IMG/VR virus record: IMGVR_UViG_3300031688_000052
Location: 1-37,352 of that record
Source: a virus
Reading direction: 5' to 3' (one strand)
DNA length: 37,352 bases
In this document: positions 1-37,352 of the stretch, one piece after another
Layout of the letters: each line of letters opens with the position of its first letter
Position numbering within the stretch: position 1 is the first letter of the stretch
Made by a program: the position numbers and the translations under genes
The notes under the pieces: generated by a model
What the model saw: only the letters and a program-made list of their open reading frames with translations
The model's database searches: none
What the model was told of the DNA's origin: nothing

Positions 1-166
1 AAAATTAATATCTAAACGACAATTAAAACGTGCTGTAAACCTAGCAGTATCAACATGGAATTTTGAGATACCATTGAAATTTAAGTCAGCATGGAATACT
101 CAAGCAGATATAGAAATCAGATTTAAAACTAAAGATGAGGATAAATATTTCAAGGATAGACCATCA
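1..166. repeat. Left copy of terminal direct repeat
   Basis: Bases 1-166 align without gaps to 37187-37352. The first 126 bases are identical and the last 40 carry 8 mismatches (positions 127, 142, 145, 154, 159 and 164-166). The repeat lies inside the metallopeptidase gene, which becomes one intact frame when the ends are joined. This indicates a circular or circularly permuted unit of about 37,186 bases. Confidence 0.9.
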
Positions 167-565
167 GTGTTGGCATACGCATACTATCCAGGTCAAGCCA
201 AAGTGTCAGGAAAAGTTGTATTCAATGCCTCATACATTTGGGATTTAAAAGGCAAGGGTATCAAAGGAAGTAAAGCCATAAAAAAAGGTCTAGTTGAAAA
301 TGCTTATCCAACTAACATATTGAAAACATATAATCTGTATGCGGTATTGATCCATGAGTTAGGTCATACACTAGGGTTAAAGCATGATATATCAGGTGCT
401 AAAGATGGAGCAGATATTATGGACGCATATTATTCAGTAACCAACTTGGATTTATCTGACAGGGACATATACAGAATCAGAGTAAAATATGGACAAAGAG
501 TGTGGAGCAGATTCATTTGGTATAACATCATTAAACGTTGGCTATCACTAGCCATTAGGCGTTGA
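2..565 (+). CDS. Matrixin-like zinc metallopeptidase (3' part; gene crosses the contig ends)
   Basis: The frame is open from base 2. Joined to 37056-37186 it gives a 231-residue protein starting at ATG 37056. The zinc-binding motif HELGHTLGLKHD (first His about residue 162) is the metzincin HExxHxxGxxHD signature, and DIMDAYY about a dozen residues later fits the Met-turn. The preceding segment with LAYAYYP and GKVVFNASYIWDL resembles the matrixin (M10) core. No signal peptide or membrane segment is visible. The internal TTG at 74 is a poor start because conserved coding continues upstream. Known family role: zinc-dependent endopeptidase. Inferred role: attack on the host surface layer, or virion protein processing. 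Confidence 0.85.
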   Translation, partial: KLISKRQLKRAVNLAVSTWNFEIPLKFKSAWNTQADIEIRFKTKDEDKYFKDRPSVLAYAYYPGQAKVSGKVVFNASYIWDLKGKGIKGSKAIKKGLVENAYPTNILKTYNLYAVLIHELGHTLGLKHDISGAKDGADIMDAYYSVTNLDLSDRDIYRIRVKYGQRVWSRFIWYNIIKRWLSLAIRR

Positions 566-619
566 ATAGGATTTACATTATTTCATCTTTAATCATTATA
601 GCAGTTTACATTATTTATT

Positions 620-817
620 ATGCCTCAAGAACGTGACCTTAAACTATACACAGAAGATCAGGTATGGAAGTTTGTAACACAGGCGATCACTAGAGTGCTA
701 TATGACGCAATAGCAACTCATGAGGCTCATGGTGAACATAGTATTGAAGTTGGTTGGCTAAGAGATTACACTGATAACATAGCAATCACTTTTCCTCGAA
801 TTGATCCAAACCAATGA
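620..817 (+). CDS. Small hypothetical protein (65 aa)
   Basis: Not recognised. A mostly helical 65-residue protein, rich in acidic and aromatic residues (YTEDQVWKFVTQAITRVLYD), with no cysteines or membrane segment. It starts at ATG 620, about 26 bases after a weak TATA-like stretch (594-600), which would fit leaderless translation. It sits alone between the metallopeptidase and the DNA-modification operon. Confidence 0.6.
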   Translation: MPQERDLKLYTEDQVWKFVTQAITRVLYDAIATHEAHGEHSIEVGWLRDYTDNIAITFPRIDPNQ

Positions 818-822
818 CAAGG

Positions 823-830
823 TTTATGAC
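823..830 (+). promoter_or_regulatory. Candidate TATA box for the modification operon
   Basis: TTTATGAC lies 29 bases before ATG 852, the same spacing seen before many other genes here. It would drive the ParB / dioxygenase / glycosyltransferase / deacetylase operon. The box is weaker than others in the window. Confidence 0.35.
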
Positions 831-851
831 TTATGAAATACTGATTTAGAT

Positions 852-1478
852 ATGGTTGTAGATGTTCCAGTGCAAAATATCATAGTTAATGATATTAAAT
901 TTGATGATACAAACCCAAACATACTAACCCCTGAACAAATGATTGCACTCAAATCTACAATGGAAAAATATGGATTTTTAGCACCTGTAATTTTAAACAA
1001 AAATTTAGAAGTAATTGACGGTGAGCATAGAGTTACAGTGTATAAGGAATTAAAAAAAGAAACAATTCCTGCTTATGTGTTAGATATAGATACCATTGAC
1101 AAGAAAATTTTAAGACAATTAATGAACAAGTTAAGAGGTGAGCATGATCCATTCAAAGATAAGGAAGAATTTAAAATGATACATGAGGCAGGGAGATTAA
1201 ATGACTTTACTGATTTACTAGCAGTAAACATAGCAGATTTTGACAAGGTAATTAATCCACCAACTGATAACAATGAAAATAGAGAATCAGAAAAAGTAGA
1301 ATTATCACAAGAAAATTACCTTAACGGAACAATCAAACAAATGATCTTATTCTTTAGCAACGAGGATTATGAAACAATTATGCCAAAATTTGACAAGCAC
1401 ATGAAGGCATTAAACGTTGATAATCATACTGATTTAGTTTTGGAGTTTTTCAAAGAGTATGAAGCAAATCACGCTTGA
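852..1478 (+). CDS. ParB/sulfiredoxin-fold protein, first gene of the base-modification operon
   Basis: The N-terminal half (residues about 8-95) is a ParB/Srx-type domain: LTPEQMIALKSTMEKYGFLAPVILN, then the core motif VIDGEHR (54-60) and a following helix. The C-terminal half is acidic and unassigned. ParB-fold proteins can bind DNA, hydrolyse CTP or act as nucleases. In viruses they often sit beside DNA methylases or base-modifying enzymes. Here the gene overlaps the dioxygenase gene by 20 bases, so the two are probably made together. I infer a DNA-targeting or regulatory role in hypermodification. Plasmid-type partitioning is unlikely because no ParA is seen. Confidence 0.75.
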   Translation: MVVDVPVQNIIVNDIKFDDTNPNILTPEQMIALKSTMEKYGFLAPVILNKNLEVIDGEHRVTVYKELKKETIPAYVLDIDTIDKKILRQLMNKLRGEHDPFKDKEEFKMIHEAGRLNDFTDLLAVNIADFDKVINPPTDNNENRESEKVELSQENYLNGTIKQMILFFSNEDYETIMPKFDKHMKALNVDNHTDLVLEFFKEYEANHA

Positions 1479-2295
1479 ACGTAACAGCTCATTTGAGCCA
1501 AAAGAGTATTTATTAAAAAATGCAACAGATTCAGATTATGAAACATTAATCACTGATAACACGTTAATCAGGGATAAAGATACAGGGGAAATAATAATTG
1601 TTTACATGAAACTAAAGGAAGGTGTAGATGAATTAAGGGAGGCAATTATCAATTTAAAATACAACAAAGGCAGGAGGGCAGGAGGCTTAAAGAGTTATGA
1701 CAAGATATTTGGGTATATGTCTAGAATAGGATTTCAAAACGATTATTGTAGCACAGCAGGTTTCGCAAGAGAATCTCCAAAGAACCATAAGACGGTATGC
1801 GATTATGGCGATAAATTAGGTGATCTGTATAAAGAATATGTCCCAGAAATGTATGATTATCATAGTAAGATAGTAGCAGAAAAAGTAAAACCTGATTGGA
1901 TATTAGGCAATTCTCCATTTACGTCAGGCATTATCAATAAGAATAATCAATTAAATTATCATTATGATAGTGGAAATTTTAAAGACGTATTCAGTAATAT
2001 GATAGCATTTAAGAATAAAATTGAGGGTGGCAGGTTATCATTACCTGAATATAATATTGGATTTGAGATAGCAGATTCATCTGTAACACTCTTTGATGGT
2101 CAAAGAATACTTCATGGAGTAACACCAATCAAATACCTTGCACCTGAATCATATCGATTTTCTATTGTCTATTACAGTTTACAACAGATGTGGAAATGTA
2201 CTTCACCTAAGGAGGAATTGGACAGAATTAAAAAAGTTAAGACAGAAAGAAATCAAAACAGATATAAAAAAATGAAAGACGGTGAAGGTCAATAG
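1459..2295 (+). CDS. TET/JBP-like 2-oxoglutarate/Fe(II) dioxygenase (predicted DNA pyrimidine hydroxylase)
   Basis: The 278-residue protein has the double-stranded beta-helix signature of 2OG/Fe(II) oxygenases: HYD (H168, D170), the second iron ligand H219 in LHGVTPI, and R233 in YRFSIVYY for 2-oxoglutarate. GGRLSLPEYNIGFE (190-203) and the C-terminal YYSLQQMWKC match the pattern I know from phage TET/JBP relatives, as does the N-terminal CSTAGFARE segment (97-105). Members oxidise the methyl group of thymine or 5-methylcytosine in DNA. It is followed by a glycosyltransferase and a deacetylase, so the hydroxyl made here is probably glycosylated. Whether thymine or 5mC is the substrate cannot be read from sequence; no cytosine-5 methylase gene is seen. 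Confidence 0.85.
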   Translation: MKQITLERNSSFEPKEYLLKNATDSDYETLITDNTLIRDKDTGEIIIVYMKLKEGVDELREAIINLKYNKGRRAGGLKSYDKIFGYMSRIGFQNDYCSTAGFARESPKNHKTVCDYGDKLGDLYKEYVPEMYDYHSKIVAEKVKPDWILGNSPFTSGIINKNNQLNYHYDSGNFKDVFSNMIAFKNKIEGGRLSLPEYNIGFEIADSSVTLFDGQRILHGVTPIKYLAPESYRFSIVYYSLQQMWKCTSPKEELDRIKKVKTERNQNRYKKMKDGEGQ

Positions 2296-3224
2296 AATTT
2301 TTACATCTATCAACTCCCAAGTATGGAGGGTGGATAACTTATGCTTCACATTTAATTTTGCGTGACTACCCAAAGCAACATATATTCAAAGTTACAAATA
2401 GACTTGAAAAAAAAACAAGGGACTATGGATTTGGAGTAAAATATCAAAATGTGCCAAAAGAGGCATTAAAAACTTTCACTGATCCTGTCATTATTTCTCT
2501 TGATAGTCATTTCTATGATTGTGTCAAATATCTAAAAGAGCCTACTTTATTTATTCATGACACTGCTGAACCAAGTAAAAAAGAATCAGAATTATATCAA
2601 TCGTTTAAACGTGTATTAACACCAAGAAAAAGTATTGTTAAATTTTTAAAAGAAGAATATAATATTGACGCTGAATATGTAGGCACTCCATTTTATAATT
2701 ACCCAACAGGCACAGCAGAAGTCAAGACAAAAGCAATTTCAATGTGTAGAGTAGAATGGAGGAAAAATCAAGACATTATTTGTAAAGCAAATACTATGTT
2801 AGATACACCTATTGAGATTTGGGGTAAACGCAATCTAATTTATGTTTATCATACGTTGAAAGATTTAGGTTTTGATAAATGGGCAAGGGGTAAAAAAAAT
2901 ACAGGTGCTTATGATATGGATTGGATCACTAGACAAAAATTATTAAACCCTGCTAAATTTTCTATTGACCTGTCAAAATATGTAAGAGATGGGGGTGGAA
3001 CTGACTATGTTTCATTGGAAGCCATACATCATGGCACAGCAGTTGTATTTCATAGGGATTGGGTAAACATTGAAGGATCAATTTGGAAAGAAGGGTATAA
3101 TTGTTTTGCTGTTGAAACTCCAAAAGAGTTAGCAGATTTGATTAAAGAAAATCCTGATATTGAGAACGTTGTAAAGCACTCTAAATCCATTTTAAAACAC
3201 TCTATGGGGTTAAAAGTGATATGA
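2292..3224 (+). CDS. GT-B-type glycosyltransferase, predicted to glycosylate hydroxylated DNA base
   Basis: The C-terminal half has the GT4-like acceptor/donor pattern: a segment starting RVEWRKNQ, then DGGGTDYVSLEAIHHGTAVV with an acidic EAIHHG site, and EGYNCFAV before a final helix. The first TTG (2358) would remove a typical N-terminal nucleotide-fold segment, LHLSTPKYGGWITYASH, which is open upstream. No ATG, GTG or TTG exists there. GGTGA at 2281-2285 followed six bases later by ATA (2292), overlapping the upstream stop as ATAG, is my best start, giving 310 residues. If only canonical starts are allowed the gene is 2358-3224. It overlaps the deacetylase gene by ATGA. Donor sugar unknown; the deacetylase neighbour suggests an N-acetylated sugar. 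Confidence 0.75.
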   Translation: MEFLHLSTPKYGGWITYASHLILRDYPKQHIFKVTNRLEKKTRDYGFGVKYQNVPKEALKTFTDPVIISLDSHFYDCVKYLKEPTLFIHDTAEPSKKESELYQSFKRVLTPRKSIVKFLKEEYNIDAEYVGTPFYNYPTGTAEVKTKAISMCRVEWRKNQDIICKANTMLDTPIEIWGKRNLIYVYHTLKDLGFDKWARGKKNTGAYDMDWITRQKLLNPAKFSIDLSKYVRDGGGTDYVSLEAIHHGTAVVFHRDWVNIEGSIWKEGYNCFAVETPKELADLIKENPDIENVVKHSKSILKHSMGLKVI

Positions 3225-3820
3225 ACGTTTTAGCAGTAGGAGCTCACCCAGATGATTTTGAAGTTGGCTGTTACGGAACGTTAGCACAGCATAATATAGC
3301 AGGTGATAATTTATTTGGATTGACATTATGTTTAGGTGAGCATGGAGGTGATCCAGAAGTTAGAAAATCAGAGTCATTAAAAAGTGCCGATATAATTAAT
3401 ATGAAATTAGAATTTGGACATTTCAAAGATGGTATGATACCATACGATATTACTACAATATCATTTATTGAAAATTTTATTAAGAAACATAATATTGACA
3501 TTGTTTATTCTACTAGCATAAATGAAAGACACCAAGACCATAAGAATATAGGGTTGTCAGTATTAGTAGCAGGAAGAAACATACCAAAAGAGGTATATCA
3601 ATTTGAAACAATATCAACTACAAACGATTTTGATCCAAGAATGTTTAAAGATATTAGTGATGTAATTGAGATTAAAAAACAATGTATTGATCAACATAAA
3701 TCACAAGAGCATAGAACATATATTGAAAATTATGATGTAGTGAATAAATGGAGATCATTAAAACTAGGTTATCCAGAAAGATATTATGAATCATTTGAAA
3801 TTATTAAATTGGTTAAATAG
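3221..3820 (+). CDS. PIG-L/LmbE-family N-acetyl sugar deacetylase
   Basis: The 199-residue protein opens with the family's zinc motif GAHPDD (residues 7-12) and carries the second motif RHQDH (103-107). The length fits the LmbE-like fold. Known members remove acetyl groups from N-acetylglucosaminyl conjugates (GPI, mycothiol, bacillithiol pathways). It overlaps the glycosyltransferase stop as ATGA, so the two are translationally coupled. Inference: after the glycosyltransferase adds GlcNAc or a similar sugar to a hydroxymethyl base, this enzyme exposes a free amine. Acting on a free sugar donor is an alternative. Confidence 0.85.
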   Translation: MNVLAVGAHPDDFEVGCYGTLAQHNIAGDNLFGLTLCLGEHGGDPEVRKSESLKSADIINMKLEFGHFKDGMIPYDITTISFIENFIKKHNIDIVYSTSINERHQDHKNIGLSVLVAGRNIPKEVYQFETISTTNDFDPRMFKDISDVIEIKKQCIDQHKSQEHRTYIENYDVVNKWRSLKLGYPERYYESFEIIKLVK

Positions 3821-3822
3821 AG

Positions 3823-3830
3823 TTTATATT
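3823..3830 (+). promoter_or_regulatory. TATA box of the small-gene operon
   Basis: TTTATATT, 26 bases before the ATG of a six-codon mini-ORF (3849) and 50 before ATG 3873. It would drive the string of overlapping small genes at 3873-5686. Confidence 0.5.
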
Positions 3831-3848
3831 TTTAAGCAAAACGTTGAT

Positions 3849-3869
3849 ATGGATCTCAATATAATATAG
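3849..3869 (+). other. Candidate leaderless mini-ORF (6 aa) before the small-gene operon
   Basis: ATG 3849 starts MDLNII and a stop, three bases before ATG 3873. Its ATG sits where the transcript from the TATA box at 3823 should begin. Possibly a leader that delivers ribosomes to the next gene by re-initiation. A chance ATG cannot be excluded. Confidence 0.25.
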
Positions 3870-3872
3870 GGT

Positions 3873-4058
3873 ATGAAAAGATTAATTTTCCCAGATGAAG
3901 CACTTAATTGTGAGTGTGGATTCAAAGGTAATTTGAAACAAATGGAAAAGCATTTTAAAAACACTTGGACATTTGTAAATTACAGCAGTCCTTTAAGAGT
4001 AGATAAGAATGGTCATTATACCATTGACAATTTTTTCACAAAGAGGGGATTAAATTGA
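3873..4058 (+). CDS. Small hypothetical protein with N-terminal CxC (61 aa)
   Basis: Not recognised. LNCECGF near residue 12 and a histidine in MEKHFKNTW could form half of a zinc site. It is the first gene of a run in which stops and starts overlap; its stop overlaps the TTG of the next gene as TTGA. Confidence 0.55.
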   Translation: MKRLIFPDEALNCECGFKGNLKQMEKHFKNTWTFVNYSSPLRVDKNGHYTIDNFFTKRGLN

Positions 4059-4261
4059 CACCTCAACAAATGGTGATTCAGTTAGAAAAAGTACAAAAAT
4101 TACTAAAACTAGCAGATAATGGGTACAACAGTGGATTATTATTCACATCAAATTGTATCATAGATGGATTAAAAGAGAATTGTGACGAAAAAGGATATTC
4201 ATTAGATGGAGAATATCAAACCATTGGTAGAATAGGTGCCAAAAATGAGAGGTGGAATTAA
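4055..4261 (+). CDS. Small hypothetical protein (68 aa)
   Basis: Not recognised. Predicted helical N-terminus (QQMVIQLEKVQKLLKLADNG). The TTG start is supported by a strong Shine-Dalgarno (AGAGGGG) about eight bases upstream and by overlap with the previous stop. Confidence 0.55.
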   Translation: MTPQQMVIQLEKVQKLLKLADNGYNSGLLFTSNCIIDGLKENCDEKGYSLDGEYQTIGRIGAKNERWN

Positions 4262-4657
4262 TTGAAACCTACTCAATACCTAAAAAGCGTTGGAATAGAC
4301 ATATTTTTAGAAGGTCACAATTCCTACAAATTAGCCTCAATGGGCTATATGGACTTGACAGTGGAATCCTGGCAAGAGGGTAAATACACAATAGTATCAA
4401 TGTGTCACTATGGTGAGCCACAAAATGGAGATTCTATGAAAGATCCAGATGTATTGTTCCAAGTAGAAAGAATCACAGATCAATCATGGACACAAACTAA
4501 TAGAGAACAGATAACATATAGAGAAATCCAAATGGATTACACAAACTATTATTCAGTGGATCACGCAGAAATCAAAGACTTTATGGAAAATACTTGGGTT
4601 GATAATCTAATCCAACAAGGTCATAAAGTCTATGAAAAGGATATTGAAACACAATGA
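4262..4657 (+). CDS. Hypothetical protein with DUF6908-like core (131 aa)
   Basis: The centre reads HYGEPQNGDSMKDPDVLFQV, resembling the 'H-Y..-NGD-.-DPD-.F' core I associate with DUF6908-type proteins of unknown function; this is a weak match by memory. It starts at TTG 4262 with GAGGTGG (4249-4255) as ribosome-binding site. It abuts the previous stop and overlaps the next gene by ATGA. Confidence 0.6.
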   Translation: MKPTQYLKSVGIDIFLEGHNSYKLASMGYMDLTVESWQEGKYTIVSMCHYGEPQNGDSMKDPDVLFQVERITDQSWTQTNREQITYREIQMDYTNYYSVDHAEIKDFMENTWVDNLIQQGHKVYEKDIETQ

Positions 4658-4857
4658 AAAGAGGATTTACAGAAAAAGCCTTTAGGATATATCTAGACCA
4701 ATTAAACCCTAAAGGAATACAATTAAAGCATGAAGATGATTGGTTTAAAGACGCATGGGATTTTCAAAAGAAATCCAATACAACATACAGAACCATGTAT
4801 AATGAATGGTTAGACATGAATGAAAAAGATGGCTTTGATACAGGGAATTATGTATAA
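4654..4857 (+). CDS. Small hypothetical protein (67 aa)
   Basis: Not recognised. A charged, aromatic-rich protein with no cysteines (DDWFKDAWDFQKKS). ATG overlaps the upstream stop; the stop overlaps the next ATG. Confidence 0.55.
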   Translation: MKRGFTEKAFRIYLDQLNPKGIQLKHEDDWFKDAWDFQKKSNTTYRTMYNEWLDMNEKDGFDTGNYV

Positions 4858-5015
4858 TGATGCACATCTGTGATCAATGCGTTGGTAGATATGATTGTGG
4901 ATATGGCAATCCATGTTCTAGTCATGGTGAACAAATATGGTGTTCAGATAAGTGTAAGGAAGCATGGTTTGATGATATATTCCAAGCAAATCTAAAAGAG
5001 GGATTAAAACAATGA
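4857..5015 (+). CDS. Tiny zinc-ribbon-like protein (52 aa)
   Basis: Two close ATGs (4857 and 4860) begin a 52-residue protein. It has CDQC near the start, CGYGNPC in the middle and CSDKC further on, enough cysteines for one or two zinc knuckles. Start and stop overlap both neighbours. Its DCGYGNPCS segment is nearly repeated in the protein at 5125 (DCGYGDPCSS), so the two are probably paralogues. Function unknown; protein or nucleic-acid binding is typical of such ribbons. Confidence 0.6.
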   Translation: MMHICDQCVGRYDCGYGNPCSSHGEQIWCSDKCKEAWFDDIFQANLKEGLKQ

Positions 5016-5128
5016 AACCAACATACAAAGAAGCCAAAAAAGCATACAAAGTATATCAATCAGGTATGAGTAATGGTGGAGAGTTTTGGGAGATTTTAGC
5101 AGAATATTTCAAAGGAGATAAAGAATGA
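5012..5128 (+). CDS. Tiny hypothetical protein (38 aa)
   Basis: A 38-residue frame of lysine/tyrosine-rich helix then GGEFWEILAEYFKGDKE. It overlaps both neighbours by four bases and has GAGGG upstream. Not recognised. Confidence 0.5.
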   Translation: MKPTYKEAKKAYKVYQSGMSNGGEFWEILAEYFKGDKE

Positions 5129-5268
5129 GTGACCATAATTGCAGAACGTGTGGAGGAAGATTTGACTGTGGCTATGGTGATCCATGTAGTAGTAAATGGC
5201 AAAGAATAGACTGTCCATTATGTCTAGCAGATTATATCAAAATGGGTAGAATTGAGGACTTGAAATGA
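5125..5268 (+). CDS. Tiny zinc-ribbon-like protein (47 aa)
   Basis: Cysteines occur as CRTCGGRFDCGYGDPC and CPLC, giving a treble-clef or double-knuckle pattern. It shares the DCGYG(D/N)PCS segment with the protein at 4857, suggesting duplication. AGGAGA ribosome-binding site; stop overlaps the next ATG. Confidence 0.6.
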   Translation: MSDHNCRTCGGRFDCGYGDPCSSKWQRIDCPLCLADYIKMGRIEDLK

Positions 5269-5363
5269 TATATAATTCTGACAGCCCAAAATGTTTTTAC
5301 TGTGGAAAACAATTTACAAGGACAGCAAACAAGAACAAACATGAGGATATAAAACATGAGTAG
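5265..5363 (+). CDS. Single C2H2 zinc-finger microprotein (32 aa)
   Basis: The whole protein is little more than one finger. CFYC is followed by twelve residues, then HEDIKH, giving C-x2-C-x12-H-x4-H, the classical C2H2 spacing, with an aromatic F in the usual hydrophobic place. Such single fingers are known as DNA- or protein-binding factors in archaea and their viruses. It overlaps both neighbours in the operon. Confidence 0.6.
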   Translation: MIYNSDSPKCFYCGKQFTRTANKNKHEDIKHE

Positions 5364-5589
5364 CCTACCACCTGGAATAACAGATAGTATGTTAGAAGGG
5401 AGTGATGATCCATGTGCAAGATGTGGTCACGTTTGGTCAGAACATCTAGATGAGGAAGATTATGTGTATGACGCAGAAGGATATGTAGTAACAGCCTGTA
5501 ACAATAAATATTGTGACGGTTGTGAGGGATATTTAGATGGTGAATATGAGCCTTGGCGACCTGATACATTGGAAGAATATAATGCCTAG
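5356..5589 (+). CDS. Acidic zinc-binding protein (77 aa)
   Basis: Cysteine pairs CARCGHVWSEH, then CNNKYCDGC, in an acidic background; the first cluster plus H resembles a zinc knuckle. GAGGA lies before the ATG. It overlaps the genes on both sides by eight bases. Role unknown. Confidence 0.6.
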   Translation: MSSLPPGITDSMLEGSDDPCARCGHVWSEHLDEEDYVYDAEGYVVTACNNKYCDGCEGYLDGEYEPWRPDTLEEYNA

Positions 5590-5686
5590 GTGTAATCAAT
5601 GTAAAGGCAGAGGCAGTACACCTACATATAACAAGAATCTGGACAGGCTAAAGTGTACAAAGTGTAGAGGCGTTGGTTGTTTATGA
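5582..5686 (+). CDS. DnaJ-type zinc-repeat microprotein (34 aa)
   Basis: Contains two CxxCxGxG repeats (CNQCKGRG and CTKCRGVG), the motif of the DnaJ central zinc domain, in only 34 residues. It ends the run of small overlapping genes. Binding to unfolded protein or an adaptor role is possible but unproved. Confidence 0.6.
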   Translation: MPRCNQCKGRGSTPTYNKNLDRLKCTKCRGVGCL

Positions 5687-5728
5687 TAGAATTAGTTACT
5701 TAATGATAGTTTTTGCAACAATTTACTA

Positions 5729-6151
5729 ATGCTTAATGATACTGAAACTTTAGTAATACAAACAACACGCATGAGATTAAAGGGAAAAGAGGCACTTGCG
5801 TATCTATCAGCACATGGGACTAACATTACAATACAGCATTACTATAAAGTCAAAAGTAAATTAGATTCTGAAAAACTAAATCGATTGAATGAGATAGGAC
5901 AATATGGATTTGTAGATCAACACTTGGAACGTATAGATAACTTGGAGTTGGTTCAAGAGTTATTATGGAAAAATTATTGGAAGGTTCATTTAGGTAAACC
6001 TGATACAGCGTTAAGAATACTAAGAGAAATTAGAGAGATTCAGCCATACCTATCGGCTTATTACGAAGCAACTAAACATATCATACAGAAGGATCATGGA
6101 CAAGGAAGTATCAATTTATCCAGTTTGGGAACAACAGCAGAAAGAACATGA
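5729..6151 (+). CDS. Terminase small subunit-like protein
   Basis: 140 residues, with a helix-turn-helix-like region near residues 20-45 (KGKEALAYLSAHG...QHYYKVKSKL) and long C-terminal helices. It overlaps the large terminase gene by 56 bases, the usual TerS position. The call rests on context, size and the HTH-like segment, not on a clear family motif. TerS proteins recognise viral DNA for packaging. Confidence 0.6.
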   Translation: MLNDTETLVIQTTRMRLKGKEALAYLSAHGTNITIQHYYKVKSKLDSEKLNRLNEIGQYGFVDQHLERIDNLELVQELLWKNYWKVHLGKPDTALRILREIREIQPYLSAYYEATKHIIQKDHGQGSINLSSLGTTAERT

Positions 6152-7517
6152 AGATGAATTAGTTGATTTTCCTGAATACAGGGGATTAACTTTTCAACAA
6201 TTCTGGGAAGCATTACCAAACAAGTTAGAATACTTTGACTATGAGGAAGAATTAACAACCATACTTGAATCCAATAGAAAGTTATGGGTTAAGAAGGCAA
6301 CAGGATTAGGCATTACTGAATGGACAATTAGATGGATAGCATGGAACTGTCTTAAAGATGATTATTGGAAAGATACCCAAGTTGATGTTACAGGTGTAAT
6401 TATTACAGGAGCAAATCAAGAGTTAACAAACAAGGTTGTAGGTAGATTGAAATCATTATTCAAGCATGAGTTTAAGACTAAGGAATCAGTGTGCATATTG
6501 AACGGTTGTAGAATAGAAGCATTTCCAACTAACCACTTATCCCCTGCAAGAGGACTAAATCCAAAGATAGTTATGCTTGATGAGGCTGATTTCTTTCCTA
6601 CACGATACCAAGATGAAGCACGAACAGTAGCAGAAAGATACATTCCAAAGACCAATCCTCACATACTATTGATAAGCACACCCAACTTGCCAGGAGGATT
6701 GTTTGAAAGAATGGAAGATGAAGATGATAACGGATATGTAATGAAACAGATGGACTATACAATAGGATTAAACAAAGTCTTTAGACCTGAGGACATAGCA
6801 ACAGCAAAGAAATCTCCAAGTTTTGAAAGAGAGTATAATTTAAAATATGGATTTGGTAGTGGAGATATATTTGAAGGCATAGAGAATATTATTGAAGAAT
6901 ATGATTTGACCGTTGTAGGTGGCAGGGGTGGCTGTTACGGTGATCCTGCTTTTGGCTCGTCAAACTTTGGTGTACTAGGGGGGGAAATACGAGATGATTT
7001 ATTGTATGTAACGGAAGCAAACGAATTTCCAAGACCAAGCCCAAGTGCCATGTTAGATGTAATAGAAGATATGGCTCATAGGTATAATGATAATTGTAAG
7101 ATAGATTCTGCTCACCCTGGATTTATTAGAGATTTAGAGGAACGTGGCATACCAGCTCTTCCCATTAACTTTGGACTTCAAATAAGAGATCATGAATCAG
7201 CCAACCAACAATCATTAAGAAGTAAAATGACTATCAATGCGTCACAGATGGTCAAGAATGGTAAAGTAAGAATCCACCCAAATCATACTAAACTAATTGC
7301 ACAGATGAGGTCAGCCCAATTTGATAAGAAGGGTGGAATAGATAAGACGGAATTAAACGCAGATGTATTGGATTGCTTTATCATGTGCTGTTGGGACTTG
7401 AAAGAGTTTGATTATGGACATTACGATATTATGGCAAATAAATTAGTCAATCAAAATGATACCGATAAACCTAAAAGCAACAGTGGAATATCAATTAACA
7501 CAGAGGTAATTGAATGA
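6096..7517 (+). CDS. terL: Terminase large subunit (packaging ATPase/nuclease)
   Basis: The ATPase domain has a Walker A-like KKATGLGITEW (residues 66-76) and Walker B IVMLDEADFF (158-167). The C-terminal RNase H-like nuclease begins at YGDPAFG (D283 as a first metal ligand), with a late acidic motif in NADVLDCF. The 473-residue length is normal. It pumps DNA into the prohead through the portal and cuts the concatemer. The start codon lies inside the TerS frame. The next gene overlaps its stop as ATGA. Confidence 0.93.
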   Translation: MDKEVSIYPVWEQQQKEHEDELVDFPEYRGLTFQQFWEALPNKLEYFDYEEELTTILESNRKLWVKKATGLGITEWTIRWIAWNCLKDDYWKDTQVDVTGVIITGANQELTNKVVGRLKSLFKHEFKTKESVCILNGCRIEAFPTNHLSPARGLNPKIVMLDEADFFPTRYQDEARTVAERYIPKTNPHILLISTPNLPGGLFERMEDEDDNGYVMKQMDYTIGLNKVFRPEDIATAKKSPSFEREYNLKYGFGSGDIFEGIENIIEEYDLTVVGGRGGCYGDPAFGSSNFGVLGGEIRDDLLYVTEANEFPRPSPSAMLDVIEDMAHRYNDNCKIDSAHPGFIRDLEERGIPALPINFGLQIRDHESANQQSLRSKMTINASQMVKNGKVRIHPNHTKLIAQMRSAQFDKKGGIDKTELNADVLDCFIMCCWDLKEFDYGHYDIMANKLVNQNDTDKPKSNSGISINTEVIE

Positions 7518-7786
7518 ACGATCAAGAACGTGTAAAAGAGTTTATTGTCAAAGCAACAGGCAAGACAGTAGGCAGGTCAAGCAAGATGGAGTTGGCTATG
7601 CTATTTGCTAACACCTATGCTGAATATGTTAAAACAGCAAAACAATCAAATCAAGGTTATCTGATATACAAAGAGTTTGAAGGCAAGATTGATAAGATTA
7701 CTGACGCAATAAAGAATATGGAAACTGTCCCAACCAAAGTAATTACTACCATTATTGAGGAACAACCAAAGGAAAAAAGTGACTAA
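7514..7786 (+). CDS. Hypothetical protein downstream of terminase (90 aa)
   Basis: Not recognised. Helical, charged, 90 residues, no cysteines. Overlap with terL indicates co-translation and a likely packaging or assembly role. Confidence 0.6.
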   Translation: MNDQERVKEFIVKATGKTVGRSSKMELAMLFANTYAEYVKTAKQSNQGYLIYKEFEGKIDKITDAIKNMETVPTKVITTIIEEQPKEKSD

Positions 7787-7868
7787 GGATTATCATGTAT
7801 GTAGTAAGTGTGAAGAATTTAAGGGCAAAAAATATAAGCGTGAAGGGTGGGTATTGACTTATGAATAA
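7779..7868 (+). CDS. Tiny CxxC protein (29 aa)
   Basis: GTG start inside the end of the previous gene, AAGG upstream, and a stop inside the next gene. The peptide has one CSKC pair and is very basic. Overlap at both ends favours a real gene; its size makes it uncertain. Confidence 0.4.
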   Translation: MTKDYHVCSKCEEFKGKKYKREGWVLTYE

Positions 7869-8061
7869 CGTGCCAAAAACTCAAGAAGAATTATTGACAA
7901 TGTTTATCAAATCATTTGATGATATAATTGACGCTGTTGAAAAGAAAGAAAAGGCATTGAAGAAATCAAAAGATTCTGATCCGTTAACTGTATTACATTA
8001 TAGTAGGAATATGATAGTTGAATGGTTCAGAGCCAAAGGTGGTTTACCAATACCTGATTAA
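7861..8061 (+). CDS. Small hypothetical protein (66 aa)
   Basis: Not recognised. Predicted helix with acidic/basic alternation (DDIIDAVEKKEKALKKSK). Last gene of the terminase transcription run before a promoter-like gap. Confidence 0.55.
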   Translation: MNNVPKTQEELLTMFIKSFDDIIDAVEKKEKALKKSKDSDPLTVLHYSRNMIVEWFRAKGGLPIPD

Positions 8062-8071
8062 TTATTTCTAT

Positions 8072-8086
8072 TATATCTATAAAAAT
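8072..8086 (+). promoter_or_regulatory. TATA box before mini-ORF and baseplate/portal genes
   Basis: TATATCTATAAAAAT, with its TATAAA core about 23 bases before ATG 8100. It probably drives the mini-ORF at 8100, the gene at 8171 and the portal operon. Confidence 0.5.
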
Positions 8087-8099
8087 AAGATATTACATT

Positions 8100-8171
8100 A
8101 TGTCCACTTTATTGTTTAATTCAGGTATTAGTTCTATTAATTACCAAATAAATAATCGTGGATCATTATAG
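8100..8171 (+). CDS. Candidate leaderless 23-residue peptide upstream of gene 8171
   Basis: ATG 8100 lies where transcription should start from the TATA box at 8072. The frame runs 23 codons and its TAG overlaps the GTG of the next gene (TAGTG). The next gene has no ribosome-binding site, so this peptide may carry ribosomes to it. Confidence 0.35.
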   Translation: MSTLLFNSGISSINYQINNRGSL

Positions 8172-8527
8172 TGGCATACGGTCTTTATCTCTTAATGGAT
8201 CAGCCAAAATGGTTTAGAGGGGATTTTAGCACTACAAACAAACTGACAGGGACATTATACTCTGATCAGAAATTTACAAGAAAAGCAGATTTAACAGGAT
8301 TTACAATTACAATTAGACTAACAAAGAATCATAGATGGGGAGATTATTTTAACAGAGTTGGAAGCATTGTAAGTGCTACCAATGGAACATTCTCATACGC
8401 AATAGCAGAGAATGAATTGCCACCACCTGGACTATACAATGTCAAGATTGAATTATCTAAATCAGGTGCTAGAGAATCAACATTAAATAGACAGGAATTA
8501 TTAATCATTGAAGGTGCCACAGCTTGA
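8171..8527 (+). CDS. BppU-like beta-sandwich virion protein (118 aa)
   Basis: The middle reads DLTGFTITIRLTK and later GTFSYAIAENELPPPGLYNVKIEL, the pattern of N-terminal BppU/baseplate domains that attach fibres to tails. A second protein of the same style is at 22020. GTG start coupled to the upstream mini-ORF; its stop overlaps the TTG of the portal gene. Structural role inferred. Confidence 0.55.
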   Translation: MAYGLYLLMDQPKWFRGDFSTTNKLTGTLYSDQKFTRKADLTGFTITIRLTKNHRWGDYFNRVGSIVSATNGTFSYAIAENELPPPGLYNVKIELSKSGARESTLNRQELLIIEGATA

Positions 8528-9867
8528 ATAATCCCTTTAAAGAAACTAGAATTGAGGAAGCCAAAGCACCATTAGCAAAGATAGTCAGATCAGATTTTTC
8601 AAGGGAGCAACCAATACAAGTTACATTCGAGCAGTTGATTAAGTATCACGACAGGACACCACAATTACAAATAGCAGTATCATCTTATTCAGAATTAATA
8701 ACAGGGACAGAAATGAATGTCACTTGTGAATCAGATACAGCAACAGAGATACTAAACGATTGGATAAGACAATCTGATTTTTATACAAAGTTTGAAAACA
8801 TGGTCACTACCTGTCTAATCACAGGCAACAGTATCTTAGAGAAATTAGATGAGAATGATATTCAAGACGTTGAGGAAGTTGATATGCAAACCATCATAGC
8901 CAAGAAAAGAGATGAGTTTGGAAAGTTAGAACATTACGAGCATAGAACAAACAACGGTCAAACAGCTAAACTGGGAGCAGGTAAACTGGGAAAATTTATC
9001 GAATTTAATTTAACAAACTATTCTAAACAGGCATGGGGAAAATCATTATTTTATTCACTAGCCATTCCAAGAACAATAGGCAACAGAACAACTCCACCGT
9101 TAATTGAAGTCATGTGGTCAATCGAAGATGCTATGTCAGCCATCATTATGAATAACGCTTATCCAATTACAACAATTACTTATCCAGGTGCTAGTGATCC
9201 ATACTTAGAAAAAGAAGCAGTAAGATGGCAAAAATACAAGCCAGGTGACAAGAGAGTTCAAAAGATAAAGCCTGAAATAGATTTCTTTGAAACAGCAGGG
9301 AATAGTAAGTACACTGATTACATTACTCACTTGGAGAAAGTGTTTGAATTAGGCACTCAATTCCCACACGACATAATGACGGGTGACTTTACTAGCAGAG
9401 CCTCATCTGAAACAACAGATAACATTGTAATGAAAAGAGTAAGAGGTTATCAGCGTTATTTGGCTAACAAACTAAAAGTAGAATTATTTGATAACATACT
9501 AATCCAAAACGGATATGATCCAGAATTGGAAGAATGTAAAGTTGCTTTCACTACACAAAACATTGTAGAGTTACAAGTTGATCAAATTAAAGAATTATCT
9601 GTACAAGGGTTAATGACCAAATCAGAATCAAGAGAATGGTTAAGAGTTAACACTGGAATGGAATTACCTGATGATGATGAGATACAAGCAAATCAAGACG
9701 CACAAGCAACCATAGCCAAAAACGCACAGGACATTAAGAAGGAGCATTTCATTAAAGATAATCTAAAACAAATATCAGAAGTAAAAGCAAAGACAATAAG
9801 GAAATGTAAGATGTGCAAAGAATCTCAACACGCCCTTTGTACCAAACGTGGGTGTCAATGTCAATGA
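8524..9867 (+). CDS. Portal protein
   Basis: 447 residues, with the all-alpha/beta order and length of tailed-virus portal proteins: an N-terminal wing with WIRQSDFYTKFENMVTT, then LEKVFELGTQFPHDIMTG before the long stem helix, and a QNIVELQVDQIKELSVQGLMTKSE-type C-terminal region (quoted in part: QIKELSVQGLMTKSE). It follows terL in the standard order. The last 25 residues carry five cysteines (CKMCKESQHALC...CQC), an unusual zinc-binding-like tail. TTG start overlaps the previous stop. Confidence 0.85.
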   Translation: MNNPFKETRIEEAKAPLAKIVRSDFSREQPIQVTFEQLIKYHDRTPQLQIAVSSYSELITGTEMNVTCESDTATEILNDWIRQSDFYTKFENMVTTCLITGNSILEKLDENDIQDVEEVDMQTIIAKKRDEFGKLEHYEHRTNNGQTAKLGAGKLGKFIEFNLTNYSKQAWGKSLFYSLAIPRTIGNRTTPPLIEVMWSIEDAMSAIIMNNAYPITTITYPGASDPYLEKEAVRWQKYKPGDKRVQKIKPEIDFFETAGNSKYTDYITHLEKVFELGTQFPHDIMTGDFTSRASSETTDNIVMKRVRGYQRYLANKLKVELFDNILIQNGYDPELEECKVAFTTQNIVELQVDQIKELSVQGLMTKSESREWLRVNTGMELPDDDEIQANQDAQATIAKNAQDIKKEHFIKDNLKQISEVKAKTIRKCKMCKESQHALCTKRGCQCQ

Positions 9868-10088
9868 CTGAGTTTGACGATTTGACTAAAAGAATATTGG
9901 ACAAACTAGATACCTTTGAAGAAAAAATCGAGGGACTATGTGAACGTCTAATGAAGGTGGAATATGAATTGAATCATCATTTCAAAGACATAGAACAAAA
10001 GCAATCAAACAAGGATAGGAAATTCTACATTGTAATAGCAGGTATGGGTATTATTTTCACTTTGTACGAAATTATAAAAGGTTTTTAA
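9864..10088 (+). CDS. XhlA-like coiled-coil membrane protein (74 aa)
   Basis: A charged coiled coil (KRILDKLDTFEEKIEGLCER) is followed by a C-terminal membrane segment (FYIVIAGMGIIFTLYEII). This is the architecture of the hemolysin XhlA / holin-accessory family. ATG 9864 overlaps the portal stop, so I reject a longer frame starting inside the portal gene. Inference: a lysis or membrane-anchor role. Confidence 0.6.
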   Translation: MTEFDDLTKRILDKLDTFEEKIEGLCERLMKVEYELNHHFKDIEQKQSNKDRKFYIVIAGMGIIFTLYEIIKGF

Positions 10089-10091
10089 TAG
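10082..10091 (+). promoter_or_regulatory. Possible TATA box of the structured RNA
   Basis: TTTTTAATAG, about 28 bases before the first paired base (10112) of the RNA structure downstream. A second AT-rich box (TATAATATA, 10105-10113) would start transcription inside the structure and is less fitting. Confidence 0.3.
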
Positions 10092-10111
10092 GGATTTTTT
10101 ACCATATAATA

Positions 10112-10246
10112 TAGCCGTCAGGGAATCAACTTGAGTTGTGTTTCTAGATAACCTGAAAAAGTTATCCCTCTTAGGCTACCAACCAAGACGTATTGCGTGA
10201 GCATACCACAGGTTTTAAATCCTGTCATTGAGGTTGGTATTTCTTA
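10112..10246 (+). ncRNA. Candidate structured non-coding RNA, two multi-branched domains
   Basis: Domain 1 is closed by TAGCC (10112-10116) with GGCTA (10174-10178). It contains AGG/CCT (10120-10122 with 10167-10169), a CAAC-TTGA-GTTG hairpin (10127-10138) and a GATAAC/GTTATC hairpin (10147-10166). Domain 2 is closed by CCAACC (10179-10184) with GGTTGG (10232-10237). It contains a hairpin with a GNRA-type GTGA tetraloop (10190-10206) and an ACAGG/CCTGT stem with an 8-base TTTTAAAT loop (10208-10225). The closing stems are directly adjacent and could stack. The T-arm-like piece resembles tRNA, but the acceptor arrangement does not fit. A short T-rich stretch follows. No open frame covers it. 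Confidence 0.55.
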
Positions 10247-10256
10247 ATATTATGGG

Positions 10257-10264
10257 TTTATATT
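10257..10264 (+). promoter_or_regulatory. TATA box, first copy of a duplicated promoter
   Basis: TTTATATT within TTATGGGTTTATATT, which is repeated exactly around 10401. Transcription would start near 10285 and read through the two 19-base repeats to the T-rich element at 10377. Confidence 0.45.
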
Positions 10265-10295
10265 ATCAATAATAATATACTAATTATCAAGCTGT

Positions 10296-10346
10296 CATTG
10301 AGAATATCTTTGGCGTATGATACTAACCATTGAGAATATCTTTGGC
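10296..10346 (+). repeat. Two 19-base direct repeats, 32-base period
   Basis: CATTGAGAATATCTTTGGC occurs at 10296-10314 and 10328-10346, separated by 13 bases. CTGTCATTGAG also links the first copy with the end of the structured RNA (10223-10232). No third full copy was seen. Candidate iterons, protein-binding sites or a small-RNA repeat; too short and few for a CRISPR array. Confidence 0.75.
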
Positions 10347-10376
10347 AATCGTCATAAGTCTTGATACTTATTTTTA

Positions 10377-10392
10377 GTTAATTTTTTTTAAC
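10377..10392 (+). terminator. T-rich terminator-like element
   Basis: GTTAA and TTAAC flank a run of Ts (8 Ts in all), after the direct repeats and just before the next promoter. Archaeal transcription ends at such T-tracts. Confidence 0.4.
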
Positions 10393-10400
10393 CTTATGGG

Positions 10401-10408
10401 TTTATATT
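10401..10408 (+). promoter_or_regulatory. TATA box, second copy of a duplicated promoter
   Basis: TTTATATT in the same 15-base TTATGGGTTTATATT context as at 10257. It is 30 bases before ATG 10431, fitting a leaderless transcript. Confidence 0.6.
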
Positions 10409-10430
10409 GATCTTGTTTGCTTAAAAAGGT

Positions 10431-10580
10431 ATGAATAACAACCTTTGTAAAGTAATTAGTAGAGCCAAAATGATCTCAACAGAGTTAAAAAAAGACACAC
10501 CAAATATGAGAAAAATATCAGCATGGAAATTAAACATCACTAGATGGGGAAAATATTATAGACAGGATATGAACGCATAA
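10431..10580 (+). CDS. Tiny basic hypothetical protein (49 aa)
   Basis: ATG is 30 bases from a good TATA box. The protein is basic (KMISTELKKDT, RKISAWKLNITRWGKYY) with one cysteine. Its stop overlaps the next ATG (TAATG). Not recognised; nucleic-acid binding is possible from charge. Confidence 0.5.
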   Translation: MNNNLCKVISRAKMISTELKKDTPNMRKISAWKLNITRWGKYYRQDMNA

Positions 10581-10678
10581 TGACACCTAAAATCCTTCCT
10601 TGTTATAGATACAAAGACAGGGTAATAGCAAGAGAATTAGACCAAAATGATTATTCACCAATGAGGTGTCAGAATTGA
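10580..10678 (+). CDS. Tiny hypothetical protein (32 aa)
   Basis: A 32-residue frame coupled by overlap to both neighbours. It has cysteines near each end (LPCYRYK, MRCQN) and no known motif. Confidence 0.45.
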   Translation: MTPKILPCYRYKDRVIARELDQNDYSPMRCQN

Positions 10679-10842
10679 CTAAGGACATTGATAGTGACGG
10701 TGGAATATTAGTTAAAGATGAGTATAATGAAATGATTAGAGTTTACCCTTTTATCTGCGAAAGATGTTGGAAGAAAAAGCCATTATATTCAGTTGATGAT
10801 GGATTAGCCATATTATGTATGAATTGTATTACTCACCATTAA
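10675..10842 (+). CDS. Tiny zinc-ribbon protein (55 aa)
   Basis: TTG start overlaps the previous stop (TTGA). CERC and CMNC, about 25 residues apart, form a zinc-ribbon pattern, ending ITHH. The last gene of this small operon; function unknown. Confidence 0.55.
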   Translation: MTKDIDSDGGILVKDEYNEMIRVYPFICERCWKKKPLYSVDDGLAILCMNCITHH

Positions 10843-10896
10843 GCTTATAATATTAATTAATGGTTTCTTTAATTCATTTTATTATATTATAATCAG

Positions 10897-10938
10897 TATA
10901 TACTAGAGAGTGAAAGAATGTAGATACATCATCACTCT
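10897..10938 (+). promoter_or_regulatory. TATA-like box plus hairpin upstream of the protease gene
   Basis: TATATACTAG (10897-10906) is followed by a hairpin: AGAGTGA (10907-10913) pairs with TCACTCT (10932-10938), and inside it ATGT pairs with ACAT around an AGAT loop. It could be a leader structure or an operator. A separate box nearer the gene fits the start better. Confidence 0.4.
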
Positions 10939-10946
10939 ATTAATTC

Positions 10947-10954
10947 TTATAATA
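10947..10954 (+). promoter_or_regulatory. TATA box of the prohead protease
   Basis: TTATAATA, 28 bases before TTG 10975. The spacing supports TTG as a leaderless start. Confidence 0.45.
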
Positions 10955-10974
10955 CCTAATATCAACATAAATTA

Positions 10975-11559
10975 TTGAACCTTCAAGCATATACTTCCGT
11001 TAATGAATCTGCTCACATTACAGGTGTAGCATTAATTCCAAGAATATCCAGAAATAATAATTTATACACTAAACAGGAATTAGAACGATTTGATGGTGTA
11101 ACTGTTCCGCTTAATTGGGAACATGATCCAACTAACGTAATTGGTCAAGTTACATTCCATTACAACCCAAGCCAAGAAACTGTCTATTATGAGGGGGAAA
11201 TAACCAATGAAGCCTCCGCAAACGTAGCAAGAAACAAACTGCTATTCACTAGCATAGAAGCAACACCAACAGATGTTCAAGAAATCTGTAATGGAGAATC
11301 TGATTGTTTTGCCATGCCATTTGGTTTACGTCCAGAAGGATTAGCATTAACAGAAACACCAGGTGTCCCAGAAACATCTGTTAAAGTTATAGAGAAATAT
11401 ATTGCAGAATGTAACCATCATGAGTTAGAAGCTGACGCAGTAGCAAAGGTTGAAGGAGTAACTACAACTGACTTTATCAACTTTAAGAATCAACTAATGG
11501 ATCATCTACACGTTGAGGAATGTGGCGATTGTCATAAACTACACTCAAAAAAAAACTAA
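10975..11559 (+). CDS. Prohead protease (zero-frame product)
   Basis: A 194-residue protein with the capsid-maturation protease pattern: LNWEHDPTNVIGQV (H50), YYEGEI, LLFTSIEATP (S93, candidate nucleophile) and LALTETPGVPETS. It lies just before the capsid gene, the usual place. The C-terminus has CGDCHKLH, then a run of nine As (11547-11555) and the stop. The sequence A AAA AAC (11550-11556) directly before TAA is a classical -1 slippery site and opens into the KTSC frame. TTG start chosen from the TATA spacing. Confidence 0.8.
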   Translation: MNLQAYTSVNESAHITGVALIPRISRNNNLYTKQELERFDGVTVPLNWEHDPTNVIGQVTFHYNPSQETVYYEGEITNEASANVARNKLLFTSIEATPTDVQEICNGESDCFAMPFGLRPEGLALTETPGVPETSVKVIEKYIAECNHHELEADAVAKVEGVTTTDFINFKNQLMDHLHVEECGDCHKLHSKKN

Positions 11560-11933
11560 ACAATGAAGATGTAGCCCTTAGTGGTGATCATAGTAAAGCA
11601 GATATTAAAAAGAAGAAAAAGAAAAGTTTTGAATTTAAAGAAATATTAGACGATTCATGGAGAGATGTAGAACATTATCTTATTGAAGATGCAACTAACA
11701 GTGGTCAAAAATCTGATACAGTAGGCAATCCAGAATTTAGATCATTCACTCATTCATCTAGTTTTGTTGGGAATGTAATATGGGACAGAGAATCACTTGG
11801 AATGAATATAATATTAAACGGTTCAACATATTCATTTTGTAATGTATCAGAACGGTTATTTGATTCATTTGAGGGTGCTGATAGTAAGGGAGCATTTTTC
11901 AATAGAGAAATAAAAACCTTACACGATTGTTAG
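11538..11933 (+). CDS. KTSC-domain frame, probably read by -1 frameshift from the protease gene
   Basis: Open from 11538 to TAG 11933 in the -1 frame relative to the protease. After a lysine-rich linker (KADIKKKKKKSFEF) it encodes a KTSC domain: SSSFVGNVIWDRESLGMNI, a G-x-x-Y-x-F strand, VSERLFDSFEGADSKGAFFN and REI. There is no ATG, GTG or TTG before the middle of the domain, so it can hardly be translated alone. Slipping at 11550-11556 would yield a fusion of about 319 residues. A homopolymer error in the nine-A run, hiding one continuous gene, is the main alternative. KTSC domains bind nucleic acid or lysyl-tRNA synthetase-type partners; function here unknown. Confidence 0.75.
   Translation, partial: TTLKKKLNNEDVALSGDHSKADIKKKKKKSFEFKEILDDSWRDVEHYLIEDATNSGQKSDTVGNPEFRSFTHSSSFVGNVIWDRESLGMNIILNGSTYSFCNVSERLFDSFEGADSKGAFFNREIKTLHDC
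11550..11556 (+). promoter_or_regulatory. Candidate -1 ribosomal frameshift heptamer
   Basis: A AAA AAC in the protease frame, immediately followed by the TAA stop. After the slip, reading continues as CTA AAC AAT GAA into the KTSC frame. The heptamer type is established for -1 frameshifting in viruses. I could not identify a downstream stimulatory fold. Confidence 0.5.
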
Positions 11934-11936
11934 ACC

Positions 11937-11943
11937 TTATATA
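11937..11943 (+). promoter_or_regulatory. TATA box of the major capsid gene
   Basis: TTATATA is 28 bases before ATG 11965. It is the main reason for choosing ATG 11965 over GTG 11944. Confidence 0.55.
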
Positions 11944-11964
11944 GTGCCTTTTGCTGAATTAGTT

Positions 11965-13410
11965 ATGCCTTGCGACTGTAACAAAAAAACAGAAGCTGAC
12001 GATGATAACAAAAAAGAATGTCCTGAGGGACAAAGCTTTGATGTATCTCAAGGTAAATGTGTAGCAAAAGAATCTGCATTTGGTGATCCAAAAGCTGATT
12101 CAACTATTGGCGACTTAGCCAGTAATGGATCAGATGTTGGAGATAAACAAGAAGTTGAAGGTTGTCCAGAAGGACATTCCATAGACGCAACTTCTGGCGT
12201 TTGTCAACCAAATGGTTCTGATAAGACTGACAGCATTGGTCAAACCAACGCTTCAATCGCAACAGAGAAGAAACTAGCTAGCATTGAAAAATCCTTAAAG
12301 GCTCTAACAGAAAAGAAACCTACTGCTCAAATCTCTAATCTAGATGATGGAGTTTACACTTGGAAACAAGTAGCAGAAAATATGGCACCTTCTTTAAGAA
12401 AGTTTGGTAAATTTGAGTTTGACATTAATTTGGAAAGCTTAAGATCAATTAACACTAAACAATCTAAAGATAGAATGGGACAAGTTACTGAATCTTTCAG
12501 AGCTTCTCCACTTCAATTACAAGAAGCAGTAGCCATATCTGGAACACACGCAACACAGGACTTAGACACTGATGTAGCACTTGTTCCTGGCGGTTTATCT
12601 TTTAGACCTGTATTTGAGTTTGCTAAAGTCAAACGTATCGAAGCAGGTATGGATAGAGCAAGATTTTTCAAGACAACTATTCCTGCAAATGGATCACAAA
12701 CCGTTGGATCAACTCCATCACAAGCAACACAAACCTTCACATCAATCGAGGTCACTCCAAGCACTATCACAGGTGTTTACTTAGTAGGTGACTTTGATGA
12801 GATTGAAAATTCACCATTTGACTTATTACAAGCCATTGTTGAAGGCTCTGCCTCAAGTTATGAAGACTTTGTAGCAACTGATATGTTGGACACAAAATCC
12901 AAAGAAGGAACACTCACACCTGGATTATGGATCAGAGGGGACACAGGAGCAACCATTACTTCAAGTAATGTAGCAGCTATGGTCTTTGATGAAACAGCAA
13001 TCGCAGTTGGTCGTGAGTATCTTGAGAATCAAGGATATTTGAGAGGTGGAATAAAACCTGTCGCATTTTTGCACCCGCAACAATGGAGACAACTCATTAC
13101 TTCAACAAACGTAACTTCATTAGCAACTAGATCAGCACCTGACATTTGGCTCAAAGCAGAACTTGAGCAATTTATGGGTGTTCAATTAGTTGTTTCTAAC
13201 GCAGTTGAAGAAAAATCACAAACTAATAACGCATACAACGCAATCATTTGTGTTCCAAAACACTCATACGGTATTGGAATCAAAAGAGATGTAACTGTTA
13301 AGATGCACGAAGTTGGTGAAGACAACCAAGTTAGAGTGAACACTACTTGGAGAACAATGACAGGTATTATTGATGCCACATCTATCGTTAGAGTTTCTAC
13401 AACAGTTTAA
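11965..13410 (+). CDS. Major capsid protein, HK97 fold
   Basis: 481 residues from ATG 11965; GTG 11944 would add seven. The N-terminal 130 residues are acidic and hold two cysteine repeats, CPEGQSFDVSQGKC and CPEGHSIDATSGVC, then a short coiled coil (KKLASIEKSLKALTEKK) like a scaffolding delta domain. The rest fits HK97-type capsid proteins: an N-arm, a spine/A-domain with AFLHPQQWRQLI, GVQLVVSNAVEE, and a late beta-rich IKRDVTVKMHE...RTMTGIIDATSIVRV (shown in part). It follows the protease. Own promoter and a strong terminator suit high expression. Confidence 0.88.
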   Translation: MPCDCNKKTEADDDNKKECPEGQSFDVSQGKCVAKESAFGDPKADSTIGDLASNGSDVGDKQEVEGCPEGHSIDATSGVCQPNGSDKTDSIGQTNASIATEKKLASIEKSLKALTEKKPTAQISNLDDGVYTWKQVAENMAPSLRKFGKFEFDINLESLRSINTKQSKDRMGQVTESFRASPLQLQEAVAISGTHATQDLDTDVALVPGGLSFRPVFEFAKVKRIEAGMDRARFFKTTIPANGSQTVGSTPSQATQTFTSIEVTPSTITGVYLVGDFDEIENSPFDLLQAIVEGSASSYEDFVATDMLDTKSKEGTLTPGLWIRGDTGATITSSNVAAMVFDETAIAVGREYLENQGYLRGGIKPVAFLHPQQWRQLITSTNVTSLATRSAPDIWLKAELEQFMGVQLVVSNAVEEKSQTNNAYNAIICVPKHSYGIGIKRDVTVKMHEVGEDNQVRVNTTWRTMTGIIDATSIVRVSTTV

Positions 13411-13440
13411 TCAGCTTAACTGATTGATTTTTTTTATTTC
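13409..13440 (+). terminator. Hairpin plus T-tract terminator after the capsid gene
   Basis: AATCAG and CTGATT pair around a CTTAA loop (13409-13425), followed by a run of eight Ts (13428-13435) and more Ts. It separates capsid transcription from the next promoter. Confidence 0.65.
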
Positions 13441-13443
13441 ATC

Positions 13444-13450
13444 TATAAAT
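13444..13450 (+). promoter_or_regulatory. TATA box of the secreted-protein gene
   Basis: TATAAAT, 31 bases before ATG 13475. Confidence 0.6.
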
Positions 13451-13474
13451 AAGGGGACATTCCGCACTAACATA

Positions 13475-14464
13475 ATGACATGGAAAATAACAGCAATTCT
13501 AGCATTACTGATAACATCAGGTGTAGGATTAGCACAAGCAGAAACTTCAACAATAGAAGTTCCATTTGATTCAAGAGGAACATCATGTTGGTATGATGAA
13601 ATATCAATAGAGTATCATTGTACTTGGCAAGGGGTAATTGAGAAATTCACTATTGAGGATTTGAAAGAGTTTAAAGACGTACTTTCAAACGAAAGATATG
13701 ATCAAGAGATTGAACGACTTAATCAAGAAGCATTAGAAAAAATTGCCATTGAAAAAGCAAAATTATCTCCTGATGAAAAAATTATTCTAGAAATAGAACA
13801 AAAACTCAACAAGGGAATAGCAACTGCAACAGATTCAGTATTAATGAATATGTTAAAGGAACTCAACACTTGCCGACAAGGAATGGATTCAAGAACCACG
13901 CACATACAAACTGCCAGGGAATTTGAGATTTCAGATTTCAAACTTTGGTCAGTGAACAATGTAAAGTATGATGGTAGATTGGGAGATATAGCAAAAGCCA
14001 TTGAGGAATGTAAATCTCAAAAAATAGTCTATGATCTTAGTGTAGGTTATCAAAACTTTGCTACAGGAGAAAATGATCATCAGTTTAGTTTGATGGACAT
14101 ATACACTCCTGACGTTCAAGCAGTTCCTTATGACAAACTCAAGAGTACTACATTCAATATCAACCTACAAGTAATTTGTAATGATCGACAACATCATGAT
14201 GAATACAAGAAACAACTTGGTTGTGACATTAGAATGAATGGACAAACAGAAGCAGAAATTCAACGTGAGAATGAGTTAAGATTTGGAACAGATGGTTTGA
14301 TACATTATCAAAGTGAAGCATTAGACAAATACTTTGAGTTTATGAAAACCTATGGAAACATCTATGCAACTGTTGAGGACAAAAAGGTTCAAGAGGCTAT
14401 CGCTGAACCTATTGCAAAAAAAGCAATAGAGGATAACCACTTTTACCAAAATTATAAGGATTAA
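13475..14464 (+). CDS. Secreted protein with signal peptide (329 aa)
   Basis: From ATG 13475 the N-terminus is a clear Sec signal: TWK, a hydrophobic core ITAILALLITSGVGLA, then AQA before E22 as cleavage site. A longer frame from 13424 would bury it and ignore the TATA box. The mature part has a helical EIERLNQEALEKIAIEKAK stretch and cysteines at several points (CWYDEISIEYHC, CRQ, CNDRQ, GCD) that could form disulfides. Its style resembles secreted proteins of ammonia-oxidising archaea, so capture from a host is possible. A virion or host-envelope protein; function unknown. Confidence 0.75.
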   Translation: MTWKITAILALLITSGVGLAQAETSTIEVPFDSRGTSCWYDEISIEYHCTWQGVIEKFTIEDLKEFKDVLSNERYDQEIERLNQEALEKIAIEKAKLSPDEKIILEIEQKLNKGIATATDSVLMNMLKELNTCRQGMDSRTTHIQTAREFEISDFKLWSVNNVKYDGRLGDIAKAIEECKSQKIVYDLSVGYQNFATGENDHQFSLMDIYTPDVQAVPYDKLKSTTFNINLQVICNDRQHHDEYKKQLGCDIRMNGQTEAEIQRENELRFGTDGLIHYQSEALDKYFEFMKTYGNIYATVEDKKVQEAIAEPIAKKAIEDNHFYQNYKD

Positions 14465-14488
14465 CCTCCTTTTTTCTTTTATTTTTGC
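14465..14488 (+). terminator. T-rich terminator
   Basis: CCTCCTTTTTTCTTTTATTT directly after the secreted-protein stop and before the next promoter; no hairpin is needed for archaeal termination. Confidence 0.45.
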
Positions 14489-14495
14489 TTAAAAA

Positions 14496-14505
14496 TATAT
14501 ATTAA
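14496..14505 (+). promoter_or_regulatory. TATA box before gene 14525
   Basis: TATATATTAA, 29 bases before ATG 14525. Confidence 0.6.
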
Positions 14506-14524
14506 ACTAAAACTATTACCTATT

Positions 14525-14707
14525 ATGAGAAATTGGATTGAAACAAAAACACATAGACAATGTTGTTTTGCTAGATGTAAGAAGATGGTTAAGAAACCAA
14601 AGAATGAAAGACAACTTTCAGAGGCAGTATCATCTTTTGGATCAATAGCGTCAGGGTGTACAAAATGTCTAAGAAAATCTTGGAAAATAGCACATAAAAG
14701 AAACTAA
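14525..14707 (+). CDS. Basic zinc-binding-like protein (60 aa)
   Basis: Strongly basic, with CCFARCKK and CTKC, a four- or five-cysteine zinc pattern. It has its own promoter, so it is probably well expressed. It lies among virion genes. Not recognised. Confidence 0.6.
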   Translation: MRNWIETKTHRQCCFARCKKMVKKPKNERQLSEAVSSFGSIASGCTKCLRKSWKIAHKRN

Positions 14708-14722
14708 TCATCTATTATTTCC

Positions 14723-14733
14723 TTTATTTTTAA
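14723..14733 (+). promoter_or_regulatory. TATA-like box before the connector gene
   Basis: TTTATTTTTAA, 30 bases before ATG 14753; it may also serve as a T-rich stop for the previous transcript. Confidence 0.4.
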
Positions 14734-14752
14734 AAATCAGCTAGTTATCACT

Positions 14753-15133
14753 ATGGCAGGAAATTATTACGGGATAAACGCTTGTAAAGACCTACTTAAC
14801 ATTGATAATAGCGATAAAGTTGATGATGAGTTACTAAATCGCTTTGGAGCAGTAGCAAATCAGCATATTGACAATATCTTAAAGCAACATGATGAAAGAA
14901 TCCCATTAAAAGTGCCTAGTATTCTAGCAGATATTAAAATGGCTTCAAACTACTATGTATGCTCACTATTCAGGGGTAAAAGAGGTGATAATGATACTGC
15001 TAAATTCTGGAAGGATATGTTTACAGATACAATCAATGGAATTATAGAAGAAAGAAGCATTGAAGGCTTATCTTATGACGTACAACGCTTCAATGATAGG
15101 TATAGACAAGAAGATGTTTACCGTTTATGGTAA
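14753..15133 (+). CDS. Head-tail connector-like protein (126 aa)
   Basis: A mostly helical 126-residue protein with DDELLNRFGAVANQHIDNIL and a PSILADIKMASNYYVCSLF helix. It resembles gp6-type head-completion adaptors in size, helix pattern and place between capsid and tail genes. No unique motif; the call is largely contextual. Confidence 0.55.
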   Translation: MAGNYYGINACKDLLNIDNSDKVDDELLNRFGAVANQHIDNILKQHDERIPLKVPSILADIKMASNYYVCSLFRGKRGDNDTAKFWKDMFTDTINGIIEERSIEGLSYDVQRFNDRYRQEDVYRLW

Positions 15134-15147
15134 TTAATTATTAATTC

Positions 15148-15155
15148 TAATATAG
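15148..15155 (+). promoter_or_regulatory. TATA box before gene 15180
   Basis: TAATATAG, about 30 bases before ATG 15180. Confidence 0.45.
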
Positions 15156-15179
15156 TAAAGATTATCATACTAGATTATA

Positions 15180-15824
15180 ATGTTTCAATTACCTTCATCA
15201 TGGAATCTAAGCAATAGACTTAGTGAAAATAAAACAGAATCTTTTCTAACTTGGGCTGACAGTACAAGATACTTATCTGAACAAGCAAGAGCAGATAATG
15301 TTGTTAGAGTTTTATCATTCCCAGAAGTAAGCCCATCTGGAAGTGTCGATATGATTAAAGAATTTGATTATACACATAACTTAGTAACCAATAATGGTGA
15401 AATATTTTACGCTAAAAAAGGTGCAGGAGAAACTCCATCAACTGATGAAAACTTTCAAGCAGGAAGATTTGAAATGGGAACAACTGCATATACAGAAGCA
15501 GAAAGTGATACATTCACAAACTTTGATGTAAGTGGATCATCTAAAATTTCAGGATCAAGACAGGTTTTCACATCTGGATATCCTAAAACAAATGACACAG
15601 GTGATTCAGATAATACAGGTGACGCAGTTGACGCAGTATCTTATGCTGTTAACTATTCCGCAAGTGCCTGGAATGACGCAAACGTTGAACAAGGTTGTAT
15701 TCATGATAAATCAAGCCCTGTAAATGCAACTAAACTTCTATCTGTCTTTTCATTTACTTCATTTGCAAAGACAAGTTCCGACACCTTGAAGGTATTCGTA
15801 AATCACGCATTTGAGAATCAATAA
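15180..15824 (+). CDS. Probable virion structural protein (214 aa)
   Basis: Beta-rich, with low lysine and many Ser/Thr/Asp residues (TNDTGDSDNTGDAVDAVSYA), typical of tail or fibre proteins. No recognised family. It heads a fibre operon with the genes at 15827 and 15957. Confidence 0.6.
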   Translation: MFQLPSSWNLSNRLSENKTESFLTWADSTRYLSEQARADNVVRVLSFPEVSPSGSVDMIKEFDYTHNLVTNNGEIFYAKKGAGETPSTDENFQAGRFEMGTTAYTEAESDTFTNFDVSGSSKISGSRQVFTSGYPKTNDTGDSDNTGDAVDAVSYAVNYSASAWNDANVEQGCIHDKSSPVNATKLLSVFSFTSFAKTSSDTLKVFVNHAFENQ

Positions 15825-15826
15825 CC

Positions 15827-15955
15827 ATGAGCCTTAGAGCCATGTTTGAGATGTTAAACCGTCTTAATCATACTCCATCTAAATCTCATGGTGGAATAGA
15901 CGCAAAAATCTTTCATGCCGAAAAAATCAATATTGTGTTAGGAGGCACAGAATAA
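15827..15955 (+). CDS. Tiny hypothetical protein before the tail fibre (42 aa)
   Basis: Starts two bases after the previous stop and ends one base before the fibre ATG. Helical start (SLRAMFEMLNRLN). Its 3' end contains GGAGG, the ribosome-binding site of the fibre gene, so translation of the two is linked. Confidence 0.5.
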   Translation: MSLRAMFEMLNRLNHTPSKSHGGIDAKIFHAEKINIVLGGTE

Positions 15956-15956
15956 T

Positions 15957-17594
15957 ATGGCTGATGTTAAGATTTCTGCACTTGGAGCAATATCCGCAGT
16001 AGCAGGTGAAGATTTAGTAGCAATAGTAGATGATCCATCTGGAACACCTGCCTCAAGAAAAGCAACAATAACTCAACTAGCAACTTTCATTAATGCAAGT
16101 GGTATCACAGCCTCAAGTACAGCAACTTTAACCAATAAAACCATTGACGCAGAAGGAACAGGAAACAGCATATCCAATATTGATGTGGCTAACCTTAAAT
16201 CAGGTGTACTAGACACCGATATTTCATCAGTATCAGGTAGTGACGATACAATACCAAGTGCAAAAGCAGTTAAAACAGCAATAGACGCAAAAGCCTCAAC
16301 CATATCTCAATTAACTGACACAACAATTTCATCAGTAGGGGACAATGAATTATTACAATATGACAGCTCATCTTCAAAATGGATTAATCAAACAATAGCA
16401 GAAGCAGGTTTATCTCCTGTTGCAGGATCATCTAGCATAGTAACAACTGGAACAATAGGAACTGGAACATGGCAAGGAACAGCCATAGCATCTGCATATA
16501 TCGCAGGTGACGCTATTGTTGCTTCAAAAATTGCTGACAATGCTATTGATTCTGAACACTATACAGATGGAAGTATTGACCTTGCACACATGAGTGTAAA
16601 CTCAATAGATTCTGACCAATACGTTGACGCAAGTATTGACCTGGTTCATTTATCTGCTGATTCTGTTAACGGAACAAAAATAGCAGATGATTCTATTAAT
16701 TCAGAACATATAGTTGACGGATCAGTTGACTTGGCTCACATGAGTGTAAATTCCATTGATAGTGATCAATATGTTGACGGATCAATAGATTTAATCCATT
16801 TAAGTGCTAATAGTGTAGATTCAAATCAATACGTTGATGGCTCTATTGACCTGATTCATCTAAGTGCTAACAGTGTAGATAGTGACCAATATGTAGATGG
16901 TTCTATTGATTTAATTCATTTAAGTGCCAATTCAGTTGATTCAAATCAATATGTAGATGGATCAATAGATAATGTTCATGTAGCAACAGGATTAGACGCA
17001 GTAAAACTAGCAGATGGAAGTGTAACCAATGCAGAATTACAATATATCAATACTTTATCATCTAATGCACAAACTCAAATAAATAGTAAATCTGCAACAG
17101 CAGGTAATACATCACTCACAACTGTGGGAACTATTGGGACAGGAACATGGAACGCAACAGTAATAGCAAGTGCTAAACTAGATGCTGACACAGCCCATTT
17201 ATCTACAACACAAACTTTTTCAGGTGCTAAAACATTTAGTGCTAATGTTGATGTTGCAGGTAATAATATTGACAATGTTAGAAATATTATACATGACATT
17301 GAAACCTCTGGAACTGACATTAATTTTGCGGAAGATGATCTTCAAACAATATCTATATCAGCCGCAACAACATTCTCAACAGCATATAGAGCCGCAGGAA
17401 AAACAAAAGTGTTAAGAATACTAGCAGATGGAACTGACAGAGTTTGTACATTCCCAAGTGGAATAAGATGGTTAGGAGTTGCTCCATCATCTAACACTTA
17501 CACAGTAACAGCCAGTAAGTATGCAATAGTTACATTGACCTGTTTTGACGGAAATGAATCAGGCATACTTGGTGTTTTCGCACTAGAGGCGTAA
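15957..17594 (+). CDS. Tail fibre protein with tandem 20-residue repeats (545 aa)
   Basis: The N-terminal part carries fibre-like segments (ATLTNKTIDAEGTGNSIS, TVGTIGTGTW-type strands). The centre has about seven copies of a 20-residue unit such as NSVDSNQYVDGSIDLIHLSA, suggesting a repetitive shaft. A second GTIGTGTWNATVIASAKL segment and a beta-rich C-terminal domain follow. I know such GTGTW-type sequences from marine phage fibres. Strong GGAGG ribosome-binding site. Likely role: host binding. Confidence 0.75.
   Translation: MADVKISALGAISAVAGEDLVAIVDDPSGTPASRKATITQLATFINASGITASSTATLTNKTIDAEGTGNSISNIDVANLKSGVLDTDISSVSGSDDTIPSAKAVKTAIDAKASTISQLTDTTISSVGDNELLQYDSSSSKWINQTIAEAGLSPVAGSSSIVTTGTIGTGTWQGTAIASAYIAGDAIVASKIADNAIDSEHYTDGSIDLAHMSVNSIDSDQYVDASIDLVHLSADSVNGTKIADDSINSEHIVDGSVDLAHMSVNSIDSDQYVDGSIDLIHLSANSVDSNQYVDGSIDLIHLSANSVDSDQYVDGSIDLIHLSANSVDSNQYVDGSIDNVHVATGLDAVKLADGSVTNAELQYINTLSSNAQTQINSKSATAGNTSLTTVGTIGTGTWNATVIASAKLDADTAHLSTTQTFSGAKTFSANVDVAGNNIDNVRNIIHDIETSGTDINFAEDDLQTISISAATTFSTAYRAAGKTKVLRILADGTDRVCTFPSGIRWLGVAPSSNTYTVTASKYAIVTLTCFDGNESGILGVFALEA
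16552..16980 (+). repeat. 60-base tandem repeats in the fibre gene
   Basis: Units of about 60 bases encode the QYVDGSIDLIHLSANSVDS repeat. Third-codon positions vary between copies (AGTGTAGAT, TCTGTTAAC, TCAGTTGAT), so amplification is not recent or is followed by diversification. Confidence 0.8.
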
Positions 17595-17599
17595 ACATA

Positions 17600-18595
17600 A
17601 TGTTTGGCTCACTTTTGAAAACATATTCTGAAACAAGTAAACCCCTTGATATGTTTAATTTGGGTATTATGTTTATTCCTAATGCAAATGTTACACACCC
17701 TGCACCTCAAATTGGAGTTTTTTCAGGTGGTGTGGTATCAGGGTGGGGAACTACCAATGTTTCTCATAAAGTTGATTTTACTAACAATACAGCAAACGGA
17801 TCATTTGGAAATTTGGGAGCTTCAAGATCCCAAATGAGTGCTGGAGTAGCAAGTGCTGATGGAGTGGGTGCTGTTGGTGGTGGAGGAAATCAGTTAACAA
17901 ATATGTATAAAGTTGATTTTTCAAACGATACAGCAAACGGTAGTTTTGGAGCTTTGGCAGTAGGTAGAAAAAAAAGTTGTAATATGTCAAGCGGAGATGG
18001 AGTGGGTGCTTTTTGTGGTGGCACTACTGACGCAACTAACATGAGTAATGATTCAGATAAAATCACATTTTCAAACAGTACATCTAATGGTGCATTTGGG
18101 AATTTGGCAAACGGTAGAAGGTATGCCGCAGCTTGTTCTAGTAATGATGGTGTAGGAGCAGCTTGTGGAGGTAATATATCAGGAACAAATTACAGTACTG
18201 ATTCAGATAGAATAGATTTTTCAAACAATACAGCAAACGGTAGTTTTGGAAATTTGGCAACAGGTAGAAGGGACACTACAGGTGCGTCAAGTTGTGATGG
18301 GAGAGGTTTAGTTGTGGGAGGTCAAGTTGGAGGTGGTTACACATCAGATACCGATTTAATTACATTTTCAAACAATACAGCAAACGGTAGTTTTGGAGCT
18401 TTGTCGGGAACAGCAGCTTCAAGAATGGGTGTATCAGCCACAGGTGTTGCAGTATTTTCAGGTGGTGGTCTAGGTGGTAATTTCTTTTCAACTGATTCTG
18501 ATAAAGTTGATTTTGACGCAGGAACAGCAAACGGTAATTTTGGAGCTTTGGGAACAGGTAGATATGATGGAGCAGGAACAGGTTATCAAGTATGA
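17600..18595 (+). CDS. Repeat adhesin, probable six-bladed beta-propeller (331 aa)
   Basis: After about 35 unique residues the protein consists of roughly 49-residue repeats. Each has a (K/R)(V/I)(D/T)FSN-T-NGSFG(N/A)L segment followed by GR and a GVGA--GG turn. About six units are present, as expected for a kelch-like propeller. Similar GG-rich repeat proteins occur in marine phage tails. Directly after the shaft fibre, it is a good candidate for the receptor-binding head. It overlaps the next gene by four bases. Confidence 0.65.
   Translation: MFGSLLKTYSETSKPLDMFNLGIMFIPNANVTHPAPQIGVFSGGVVSGWGTTNVSHKVDFTNNTANGSFGNLGASRSQMSAGVASADGVGAVGGGGNQLTNMYKVDFSNDTANGSFGALAVGRKKSCNMSSGDGVGAFCGGTTDATNMSNDSDKITFSNSTSNGAFGNLANGRRYAAACSSNDGVGAACGGNISGTNYSTDSDRIDFSNNTANGSFGNLATGRRDTTGASSCDGRGLVVGGQVGGGYTSDTDLITFSNNTANGSFGALSGTAASRMGVSATGVAVFSGGGLGGNFFSTDSDKVDFDAGTANGNFGALGTGRYDGAGTGYQV
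17786..18545 (+). repeat. About 147-base repeats in the adhesin gene
   Basis: The string ACAGCAAACGGTAGTTTTGG or close variants recurs at about 17790, 17930, 18077, 18229, 18377 and 18525, spaced 140-152 bases. Some copies are almost identical at DNA level, which would allow recombination between blades. Confidence 0.75.
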
Positions 18596-19383
18596 GTGAT
18601 ATTGAATTATCTTGTTCACATGATATAGAAAATACCACATTGACAAATAATCAGATAGAAAAAATAAAATCCAGATTGCCTGAATTTCATAGGGCTTCAA
18701 CACAGATAGGTCATTCACATTCCCAAGCAAGTTTTACACTACAAACCCTTCAAGAATTTTCATCACCATTACAAAAAATGAAACAGTGTATTATACAAAT
18801 AAACAAAAGATATACCGCATTGGAAGAAACTCATTTTAAACTAGAAGAATCCAAACTTGATTTACGAAAAATAGAATTTAACACAGATGATTATTCAAAG
18901 TTAAAGATTAAGAAATTTGAATCAAACATGGTTCAAACTAAAATGTATATGGATAATGCGTTGAGGGAGTTAGGAATGTTTCAAGATATTTATGATCAGA
19001 TGTTAAAATCCAATAACATATCTGAAAATTGGACAGAAAAAGATTTTGAGGATCAGGAAATATCACACATGATAAGGTCAGCATTTAGAATAGCAGTACA
19101 AAATTTAACAAGTGGTAATACTGTTCAAAGAGGTGCATTGGATTATTTTGAACAGTTAGGAATTAATCCAACCATAGCGGAATTTAAATCAAGACAGTAT
19201 ATTGAATTGTCTAGACAAAAAGCAAATGAGGGGATAACTGTTACAATCAGTGACTATTATGATTTTTTGGACAGTATGGCAATAGAGTTTAAGGATTCAT
19301 ATAAGTTGGCATTGTCAAGAATGGGTTTGACAGAAATAGGAAGTGCTGATTTTGTAAACACTGGAATTACTGATCCAAGTTAA
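18592..19383 (+). CDS. Coiled-coil virion-associated protein (263 aa)
   Basis: Long helices with coiled-coil character (ALEETHFKLEESKLDLRKIEF) and no membrane segment. Not assigned to a family. It overlaps the adhesin by four bases, so it may be a fibre chaperone or a connector between fibre and tail. Confidence 0.6.
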   Translation: MSDIELSCSHDIENTTLTNNQIEKIKSRLPEFHRASTQIGHSHSQASFTLQTLQEFSSPLQKMKQCIIQINKRYTALEETHFKLEESKLDLRKIEFNTDDYSKLKIKKFESNMVQTKMYMDNALRELGMFQDIYDQMLKSNNISENWTEKDFEDQEISHMIRSAFRIAVQNLTSGNTVQRGALDYFEQLGINPTIAEFKSRQYIELSRQKANEGITVTISDYYDFLDSMAIEFKDSYKLALSRMGLTEIGSADFVNTGITDPS

Positions 19384-19409
19384 TAAAGTAGTTAATTAAC
19401 ATACTATCA

Positions 19410-20189
19410 ATGAAACAATACTATTTCCTGTGTGGATTGCCACGAGCAGGGAACACATTATTTGCCAGTTTAATGAATCAAAATCCTGACGTATCTGTAA
19501 CAGCAAACAGTATAGTTTCAAGATGTTTTAATAACTCACAATTTTTAAAGAATGAGGAAGTTTATCAAAACTACCAAGATGAAGAATCTTTGAACAATGT
19601 TACCAGGGGAATTATTCCAAACTATTATTCTCACTGGAAATCAAATCATATAATTGATCGTTCAATGTGGGGGTTATCTGATAATTTTGATATGTTAAAA
19701 CAATTCGCACCAAATGATATTAAGGTCATTGTTCCTGTTCGTGATTTAAAAGAGATACTTGCAAGTTTTATCAGATTTTCATATTCCACAATAGATAATT
19801 ATATAGCAAAAAACGCAAGTTCATTAGTTGAAAGATGTGAATATGTTACAGGCGATAGAGGCACATTTAGAAAATGGATTGAATGTGTATGGAATTTAAA
19901 CAAACCTGAAAATAGAAAATACTGTTACTTTATGGAATACAATGATCTAATATCTAATCCTAAAAAAACAATATCAGAGGTGTATAATTTTCTTAATATA
20001 GATCCATTTGAACACAAGTTTACTGATTTAAATCAATTAGAAAATAATGGCATAAAGTATGATGATACTGTATTAGGAGGTGATTTGCATAAAATTAAGG
20101 TGGATAAAATACAGAAATCAAATTATGATATATGGGAATATTTGCCAAGTGATGTTGATAAACGTTACAGATTAGATAAATTTTGGTAA
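19410..20189 (+). CDS. PAPS-dependent sulfotransferase
   Basis: A 259-residue protein with the 5'-phosphosulfate loop GLPRAGNTLFASLM (residues 9-22) and the 3'-phosphate-binding segment VPVRDLKEILASFIRFSYS. A C-terminal YNDLISNPKKTISEVYNFL fits the family. Such enzymes transfer sulfate from PAPS to a hydroxyl or amine of a sugar, lipid or protein. Placed between fibre genes, it probably acts on virion glycans, host surface sugars or, more speculatively, on sugar-modified DNA. No viral PAPS synthesis gene is seen. Confidence 0.8.
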   Translation: MKQYYFLCGLPRAGNTLFASLMNQNPDVSVTANSIVSRCFNNSQFLKNEEVYQNYQDEESLNNVTRGIIPNYYSHWKSNHIIDRSMWGLSDNFDMLKQFAPNDIKVIVPVRDLKEILASFIRFSYSTIDNYIAKNASSLVERCEYVTGDRGTFRKWIECVWNLNKPENRKYCYFMEYNDLISNPKKTISEVYNFLNIDPFEHKFTDLNQLENNGIKYDDTVLGGDLHKIKVDKIQKSNYDIWEYLPSDVDKRYRLDKFW

Positions 20190-20203
20190 TTTATTACTAT
20201 TAA

Positions 20204-20211
20204 CTATATAC
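20204..20211 (+). promoter_or_regulatory. TATA box before gene 20282
   Basis: CTATATAC, 22 bases before the mini-ORF ATG at 20226 and 78 before TTG 20282. Confidence 0.4.
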
Positions 20212-20225
20212 TATTCAATGATATT

Positions 20226-20285
20226 ATGTTTGTTCTACTTAATTCATTTATTGACCACGCCTGTAATGTTAAAATGAAGTATTGA
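20226..20285 (+). other. Candidate mini-ORF (19 aa) overlapping the start of gene 20282
   Basis: ATG 20226 runs 19 codons and its TGA overlaps the TTG of the following gene (TTGA). The arrangement matches 8100-8171, though the distance from the TATA box is shorter, so the real transcript start may miss this ATG. Confidence 0.25.
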
Positions 20286-22027
20286 GTGAACAATTTCTTC
20301 TTGAAGATAATTCAGGGAGTTACTTTTTAGAAGATTCATCAGGTGGCTATCGTCAAGATTTTCAAATCTTAGTAAACAATGAAACAGTAGAGTTAGCTGA
20401 AACACGTTTGCCTGATCAAAATATATTACTATTAGAAGCTCAAGATGGTGCATATTTCTTAGAATCAGGTGATGGATTTTACTCTAATGAAACACCATTT
20501 TATTTTGCAGTAAACACTATTGGCTTAACTGAATCTAATAATTATGTAAGGAATCTAAAAATACAATCTGACGACACCGTTGGACTGACTGATGTTAAGA
20601 ATAGAATAAGAAGCCAAATCAGAAACCTATCTGAATCAGTAGGGGTAACAGAGGTCAAAAACAGGTTAAGAACAATGTTCAGAAACTTTAGTGACACTAT
20701 TGGCTTAACTGAATCTGACAGTCATAATATTGAAATTAAAAGAAATCTAAATGAAACAGTAGGAAATACTGAATCATTCAACAGGTTGAGAACACAAGTA
20801 AGAAATGTATCTGAAACAGTAGGCATAGATGAATCATCAAACAGGGATAGAACGTTCTTTAAGAATATTGATACTGACACAGTTGGTTTACACGACACAG
20901 CGATAGTAGCAGAGCCATCATTATTTGAATTTGCCTTAGAAGATGGATCAGGAACATTATACCTTGAAGATGAATCAGGTAATTACATACAAGATTTACT
21001 CCAAATAACAATCAATGAATCACTAGGAGTAACAGAAAACAAAGTTAGAGTTGGTAAAATTTTCCAAACTATCGCAGAAACAGTAGGAATCACAGAAGCC
21101 AGTGAAAAAATATTCATATTAATTTATGTCATTAAGAACATAGTTGAAAATATTGGACTTACGGAAGCCTCTGAAAGAGTTAATCTATTATTAAAAAATA
21201 TCACATCAACCTTAGGAATAACGGAAGCCTCACAGCAAATAAATGTAATAATTAGAAACTTTTCTGAAACAATAGGATTAACCACACTTGAGAATAAAAT
21301 CTTTGGATTCTTTAAAGTAGCAACATCATTTATCGTATCATTTGAAACAGCAATAAATAAAATTGTTACTGATGTTAATTTCTTAGCATTAGAATCAGGT
21401 AATGGTGGTTATCTAAACGAAGATGGATCAGGATTTTATCAAATGGATCAGTTGGTTGTATTCAAAACAATAGCCACAGATACAATAGGATTAGTAGATT
21501 CTCAAAAGAAATTGTTTGGTGGATTAAAGAATATTACTGACCAAGTTAATCTTGTAGAATCATTTGACAGATTAAGAGATATGATCAGAAACTTTAGTCA
21601 GGCAGTAGGTATTACAGAAGCCAGTAACAGATTAGGTGTATTAAAAAGAAACTTTGTTAACACCATTGGAATTACTGGAACATCAATTAGATATAGCTCA
21701 CTCTTTAGAAGAATATCTGAAACCATTAATGTTACAGAAATAAGAAATAATGCTCTAGGATTTGCAAAAATCATTAACGATATTCTACAACTAACAGATT
21801 CTAAGAATTATGTAACAGGTATAGTAAAATATATTTCAGATACTGTTGGACTTGTAGGAACAGCAGTACAGTTTAGATTAATATCATTTTCTTTTGACAC
21901 AGGTGACTATCTAACATTAACCTTGATTGATCTAAGTAACTTCATAACATCTACTCAACAAGATGTGGGAGATATGACAAGATTTAGTGCTTATAATTCA
22001 GGAGATATGAAAGTTACTGATGACTAA
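20282..22027 (+). CDS. Repeat-rich tail/fibre protein (581 aa)
   Basis: Two repeat types are interleaved. One is a short SGSYFLED-SGGY-type module (near residues 8, 50, 215 and 370). The other is a roughly 27-residue module, (S/N)ETVG(L/I)TE-SNRLRT--RNF, present a dozen times or more. This resembles long repetitive tail proteins of marine viruses. TTG is the only usable start, since a stop lies four codons upstream. Structural role inferred. Confidence 0.65.
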   Translation: MSEQFLLEDNSGSYFLEDSSGGYRQDFQILVNNETVELAETRLPDQNILLLEAQDGAYFLESGDGFYSNETPFYFAVNTIGLTESNNYVRNLKIQSDDTVGLTDVKNRIRSQIRNLSESVGVTEVKNRLRTMFRNFSDTIGLTESDSHNIEIKRNLNETVGNTESFNRLRTQVRNVSETVGIDESSNRDRTFFKNIDTDTVGLHDTAIVAEPSLFEFALEDGSGTLYLEDESGNYIQDLLQITINESLGVTENKVRVGKIFQTIAETVGITEASEKIFILIYVIKNIVENIGLTEASERVNLLLKNITSTLGITEASQQINVIIRNFSETIGLTTLENKIFGFFKVATSFIVSFETAINKIVTDVNFLALESGNGGYLNEDGSGFYQMDQLVVFKTIATDTIGLVDSQKKLFGGLKNITDQVNLVESFDRLRDMIRNFSQAVGITEASNRLGVLKRNFVNTIGITGTSIRYSSLFRRISETINVTEIRNNALGFAKIINDILQLTDSKNYVTGIVKYISDTVGLVGTAVQFRLISFSFDTGDYLTLTLIDLSNFITSTQQDVGDMTRFSAYNSGDMKVTDD

Positions 22028-22364
22028 TGGAACTGAAATCACTATCCAATCAGAAGATATTGGAACAATAATTAAAGGCACAGCCAAGTCAAGATCAGGC
22101 GATACAGATAGTGTTATCGATTTAAATGACGTAACAGCGATTAAAATATTTCTTCGTGATCCAGATGGAGAGTTAACTGAACATACAGCCACAGCAACAA
22201 ACAATGACGGAGGCACAGATGGGATATGGTCATTCGCAACTTCATCAGCAATCTTTTCTAGAAATCCTGGAATATGGTATATTCAAGCAAAGTACGCACT
22301 TGGAGGGGGAACAGTATTTTATTCCAATATCAAGACCTTGAGTGTTGGTGAAGTCTTACTTTGA
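22020..22364 (+). CDS. BppU-like beta-sandwich virion protein (114 aa)
   Basis: VIDLNDVTAIKIFLRDPDG, DGIWSFATS and PGIWYIQAKYALGGG follow the same strand order as the protein at 8171, suggesting two members of one baseplate/fibre-adaptor family. It overlaps both neighbours, the downstream one through TTGA. Confidence 0.55.
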   Translation: MTNGTEITIQSEDIGTIIKGTAKSRSGDTDSVIDLNDVTAIKIFLRDPDGELTEHTATATNNDGGTDGIWSFATSSAIFSRNPGIWYIQAKYALGGGTVFYSNIKTLSVGEVLL

Positions 22365-22855
22365 CCACAGTAGATTTATTTGCAATTAAACAAAGAATTG
22401 TTGTCATACTAAAATCTGATTCAGCAATATGGGATTCTACTCCAAACGATAAAACTAAATTCCGTAAAATAGAAGCAGGTTCACCGTCACCTAAAGCAAT
22501 ACAAGAACCACCTTTGCCTCGATTATGGGTAACAAGTGATGATGTAGTTGCCAATATTTCTGATGTTGCTGTCATAAAAGGCAACGTTCATCTTGGTGAA
22601 GAATATGACATTAGAATTAAAATCTTGTTTGTAGTTGAAGCAAAAGATGGCTATAAGACAGAGGAAGATTTAGATGATTTTACCAAATTAATCATTGAAA
22701 AACTAGAAACAAACTATGACCTAAGAGATGGAAATGAATCTACAAGACTAGCAGAATCTTCACAGGTAACACAGATTATGGATTTACCCTCCCAATTCAA
22801 AGGTGATAGGGTTAAGGGCAGAGTTATCAAATTCAAAGTTTTAGTAAGAGTTTAG
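22361..22855 (+). CDS. Tail-completion/terminator-like protein (164 aa)
   Basis: An alpha/beta protein with EEYDIRIKILFVVEAKDGYK, a helix of about 20 residues (DDFTKLIIEKLETNYDL) and a final beta strand IKFKVLVRV. This matches the general shape of tail terminator proteins, and it sits upstream of the tube gene. TTG start overlaps the previous stop. Moderate call from context. Confidence 0.5.
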   Translation: MTTVDLFAIKQRIVVILKSDSAIWDSTPNDKTKFRKIEAGSPSPKAIQEPPLPRLWVTSDDVVANISDVAVIKGNVHLGEEYDIRIKILFVVEAKDGYKTEEDLDDFTKLIIEKLETNYDLRDGNESTRLAESSQVTQIMDLPSQFKGDRVKGRVIKFKVLVRV

Positions 22856-22875
22856 TTTTCGTTAAAAAGGTATAG

Positions 22876-22884
22876 TATATATTG
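22876..22884 (+). promoter_or_regulatory. TATA box before gene 22906
   Basis: TATATATTG, 30 bases before ATG 22906. Confidence 0.55.
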
Positions 22885-22905
22885 AAGTGTAATCTTTAGT
22901 AAGAT

Positions 22906-23172
22906 ATGAAAACCGAAGCACTAATGAATAAAGTTTTGGCAGAAGAGTTAAAAGCCTCTGTTCCAGAATTACAAGAAGAAATGGTTATCGCTGTTAAAGC
23001 CAGAGGCGATGCTTGGAGAAAATTCAATACTATTGAATCTGAATACAACAGAATAACTGTAAGATATAACAAAGCAAAGAAAGAATTAGATGAAGCAAAA
23101 GCAAATGAAGCAACAGCAGTCCACTTCTTAACATCTACCATATCTGTACAGTACAGCAGAAGCCAAGAATAA
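22906..23172 (+). CDS. Coiled-coil hypothetical protein (88 aa)
   Basis: Almost entirely helical and charged (YNKAKKELDEAKANEATAVH), with its own promoter and a strong T-tract after it. Possibly a scaffold or tail-assembly factor. Confidence 0.55.
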   Translation: MKTEALMNKVLAEELKASVPELQEEMVIAVKARGDAWRKFNTIESEYNRITVRYNKAKKELDEAKANEATAVHFLTSTISVQYSRSQE

Positions 23173-23204
23173 TTTTTTTTCTTTTCTTTTTATTTTTTAT
23201 TAAA
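23172..23204 (+). terminator. T-tract terminator
   Basis: Several T runs (TTTTTTTTCTTTTCTTTTTA and on) begin right at the stop of the coiled-coil gene. Confidence 0.5.
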
Positions 23205-23240
23205 TTACTTCTATTATCACAATAATCAGATTAATGCTGT

Positions 23241-23669
23241 ATGGGTAATCTAGGAGAAATTGCAGAAATTGTTAACGCCTCTGAACTGACCTTAGAATTA
23301 GGATCAAACAATTACATACTGTTAACAAACTTATCATTACATATTGGTCGTCCAGAAGATAGGGTTGCTACAACTGACGGTGGAGCATTATTTACTTACG
23401 GTAAAGAGGACAATTATTTTACAGCAACTTTGTTAGTATCAACACCTGAATTATCATCATTAAACGATTTAACATTAATTACTGCCAACGGTGATATGCC
23501 ATCACAAACTTGGAAAATTATAGCAAAGAACGTAGCAGGTGCAACTAAAACTTTTTCATGTCCAGGCTATTTGAGAGAGTACGATATTGCAAAACCCAAT
23601 GAAGGCAAAGTGAGCATAGATATTTTTGTAAGAATTACTGGCACATGGACAACCAATTCAATCTCGTAG
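23241..23669 (+). CDS. Major tail tube-like protein (142 aa)
   Basis: A beta-rich 142-residue protein ending KVSIDIFVRITGTWT, the 'P-x-x-G-x-(V/I)-x-(I/F)-x-F/V-x-x-T/S-G' finish typical of phage tail tube subunits. It lies between a tail terminator candidate and the tape-measure position. It implies a non-trivial tail tube. Confidence 0.6.
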   Translation: MGNLGEIAEIVNASELTLELGSNNYILLTNLSLHIGRPEDRVATTDGGALFTYGKEDNYFTATLLVSTPELSSLNDLTLITANGDMPSQTWKIIAKNVAGATKTFSCPGYLREYDIAKPNEGKVSIDIFVRITGTWTTNSIS

Positions 23670-23678
23670 GTAATTTAA

Positions 23679-24407
23679 TTGGGTAATTTTTCCGACTTAA
23701 TCAAAAATATGATTGAGAGTGCATTGGATAATGTCAACATAACTTCTGCAAATCCTGACCATATTAACGAACTATACAGTGACGATTATAAATCAGCAAT
23801 TTCCAATCCTGACTTTGAAGTTGAGATTAAAAAAATAATAAGAGAAACTGGACAAGGAAAATTTGTTGGTGGAGATCATGATGAAATTAAGAAGGAAAAA
23901 CAATCATTAAAAGACGTTACAAAGAAAGTTAAATCTTTTGAAAAAGGAAACATGGCTGACATTAACGCCTTTACATCTAACCAAATGGGTAATGTAAGAC
24001 AGATAGCAACTGATCCAGGTGGCTTTATGTTTAGAACGTTTATGAAAAAATTCACTAAAGGTCTTGGTGTTATTGCTCTTGCTATGATTATAATGGAGGC
24101 AGTAAAGTGGATAATATCAGAATTACTAAAGCCTGGAAGAATGTTGGACATTAGATTCAAACGTGACATTACTAAAGAGATACTTGCATTTAGACGCAGA
24201 GAAGATCAACAGAAACTTAAACAAGGATTCAGCAATCTTATTATAACTTCATCACCAAGATTAAGGGGTGGTCAAGGTCAAGTGGTAAATACTTATGACA
24301 TGGTTAGAAATAATAATTTCCCAGAAAACATAGGTATGGCAACAATTCAAATTATTGCCTCAGGAGCTCCAATATCAAAAGGTAATGGCAGGAGGTCATT
24401 CAGTTGA
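23679..24407 (+). CDS. Short tape-measure-like protein with membrane segment (242 aa)
   Basis: The N-terminal half is charged and helical. Residues about 128-148 form a hydrophobic segment (GLGVIALAMIIMEAVKWIIS), then a basic region. It occupies the tape-measure position between tube and distal tail genes, but 242 residues is very short for one; the usual ruler would give a tail of only a few tens of nanometres. It could instead be a separate membrane-penetrating tail protein. TTG start. Confidence 0.5.
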   Translation: MGNFSDLIKNMIESALDNVNITSANPDHINELYSDDYKSAISNPDFEVEIKKIIRETGQGKFVGGDHDEIKKEKQSLKDVTKKVKSFEKGNMADINAFTSNQMGNVRQIATDPGGFMFRTFMKKFTKGLGVIALAMIIMEAVKWIISELLKPGRMLDIRFKRDITKEILAFRRREDQQKLKQGFSNLIITSSPRLRGGQGQVVNTYDMVRNNNFPENIGMATIQIIASGAPISKGNGRRSFS

Positions 24408-24907
24408 GCAATTCAGCAATATGGCAAGTACAAGTCAATGGTAATGGAACTGAATCAGGTGCAGGAGATACTTACACTATTGACTTTAATGCCACAACTA
24501 AATTACCATCAGCAGGAGCATATATTTCAGATATTAGTGTAAACTTTAGAAGGGCTGTTCCAGAGAATGAAGCAGTTGCAACCGATAACAATGAGTTACA
24601 AGACATGGGTATTGACGGTTTGGACATTACATTGGAGGGGGTTATTGGTAATGCTGATAATGACGCAACATCAAATTCTGTAAACAAACTATCAAAGTTT
24701 ATCCAAGATGGTAATACAATAACAGGATTTACTAAAGGCAGATATGGATTAAGATTAGACAATGCTCCACAATGGAATGTAGTGCCACACGCAGATTATG
24801 GCTATCACATAAGAGATATAAAATTAAACTATATCGGGGAAAATAAAGACCTTGTTCACTTTGTTATACTCATGGCATTAGGTGGAGATATAAAAACTGC
24901 CATCTAA
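24404..24907 (+). CDS. Distal tail-like beta-rich protein (167 aa)
   Basis: Beta-strand-rich with few lysines (LDITLEGVIGNADND, YHIRDIKLNYIGENKD). It overlaps the tape-measure candidate by four bases and the large tail gene by eleven. Its 3' end holds the ribosome-binding site GGTGGAGA of the next gene. Structural; family not certain. Confidence 0.55.
   Translation: MSNSAIWQVQVNGNGTESGAGDTYTIDFNATTKLPSAGAYISDISVNFRRAVPENEAVATDNNELQDMGIDGLDITLEGVIGNADNDATSNSVNKLSKFIQDGNTITGFTKGRYGLRLDNAPQWNVVPHADYGYHIRDIKLNYIGENKDLVHFVILMALGGDIKTAI
24881..24888 (+). promoter_or_regulatory. Shine-Dalgarno deciding a CTG start
   Basis: GGTGGAGA, eight bases before CTG 24897. It is the best ribosome-binding match near the beginning of the large tail frame and points to CTG rather than ATG 25053. 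Confidence 0.5.
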
Positions 24908-27737
24908 CTTTTCTAGTTTAACTGTTACATGGTATGATGAAACAGATAACTATTCAACAACTTCAAACATAACAGATGATGTAAAATCTATTCCGTTATT
25001 CACAGATTCAGGAACAGGTGAAGTCAATCAAGCCTCAATAATTATTAGGTCAATGGCAGGAAATTACAATGTTATAGGATCAGTAATATTTGCAGAGTTT
25101 GACAGAATACGCATACAGTGTACTGACTTGGGTGGTAATTCTTATGACAGATATTTTGAAGTGTTTAACATAATACCGTCACAAACAAAAGGTGAAGGAA
25201 CTTTATTGACCATTGAGTGTTTAGGTATAGAATACCACACCCAACAGATACACATGGCAAAACCATTTTACTTTGAAAATTCTTATGTTGTTGGATTATC
25301 AGTAGGTCAAATTTATAATTTAAATCGTGGAACTAGACAACCAACTTTGACAGGTCATGATTTTGTATATCCAAACAACATATTTGATTATGGGAATGGA
25401 CTACCATATTACAATGCTAATAATTGGGAGTTTGCTGTTAATGAGGATTCATGTTACAATAGATGGATTGACTTAATTGATGGTGCAGGTTCAGCAGTTG
25501 AAGCAGGTGGAGCATTAACTTTCTATGAATTGAATTTTCTTACTCCTAGTGTCAATGCGATTAATTTAAAATTAAGACCATCAGGTGATAATACCACAAT
25601 TAAACAAATTAAAAATTCTATTGTTACAGGGGTTAAAGTAGGTGAACAAGAGGGTATGCTATCAAACCCAACTGGAACAAATGTACTGGCATGGGGATCA
25701 GGTGATCATGGTAGTTTGCCTATTGAGAACAGCAAGTATGATAGTCAATTATTAAATTTTATTTTTAGACCTGAATGGACAAACGGTATTCAATATAAAA
25801 TTGGTGCAAGAATTAAAGTCACACCTGAAACATCTACAACAACAAAAATTGCTCCAACTCATTACAGATGTACTGCTGATCATACTTCCTCAACATCAAG
25901 TAATAAGCCAGGAAATGCTCAATGGTATAACGTTTGGACAACGGTGGATATGGGAGATGAGTTTGGTGACACTATTCAATACTCACAATGGACAGATGAT
26001 AAACACGCCTTATGGTTAAACAGTGGTTGTGATCCTCAAAAAACAACTTTCACAGCAGGAGGATTTATTGATATGAATTGTGTAATAAATGAGGATAAAT
26101 GGTTCAGAACTTGGGTTGACGCAATAGCAACAAGCAACAGTGAATTAGACACATTGGCAACAAATTATTCTTATGATGGAACAAGAAGTAAATTCCCAAG
26201 AGGTTTTAGAGTATTGGTTAAAGACAATTCTCCATCAGGTGACTTGGCTGATTTTCCAAACATGATAGTTGAAGTACAGCCAACCACTTCTATTGGTGGA
26301 ATAAAATGGGGAAAATTATACAACTTTGACAAACTAAATACCAAAGCACAAGTGGCAGTAATTCATGAAGGTAAAGTGTATAAAGATACAATAACTGGAA
26401 CAGCAGGAAGTCCTACACATACATGGACAGGTATTGAAGATGAGCCTTATGGTAATGATTGCTTCCACCCTTATACAACTTTGCCAGATAATACAGATGG
26501 TGTTGATTTAGTTAATGATATACCAAATCAAGTAAATATTACAAGGTCAAAATTAGTTGATCCAGTTAATAGACCTGACATTACAAAATCAGGAACAGGA
26601 ACGTTTGCTAAAAATATTGATTCAGCAGTAGAATTTAAATCATTACAGGGTGGTATTGTTCAAAATACGTTTGAAGGTGCTTCTGATCCAATGTCAAGTT
26701 ATTATAAAAATAATATTGGATTCACTATCCGCTTTCCATTCCCATGTAATAATTTTAACAATATAACGGAAGGTGTTGGTGATCTCTATGGTGGTGGTCA
26801 AGTGCTTGATAGTAACGGAAACAGATCAGGTGACACAAGATATGAACCTGCCACATTAGATATTCAAAATATGAATTACTCATCAAATGGCTTACAGGGA
26901 TTTAATCATGAACAAGCAGAAGATTATGGACAGATAAGTGCAGTTGCTATGTGGTTAAAGTATTCTCAAAAAACTGGAGGTGCAGAATTAAATGATGAAC
27001 ATAATTTTAGAGCATGGTTTGTAGATACAAAAGACAATGTAGTGTATCAAGATTTCGTTATACGATTTTCAGAAAATTGGGAGGACATAAGATTACCAAT
27101 AAGTGGATTTAAAATTTACAGAGGCAGGAAGCCAATTTATGGGTATTCAGCAGTAATAGCAACAATAATTCCTCCTAAAGAATTGGAAGTTATCAACATA
27201 TTTGAATGGAGAAATATCAAAATGTTTGGTGTACAATATCAAAGTGTATATGATAAATATGGAAGATTTAATCCAGGCAAATCAGTATTAGATGGTGATG
27301 GTGATTCTGTTCAATGGGCAGAAATGTTAGGCTCAGAAAGAACATTAACGATGGACGGATTCAGATTCATTAAACCGTTATTAGCTTCAAGTGGAGTTGA
27401 TACAACTAGAAACTTAGAGCCTGATTTTATGCAATTCCCTGATATAACATCATATCATCAATTACTTAATGCCTCAAAATCTCATTTGGAAATAGAGAAA
27501 TTCAAACATAAAGAGTTTAACATTGAATCAACAGGTGATGAAATCTTTGATGTTCCGTTTGGAGATTCATTTTATTTACATAATGATAACTTGGTCAGTG
27601 ATGATGATAAGCCAGGTAATGATGAAGCAAATAATATTAAGCTAGTAGCCAAAAGAATAGAATACAGTATTACAAAACCAGCAGGTGGCAAGGGGGGTTT
27701 AAGACGCAAGATTAAAGGAAGCAAGGTGTTTACATAA
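24897..27737 (+). CDS. Large tail/baseplate hub protein (946 aa, probable CTG start)
   Basis: The frame is open from 24894. Its upstream 52 codons (SSLTVTWYDETDNYSTTSNI and on) look coding and lead smoothly into GSVIFAEFDRIRIQCTDLGG. ATG 25053 would cut a beta domain in two. The large size, Gly/Asn/Trp richness and place after tube and tape genes fit the baseplate hub or tail tip. The C-terminus returns to a hub-like EFNIESTGDEIFDVPFGDSF and ends in basic GGLRRKIKGSK. No peptidase or hydrolase motif was recognised. Confidence 0.65.
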   Translation: MPSNFSSLTVTWYDETDNYSTTSNITDDVKSIPLFTDSGTGEVNQASIIIRSMAGNYNVIGSVIFAEFDRIRIQCTDLGGNSYDRYFEVFNIIPSQTKGEGTLLTIECLGIEYHTQQIHMAKPFYFENSYVVGLSVGQIYNLNRGTRQPTLTGHDFVYPNNIFDYGNGLPYYNANNWEFAVNEDSCYNRWIDLIDGAGSAVEAGGALTFYELNFLTPSVNAINLKLRPSGDNTTIKQIKNSIVTGVKVGEQEGMLSNPTGTNVLAWGSGDHGSLPIENSKYDSQLLNFIFRPEWTNGIQYKIGARIKVTPETSTTTKIAPTHYRCTADHTSSTSSNKPGNAQWYNVWTTVDMGDEFGDTIQYSQWTDDKHALWLNSGCDPQKTTFTAGGFIDMNCVINEDKWFRTWVDAIATSNSELDTLATNYSYDGTRSKFPRGFRVLVKDNSPSGDLADFPNMIVEVQPTTSIGGIKWGKLYNFDKLNTKAQVAVIHEGKVYKDTITGTAGSPTHTWTGIEDEPYGNDCFHPYTTLPDNTDGVDLVNDIPNQVNITRSKLVDPVNRPDITKSGTGTFAKNIDSAVEFKSLQGGIVQNTFEGASDPMSSYYKNNIGFTIRFPFPCNNFNNITEGVGDLYGGGQVLDSNGNRSGDTRYEPATLDIQNMNYSSNGLQGFNHEQAEDYGQISAVAMWLKYSQKTGGAELNDEHNFRAWFVDTKDNVVYQDFVIRFSENWEDIRLPISGFKIYRGRKPIYGYSAVIATIIPPKELEVINIFEWRNIKMFGVQYQSVYDKYGRFNPGKSVLDGDGDSVQWAEMLGSERTLTMDGFRFIKPLLASSGVDTTRNLEPDFMQFPDITSYHQLLNASKSHLEIEKFKHKEFNIESTGDEIFDVPFGDSFYLHNDNLVSDDDKPGNDEANNIKLVAKRIEYSITKPAGGKGGLRRKIKGSKVFT

Positions 27738-28657
27738 TGGGTAAAGCAAAACGGTTTAATTCATACGATGGAGATGTTGAACAAAGACGCAAACTTGTAA
27801 AAAGTTATGGTCAGGCAAGACAGGACAAATCTGTATCACCATTCAGAAGTATTCCACAATCACCACCAACTGCTACAAATATCAATAATGAGAATGTTGT
27901 AGTTGATACGTCAGTAGCTAATAATTCAATCACGTTTGCTAAAATTCAGGACATAGCAACAATGAAAGTAATAGGAAGAACAGCGTCAGGATCAGGGGAT
28001 TCATCTGAAATATCTATACTAGATGAAAATACAATGTCAAGTAATTCAGATACAGCACTAGCAACTCAACAATCCATTAAAGCCTATGTACTTGCCAATA
28101 GTGGCTCAACTTCATTTTCAGGTTTTAGTGCTGACGCAAATTTGGATATGGGAAATCTTGACATAGAAGATATTAATGCGTTAAAGATTAATTCAGGTAG
28201 TGCAAATTCAGCAGATTCATTTACAATGTTTGGAACTTCATCAGCAGGTGCTATTAATTTAATTGATGATACTGACACATTTAATATTCAAGTAGATGGC
28301 ACATCAAGATTAACAATAAGTGATTCATTGGTCACATCATCTGTTCCAATATCAGCCACAGGCATACAAGACGTTGGACACGTTTACCTTGACGGTGCAG
28401 GAACTAATGATCTGTTAATTGATGGCACAGCAGATGGGTTACAGTATAAAGTGCCATCAGGTGATGAACATCAATTCTTTGTTAATAGTGTTGAAAGAAT
28501 GGTAGTAACATCAACAGATACAGAAATTCAAAACTGGATAGATATAAAAAATCCAACAACATCTGATCCAAGCAATACTGCTTATGCAGGTATTACAGGG
28601 TGGATAAAAATTCAAGTTGATGGTGGTAATTATAGAATACCTATATGGGCTGAATAA
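27737..28657 (+). CDS. Tail fibre-like protein (306 aa)
   Basis: The N-terminus is basic and probably anchors to the tail. ANNSITFAKIQDIATMKVIGR and ASGSGDSSEISIL are the kind of short fibre repeats seen in marine phage tail fibres, and the C-terminal part (DGLQYKVPSGDEHQFFVNS) is a beta-rich fibre tip. It overlaps the hub stop by one base. Confidence 0.65.
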   Translation: MGKAKRFNSYDGDVEQRRKLVKSYGQARQDKSVSPFRSIPQSPPTATNINNENVVVDTSVANNSITFAKIQDIATMKVIGRTASGSGDSSEISILDENTMSSNSDTALATQQSIKAYVLANSGSTSFSGFSADANLDMGNLDIEDINALKINSGSANSADSFTMFGTSSAGAINLIDDTDTFNIQVDGTSRLTISDSLVTSSVPISATGIQDVGHVYLDGAGTNDLLIDGTADGLQYKVPSGDEHQFFVNSVERMVVTSTDTEIQNWIDIKNPTTSDPSNTAYAGITGWIKIQVDGGNYRIPIWAE

Positions 28658-28693
28658 TCATAATGTTTAAATCAATCTATTCTAAGTAATATC

Positions 28694-28816
28694 ATGCCAA
28701 CAATTATTGACCTTCTTGATTACATCATAGCATTAAAGCAGAAAATAGCACAACTGGAACAACATATCCAACAGCAAGAACAACAGGTTAAGGATATAAA
28801 TAAGCCAAAAAAATAG
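28694..28816 (+). CDS. Tiny glutamine-rich coiled coil (40 aa)
   Basis: LLDYIIALKQKIAQLEQHI forms a good heptad pattern, followed by Q-rich and basic ends. Likely an oligomerising tail accessory. Not recognised. Confidence 0.45.
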   Translation: MPTIIDLLDYIIALKQKIAQLEQHIQQQEQQVKDINKPKK

Positions 28817-28825
28817 TAATTATTC

Positions 28826-29293
28826 ATGAGCCAAATTGTCTATATGATAAAGTGTGTAAAGTGCAAGTCAGAATTTAATCAGGGCGATACCAATAGACGA
28901 TTTTGTGTGTCATGTAGGTATGTTAAAGATGAAGCCCAAAGAAAAAGAGCTCATGATAAAAGAGAAATAAAACGATACCAGGCAAAAGTAAAACCTGAAT
29001 ATTATACTAGATTCTGTACTGTATGTGATAGGGAATTTAAAACAAAATTTAAGAACAAGGAATTTTGCACGAAACTTTGTCAATCAAGAATCAAAACATT
29101 TCCAGTACAACTTGAGAATGTGGAAGCACATATTACAAAAATAGAAGAAAATATTGTAAACGTAAATCTAAGATATGAAAAAAAAATGAACAAACTCCAA
29201 GATGAAATAGATTTTATTAATTTTGATTTAGAAAAAATAAGATTGAAATATGTATCAAAGTTTGAATATTTAAAAAAAGTAATGAATAAATAA
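28826..29293 (+). CDS. Two zinc ribbons plus coiled coil (155 aa)
   Basis: The N-terminal ribbon has CVKC and CVSC, a basic linker follows, then a second ribbon with CTVC and CTKLC. The last 60 residues are a coiled coil (NLRYEKKMNKLQDEIDFINF). Such proteins typically bind nucleic acid or act as transcription adaptors. A second ATG seven codons in (28844) is possible. Confidence 0.65.
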   Translation: MSQIVYMIKCVKCKSEFNQGDTNRRFCVSCRYVKDEAQRKRAHDKREIKRYQAKVKPEYYTRFCTVCDREFKTKFKNKEFCTKLCQSRIKTFPVQLENVEAHITKIEENIVNVNLRYEKKMNKLQDEIDFINFDLEKIRLKYVSKFEYLKKVMNK

Positions 29294-29316
29294 ACCATCA
29301 TATTATAATATACTAT

Positions 29317-29751
29317 ATGCCAAATCCTCCAAAAATTAAAGGCACAGTAGGTAAATGTTTCAAATGTGAAACAGAAATACACTGTAATGAAAAAGAGTAC
29401 AATGGATTGGTCAACCTACAATGGCAAGGTATAGACGGAACAGCACACTATAAAAAAGTGGGTGAGAATTTTGTTTGTAAAACAGGTTCAGCAGTATCAT
29501 CAAACGTTCAATCTGTTGCTTCAAAAATTGTAGAAAATAATGTGAATTGGATTCCATTAGGCAAAACCACAAAAGATATGGATTTGTTAGTAGTTGGATT
29601 AGAAACCATGACAGCCCTAGCATACTCTTTTTCAAAAAAACTTCACCCTGATTTGAGTGAAAACTCTAATTTGTTTGGTCAAATTGTTAACGCAAATAGA
29701 TCAGCACTATTAGAATTGGCTCACATCAAAGCAATAAAGGACTGTTCTTAA
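29317..29751 (+). CDS. Hypothetical protein with N-terminal CxxC (144 aa)
   Basis: GKCFKCETEIHC near the start could hold a metal. The rest is alpha/beta with AHYKKVGENFVCK and a helical C-terminus. Not recognised. Its stop overlaps the next ATG. Confidence 0.55.
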   Translation: MPNPPKIKGTVGKCFKCETEIHCNEKEYNGLVNLQWQGIDGTAHYKKVGENFVCKTGSAVSSNVQSVASKIVENNVNWIPLGKTTKDMDLLVVGLETMTALAYSFSKKLHPDLSENSNLFGQIVNANRSALLELAHIKAIKDCS

Positions 29752-29966
29752 TGTCCAAACTATTTTTTCCTAATGCAGATTATTACAAGAATCAAGAATT
29801 TCAAAGACTTATGAGAGAATGGAACAGCCTTGATAATTACAAAGATTGTAATCCAGAAATATATGAAGAAATCGTAGAAAATTTAAAGAATGAATTTTAC
29901 AGAGTTTCTAAAGAATGGCTTAAACATAACTATGACAATGATTCATGGAAAGAATCTGTTGAGTGA
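29751..29966 (+). CDS. Small hypothetical protein (71 aa)
   Basis: Helical and aromatic-rich, with no cysteine pair (FQRLMREWNSLDNYKD). It is part of the operon leading to the HNH-like gene. Not recognised. Confidence 0.55.
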   Translation: MSKLFFPNADYYKNQEFQRLMREWNSLDNYKDCNPEIYEEIVENLKNEFYRVSKEWLKHNYDNDSWKESVE

Positions 29967-30336
29967 TGAAGCAACTAAAATTATGCAAGAACTTGCTATC
30001 AGATTCTTTGACAACAAATGTTTTGTAACACATGAAAAATTTAAGTTAAGAGGATTTGTTATTCATCATCTATGGTATATTGATAATGATGTTAGAAGGG
30101 AAAATTATTCAAAGGGGGATAAAGGGCGACAACTGTATATGGGTGAGTTAAAAGGAATGGTTCAAAGAAACCCTGACAGATTTATCTTAATCAAGAATGG
30201 CATACATACTAGAATAGACCACCCAAGAAATGGACTATCAAGAATGAAGAAAGAAAATTTTACAAGGTTAGTGTTAGCAGTTAAAATGACTATCAAAGAA
30301 AAACGTAAAACTAATAAAAGGAGCAAGAAAAAGTAA
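29959..30336 (+). CDS. HNH-endonuclease-like protein (125 aa)
   Basis: CFVTHEKFKLRGFVIHHLWYIDND resembles the C...H-H core of HNH nucleases, and IHTRIDHPRNGLSRM could supply the final His/Asn helix. The second CxxC of many HNH proteins is missing. TTG 29959 overlaps the previous gene. ATG 29890 would overlap it by 77 bases, so I reject that longer frame. Role may be DNA processing near packaging or recombination. Confidence 0.5.
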   Translation: MSDEATKIMQELAIRFFDNKCFVTHEKFKLRGFVIHHLWYIDNDVRRENYSKGDKGRQLYMGELKGMVQRNPDRFILIKNGIHTRIDHPRNGLSRMKKENFTRLVLAVKMTIKEKRKTNKRSKKK

Positions 30337-30340
30337 CCTT

Positions 30341-30499
30341 ATGCCAATGACAAGTTACAAGACACATAATTACTGTGCGTCAGAAAGAAAGTGGATATTA
30401 AAAACAAAATCACCTGGATCATTTTGTCCAAGTTGTAACACTAGAATAAGAAAAAAGTCAAGATACTATAACAATAACAAATGGGACAAGGCATACTAA
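30341..30499 (+). CDS. Tiny zinc-ribbon-like protein (52 aa)
   Basis: A basic protein with YCASERKW and CPSCNTRIRKK, one CxxC pair plus an extra cysteine. Its stop overlaps the ATG of the next zinc protein (TAATG). Confidence 0.5.
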   Translation: MPMTSYKTHNYCASERKWILKTKSPGSFCPSCNTRIRKKSRYYNNNKWDKAY

Positions 30500-30726
30500 T
30501 GCACTGTATCTGTAAAAATATGTGCCAAACGGACAAATTTAAAAATGAATTTGACACTACAAGAGCTCACAAAAATTCGTTTAGAGAAGGGTATTCAAGA
30601 TGTAGAAAGTGTGAATACTATATCAAAGACTTTACATATTGTCCATGCTGTGGAACACGTTTAGCAATAGCTCCAAGAAATGCTAAAGCCAAAAGAGTGT
30701 TGAACAAAGACATAGGAAGATACTGA
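30499..30726 (+). CDS. Zinc-ribbon protein of thaumarchaeal style (75 aa)
   Basis: CICKNMC, then CRKCEYY and CPCCGTRL followed by a basic tail. The CPCCGTRL ending looks like small zinc proteins I know from ammonia-oxidising archaea, which supports the host guess. ATG 30499 overlaps the previous stop; an earlier ATG (30481) lies inside the previous gene. Its own stop overlaps the next ATG. Confidence 0.65.
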   Translation: MHCICKNMCQTDKFKNEFDTTRAHKNSFREGYSRCRKCEYYIKDFTYCPCCGTRLAIAPRNAKAKRVLNKDIGRY

Positions 30727-30851
30727 TGAAAGAATTATCTCAAACTGATTTAAAAATACTATCAGAATTGGATAAAAAGGAACAATATTATACTCAAAGA
30801 ATTAAAGAGATAAAAGATGAAAAAAGATACATTGTCAATAAGGGGGTTTAG
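30726..30851 (+). CDS. Tiny helical protein (41 aa)
   Basis: Charged helix (KILSELDKKEQYYTQRIKEI), coiled-coil-like, overlapping the previous gene. Not recognised. Confidence 0.5.
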   Translation: MKELSQTDLKILSELDKKEQYYTQRIKEIKDEKRYIVNKGV

Positions 30852-30854
30852 CGG

Positions 30855-30877
30855 TAAGCTAGTAAGCTTATTTTATT
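30855..30877 (+). promoter_or_regulatory. Hairpin plus T-tract before the helicase gene
   Basis: TAAGCT (30855-30860) and AGCTTA (30865-30870) form a six-base inverted repeat around AGTA, followed by TTTTATT. It could be a terminator of the small-gene operon or an operator/promoter for the helicase at 30882. Confidence 0.45.
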
Positions 30878-30881
30878 AGAT

Positions 30882-32993
30882 ATGAGTGACGTAATTTCTT
30901 TCAAGTATAGTGGTGATAAAGACCGATACAACAGATTCAAGGCAAGTAAAATGAGCCAAGGGTTAACTATGGAAGAAACTTTTAGCAAATTTATTGATCA
31001 AGAATTGATAATGGATTTTGCAAAAGAGGGTGAAATAAATCAAACAGCCTCAAAACATGAGAATGATTTAAGGGATATATTATTGAATCATGATTTATCT
31101 AGAGTTATGGTCAAAGGATCATATCATGTTGTTATTGATGATATGGAATTTATACAGGCTACAACTCATGATTTAGGAAAAAGAATTAAAAACGCTGTTC
31201 ATAGTGCCATTGAAACGTATAGTGTAAAAAAATGGGCTACAAGCAAAGTGGACAGTATGTCAGAAGATGTACTTGCAGATAGAATAGATAACATAGCAGG
31301 TGGAGCAGAACAAACTAAAGATACCATAATCAAACAAGAAATGACAAAATATTATCTAAGTGATATGACTAAATTTCATGAGAGGGTTGATAATGTTAAG
31401 GTCACATATACTTGCGACATTCCAATTATTACTTTATCTGATCTAAGAGAGTTTGATTTGGGTAGGGTAATTCAGTTTGATTGTACTATCATCGGACAAA
31501 CTCCAAAAAAATATGAAATTGAAACTGGCAAATATATTCAAAGTGTACTGATACAGGAAACAGAATCAAAAGCAAGAAACAATAATCCAGTAGTCATTCA
31601 ATCAGTACTTCATGGAAATGATACAAACAATATTGCCACAGGTCAAACAAAAAGATTCATTGGTATCTATTCTACCCAAGAGCCAAAAAATGGAGTAAAG
31701 GCTGAATCACAAAAAATATTATACATTGATACAATATCAATTAAAGAACTAGAAGAAAAAGCAGATGTTGAATTGTCAGAACGTGAATTAACAGTAGCCA
31801 AAGAATTTGCTTTAACTCAGGAAGATGAATATTTTGAGAAATTAATTGCCTCATTCTGCCCTAAAATTTATGGAAGGGAATTAGAAAAAAAGGCATTATA
31901 CTTGGCTCTATTAGGAGGCTCAGCATTTAATGGGTATAGAAAAGAATCTCATTTAATGTTAGTAGGTGAGGCAGATACAGGTAAATCTGAATTGGTAAAG
32001 TTTGCTAATACAGTAGCAAGTAAATCATCTATGATTGATGGCAGTAATTCAACAGGTGTAGGAATATTATTTGCACTAGATGAATATGATGGCATGAAAA
32101 TTTTAAGACAGGGTGCTATGATTATGAACAATGGTGGTCATTTAATGGTAGATGAATATGACAAAATGCCTAAACAAGAACAGAAAAAACTTAACGTTGC
32201 TATGGAACAACAACACGCTAAATATAATAAAGGTGGACACATGGCTGACGCAGAATGTAAAACAGGAATAATAGCAAGTGCTAATCCTAAGAATGAAAGA
32301 TGGAGTGAAGGAAAAGACCTGATTGATAATTTACCTTTTGACGCTTCAACCATATCTAGATTTGATGTAATGATTAGATTAAAACACGATACAAGTGAGA
32401 ATGAGATTAGGGCAAAGATGTTACATATATCTAAAAACAAGAGGGGGGATAATGATCAAGTTGCTAATCCTAAATGGGTGCAGGGACTATTGAATTATTT
32501 AAGAAAGTTAAAACCTGTATTCACAATAGAGGCAGAAAAATTACTCATTAATAGATTTGTAGAGTTTACCCAAATCGAACAAGATAATGGATCATTACCA
32601 ATTCAAACTAGACAGATGGAGGGTATTCAAAGACTGTGTGAGGCATGGGCAAAGATGTTATTCAAGACAGAAATTGATACAAAGATAGTTGAAGATGTTA
32701 TCAAATTCTATCAGGAATGTATGTTAACATTAGGAATGAACGTTGAAAAAGGTATTAGTCAAATGGACTTGAGGGGACATAGTACAAACAAGGAGGTATA
32801 TTTTGAAGATTGTTTTAGGACTTTAGCATTAAAAGATAAAGACGGATTGGTGGACTTGAAAGATTTGGCGATTGAATTATTATCTAATCAAAAAATGTTT
32901 TATACTGACGACATGGTATTAAGATACATTGAAGCAAGGAAGGTTAAAGGGTGGTTGTATGAGCCAAAAGTTGGAGTGTTAAAAAGACAATGA
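30882..32993 (+). CDS. mcm: MCM replicative helicase
   Basis: A 703-residue archaeal-type MCM. An OB-fold region around residues 180-280 precedes the AAA+ domain. Walker A is GEADTGKSEL (about 361), Walker B GGHLMVDEYDKM (about 417) and the arginine finger ISRFDVMIRL (about 491). The Walker A has A for the usual P. The first 45 residues (FKYSGDKDRYNRFKASKMS and on) look like a ribbon-helix-helix rather than the standard MCM A-domain, possibly giving origin recognition. It unwinds viral DNA and would recruit host polymerase. Confidence 0.92.
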   Translation: MSDVISFKYSGDKDRYNRFKASKMSQGLTMEETFSKFIDQELIMDFAKEGEINQTASKHENDLRDILLNHDLSRVMVKGSYHVVIDDMEFIQATTHDLGKRIKNAVHSAIETYSVKKWATSKVDSMSEDVLADRIDNIAGGAEQTKDTIIKQEMTKYYLSDMTKFHERVDNVKVTYTCDIPIITLSDLREFDLGRVIQFDCTIIGQTPKKYEIETGKYIQSVLIQETESKARNNNPVVIQSVLHGNDTNNIATGQTKRFIGIYSTQEPKNGVKAESQKILYIDTISIKELEEKADVELSERELTVAKEFALTQEDEYFEKLIASFCPKIYGRELEKKALYLALLGGSAFNGYRKESHLMLVGEADTGKSELVKFANTVASKSSMIDGSNSTGVGILFALDEYDGMKILRQGAMIMNNGGHLMVDEYDKMPKQEQKKLNVAMEQQHAKYNKGGHMADAECKTGIIASANPKNERWSEGKDLIDNLPFDASTISRFDVMIRLKHDTSENEIRAKMLHISKNKRGDNDQVANPKWVQGLLNYLRKLKPVFTIEAEKLLINRFVEFTQIEQDNGSLPIQTRQMEGIQRLCEAWAKMLFKTEIDTKIVEDVIKFYQECMLTLGMNVEKGISQMDLRGHSTNKEVYFEDCFRTLALKDKDGLVDLKDLAIELLSNQKMFYTDDMVLRYIEARKVKGWLYEPKVGVLKRQ

Positions 32994-33103
32994 TTGATTT
33001 CTGTAAGAAATGTAAACAGCATAAAGAGCTTGTCAAAAACGAAATATTAAACAGGATTTGTATAGATTGTGCTTATGGAAAAGTGAGTAAGAATGAGGAA
33101 TAA
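32990..33103 (+). CDS. Tiny zinc-ribbon protein (37 aa)
   Basis: CKKCKQHK and CIDC in 37 residues form a minimal zinc ribbon. ATGA overlap with the helicase gene; its end overlaps the next gene. Confidence 0.55.
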   Translation: MIDFCKKCKQHKELVKNEILNRICIDCAYGKVSKNEE

Positions 33104-33188
33104 GAAATTTTGTAGGAGTTGTAGAGAAGAATTATTGATTGAATCTCAAAGAAGAATAGGCAAATGTGAGGACTGTGAATTACCATAA
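33093..33188 (+). CDS. Tiny zinc-ribbon protein (31 aa)
   Basis: CRSCREE and CEDC, a second minimal ribbon directly after the one at 32990. It probably shares its role. Its last codons overlap the nuclease frame. Confidence 0.5.
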   Translation: MRNKKFCRSCREELLIESQRRIGKCEDCELP

Positions 33189-33619
33189 GAGGTAAACAAT
33201 CAGGCATAGCCTATGGTCAAAAGAAGCAGAATGGTCAATCAGATACAGAGCAACTAATTCAAATTGCTTCATATCTTAGACAAAAATATAAAGTAAAAGT
33301 CAAGCGTGAGGCATATCTTCTATTCAACATTAACAACAAATTAAAGAGCATTAAGGAATTTGTAACAAGGGCTGACCTTAATGACCATCACGTTAAGAAT
33401 CCTGACCTATTATGGATTGATAAATACGGTATGTGGATAGCAGAAATTGATGGAGCAGTACATGACAGGAAGGTTGAAAAAACTTTAAAGAGAAATGAAT
33501 TATTCAGAAGCAATAACATTAAACTCATAGTGGTTAATCTAGCAGATTGTAAAGAGTTGGAGGTAAATATTTATGACTACATTGATAAAGAGATATTGAG
33601 GTTGATAAGAAATGGATAA
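33179..33619 (+). CDS. PD-(D/E)XK-like nuclease with non-canonical start
   Basis: The C-terminal half reads NPDLLWIDKYG, IAEIDGAVHD, then TLKRNELFRSNNIKLIVVN, the D...E-x-D/K pattern of a restriction-like fold (similar to DUF559/VSR-type enzymes). The open frame begins at 33179 and its first 84 codons (SDTEQLIQIASYLRQKY and on) look coding, but no ATG, GTG or TTG occurs before 33431. GTGAGGA (33166-33172) lies six bases before ATT 33179; ATA 33185 overlapping the previous TAA is the alternative. It may resolve recombination or replication intermediates with MCM. Confidence 0.65.
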   Translation: MTIRGKQSGIAYGQKKQNGQSDTEQLIQIASYLRQKYKVKVKREAYLLFNINNKLKSIKEFVTRADLNDHHVKNPDLLWIDKYGMWIAEIDGAVHDRKVEKTLKRNELFRSNNIKLIVVNLADCKELEVNIYDYIDKEILRLIRNG

Positions 33620-33716
33620 TGGATTATGTCATATATGTTTTAGTAGTAATGTATTTGTTACTTTAGTAGATGATTTGCCAACTTGTAATAGTTGTATTCT
33701 AAAAACATCATCATAG
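33612..33716 (+). CDS. Tiny zinc-ribbon protein (34 aa)
   Basis: CHIC and CNSC separated by about 16 residues. It overlaps the nuclease and the phosphoesterase genes. Confidence 0.5.
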   Translation: MDNGLCHICFSSNVFVTLVDDLPTCNSCILKTSS

Positions 33717-34504
33717 AATTAGATAAAATTGATACAATAGTTCACTGGGAAAATCTAAGTGACGTACATATAGGCAATACTAACTTCCAAGAGAAATTGT
33801 TTGAAAGAAGGGTTAATGACATTCTAGATGATCCTTACAGATTTACTTCGTTTGGGGGGGATCAACTTGATTTAATTCTACCAGGTGATCCAAGATTCAA
33901 AGATGAGGCAGTAGCATTAAGAACACTAGCAGAACAACAAGATGAGTTTGATGAGAGGTGTAGTGAGTTATTTGAAGAACAAGATTATTATCTTAAACAT
34001 TATGGCATGGAAAAGATTTGGTATCTACAATGGGGGAATCATGAATACAAATCAAGAGTAGTAACGGAAGGTGACATGAAAAGATATTGTAAAATAAAAA
34101 ATGTAACCTTCTTAGGAAGTAAAGCATTTGTCAGATTAGATATTAGGTTCAAGGATAAGAGTATGATGAAAAAGACATTGTTTGTCAATCATGGAGCAGG
34201 TGGAGGGGGGACACTTAGAGCATTGGAGAATCTTACGGTAAATTGTGAAGCAGATATTTATCAGATGGGACACCTACATGACCCAATGGGAATTAAACGT
34301 GACACATTTTTCTACAATGATAAGAAGAATACATGGGACACTAAGGAACAGATACTTGTAAATTCAGGTTGCTTTACGTCAGCAGTAAGAAATAACGTTG
34401 ATCAATGGTTCGAGCAAAAAGGCAATAAACTTCAAACTTCAAAGCCTGGAACATGGACAGTATCATTTGACGCATACAATAACAAGGTGAGCCAACATGG
34501 TTAG
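33692..34504 (+). CDS. Calcineurin-type metallophosphoesterase (270 aa)
   Basis: All expected motifs are present: SDVHIG (D24, H26), GGDQLD (55-60), GNHE (115-118), VNHG (H167) and GHLHD (193-197). The spacing fits the Mre11/SbcD-like and general calcineurin fold. No capping domain is recognised, and no SbcC/Rad50 partner lies nearby. Located with MCM and a nuclease, it probably processes DNA ends or nucleotides. TTG start overlaps the zinc-ribbon gene by 25 bases. Confidence 0.85.
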   Translation: MYSKNIIIELDKIDTIVHWENLSDVHIGNTNFQEKLFERRVNDILDDPYRFTSFGGDQLDLILPGDPRFKDEAVALRTLAEQQDEFDERCSELFEEQDYYLKHYGMEKIWYLQWGNHEYKSRVVTEGDMKRYCKIKNVTFLGSKAFVRLDIRFKDKSMMKKTLFVNHGAGGGGTLRALENLTVNCEADIYQMGHLHDPMGIKRDTFFYNDKKNTWDTKEQILVNSGCFTSAVRNNVDQWFEQKGNKLQTSKPGTWTVSFDAYNNKVSQHG

Positions 34505-34679
34505 AATAGATCATGATGTAGGTATCTATGAAGAACATTATGCAAGTGTTTTAAGATGGTATAATTTAGCCTTCAAAGACAAGCACCCTTCAATAGAAGA
34601 TGAAAAAACATTCAATCTTTTTAGAGTATTGTATGATGATATAGTGAGAGAAAATATTGAGGAATACAACAATGAATGA
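34497..34679 (+). CDS. Small acidic hypothetical protein (60 aa)
   Basis: Helical, acidic (IEDEKTFNLFRVLYDDIVRE). It overlaps the phosphoesterase stop and the next ATG. Not recognised. Confidence 0.55.
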   Translation: MVRIDHDVGIYEEHYASVLRWYNLAFKDKHPSIEDEKTFNLFRVLYDDIVRENIEEYNNE

Positions 34680-34782
34680 TATAATATATTTGGTCAGTCT
34701 AGTCACAAATCTTGATGAGGTAGAATTAGAGCATTTATCAGATATGCTATTAAGACTAGATATTGAGTTTCCAAAGAGTTGA
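34672..34782 (+). CDS. Tiny hypothetical protein (36 aa)
   Basis: DIIYLVSLVTNLDEVELEHL, an amphipathic helix with acidic residues. It overlaps both neighbours. Confidence 0.45.
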   Translation: MNDIIYLVSLVTNLDEVELEHLSDMLLRLDIEFPKS

Positions 34783-34849
34783 TCCAAACCCTCCTGTTGA
34801 GCCTCCTGAATGGTGGGAACAAGGAGATGATTATGAAGATGAGGATTAA
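34763..34849 (+). CDS. Tiny acidic proline-rich peptide (28 aa)
   Basis: TTG start. The sequence VDPNPPVEPPEWWEQGDDYE is very acidic, with a polyproline stretch, unlike random AT-rich translation. It overlaps the previous gene. Possibly a DNA mimic or a protein-binding peptide; speculative. Confidence 0.35.
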   Translation: MSFQRVDPNPPVEPPEWWEQGDDYEDED

Positions 34850-34857
34850 TTTATATT
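34850..34857 (+). promoter_or_regulatory. TATA box of the operon at 34879
   Basis: TTTATATT, 29 bases before ATG 34879. The same octamer occurs at 3823, 10257 and 10401. Confidence 0.6.
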
Positions 34858-34878
34858 GTACTGATAGAATATTATAGT

Positions 34879-35142
34879 ATGGAAAGTTTAAAACAAATAG
34901 CAGAATTAGCAACACTACACCTAAGAAATGGACACCGTTTTTGTGGTAAAAATAGCGATAGAAGAACAGGAGCAATAAAAATGTCAATAGACGCATTAGA
35001 CAATGGATTCAGTAGTCAGTTTATTTCAACTGAACAAGTTGAATCAAGACCTGAAATAACAATAGCAGAAGTTGAAAGAATAATGAATTTAGCAAAACAA
35101 CATTATAGAATATCTGGGGAATACTTGGAGTTGAAAGTATGA
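34879..35142 (+). CDS. Hypothetical protein (87 aa)
   Basis: Not recognised. Helix-rich, with basic RNGHRFCGKNSDRRTG near the N-terminus. First gene of a leaderless three-gene operon; it overlaps the next by ATGA. Confidence 0.55.
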   Translation: MESLKQIAELATLHLRNGHRFCGKNSDRRTGAIKMSIDALDNGFSSQFISTEQVESRPEITIAEVERIMNLAKQHYRISGEYLELKV

Positions 35143-35402
35143 CTAGCAAATACGAAAAAGAAGTTGAAAGATGTTTGGAACATATACAGAAAAAAACAGG
35201 AATAAATGTAAGAGTGTCAAATAGTGGTGATAGACATTTCATCATAGATGATAAAGGACATAGTTTTGGACATGGTGAATCATATAGTCAACTTCATAGC
35301 TCAGTGTATTTCTGTTCTGAAATATTGAGTTTTATGGACGCAGAGGAAACAAGAAGGATTATGGAACTAGAGGAACAGGGAGTGGATATGGGGAATATAT
35401 AA
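35139..35402 (+). CDS. Hypothetical protein (87 aa)
   Basis: Not recognised. Alpha/beta, with NVRVSNSGDRHFIIDDKGHS, then a helix ending in acidic residues. Overlaps both neighbours. Confidence 0.55.
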   Translation: MTSKYEKEVERCLEHIQKKTGINVRVSNSGDRHFIIDDKGHSFGHGESYSQLHSSVYFCSEILSFMDAEETRRIMELEEQGVDMGNI

Positions 35403-35665
35403 TGTCAGATTTTGACGCAACTCCATTCTTTCGTGTTAGACTTCATATTGGTGAAGCCAGTACACAAAAAGACAAGGGAAAATTAGTCAGGGATATAACA
35501 GTTGAATATGGAAACCAAGACATTAAGAAGATAGTCAGATCAAAAGAAGATATTGGTGACGTTGAAGAAAAAGAAATTCAAGAACACATATTTGATATTT
35601 GGGACAAAGTAACAGTAGAAGGCAAAAAACGTGGCAAGAATTTTATTGATGAAGATATAGATTAA
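35402..35665 (+). CDS. Acidic hypothetical protein (87 aa)
   Basis: Not recognised. VRLHIGEAST, then an acidic helix (EDIGDVEEKEIQEHIFDIW). Last gene of the operon, converging with the minus-strand gene after it. Confidence 0.55.
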   Translation: MSDFDATPFFRVRLHIGEASTQKDKGKLVRDITVEYGNQDIKKIVRSKEDIGDVEEKEIQEHIFDIWDKVTVEGKKRGKNFIDEDID

Positions 35666-35667
35666 TT

Positions 35668-35784
35668 CTAATCTTCTGTCAAACCACAAGCTAGACAGGT
35701 GTATCTACTAGCTTGCAATTCTTTCATAGGTTCTTTGCAAATCTCACATGATTTTACATCATGTATTGTAAATATTTGGGACAT
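35668..35784 (-). CDS. Zinc-ribbon microprotein, the only minus-strand gene (38 aa)
   Basis: On the minus strand, ATG at 35784-35782 opens 38 codons with CEICKEP and CLACGLTED, a clean zinc ribbon, ending TAG. A TTAAATAT box about 31 bases upstream on the same strand (plus-strand 35808-35815) supports it. The coding region contains a perfect inverted repeat, CAAGCTAG/CTAGCTTG (35687-35694 and 35708-35715). A regulator with opposite expression to the rest is plausible. Confidence 0.55.
   Translation of the reverse strand: MSQIFTIHDVKSCEICKEPMKELQASRYTCLACGLTED
35687..35715. repeat. Perfect 8-base inverted repeat
   Basis: CAAGCTAG and CTAGCTTG are separated by 13 bases, just beyond the stop of the 35402 gene. 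It could act as a terminator-like or operator structure for that operon as well as being coding on the other strand. Confidence 0.5.
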
Positions 35785-35863
35785 ATCTATCAATAAATGT
35801 AAGTCATAATGATATTTAAGTTTGATGGAACAACCTTATTAGTTACCATTTAAATACTAATTT

Positions 35864-36814
35864 GTGTCAGATGAGCATTTCCTATTGGAACAATGGCATG
35901 ATACATTAGCACAATTCAGAAGTGATTATGAGAAATGGGAAAAACATACACTCAAAGATTACTTAGAAAAGTGTGCTGAAATTATTAATAACCAAATTGA
36001 ATATAAAATGATTGATATTAAGGTTGAAGGTATTAGTTCTTATCTATATTCTCAATTAAGTAAAGAGGGTATAACGGTCACTGATCGCTATATTAGACAA
36101 ATTTTACCTGATAATTACAAACGGAACTATATACAAACGGAACACAGTTCCGAATTAGAAAATCAGAATTGGGAAATCATAGAAACTAATGATCCATCTA
36201 TAACAATAGAAAAGAATCAATTCAATAATATTAAAATTAATGGTGTAGAGCAAAGGGCAAAAGAAACAAAAAAAGAAACTATGCAACAACCATTAAAACC
36301 AAAATCAAATAAAACAACCAGGGAATTAATTTATTTAAAATCATGTAGCAAACTAGCAAACAAATTTCATCTAACTTTTGAAACACTCATAGACAGATAC
36401 AACAAATCAGATGATGTTCAAAAAATCATAGATGATGAGATAGGTAATGTTGAATTGAAATTAACTAACTATGTTAAGATGTGGGCAAACATAGAAAATT
36501 CAAAAGGTATGATTGATTTGAGAAGGGACTTTGGAGAGTATGAGAAGATCATGGGAACGTTTATGATTGAAACAGGTGAAACAATAGCCAGGATAGCACA
36601 GTTAATGGACTATTCAGAAAAGTATGGAAGCATTGGATTGTTGCGTGAACCTAAAGTCAGAGAATTTTTTGAAAAAGAAGATACATATCCATTGTATTTA
36701 CGGTCATGTCCAAAGTGTTTAACAGATATTTCACACGATATGAATTATAATATTGCACTTTATCGAGCCTCAAAAGATGTAGAAATAGATATTCCAGTTA
36801 TCAAATACAACTAA
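35864..36814 (+). CDS. Large HTH-like DNA-binding protein (316 aa)
   Basis: SSYLYSQLSKEGITVTDRYIRQIL (residues about 60-85, quoted around a helix-turn-helix) suggests DNA binding. After a charged linker (QRAKETKKETMQQPLKPK) a helical C-terminal domain follows, with one CPKC. GTG start, about 30 bases after CTTATTAG. Possibly a replication initiator or regulator; not assigned to a family. Confidence 0.55.
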   Translation: MSDEHFLLEQWHDTLAQFRSDYEKWEKHTLKDYLEKCAEIINNQIEYKMIDIKVEGISSYLYSQLSKEGITVTDRYIRQILPDNYKRNYIQTEHSSELENQNWEIIETNDPSITIEKNQFNNIKINGVEQRAKETKKETMQQPLKPKSNKTTRELIYLKSCSKLANKFHLTFETLIDRYNKSDDVQKIIDDEIGNVELKLTNYVKMWANIENSKGMIDLRRDFGEYEKIMGTFMIETGETIARIAQLMDYSEKYGSIGLLREPKVREFFEKEDTYPLYLRSCPKCLTDISHDMNYNIALYRASKDVEIDIPVIKYN

Positions 36815-36819
36815 ACACC

Positions 36820-36827
36820 ATATATAC
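36820..36827 (+). promoter_or_regulatory. TATA box of the small membrane protein
   Basis: ATATATAC, 29 bases before ATG 36849. Confidence 0.6.
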
Positions 36828-36848
36828 TAGCAAAATAAGAGATTTTTA

Positions 36849-37019
36849 ATGTCAGGAAATTTAAGATATTATGCTCTTGGTGCATATACGGGCTTGATTG
36901 CTCTGTGGACAGCAACTAACCAATTAGCATTGAACGAAACAACAGCAGTTGCTTTGTTAGCTCCAATAGCAATCGTTATTGGTGCAGATTACATAAAGCA
37001 CAAAAACCAACCAGCCTAA
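36849..37019 (+). CDS. Small two-helix membrane protein, holin-like (56 aa)
   Basis: Two hydrophobic segments, YYALGAYTGLIALWTA and TTAVALLAPIAIVIGA, are joined by a short polar loop, with a basic tail (YIKHKNQ). This is the size and topology of class II holins. It has its own promoter and is followed by strong T-tracts. Together with the XhlA-like protein it may control lysis; a virion membrane role is also possible. Confidence 0.6.
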   Translation: MSGNLRYYALGAYTGLIALWTATNQLALNETTAVALLAPIAIVIGADYIKHKNQPA

Positions 37020-37048
37020 ATTTTACTTTTTTAGGACATTTTTTTTAT
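37020..37048 (+). terminator. Double T-tract terminator
   Basis: TTTTACTTTTTT and then TTTTTTTT lie between the membrane-protein stop and the metallopeptidase ATG. Confidence 0.5.
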
Positions 37049-37055
37049 CTATATC

Positions 37056-37352
37056 ATGAAGCCTGATTGCATAATTATCCGTAATGAACTGAATGGTAAA
37101 GTAGAATTTGTATCAGAACAAACTGAATGGCAACACAAGTGGGAAAAAGATGTATTGACCTATGATATTGAATACCATGAATCATTAAAATTAATATCTA
37201 AACGACAATTAAAACGTGCTGTAAACCTAGCAGTATCAACATGGAATTTTGAGATACCATTGAAATTTAAGTCAGCATGGAATACTCAAGCAGATATAGA
37301 AATCAGATTTAAGACTAAAGATGAGGACAATTATTTCAAAGATAAACCAAGT
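37056..37352 (+). CDS. Matrixin-like zinc metallopeptidase (5' part; continues at window start)
   Basis: ATG 37056 opens a frame that reaches the window end and matches the left-edge gene from its codon 45 onward. Its first 44 residues (EWQHKWEKDVLTYDIEYHE and on) are the pro-region-like N-terminus missing on the left. In the overlap the two copies differ by K/N and R/K changes, and one Ser codon is TCA on the left but AGT on the right. Confidence 0.85.
   Translation, partial: MKPDCIIIRNELNGKVEFVSEQTEWQHKWEKDVLTYDIEYHESLKLISKRQLKRAVNLAVSTWNFEIPLKFKSAWNTQADIEIRFKTKDEDNYFKDKPS
37187..37352. repeat. Right copy of terminal direct repeat
   Basis: Matches 1-166 with no gaps; the first 126 bases are identical, then 8 of 40 differ. 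See the left copy. Confidence 0.9.

Follow-up and report, generated by a model that had tools for sequence, protein, structure and literature searches.

A candidate TET-initiated DNA hypermodification cassette with an exchanged decorating module in a thaumarchaeal-type tailed virus

Introduction

What would a compact set of four genes, encoding a ParB-fold protein, a TET/JBP-like dioxygenase (TET), a glycosyltransferase (GT) and a PIG-L deacetylase, do to the DNA of the virus that carries it, and what kind of virus is this? The initial annotation had read these genes as a base-J-like operon of an archaeal tailed virus that places a deacetylated amino sugar on a hydroxymethyl-pyrimidine. Here, we analyzed the whole stretch of viral DNA in which they lie (37,352 nucleotides, IMG/VR record IMGVR_UViG_3300031688_000052; hereafter the window) together with its relatives, using profile searches, structure prediction, tests of selection and comparisons of gene neighborhoods.

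Results

The 163 bases at one end of the window match those at the other end (97%). A second assembly (L003), which differs from the window at 20 positions over 10.3 kb, runs through the joint of the window ends; the genome therefore closes at approximately 37.19 kb. The window encodes an MCM helicase whose matches in the phage collection are archaeal viruses only, and of 50,697 phage records only that of the Nitrososphaera provirus Pro-Nvie1 matches its terminase large subunit (TerL; 44%, E = 7e-104). Similarity to Pro-Nvie1, with gene order kept, extends to the portal (E = 4e-12), protease (E = 4e-24) and capsid (E = 6e-44). The archaeal tailed virus origin claimed by the initial annotation thus holds through the helicase and these four proteins, and its thaumarchaeal assignment is backed by the resemblance to Pro-Nvie1, so that sequence comparison gives good support for regarding the window as a thaumarchaeal-type archaeal tailed virus. 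Scans of cellular genomes for MCM and TerL, which used short peptide patterns that divergent relatives may escape, returned no relative. The host assignment therefore rests on similarity between viruses, and the hosts are probably ammonia-oxidising archaea.

We found that the four genes of the cassette (Table 1) are overlapping in part (TET with GT, and GT with PIG-L), and that all four are under purifying selection (pN of 0.11-0.30 vs pS of 0.49-0.77 across gene pairs).

Table 1. Positions of the cassette genes in the window and the basis of each assignment.
Feature	Position	Strand	Basis
ParB-N-fold protein, cassette gene 1	852..1478	+	208 aa; Pfam ParB_N, PHROG 498/620
TET/JBP 2-oxoglutarate/Fe(II) dioxygenase	1459..2295	+	278 aa; PF12851
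GT-B (GT4-like) glycosyltransferase, TET-associated family	2292..3224	+	ATA start; family alignment and structure
PIG-L/LmbE-family N-deacetylase	3221..3820	+	PF02585, E = 6.4e-16

The dioxygenase clears the curated cut-off of the Tet_JBP profile (55.3 bits vs 34.9, E = 6.1e-15) and also matches PHROG 6059 (E = 7e-48) and gp2 of mycobacteriophage Serendipitous (33% identity, E = 3e-40). It has the complete HxD...H set of iron ligands and the distal arginine for 2-oxoglutarate, and these residues (H168, D170, H219 and R233) are invariant in an alignment of the window, IMG/VR and actinophage proteins. Judged by its family, the enzyme would hydroxylate the 5-methyl group of a DNA pyrimidine, most likely thymine. 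IMG/VR holds 482 relatives of the window TET. In a TET tree, a sister relationship between the clades of the window and L008 is neither supported nor contradicted, so that transfer in either direction would fit. The first gene of the cassette lies under the Pfam ParB_N cut-off (E = 1.2e-4), which its orthologue in the relative L004 clears (E = 1.5e-6), and the window protein matches PHROG 498 and 620 (E = 1e-17 and 2.5e-16). A ParB gene adjoins or is near TET in 68 of the 71 IMG/VR loci that have enough upstream flank, and ParBc-domain proteins of unknown function often accompany another phage DNA-modification system (PMC12783734). We consider that the ParB-N-fold protein probably brings the oxygenase to DNA or directs it there. 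In the deacetylase, the residues of the AHPDD motif and the C-terminal zinc histidine (H9, D11, D12 and H107) are invariant among relatives. In the PDB, the enzyme is related to the LmbE-related 2ixd, BshB1 (6p2t) and diacetylchitobiose deacetylase; gene 4 of mycobacteriophage ParB-TET-GT-PIG-L cassettes is a further relative, at about 26% identity. The closest PIG-L in the phage database (MT837438, 33%) has no TET, ParB or GT nearby. The window enzyme may take the acetyl group off a GlcNAc added by the GT. Profile searches thus bear out the ParB-fold, TET/JBP and PIG-L families named by the initial annotation, the dioxygenase above the profile cut-off and with its catalytic residues invariant; the four genes exist where they had been placed, except that the GT start has to be moved to the ATA at 2292.

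The earliest ATG, GTG or TTG in the GT frame is the TTG at 2358. The residues ahead of it, IEFLHLSTPKYGGW, form the protein start in the relatives L008 and L009, which have an ATG exactly at the position of the window ATA. In the structure model, the first beta strand and the GGW loop fall within the 22 residues between 2292 and 2358, and codons 1-22 are under purifying selection (pN of 0.019 vs pS of 0.552). Based on the ATG of the orthologues, the selection on these codons and the first strand of the model, we assign the GT to the full interval given in Table 1. The same ATA start is present in L003. It is preceded at a distance of 6 bases by a GGTGA motif, and ATA is among the listed start codons of table 11. 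A -1 frameshift joining TET to the GT was ruled out, as the GT frame contains a TGA at 2283, immediately ahead of the join, with no slippery site after it.

The GT had no sequence match in Pfam, PHROG or the PDB, PF20691 (TAGT) included, and a few members of its family match Glycos_transf_1 and Glyco_trans_1_2 weakly. With AlphaFold2, the pLDDT of the GT model rose from 38 with 4 sequences to 94.8 with 46 family members. The best PDB match to this model in Foldseek is BshA (3mbo, E = 9e-11), and the top matches include BshA, TarM, HepE, MshA and PimA (E = 9e-11 to 2e-8). In the EX7E region, which reads DGGGTxYxxLEA, the second glutamate is conserved (E243) and the first is off the usual spacing. 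The confident model places the window GT with the GT4 GT-B enzymes, BshA being nearest, and the GT-B assignment of the initial annotation accordingly holds at the level of the predicted fold. As the TM-scores to BshA (0.57-0.68) fit GT4 enzymes in general, the fold does not fix the sugar. BshA adds GlcNAc, and a PIG-L-family deacetylase (BshB) then acts in the same pathway, so that the amino-sugar reading gained support from the BshA-like fold.

To see in which company this GT occurs, we searched IMG/VR with the GT sequence alone and found at least 129 family members. TET is located within four genes of the GT-B in 49 of the 78 loci examined, from many unrelated viruses, and 44 of these 49 have ParB as well. 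In the TET-free loci that we inspected (L150, L156 and L158), the GT-B is accompanied by a thymidylate-synthase-like protein, which matches PF00303 in L156 (E = 8e-21) and L158 (E = 1e-24). The GT-B of L156 also adjoins a 5-hmdU DNA kinase helical-domain protein (PF18723, E = 2e-46). With TET and genes of the 5-hydroxymethyluracil (hmU) pathway as its neighbors, the GT-B family is thus associated with the production or use of hmU. Radical SAM proteins are paired with the GT-B in L134 and L139. Many of the remaining TET-free loci resemble L150, L156 and L158, as judged from gene sizes only. If our reading is right, the window GT-B would define a second TET-associated glycosyltransferase family.

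Either side of the interval between TET and the DUF6908 gene, the window, L004 and L012 are collinear, with most flanking proteins 65-98% identical, and it is in this interval that they differ. In the window it contains the GT-B, PIG-L and two small ORFs. In L004 it contains an amino acid:DNA transferase (ADDT)-like protein, which is 37% identical to a mycobacteriophage family including gp3 of Mycobacterium phage Prince (itself ADDT by PF18724, E = 1.4e-8), together with a P-loop kinase whose relatives include an annotated 5-hmU DNA kinase. L012 encodes a TAGT-like enzyme there (PHROG beta-glucosyl-HMC-alpha-glucosyltransferase, E = 1.6e-8, with a weak TAGT Pfam match, E = 0.006), and its TET is split by a frameshift. 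More distant relatives encode TAGT, GT-B and PIG-L (L009 and L010) or TAGT, radical SAM/SPASM, TAGT and PIG-L (L014). Similarity also differs from gene to gene, as expected of traded parts: the window and L008 are 78% identical in GT, 55% in TET and 25% in PIG-L, and the window and L090 are 54% identical in GT and 55% in PIG-L. These comparisons suggest that viruses of this lineage readily change their DNA chemistry. More specifically, we tentatively propose, at somewhat less than even confidence, that behind a fixed ParB-TET front end the decorating module is swapped whole at one site, so that the DNA of close relatives would differ chemically, carrying an amino sugar (as alpha-glucosaminyl-hydroxymethyluracil), an amino acid attached via kinase and transferase, or a hexose attached via the TAGT-like enzyme. 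A sulfotransferase shared by the window and L008-L014 was ruled out, as window positions 19410-20189 and a protein of 186-189 aa in those relatives gave no BLAST alignment. The sulfotransferase identity of the latter protein is based on a motif only.

Discussion

We propose that the cassette acts on viral DNA after replication. In this scheme, the ParB-fold protein would guide the dioxygenase on viral DNA, and the dioxygenase would convert the 5-methyl group of thymine to give hmU. The GT-B would then move a sugar, most likely alpha-GlcNAc from UDP-GlcNAc, onto the hydroxymethyl group, and PIG-L would deacetylate it to glucosaminyl-oxymethyluracil with a free amine, a base that would shield viral DNA from host nucleases. 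That TET initiates a sugar-bearing hypermodification of thymine in this virus seems to us likely from the gene content. The exact product, alpha-glucosaminyl-hydroxymethyluracil, is a possibility to which we give slightly less than an even chance, and to our knowledge this base has no known natural occurrence. The deacetylated amino sugar on a hydroxymethyl-pyrimidine proposed by the initial annotation is still the best reading, helped by the BshA-like fold, with its chemistry deduced from the genes.

The TET/JBP family as a whole performs both thymine and 5-methylcytosine (5mC) chemistry, and the cassette might instead act on 5mC made by a host methyltransferase, yielding glycosylated 5-hydroxymethylcytosine. 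Such a course has precedent, as a fungal transposon paper, in the part that summarises Burke et al. 2021, describes phages that often pair a C5-methyltransferase with TET/JBP and glycosyltransferases to make glycosylated cytosine (PMC12730594). However, we found no cytosine methyltransferase in the window (plus-strand ORFs of at least 120 aa and a motif scan), dependence on a host enzyme would limit the modified sites, and the sister module of L004 and the inspected TET-free GT-B loci hold genes of the hmU pathway. For want of a methyltransferase gene and given these hmU-pathway neighbors, we prefer thymine and regard the 5mC route as unlikely. The plus-strand ORFs of at least 120 aa in the window also lack a PF00303 thymidylate-synthase-like match. 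Several observations count against thymine as the substrate or against the pathway as drawn, namely that a host cytosine methyltransferase could supply 5mC, that the EX7E motif is altered, that GT translation depends on ATA, and that the PIG-L is only 26% identical to its mycobacteriophage counterpart.

Even if the dioxygenase works on DNA, the GT and PIG-L could belong to a separate, adjacent glycan pathway for a virion protein, the tail or the host surface: GT4 and PIG-L enzymes commonly make glycans or metabolites other than DNA, and the PDB entries nearest to both proteins are enzymes of this sort. The gene overlaps, the recurrence of the GT-B near TET in many unrelated viruses, and the fact that DNA-modifying enzymes occupy the place of the module in a collinear relative all speak against such a division of labor, which we hold to be improbable. 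Still less probable is a decayed or inactive cassette. The GT has no standard start codon and the TET of L012 is split, but purifying selection acts on all four genes, including the first 22 GT codons, the catalytic residues of TET and PIG-L given above are all intact, and the ATA is a listed start with the GGTGA motif ahead of it.

Genes 1-4 of mycobacteriophages Serendipitous, Acadian and Indlovu, in which the four functions are annotated or detectable, have the same ParB-TET-GT-PIG-L order as the window and share with it a position close to the terminase genes, which in the mycobacteriophages come directly after the cassette. Their hosts are bacterial rather than archaeal, and the Serendipitous GT belongs to the GT-A family TAGT (PF20691, E = 2e-37) and has no sequence relationship with the window GT-B. 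The ParB-TET front half is also shared with Gordonia phage Wooper, Rhodococcus phage Tonitrus and Mycobacterium phage Prince, whose back half (aGPT-Pplase2/ADDT and 5-hmU DNA kinase) is matched in L004, whereas the window virus, an archaeal one, has GT and PIG-L instead; the actinophage set of ParB, TET, aGPT-Pplase2 and 5-hmU kinase has been termed a thymidine hypermodification system (PMC11955845). In bacillithiol and mycothiol synthesis, BshA/BshB and MshA/MshB, whose structures are among those nearest to the two viral enzymes, likewise combine a GT4 GlcNAc transferase with a PIG-L-family deacetylase, with malate or inositol phosphate as the acceptor where we propose DNA. The kinetoplastid base J pathway (JBP1/2 and a glucosyltransferase) resembles the window in that TET/JBP oxidation of a pyrimidine is followed by glycosylation. 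Base J is beta-glucosyl-hmU, and the linkage expected from a retaining GT4-like enzyme is alpha. From the GT4-like GT-B and the deacetylase, both of which set the window apart from base J, we predict an alpha-linked amino sugar rather than beta-glucose; as the 278-residue TET is also too short to include a J-binding domain, the base-J likeness drawn by the initial annotation is a loose one, good for oxidation and glycosylation. Haloarchaeal viruses, also tailed, hypermodify bases through 7-deazaguanine (DpdA, preQ0/G+), by purine base exchange with enzymes unrelated to the window cassette, and the archaeal tailed virus survey that treats these routes does not contain the words dioxygenase, glycosyltransferase or hypermodif- (PMC8651126).

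The initial annotation knew of no such pathway in a thaumarchaeal virus. Its presence there is new in the literature that we searched, outside of which key phage-TET papers lie, but the gene arrangement already exists in Serendipitous and Indlovu. The cassette type is thus known, and what is new is the thaumarchaeal-type virus, the GT-B family and the module exchange, the last being in our view the most interesting feature of the cassette. TET-type pyrimidine hypermodification is so far found, in the same literature, in bacteriophages and eukaryotes. If our reading is true, this chemistry would extend to viruses of ammonia-oxidising archaea and would provide a group of closely related viruses that differ in their tailoring modules through exchange, in which the protection conferred by each decoration could be tested directly.

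The glycosyltransferase gene starts with ATA, present in two assemblies, where its orthologues have ATG; its translation may be low-level or coupled to the TET/JBP dioxygenase gene (TET). Repeats lie within the tail-fibre-like genes, and the Matrixin (M10) metallopeptidase gene, which runs across the circular joint, is kept in the collinear viruses L004 and L012. Frameshifts break TET and the large terminase gene (TerL) of L012, through either decay or sequencing error. Close to its cassette, the related virus L008 has one gene for a Dam-type adenine methyltransferase and another for a PAPS-reductase-like protein.

In four related viruses (L008, L009, L010 and L014), a conserved protein encoded immediately 3' of the PIG-L deacetylase carries a sulfotransferase-like motif. 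No profile supported its sulfotransferase identity, and BLAST gave no alignment with the window's sulfotransferase-domain protein.

Coordinates of features in the window and related viruses
Feature	Genome	Position	Detail
GT start codon	Window	2292-2294	ATA
Sulfotransferase-domain protein	Window	19410-20189	Structural-gene region; PF00685, E 1.7e-12
Post-PIG-L protein	L008	7802-8371	186-189 aa across the four viruses
	L009	3790-4353
	L010	2974-3534
	L014	6070-6630
Radical SAM/SPASM protein	L014	3803-4792
Matrixin	Window	37056-37352 + 2-565
Internal repeats in tail-fibre-like genes	Window	16500-18600
TET	L012	4749-5628	Frameshifted
TerL	L012	8124-9549	Frameshifted
Dam-type methyltransferase	L008	1238-1657
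PAPS-reductase-like protein	L008	3397-4242

The radical SAM/SPASM protein of L014 is encoded inside the ParB-TET cassette, with one TAGT-like (GT-A family) glycosyltransferase gene on each side. Similar radical SAM proteins flank GT-B in TET-free loci: profiles identify them in L134 and L158, and L139 apparently has one too. Together, these proteins suggest a further base or sugar modification.

Follow-up and report, generated by a model that had tools for sequence, protein, structure and literature searches.

A modular structured RNA among the head genes of a virus most likely infecting ammonia-oxidising archaea

The window, the whole stretch of viral DNA analysed here, is 37,352 nt long (positions 1 to 37,352 of IMG/VR virus record IMGVR_UViG_3300031688_000052). 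Between its portal gene with a small adjoining ORF on one side and its head protease and capsid genes on the other lies a 135-nt stretch (10112-10246) that comprises two adjoining structured domains on the + strand. The first-pass annotation had described the stretch as gene-free, and indeed both closing stems lie where there is no ORF of 60 aa or more. The features of the locus are as follows.

6096-7517: terminase gene
8524-9867: portal gene
9813-10088: small ORF upstream of the RNA
10083-10090, + strand: TATA box TTTTAATA for the RNA, overlapping the stop codon of the preceding small ORF and starting 34 nt before GTCA
10111-10179, + strand: domain 1, a module A, with P1 TAGCC/GGCTA, the invariant internal loop GUC(A)/CUUA and the stem AGGGA/TCCCT (match to model R2, pairs kept)
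10133-10158, + strand: module D, the conserved apical loop GAGUUGUGUUUCUAGAUAACCUGAAA topping domain 1 (a related hairpin occurs elsewhere)
10177-10239, + strand: domain 2, or module G, a three-way junction with P1 TACCAACC/GGTTGGTA (10177-10184/10232-10239; model R1 and covariation)
10190-10206, + strand: P2 hairpin of domain 2, GUAU, U bulge, GC, GUGA loop, GC, AUAC
10208-10225, + strand: P3 hairpin of domain 2, ACAGG/CCTGT, whose loop varies
10239-10250, + strand: T-rich stretch 3' of the last helix, seen in the sequence and presumed to end transcription
10907-10938, + strand: module B hairpin, AGAGTG-A-AAGA-AUGU-AGAU-ACAU-CA-U-CACTCT, just 5' of the protease gene
10975-11559: head protease gene
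11944-13410: major capsid protein gene

The terminase shares 44% identity with its counterpart in the Nitrososphaera provirus Pro-Nvie1, which was the sole phage record matched, and no DNA similarity of the virus to named phages was found. Based on this match and on the archaeal TATA boxes, the window most likely belongs to a head-tail virus infecting ammonia-oxidising (thaumarchaeal) hosts. The portal protein has CKMCKESQHALCTKRGCQC at its end. Elsewhere in the window, a weak ParB_N match, a Tet/JBP-type dioxygenase (PF12851) and a PIG-L deacetylase (PF02585) stand side by side (852-3820), a possible DNA-modification cluster of the virus.

The closing stems TAGCC/GGCTA (10112-10116/10174-10178) and CCAACC/GGTTGG (the latter within P1 of domain 2) are both present and directly adjoining. 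The 135-nt stretch folds with a minimum free energy of -36.5 versus -27 in shuffled controls (z about -2.5), and a few shuffles (3-7/200) folded equally well. The opposite strand is nearly as stable (z -2.3). Folding energy by itself is thus modest and merely suggestive, and the initial claim that the complementarity is far beyond chance does not hold on energetic grounds; it does hold for covariation. The comparison drew on 40 viral contigs that carry a related portal gene. In the 16-20 relatives compared, all modelled helix pairs are kept, many of them via double changes. Across both domains in the closer clade (16 sequences), all 32 pairs are intact and 11 show double changes. G-U pairs are frequent on the + strand: one pair is U-G in 9 of 14 sequences and another is G-U in five. 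Read from the opposite strand, such pairs would turn into A-C mismatches, and the RNA is therefore encoded on the + strand. We conclude with high confidence that the stretch encodes an independent structured noncoding RNA. The covariation, the position and the lack of an Rfam match at E-values up to 10 support the original proposal of a novel compact structured RNA between packaging and capsid genes. The checks named there as able to refute it favour an RNA: covariation is strong, few shuffles fold equally well and no known family matches.

Covariation in domain 2 was strong. All 15 pairs are intact in 14 distinct sequences and nine show double changes; none of 500 shuffles equalled this signal, and sliding the pairing partners abolished it. 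P1 varies from 6 to 11 bp among relatives with both strands co-varying, while double changes occur in five of the six pairs of P2 and three of the five pairs of P3. The P2 hairpin with its bulged U and GTGA tetraloop, already spotted in the first reading of the sequence, is conserved through compensatory changes, and its GUGA loop is invariant, as are the elements CCAAGA, CGUGAG and CAUUGAGG. A hairpin that had been likened to a T-arm is an ordinary variable stem, whose loop differs in sequence and length among relatives; ARAGORN detects no tRNA. Model R1 detects a single domain 2 in each portal-clade member that is long enough, always in the same place and with 66-83 bits (single in 8/8 records). 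R1 matches are absent from portal-clade relatives of 63-70% identity, within the sequence available for them, which indicates that this packaging machinery can do without domain 2. Domain 2 is also absent from the Nitrososphaera provirus and is confined to the portal clade of the window virus.

In relatives, domain 1 retains one long interrupted stem (AGGGA/TCCCT, then AACTT/AAGTT) below a conserved 26-nt loop, and its pairs are kept in 15 distinct sequences. Each closing stem was originally thought to enclose two hairpins. This is true of domain 2, with P2 and P3, and not of domain 1, where the CAAC/GTTG and GATAAC/GTTATC hairpins are not conserved in relatives and were rejected. R2, a covariance model of module A built from 26 sequences with the window's clade left out, finds domain 1 at an E-value of 1.2e-8 (29.9 bits), the next-best match in the window having an E-value of 0.8. 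Because a model derived from distant viruses recovers it at this level, we consider domain 1 a module A. A search with a looser domain 1 pattern returned mostly chance matches. A relative of loop D forms a separate hairpin 3' of module A in contigs L231, L239, L246, L279 and L282, and all 20 contigs found with loop D also carry module A or domain 1. The loop, GGAUUCUAGAUACC in most members, presumably resembles the 790 loop of 16S rRNA (GGAUUAGAUACCC). In a second clade (L026-L033), a simple hairpin takes the place of domain 1; here, a small zinc-ribbon ORF ends just upstream of the RNA promoter.

Of 45 non-redundant loci, 38 have a TATA match that lies 33-36 nt upstream of the invariant GUCA; control intervals gave 0-4 and shuffles an average of 1.9 (maximum 8). 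The spacing of archaeal TATA boxes is an established rule for locating start sites, and it would place the start in the window at the first base pairs of P1 (about 10110). A T-rich stretch 3' of the last module is also seen in many relatives. Given the phased TATA box and the T-rich stretch, the simplest reading is a stand-alone RNA of 65-150 nt, of which both the expression and the 3' end are predicted from sequence features. Separate TATA boxes for each module seem to be present in the window, L227 and L235. Small Cys-rich (CxxC) ORFs often end just 5' of the promoter (L197, L203, L206, L210, L217, L200, L215 and L227). Downstream of the RNA, a region at 10274-10378 with a closing stem TATCAAG/CTTGATA and two copies of CATTGAGAATATCTTTGGC, preceded by its own TATA box GGGTTTATATT at about 10254, may be a further small RNA; its fold is weak (z -1.5) and its sequence was found only in this virus and L002/L042.

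Modules A and B also occur well beyond the window. The module B pattern matches 57 viral contig stretches, a set that includes a few likely chance matches (L198/L226, L216 and L220). In 31 distinct sequences, 5.45 of the six pairs of its outer stem are formed versus 2.98 with shuffled partners. Many of the new module B copies lie just 3' of the element GUCAGGGAUUACC...GGUAGCCCUCUUA, which is module A. The P1 of module A is free in sequence yet paired, with double changes in all six pairs, while the invariance of its GGG/CCC stem is imposed by the search pattern. Among 39 non-redundant loci, module A is followed by B in 11, by E in at least eight, by F in four and by D in three; the patterns used assigned no 3' partner to the others. 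The window RNA shares the features of this family: a module A, a TATA box at -34 and a directly following second module (domain 2). While the RNA itself was borne out, the first-pass annotation had overlooked its promoter, the modular family across viral contigs and the module at 10907-10938.

Several other elements were observed in this family. Module E (CCGTTCT-stem-AGGTCG-stem-...CACGTAAGA...) is conserved and structured, lies 3' of module A and sometimes has its own TATA box (L234, L235, L237, L242, L243, L245, L248, L251, L256, L272 and L285). Module F comprises ~100 nt around GTTGCAACGTGRATAAAGCCGTCACCTGCAAC and is found 3' of module A in L236, L249, L258 and L270. Ahead of module B, module A is replaced by other 5' elements, namely GTTCG.TGATTAGATTAAATTCGTCACGAACC and CGGAACGTCTA..TAGAGTCCGACTTAGCC, in L205, L222, L230 and L204, L213, L218.

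Module A is single in all 27 viral records with a match in the R2 search. The filtered search misses a divergent TGGG variant in G001, which cmsearch on L006 detects. Its genomic place differs among groups. Module A lies between the portal and protease genes in the window's clade, and about 1-2 kb upstream of the terminase gene in the L197 group, whose terminase and portal are about 31% and 28% identical to those of the window. In a third setting, comprising 36 loci, it lies beside an unrelated portal gene (PF04860/phrog_18178). Among the loci with identifiable genes, many have the RNA near terminase, portal or capsid genes. The module B-carrying RNA of L202, L209 and L212 is 5-6 kb from the portal gene, which shows that the association with head and packaging genes, though real, is not universal. 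Since position is inherited within a group, the linkage represents a few independent events.

Downstream of the capsid gene, the window encodes a 346-aa protein with a signal peptide and without a family match (13424-14464). Homologues that are 33-58% identical lie close to the RNA in L202, L212, L213, L244 and L274, where the other genes are unrelated; the protein is probably a marker common to viruses of the same host group. Together, the Nitrososphaera-like terminase, the window-like terminase and portal in the second group and the conserved secreted protein in others suggest that the module A viruses share a host group.

We next considered what the RNA might do. Its conserved internal loops and junction are held by helices of arbitrary sequence, from which we infer that it binds protein, the partner most likely being viral or host, and the place of its gene points to head assembly or packaging. 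In the proposed mechanism, the TATA promoter at 10083 would start a ~130-nt + strand RNA at the first helix (about 10110), and the transcript would end in the T-rich stretch after 10239. This RNA would consist of a 5' module A, here with loop D, and an exchangeable 3' module, here G and elsewhere B, E, F or D. Protein-binding platforms would most likely be formed by the invariant internal loops and the junction. Working in trans, the RNA would be a scaffold or a cofactor, with head assembly or DNA packaging as the most likely stage. As a combined statement, we give an independently transcribed modular noncoding RNA that acts in trans, most likely in head assembly or packaging, an even chance. 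The head or packaging role taken separately is possible and rather doubtful. The swapping of 3' modules counts against a motor RNA, of which one conserved architecture would be expected. An antisense RNA was rejected, since no complementarity to other parts of the virus genome exceeds 13 nt, a length that shuffles also reach.

The main rival to a head or packaging role is that an abundant viral RNA mimics host RNA elements and titrates an RNA-binding, translation or RNA-processing factor, with different exchangeable modules targeting different host proteins. A mosaic of such modules with invariant loops and their own promoters would be consistent with this, as would the presumed likeness of loop D to the 790 loop. 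However, the rRNA-like resemblance is confined to one short motif, and the linkage to head genes would be left unexplained. Moreover, a search of 84,980 species genomes for the exact core of domain 2 gave seven matches, every one of them in bacteria and roughly as many as chance would give, so that a host-genome copy of the domain was also dismissed. We consider such a decoy unlikely. The idea of a tRNA-like decoy gained no support; ARAGORN finds no tRNA and the T-arm-like loop is not conserved.

The RNA could instead be part of the adjacent late mRNAs, as a leader, 3' UTR or termination or processing structure. Its location between co-directional genes, the T-rich tail that follows and the position of module B just 5' of the protease gene would agree with this. 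Nevertheless, we find a cis-acting element improbable: the RNA has its own TATA box at a fixed distance with a predicted start at the first helix, the neighbours vary among groups and can be divergent genes, and the downstream genes seem to have TATA boxes of their own. Proximity to the terminase and portal genes and the similar folding energy of both strands could also point to a DNA element such as a pac/cos site, an origin or a cruciform. This is very improbable considering the many G-U pairs kept on the + strand only, the large single-stranded conserved loops and a TATA box set at a fixed spacing from the first helix of that strand. A self-cleaving ribozyme or ligand-binding riboswitch, which the invariant junction and internal loops between variable helices might suggest, is equally improbable; there is no Rfam ribozyme or riboswitch match at E-values up to 10 and no constant downstream gene.

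Returning to a trans-acting modular RNA, we tentatively propose, at slightly less than even chances, that viruses of ammonia-oxidising archaea share an undescribed combinatorial noncoding RNA class. Its members would join a common 5' module to interchangeable 3' modules drawn from a pool, each module having a partner of its own, and would be essential in head assembly and packaging or in host takeover. If true, such RNAs would be an RNA-level counterpart of modular viral proteins. The family is widespread, as the module A pattern alone matches 66 viral contig stretches, has a defined structure, promoter and predicted start, and can be searched for directly with models R1 and R2. If expressed, these RNAs would provide a handle on viruses of a very abundant marine archaeal group, and module swapping would be a natural experiment on the binding partner of each module.

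Finally, we compared the RNA with known systems. Rfam 15 had no match to the window or 16 related contigs at the gathering threshold. The open-access papers searched contain no report of structured RNAs from this group of viruses, and neither they nor Rfam yielded an RNA family for thaumarchaeal tailed viruses. ARAGORN predicted no tRNA or tmRNA genes, and such an identity was rejected. Domain 2 resembles a tRNA in that its closing stem is 7-8 bp long and one of its hairpins pairs over 5 bp below an 8-nt loop. Unlike a tRNA, it has no D arm, anticodon arm geometry or CCA end, a 6-nt linker precedes the closing stem and the loop is variable; what relatives conserve is a three-way junction that includes a GUGA hairpin, and no cloverleaf.

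The phi29-type pRNA forms an oligomeric ring on the prohead portal and is needed for packaging. It resembles the window RNA in being a small structured RNA of a tailed virus with one gene per genome and a multi-helix junction, encoded near packaging functions, here in several groups though 5-6 kb from the portal gene in L202, L209 and L212. The two differ in that there is no sequence or structure match in Rfam, and in that the RNA described here has exchangeable 3' parts, an archaeal promoter and a presumed archaeal host. GOLLD and ROOL are structured RNAs of phages and prophages, of unknown function, that were found by covariation; they are bacterial, exceed 600 nt and often lie near tRNA islands, and GOLLD is divided into a conserved and a variable region (PMC12286853). 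The window RNA is likewise a virus-associated structured RNA recognised by covariation, whereas it is about 130 nt long, has an archaeal-type promoter, lies near head genes and has no Rfam match. In sequence and structure it matches none of these, and we regard it as a new type of viral RNA, with the phi29 pRNA and GOLLD/ROOL as its nearest counterparts in kind.

Follow-up and report, generated by a model that had tools for sequence, protein, structure and literature searches.

Evidence for a probable -1 recoding site and an exchangeable extension at the end of the capsid protease gene in a lineage of putative archaeal tailed viruses

Minor, longer forms of a head protein are made by frameshifting in phage T7 (gp10A/10B) and in similar systems, with slippage near the end of the gene, and the T7 extension is one fixed structural domain. 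A second group of related systems comprises the MuF polymorphic toxins (Jamet et al. 2017, PMC5576092), the polyvalent proteins (Iyer et al. 2017, PMC5512222), and the reported effector fusions to MuF, portal and capsid-processing serine peptidase proteins (PMC9503650), in all of which a virion head protein carries variable C-terminal effectors that include ADP-ribosyltransferases (ARTs) and metallopeptidases; in the passages found in these sources, the fusions are single polypeptides and no frameshift is mentioned. For archaea, a 2021 review gives one studied case of -1 frameshifting together with reports in a few haloarchaeal viruses, and the cases described include -1 frameshifting at A-AAA-AAT in Saccharolobus fucA1 and -1 PRF reported for the haloarchaeal viruses HVTV-1, HCTV-1, -2 and -5 (PMC8211752).

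The locus described here lies in a virus record of 37,352 bases (33% G+C), the whole of which was analysed and is referred to below as the window. Its features are listed in Table 1, and the comparisons that follow support an exchangeable extension of the capsid protease that is gated by recoding, a wider finding than the protease-KTSC fusion from which the analysis started. Like T7 gp10B, the predicted product is a minor, C-terminally extended head protein arising through slippage near the gene end, but in place of one fixed domain there is an exchangeable cassette on a protease. With the MuF toxins and polyvalent proteins it shares a virion head protein with variable C-terminal domains, which likewise include, by motif, putative ARTs and metallopeptidases (PMC5576092, PMC5512222 and PMC9503650), and the combination of a constant head-protein N-terminus with exchangeable C-terminal domains that defines a polymorphic head-carried family is met by the protease loci. 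Unlike those systems, the carrier is a prohead protease, the cargo would be reached via a -1 shift only, the viruses are inferred to be archaeal and the KTSC tail is constant; the carrier has a prohead-protease fold without a Pfam match at E 0.01, and would work like a MuF toxin without being filed as one. An A-rich heptamer, a -1 shift and an origin in archaea or their viruses are common to this locus, fucA1 and the haloarchaeal viruses (PMC8211752), but fucA1 is a split host enzyme with mostly full-length relatives, whereas here the shift is kept across a virus lineage with many swapped domains. Recoding and head-carried polymorphic effectors are each known, and their combination was not found described; among the titles returned by our literature searches, whose full texts were only partly covered, there is no earlier report of a frameshift in conjunction with a head maturation protease.

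Table 1. Features of the window and domain types in the -1 frame of related loci
Feature	Locus	Position	Strand	Remarks
Terminase large subunit	window	6096-7517	+	PHROG 2, E 3e-17; 44% identical to Pro-Nvie1 terminase
Portal protein	window	8524-9867	+	PHROG 9232 portal, E 3.5e-10
Prohead (capsid maturation) protease	window	10975-11559	+	zero frame, TTG start, 194 aa
CxxC knuckle (C-G-D-C)	window	11521-11532	+	just 5' of slip site
A9 run	window	11547-11555	+	exactly nine As
Slippery heptamer A AAA AAC	window	11550-11556	+	X XXY YYZ in protease frame
-1 frame extension	window	11550-11933	+	125 codons beyond slip codons; stop 11931-11933
Zero-frame stop TAA	window	11557-11559	+	directly after slip site
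Lys-rich linker (KKKKKK)	window	11607-11624	+	-1 frame, ahead of KTSC
KTSC domain (PF13619)	window	11754-11915	+	-1 frame; Pfam E 4.4e-11
Major capsid protein (MCP)	window	11965-13410	+	ATG 11965, start motif; PHROG 544 major head protein, E 2e-8
MCM-type replicative helicase	window	30882-32993		PF00493, E 2e-40
HELAH/HELSH zincin-like domain	L004, L021			weak metallopeptidase matches
HEIAH/HEIGH zincin-like type (second family)	L016, L022, L050			
Possible ADP-ribosyltransferase (one of two types, HYTN and FRG/QAE)	L014			motif only
Possible ADP-ribosyltransferase (the other of these two types)	L005, L009			motif only
Hydrophobic-helix segment	L017, L020, L059; also L021			in L021 together with zincin

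The terminase, protease and capsid protein of the window find a sole match among 50,697 phage records, the Nitrososphaera provirus Pro-Nvie1 (FR725450). Because of these matches and the MCM-type helicase, which is in keeping with an archaeal virus, we infer that the window belongs to a tailed virus, probably marine, whose hosts are ammonia-oxidising archaea (Nitrososphaeria). The three proteins are homologous in the two viruses, but in Pro-Nvie1, as in a Nitrososphaera MAG, the protease is fused in frame to the MCP in one ORF, and there is no A-run, KTSC domain or extension; the window protease is 33% identical to the protease/MCP of the provirus, and the window MCP 31% identical to the MCP part of that fusion. 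The N-terminus of the window capsid protein (11965-12200) contains two Cys-rich repeats, CPEGQSFDVSQGKC and CPEGHSIDATSGVC, ahead of the capsid domain, and is possibly a scaffold-like or processed region.

The protease gene is located between the portal and MCP genes. Sequence evidence for its identity is thin, with a match to PHROG 3270 (head maturation protease) at E 4e-4 and only chance matches in a PDB sequence search with the protease profile, and its structure was therefore modelled with AF2 from 25 relatives. The model has a mean pLDDT of 65, with core residues 31-130 mostly at 74-91, and its top structural match is T4 gp21 (5jbl), with Z 8.9 across 118 residues; herpesvirus assemblins come next, with Z values of 8 to 5. 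The predicted fold is thus of the assemblin/gp21 type, with the reservation that the pLDDT is moderate. His50 and Ser93 are invariant in the 25 protease sequences, although they have not been placed on an active site. In the relatives, too, a Cys pair (CxDC, CxCC or CxHC) stands ahead of the run, despite subfamily-specific linkers before the pair.

At the end of the gene the zero-frame codons read TCA AAA AAA AAC TAA, and from 11538 onwards the -1 frame stays open until its stop. The first-pass annotation had reported a protease frame ending in A AAA AAC TAA at a run of nine As, and a 125-codon -1 stretch that closes with a KTSC domain and lacks any ATG, GTG or TTG before its middle; each of these observations was reproduced. 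The KTSC domain scores 42.8 bits against a family cut-off of 25, is recovered in a search of the virus's own genome at E 7e-13 and is uninterrupted by stops, and the first possible start of the -1 frame, the ATG at 11802, lies within it. From the sequence, a trans-frame fusion would be about 319 aa long, as against 194 aa for the plain protease. Two further ORFs of the window also have a heptamer followed by a long -1 frame, which in their case has a start codon of its own. At the protease the pattern is more than chance, because it recurs in 33/33 loci (see below) and synonymous sites of the KTSC tail are near saturation (pS 0.675). Stop-codon readthrough was considered and rejected, as KTSC is outside the zero frame, which soon stops again; a +1 shift was likewise rejected, because loci with the run have a +1 frame that closes at most 22 codons past the stop.

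Relatives were found by two IMG/VR scans, and requiring a readable 3' end and the run gave 33 loci, namely the window and 32 contigs from 27 metagenome data sets. The contigs are metagenomic and several are near-duplicates, and probabilities are therefore given for lineages (11) rather than loci. Several patterns emerge. First, the run itself is kept, as A9 in 30 loci and A10 in three, and is followed by C in 30 loci and by G in three; an alignment of 30 unique sequences anchored at the run has A throughout columns -9 to -1, without exception, while the flanks vary. Secondly, the zero frame stops (TAA or TAG) within 0-5 codons past the run in all 33 loci, and the -1 frame remains open for 87-519 codons in the 31 complete extensions. 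Thirdly, the heptamer is A AAA AAC or A AAA AAG in 30/33, with one small clade of three loci having A AAA AAA ACG. A second protease subfamily, 66-72% identical over residues 1-150 but with an unrelated linker up to the slip site, shares the signal. Relatives with eight or ten As that made one continuous gene would have spoken against recoding, but the extension is in frame with the protease in none of the 33 loci, and in the three A10 loci the preceding codon is GAA, such that the required shift remains -1. Homopolymers are error-prone and only assembled sequence, without raw reads, was at hand; nevertheless, a sequencing or assembly error can for practical purposes be discounted, since the same out-of-frame length recurs in every one of these loci across the 27 data sets.

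The KTSC tail has a pN/pS of 0.20 in the -1 frame, compared to 1.34 and 2.01 in the other two frames, which indicates purifying selection in the -1 frame only; the cargo inserts described below were outside this measurement. Start codons in the 31 complete extensions are scattered and mostly fall in or past the KTSC motif, with no conserved ATG, GTG or TTG ahead of the domain. It is thus very improbable that the extension is not recoded at all, being instead an independent gene with an unusual start or reinitiation after the stop, or a decaying remnant: neither accounts for the invariant run, and decay of the KTSC tail is excluded by the strong purifying selection. A KTSC gene with its own start does exist in one relative: in the L022 contig a zincin fills the -1 extension, which ends by itself, and behind it a distinct ORF with an ATG encodes KTSC (L075). 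A separate gene with a hidden start was rejected for all other contigs. The L016 contig resembles the L022 arrangement as far as its sequence reaches (L100). A programmed -1 shift yielding both protease and protease-KTSC, as first proposed, is therefore supported, with the site kept in every relative that has the run, and would be the only ordinary way to express the extension.

The content of the extension varies considerably. In 21 of the 32 classifiable loci, the window included, it consists of a Lys-rich linker and KTSC alone, and in the other 11 further modules lie between slip site and KTSC or replace KTSC. Several cargo types can be recognised (Table 1): two zincin-like families, two possible ARTs, and a membrane-helix segment. 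The zincins of L004 and L021 are 43% identical to each other and their proteases belong to different clades; both begin with the motif NHAPxGDSKGGQFTKGDGGSG. Most relatives that have KTSC show a Lys-rich stretch, KKKK-KKKKKK, ahead of F-x-F; where cargo is inserted, the stretch comes after it. The assignment of the L014 and L005 cargo as ARTs is a guess from motifs: neither has a Pfam match, and for the L014 cargo neither a PDB search nor a single-sequence model (mean pLDDT 50) gave support for an ART. Scanning with the L004 and L005 cargo yielded no copies outside the contigs already known. Any effector activity of the exchangeable domains is similarly inferred from motifs.

The extension of L014 (L014:3497-5059) bears the linker W-x-GY-x-Q-x-GMKDKDGKQVPNCV. 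Many phage proteins of the structural region, portal-like and protease-like ones among them, have it too (L100; L101-L132), often between a head protein and a variable C-terminal part, and it may be a general tag of head-carried domains. In two of these contigs (L113 and L114) a large ORF, starting at about 1402 and 1348 respectively, encodes a portal-like protein followed by the NCV linker, a RAKNGQFGSGG motif, to which the motif of the L004 and L021 zincins is comparable, and a P-loop kinase-like domain (MFTAGGSGSGKSE) that resembles zeta-toxin kinases, by motif only.

Exchange of these modules is sharply delimited. Between L005 and L009, which come from different data sets, not one base differs over 588 nt counted from the run's first A, and the last upstream mismatch falls on the base immediately before that A; similarity is about 80-94% upstream (150-nt windows) and about 70% past the cassette. 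The protease cores of L028 and L030 (429 nt) are 100% identical versus 37% just past the run, and those of L047 and L049 98% versus 33%. The A-run is thus at once swap boundary and inferred recoding site. On the protease-core tree, many inner branches of which are weak, the cargo state changes at least 10 times. The extension thus has the character of a cassette slot, as judged from these alignments, with variable modules and KTSC as common tail.

Ribosomal frameshifting and polymerase slippage on the A9 cannot be distinguished with the present sequence data. With polymerase slippage, some of the mRNAs would gain one A and be translated in a single frame, and we regard this as a real possibility at somewhat less than an even chance. 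All 33 loci have at least nine As although the heptamer requires just seven bases, and A is the third base of every codon that precedes the AAA pair, whichever amino acid (S, A, P, L, V, I or E) that codon encodes (chance probability about 0.002 over 11 lineages), which implies that more than the heptamer is kept. The one clade with the run in another phase would go unnoticed by polymerase slippage, which would also allow the absence of a downstream stimulator: no conserved downstream stem was found, with mean z of -0.20, -0.06 and +0.24 for 50, 80 and 120 nt (n=30; pseudoknots are outside the model). A-rich heptamers are able to work without a stimulatory structure.

In many bacteria, selection against runs prone to slippage becomes visible once they reach nine As, and an A9 drives slippage in Thermus dnaX (PMC1088944). 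Thermus dnaX and IS elements with transcriptional slippage resemble the present locus in having an A9 run with a stop nearby in one frame (PMC1088944), but these are bacterial, and here the preference in the flanking base points to a ribosomal heptamer. The base after the run is never T, being C or G in 33/33 (about 2e-4 by chance over 11 lineages), and thereby makes the classical heptamers A AAA AAC and A AAA AAG; in the window genes, 20 of 37 A6+ runs have T as the next base, with AAT/TTA as preferred codons, and in the commonest form, AAC TAR, a change to T after the run would be silent in both frames. Two other A9 runs occur in the window, such that A9 is not shunned by the virus. Both chance figures use the codon usage of the window and were framed after the data were seen. 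No report of archaeal polymerase slippage was found in the literature searched, and we lean slightly towards the ribosome over the polymerase. The junction residue, K or N, provides a built-in test of mechanism: a tandem ribosomal slip is predicted to give SKKN-LNNEDV, with the tryptic junction peptide NLNNEDVALSGDHSK, and an A10 mRNA SKKK-LNNEDV, the peptide LNNEDVALSGDHSK being predicted for an A10 mRNA or a single P-site slip.

The device is not universal among relatives. Because L057 and L062, from related lineages, and the provirus relatives lack both run and extension, these are not essential to the wider family. GTDB contigs scanned with the window-type protease gave no match, and among 400 genomes of the class of the Nitrososphaera MAG 19 have distant homologues, none of them with a run of eight or more As at the locus; the readable homologue loci are long single ORFs. 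In a more distant lineage (L092 and L094-L096; L095:3827-5137) the domain order is reversed, a related protease bearing KTSC as an in-frame fusion at its N-terminus, such that the pairing of KTSC and protease is independent of the shift. The device was either gained in the marine lineage or lost repeatedly, and the tree does not settle which.

What the comparisons establish, at the level of sequence alone, is a conserved run, a selected -1 KTSC frame without a start, and cassette swapping at the run. We consider it likely that a minority -1 shift at the conserved A9 makes a low-copy protease-(cargo)-KTSC protein that loads cargo into the prohead, although slippage, packaging, cleavage and delivery are all inferred. 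The nine-A run (A AAA AAC/G, then an immediate stop) would shift a minority of expression events by -1, with the plain protease of 194 aa as the main product and the fusion with its variable cargo as the minor one, 319 aa here and up to about 710 aa in relatives. Frameshifting would keep the copies few, and the protease part is inferred to take the fusion into the prohead because a protease acting during assembly has to be there. The fusion may be held on DNA by its Lys-rich/KTSC tail, and cleavage during maturation may release cargo-KTSC, which would then travel with the DNA into the next host. New cargo joined after the run would emerge as a -1 fusion, since the A-run is both recoding signal and swap junction. 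On the fuller proposal, that this is a plug-in cargo system in which the nine-A site serves as recoding signal and recombination junction and a few fused copies enter the prohead and reach an ammonia-oxidising host, our judgement is evenly balanced.

The fact that most classifiable loci have only linker and KTSC, with no established head use, runs contrary to cargo loading. It favours the main rival for function, in which the extended protease serves regulation or anchoring, its KTSC and Lys-rich tail binding DNA or scaffold to time maturation, with no cargo loading. KTSC is termed DNA-binding in PMC9503650, and its junction to the protease in another order in the more distant lineage agrees with this. 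We nonetheless think this reading unlikely, as it leaves unexplained the unrelated enzyme-like domains in the slot, their frequent exchange, and the linker motifs common to portal-effector proteins. The first-pass suggestion that the shift regulates the dose of a nucleic-acid-binding domain is too narrow, since KTSC is merely the tail shared by extensions whose remaining content varies and is exchanged.

If the proposed recoding is correct, the support for this archaeal recoding site, which has 33 natural variants, is comparatively good. Head-carried polymorphic effectors would then extend to viruses likely infecting marine ammonia-oxidising archaea, there with a dosage device on the capsid protease. 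Ordinary ORF calling is expected to cut such genes at the slip site, and their cargo domains may be missed.

Elsewhere in the window, a probable tail protein (15957-17594) contains many near-identical DGSIDLIHLSANSVDSNQYV repeats. The two other A9 runs are at 2407-2415 and 29178-29186, and the former sits in an ORF (2358-3224), close to its start.
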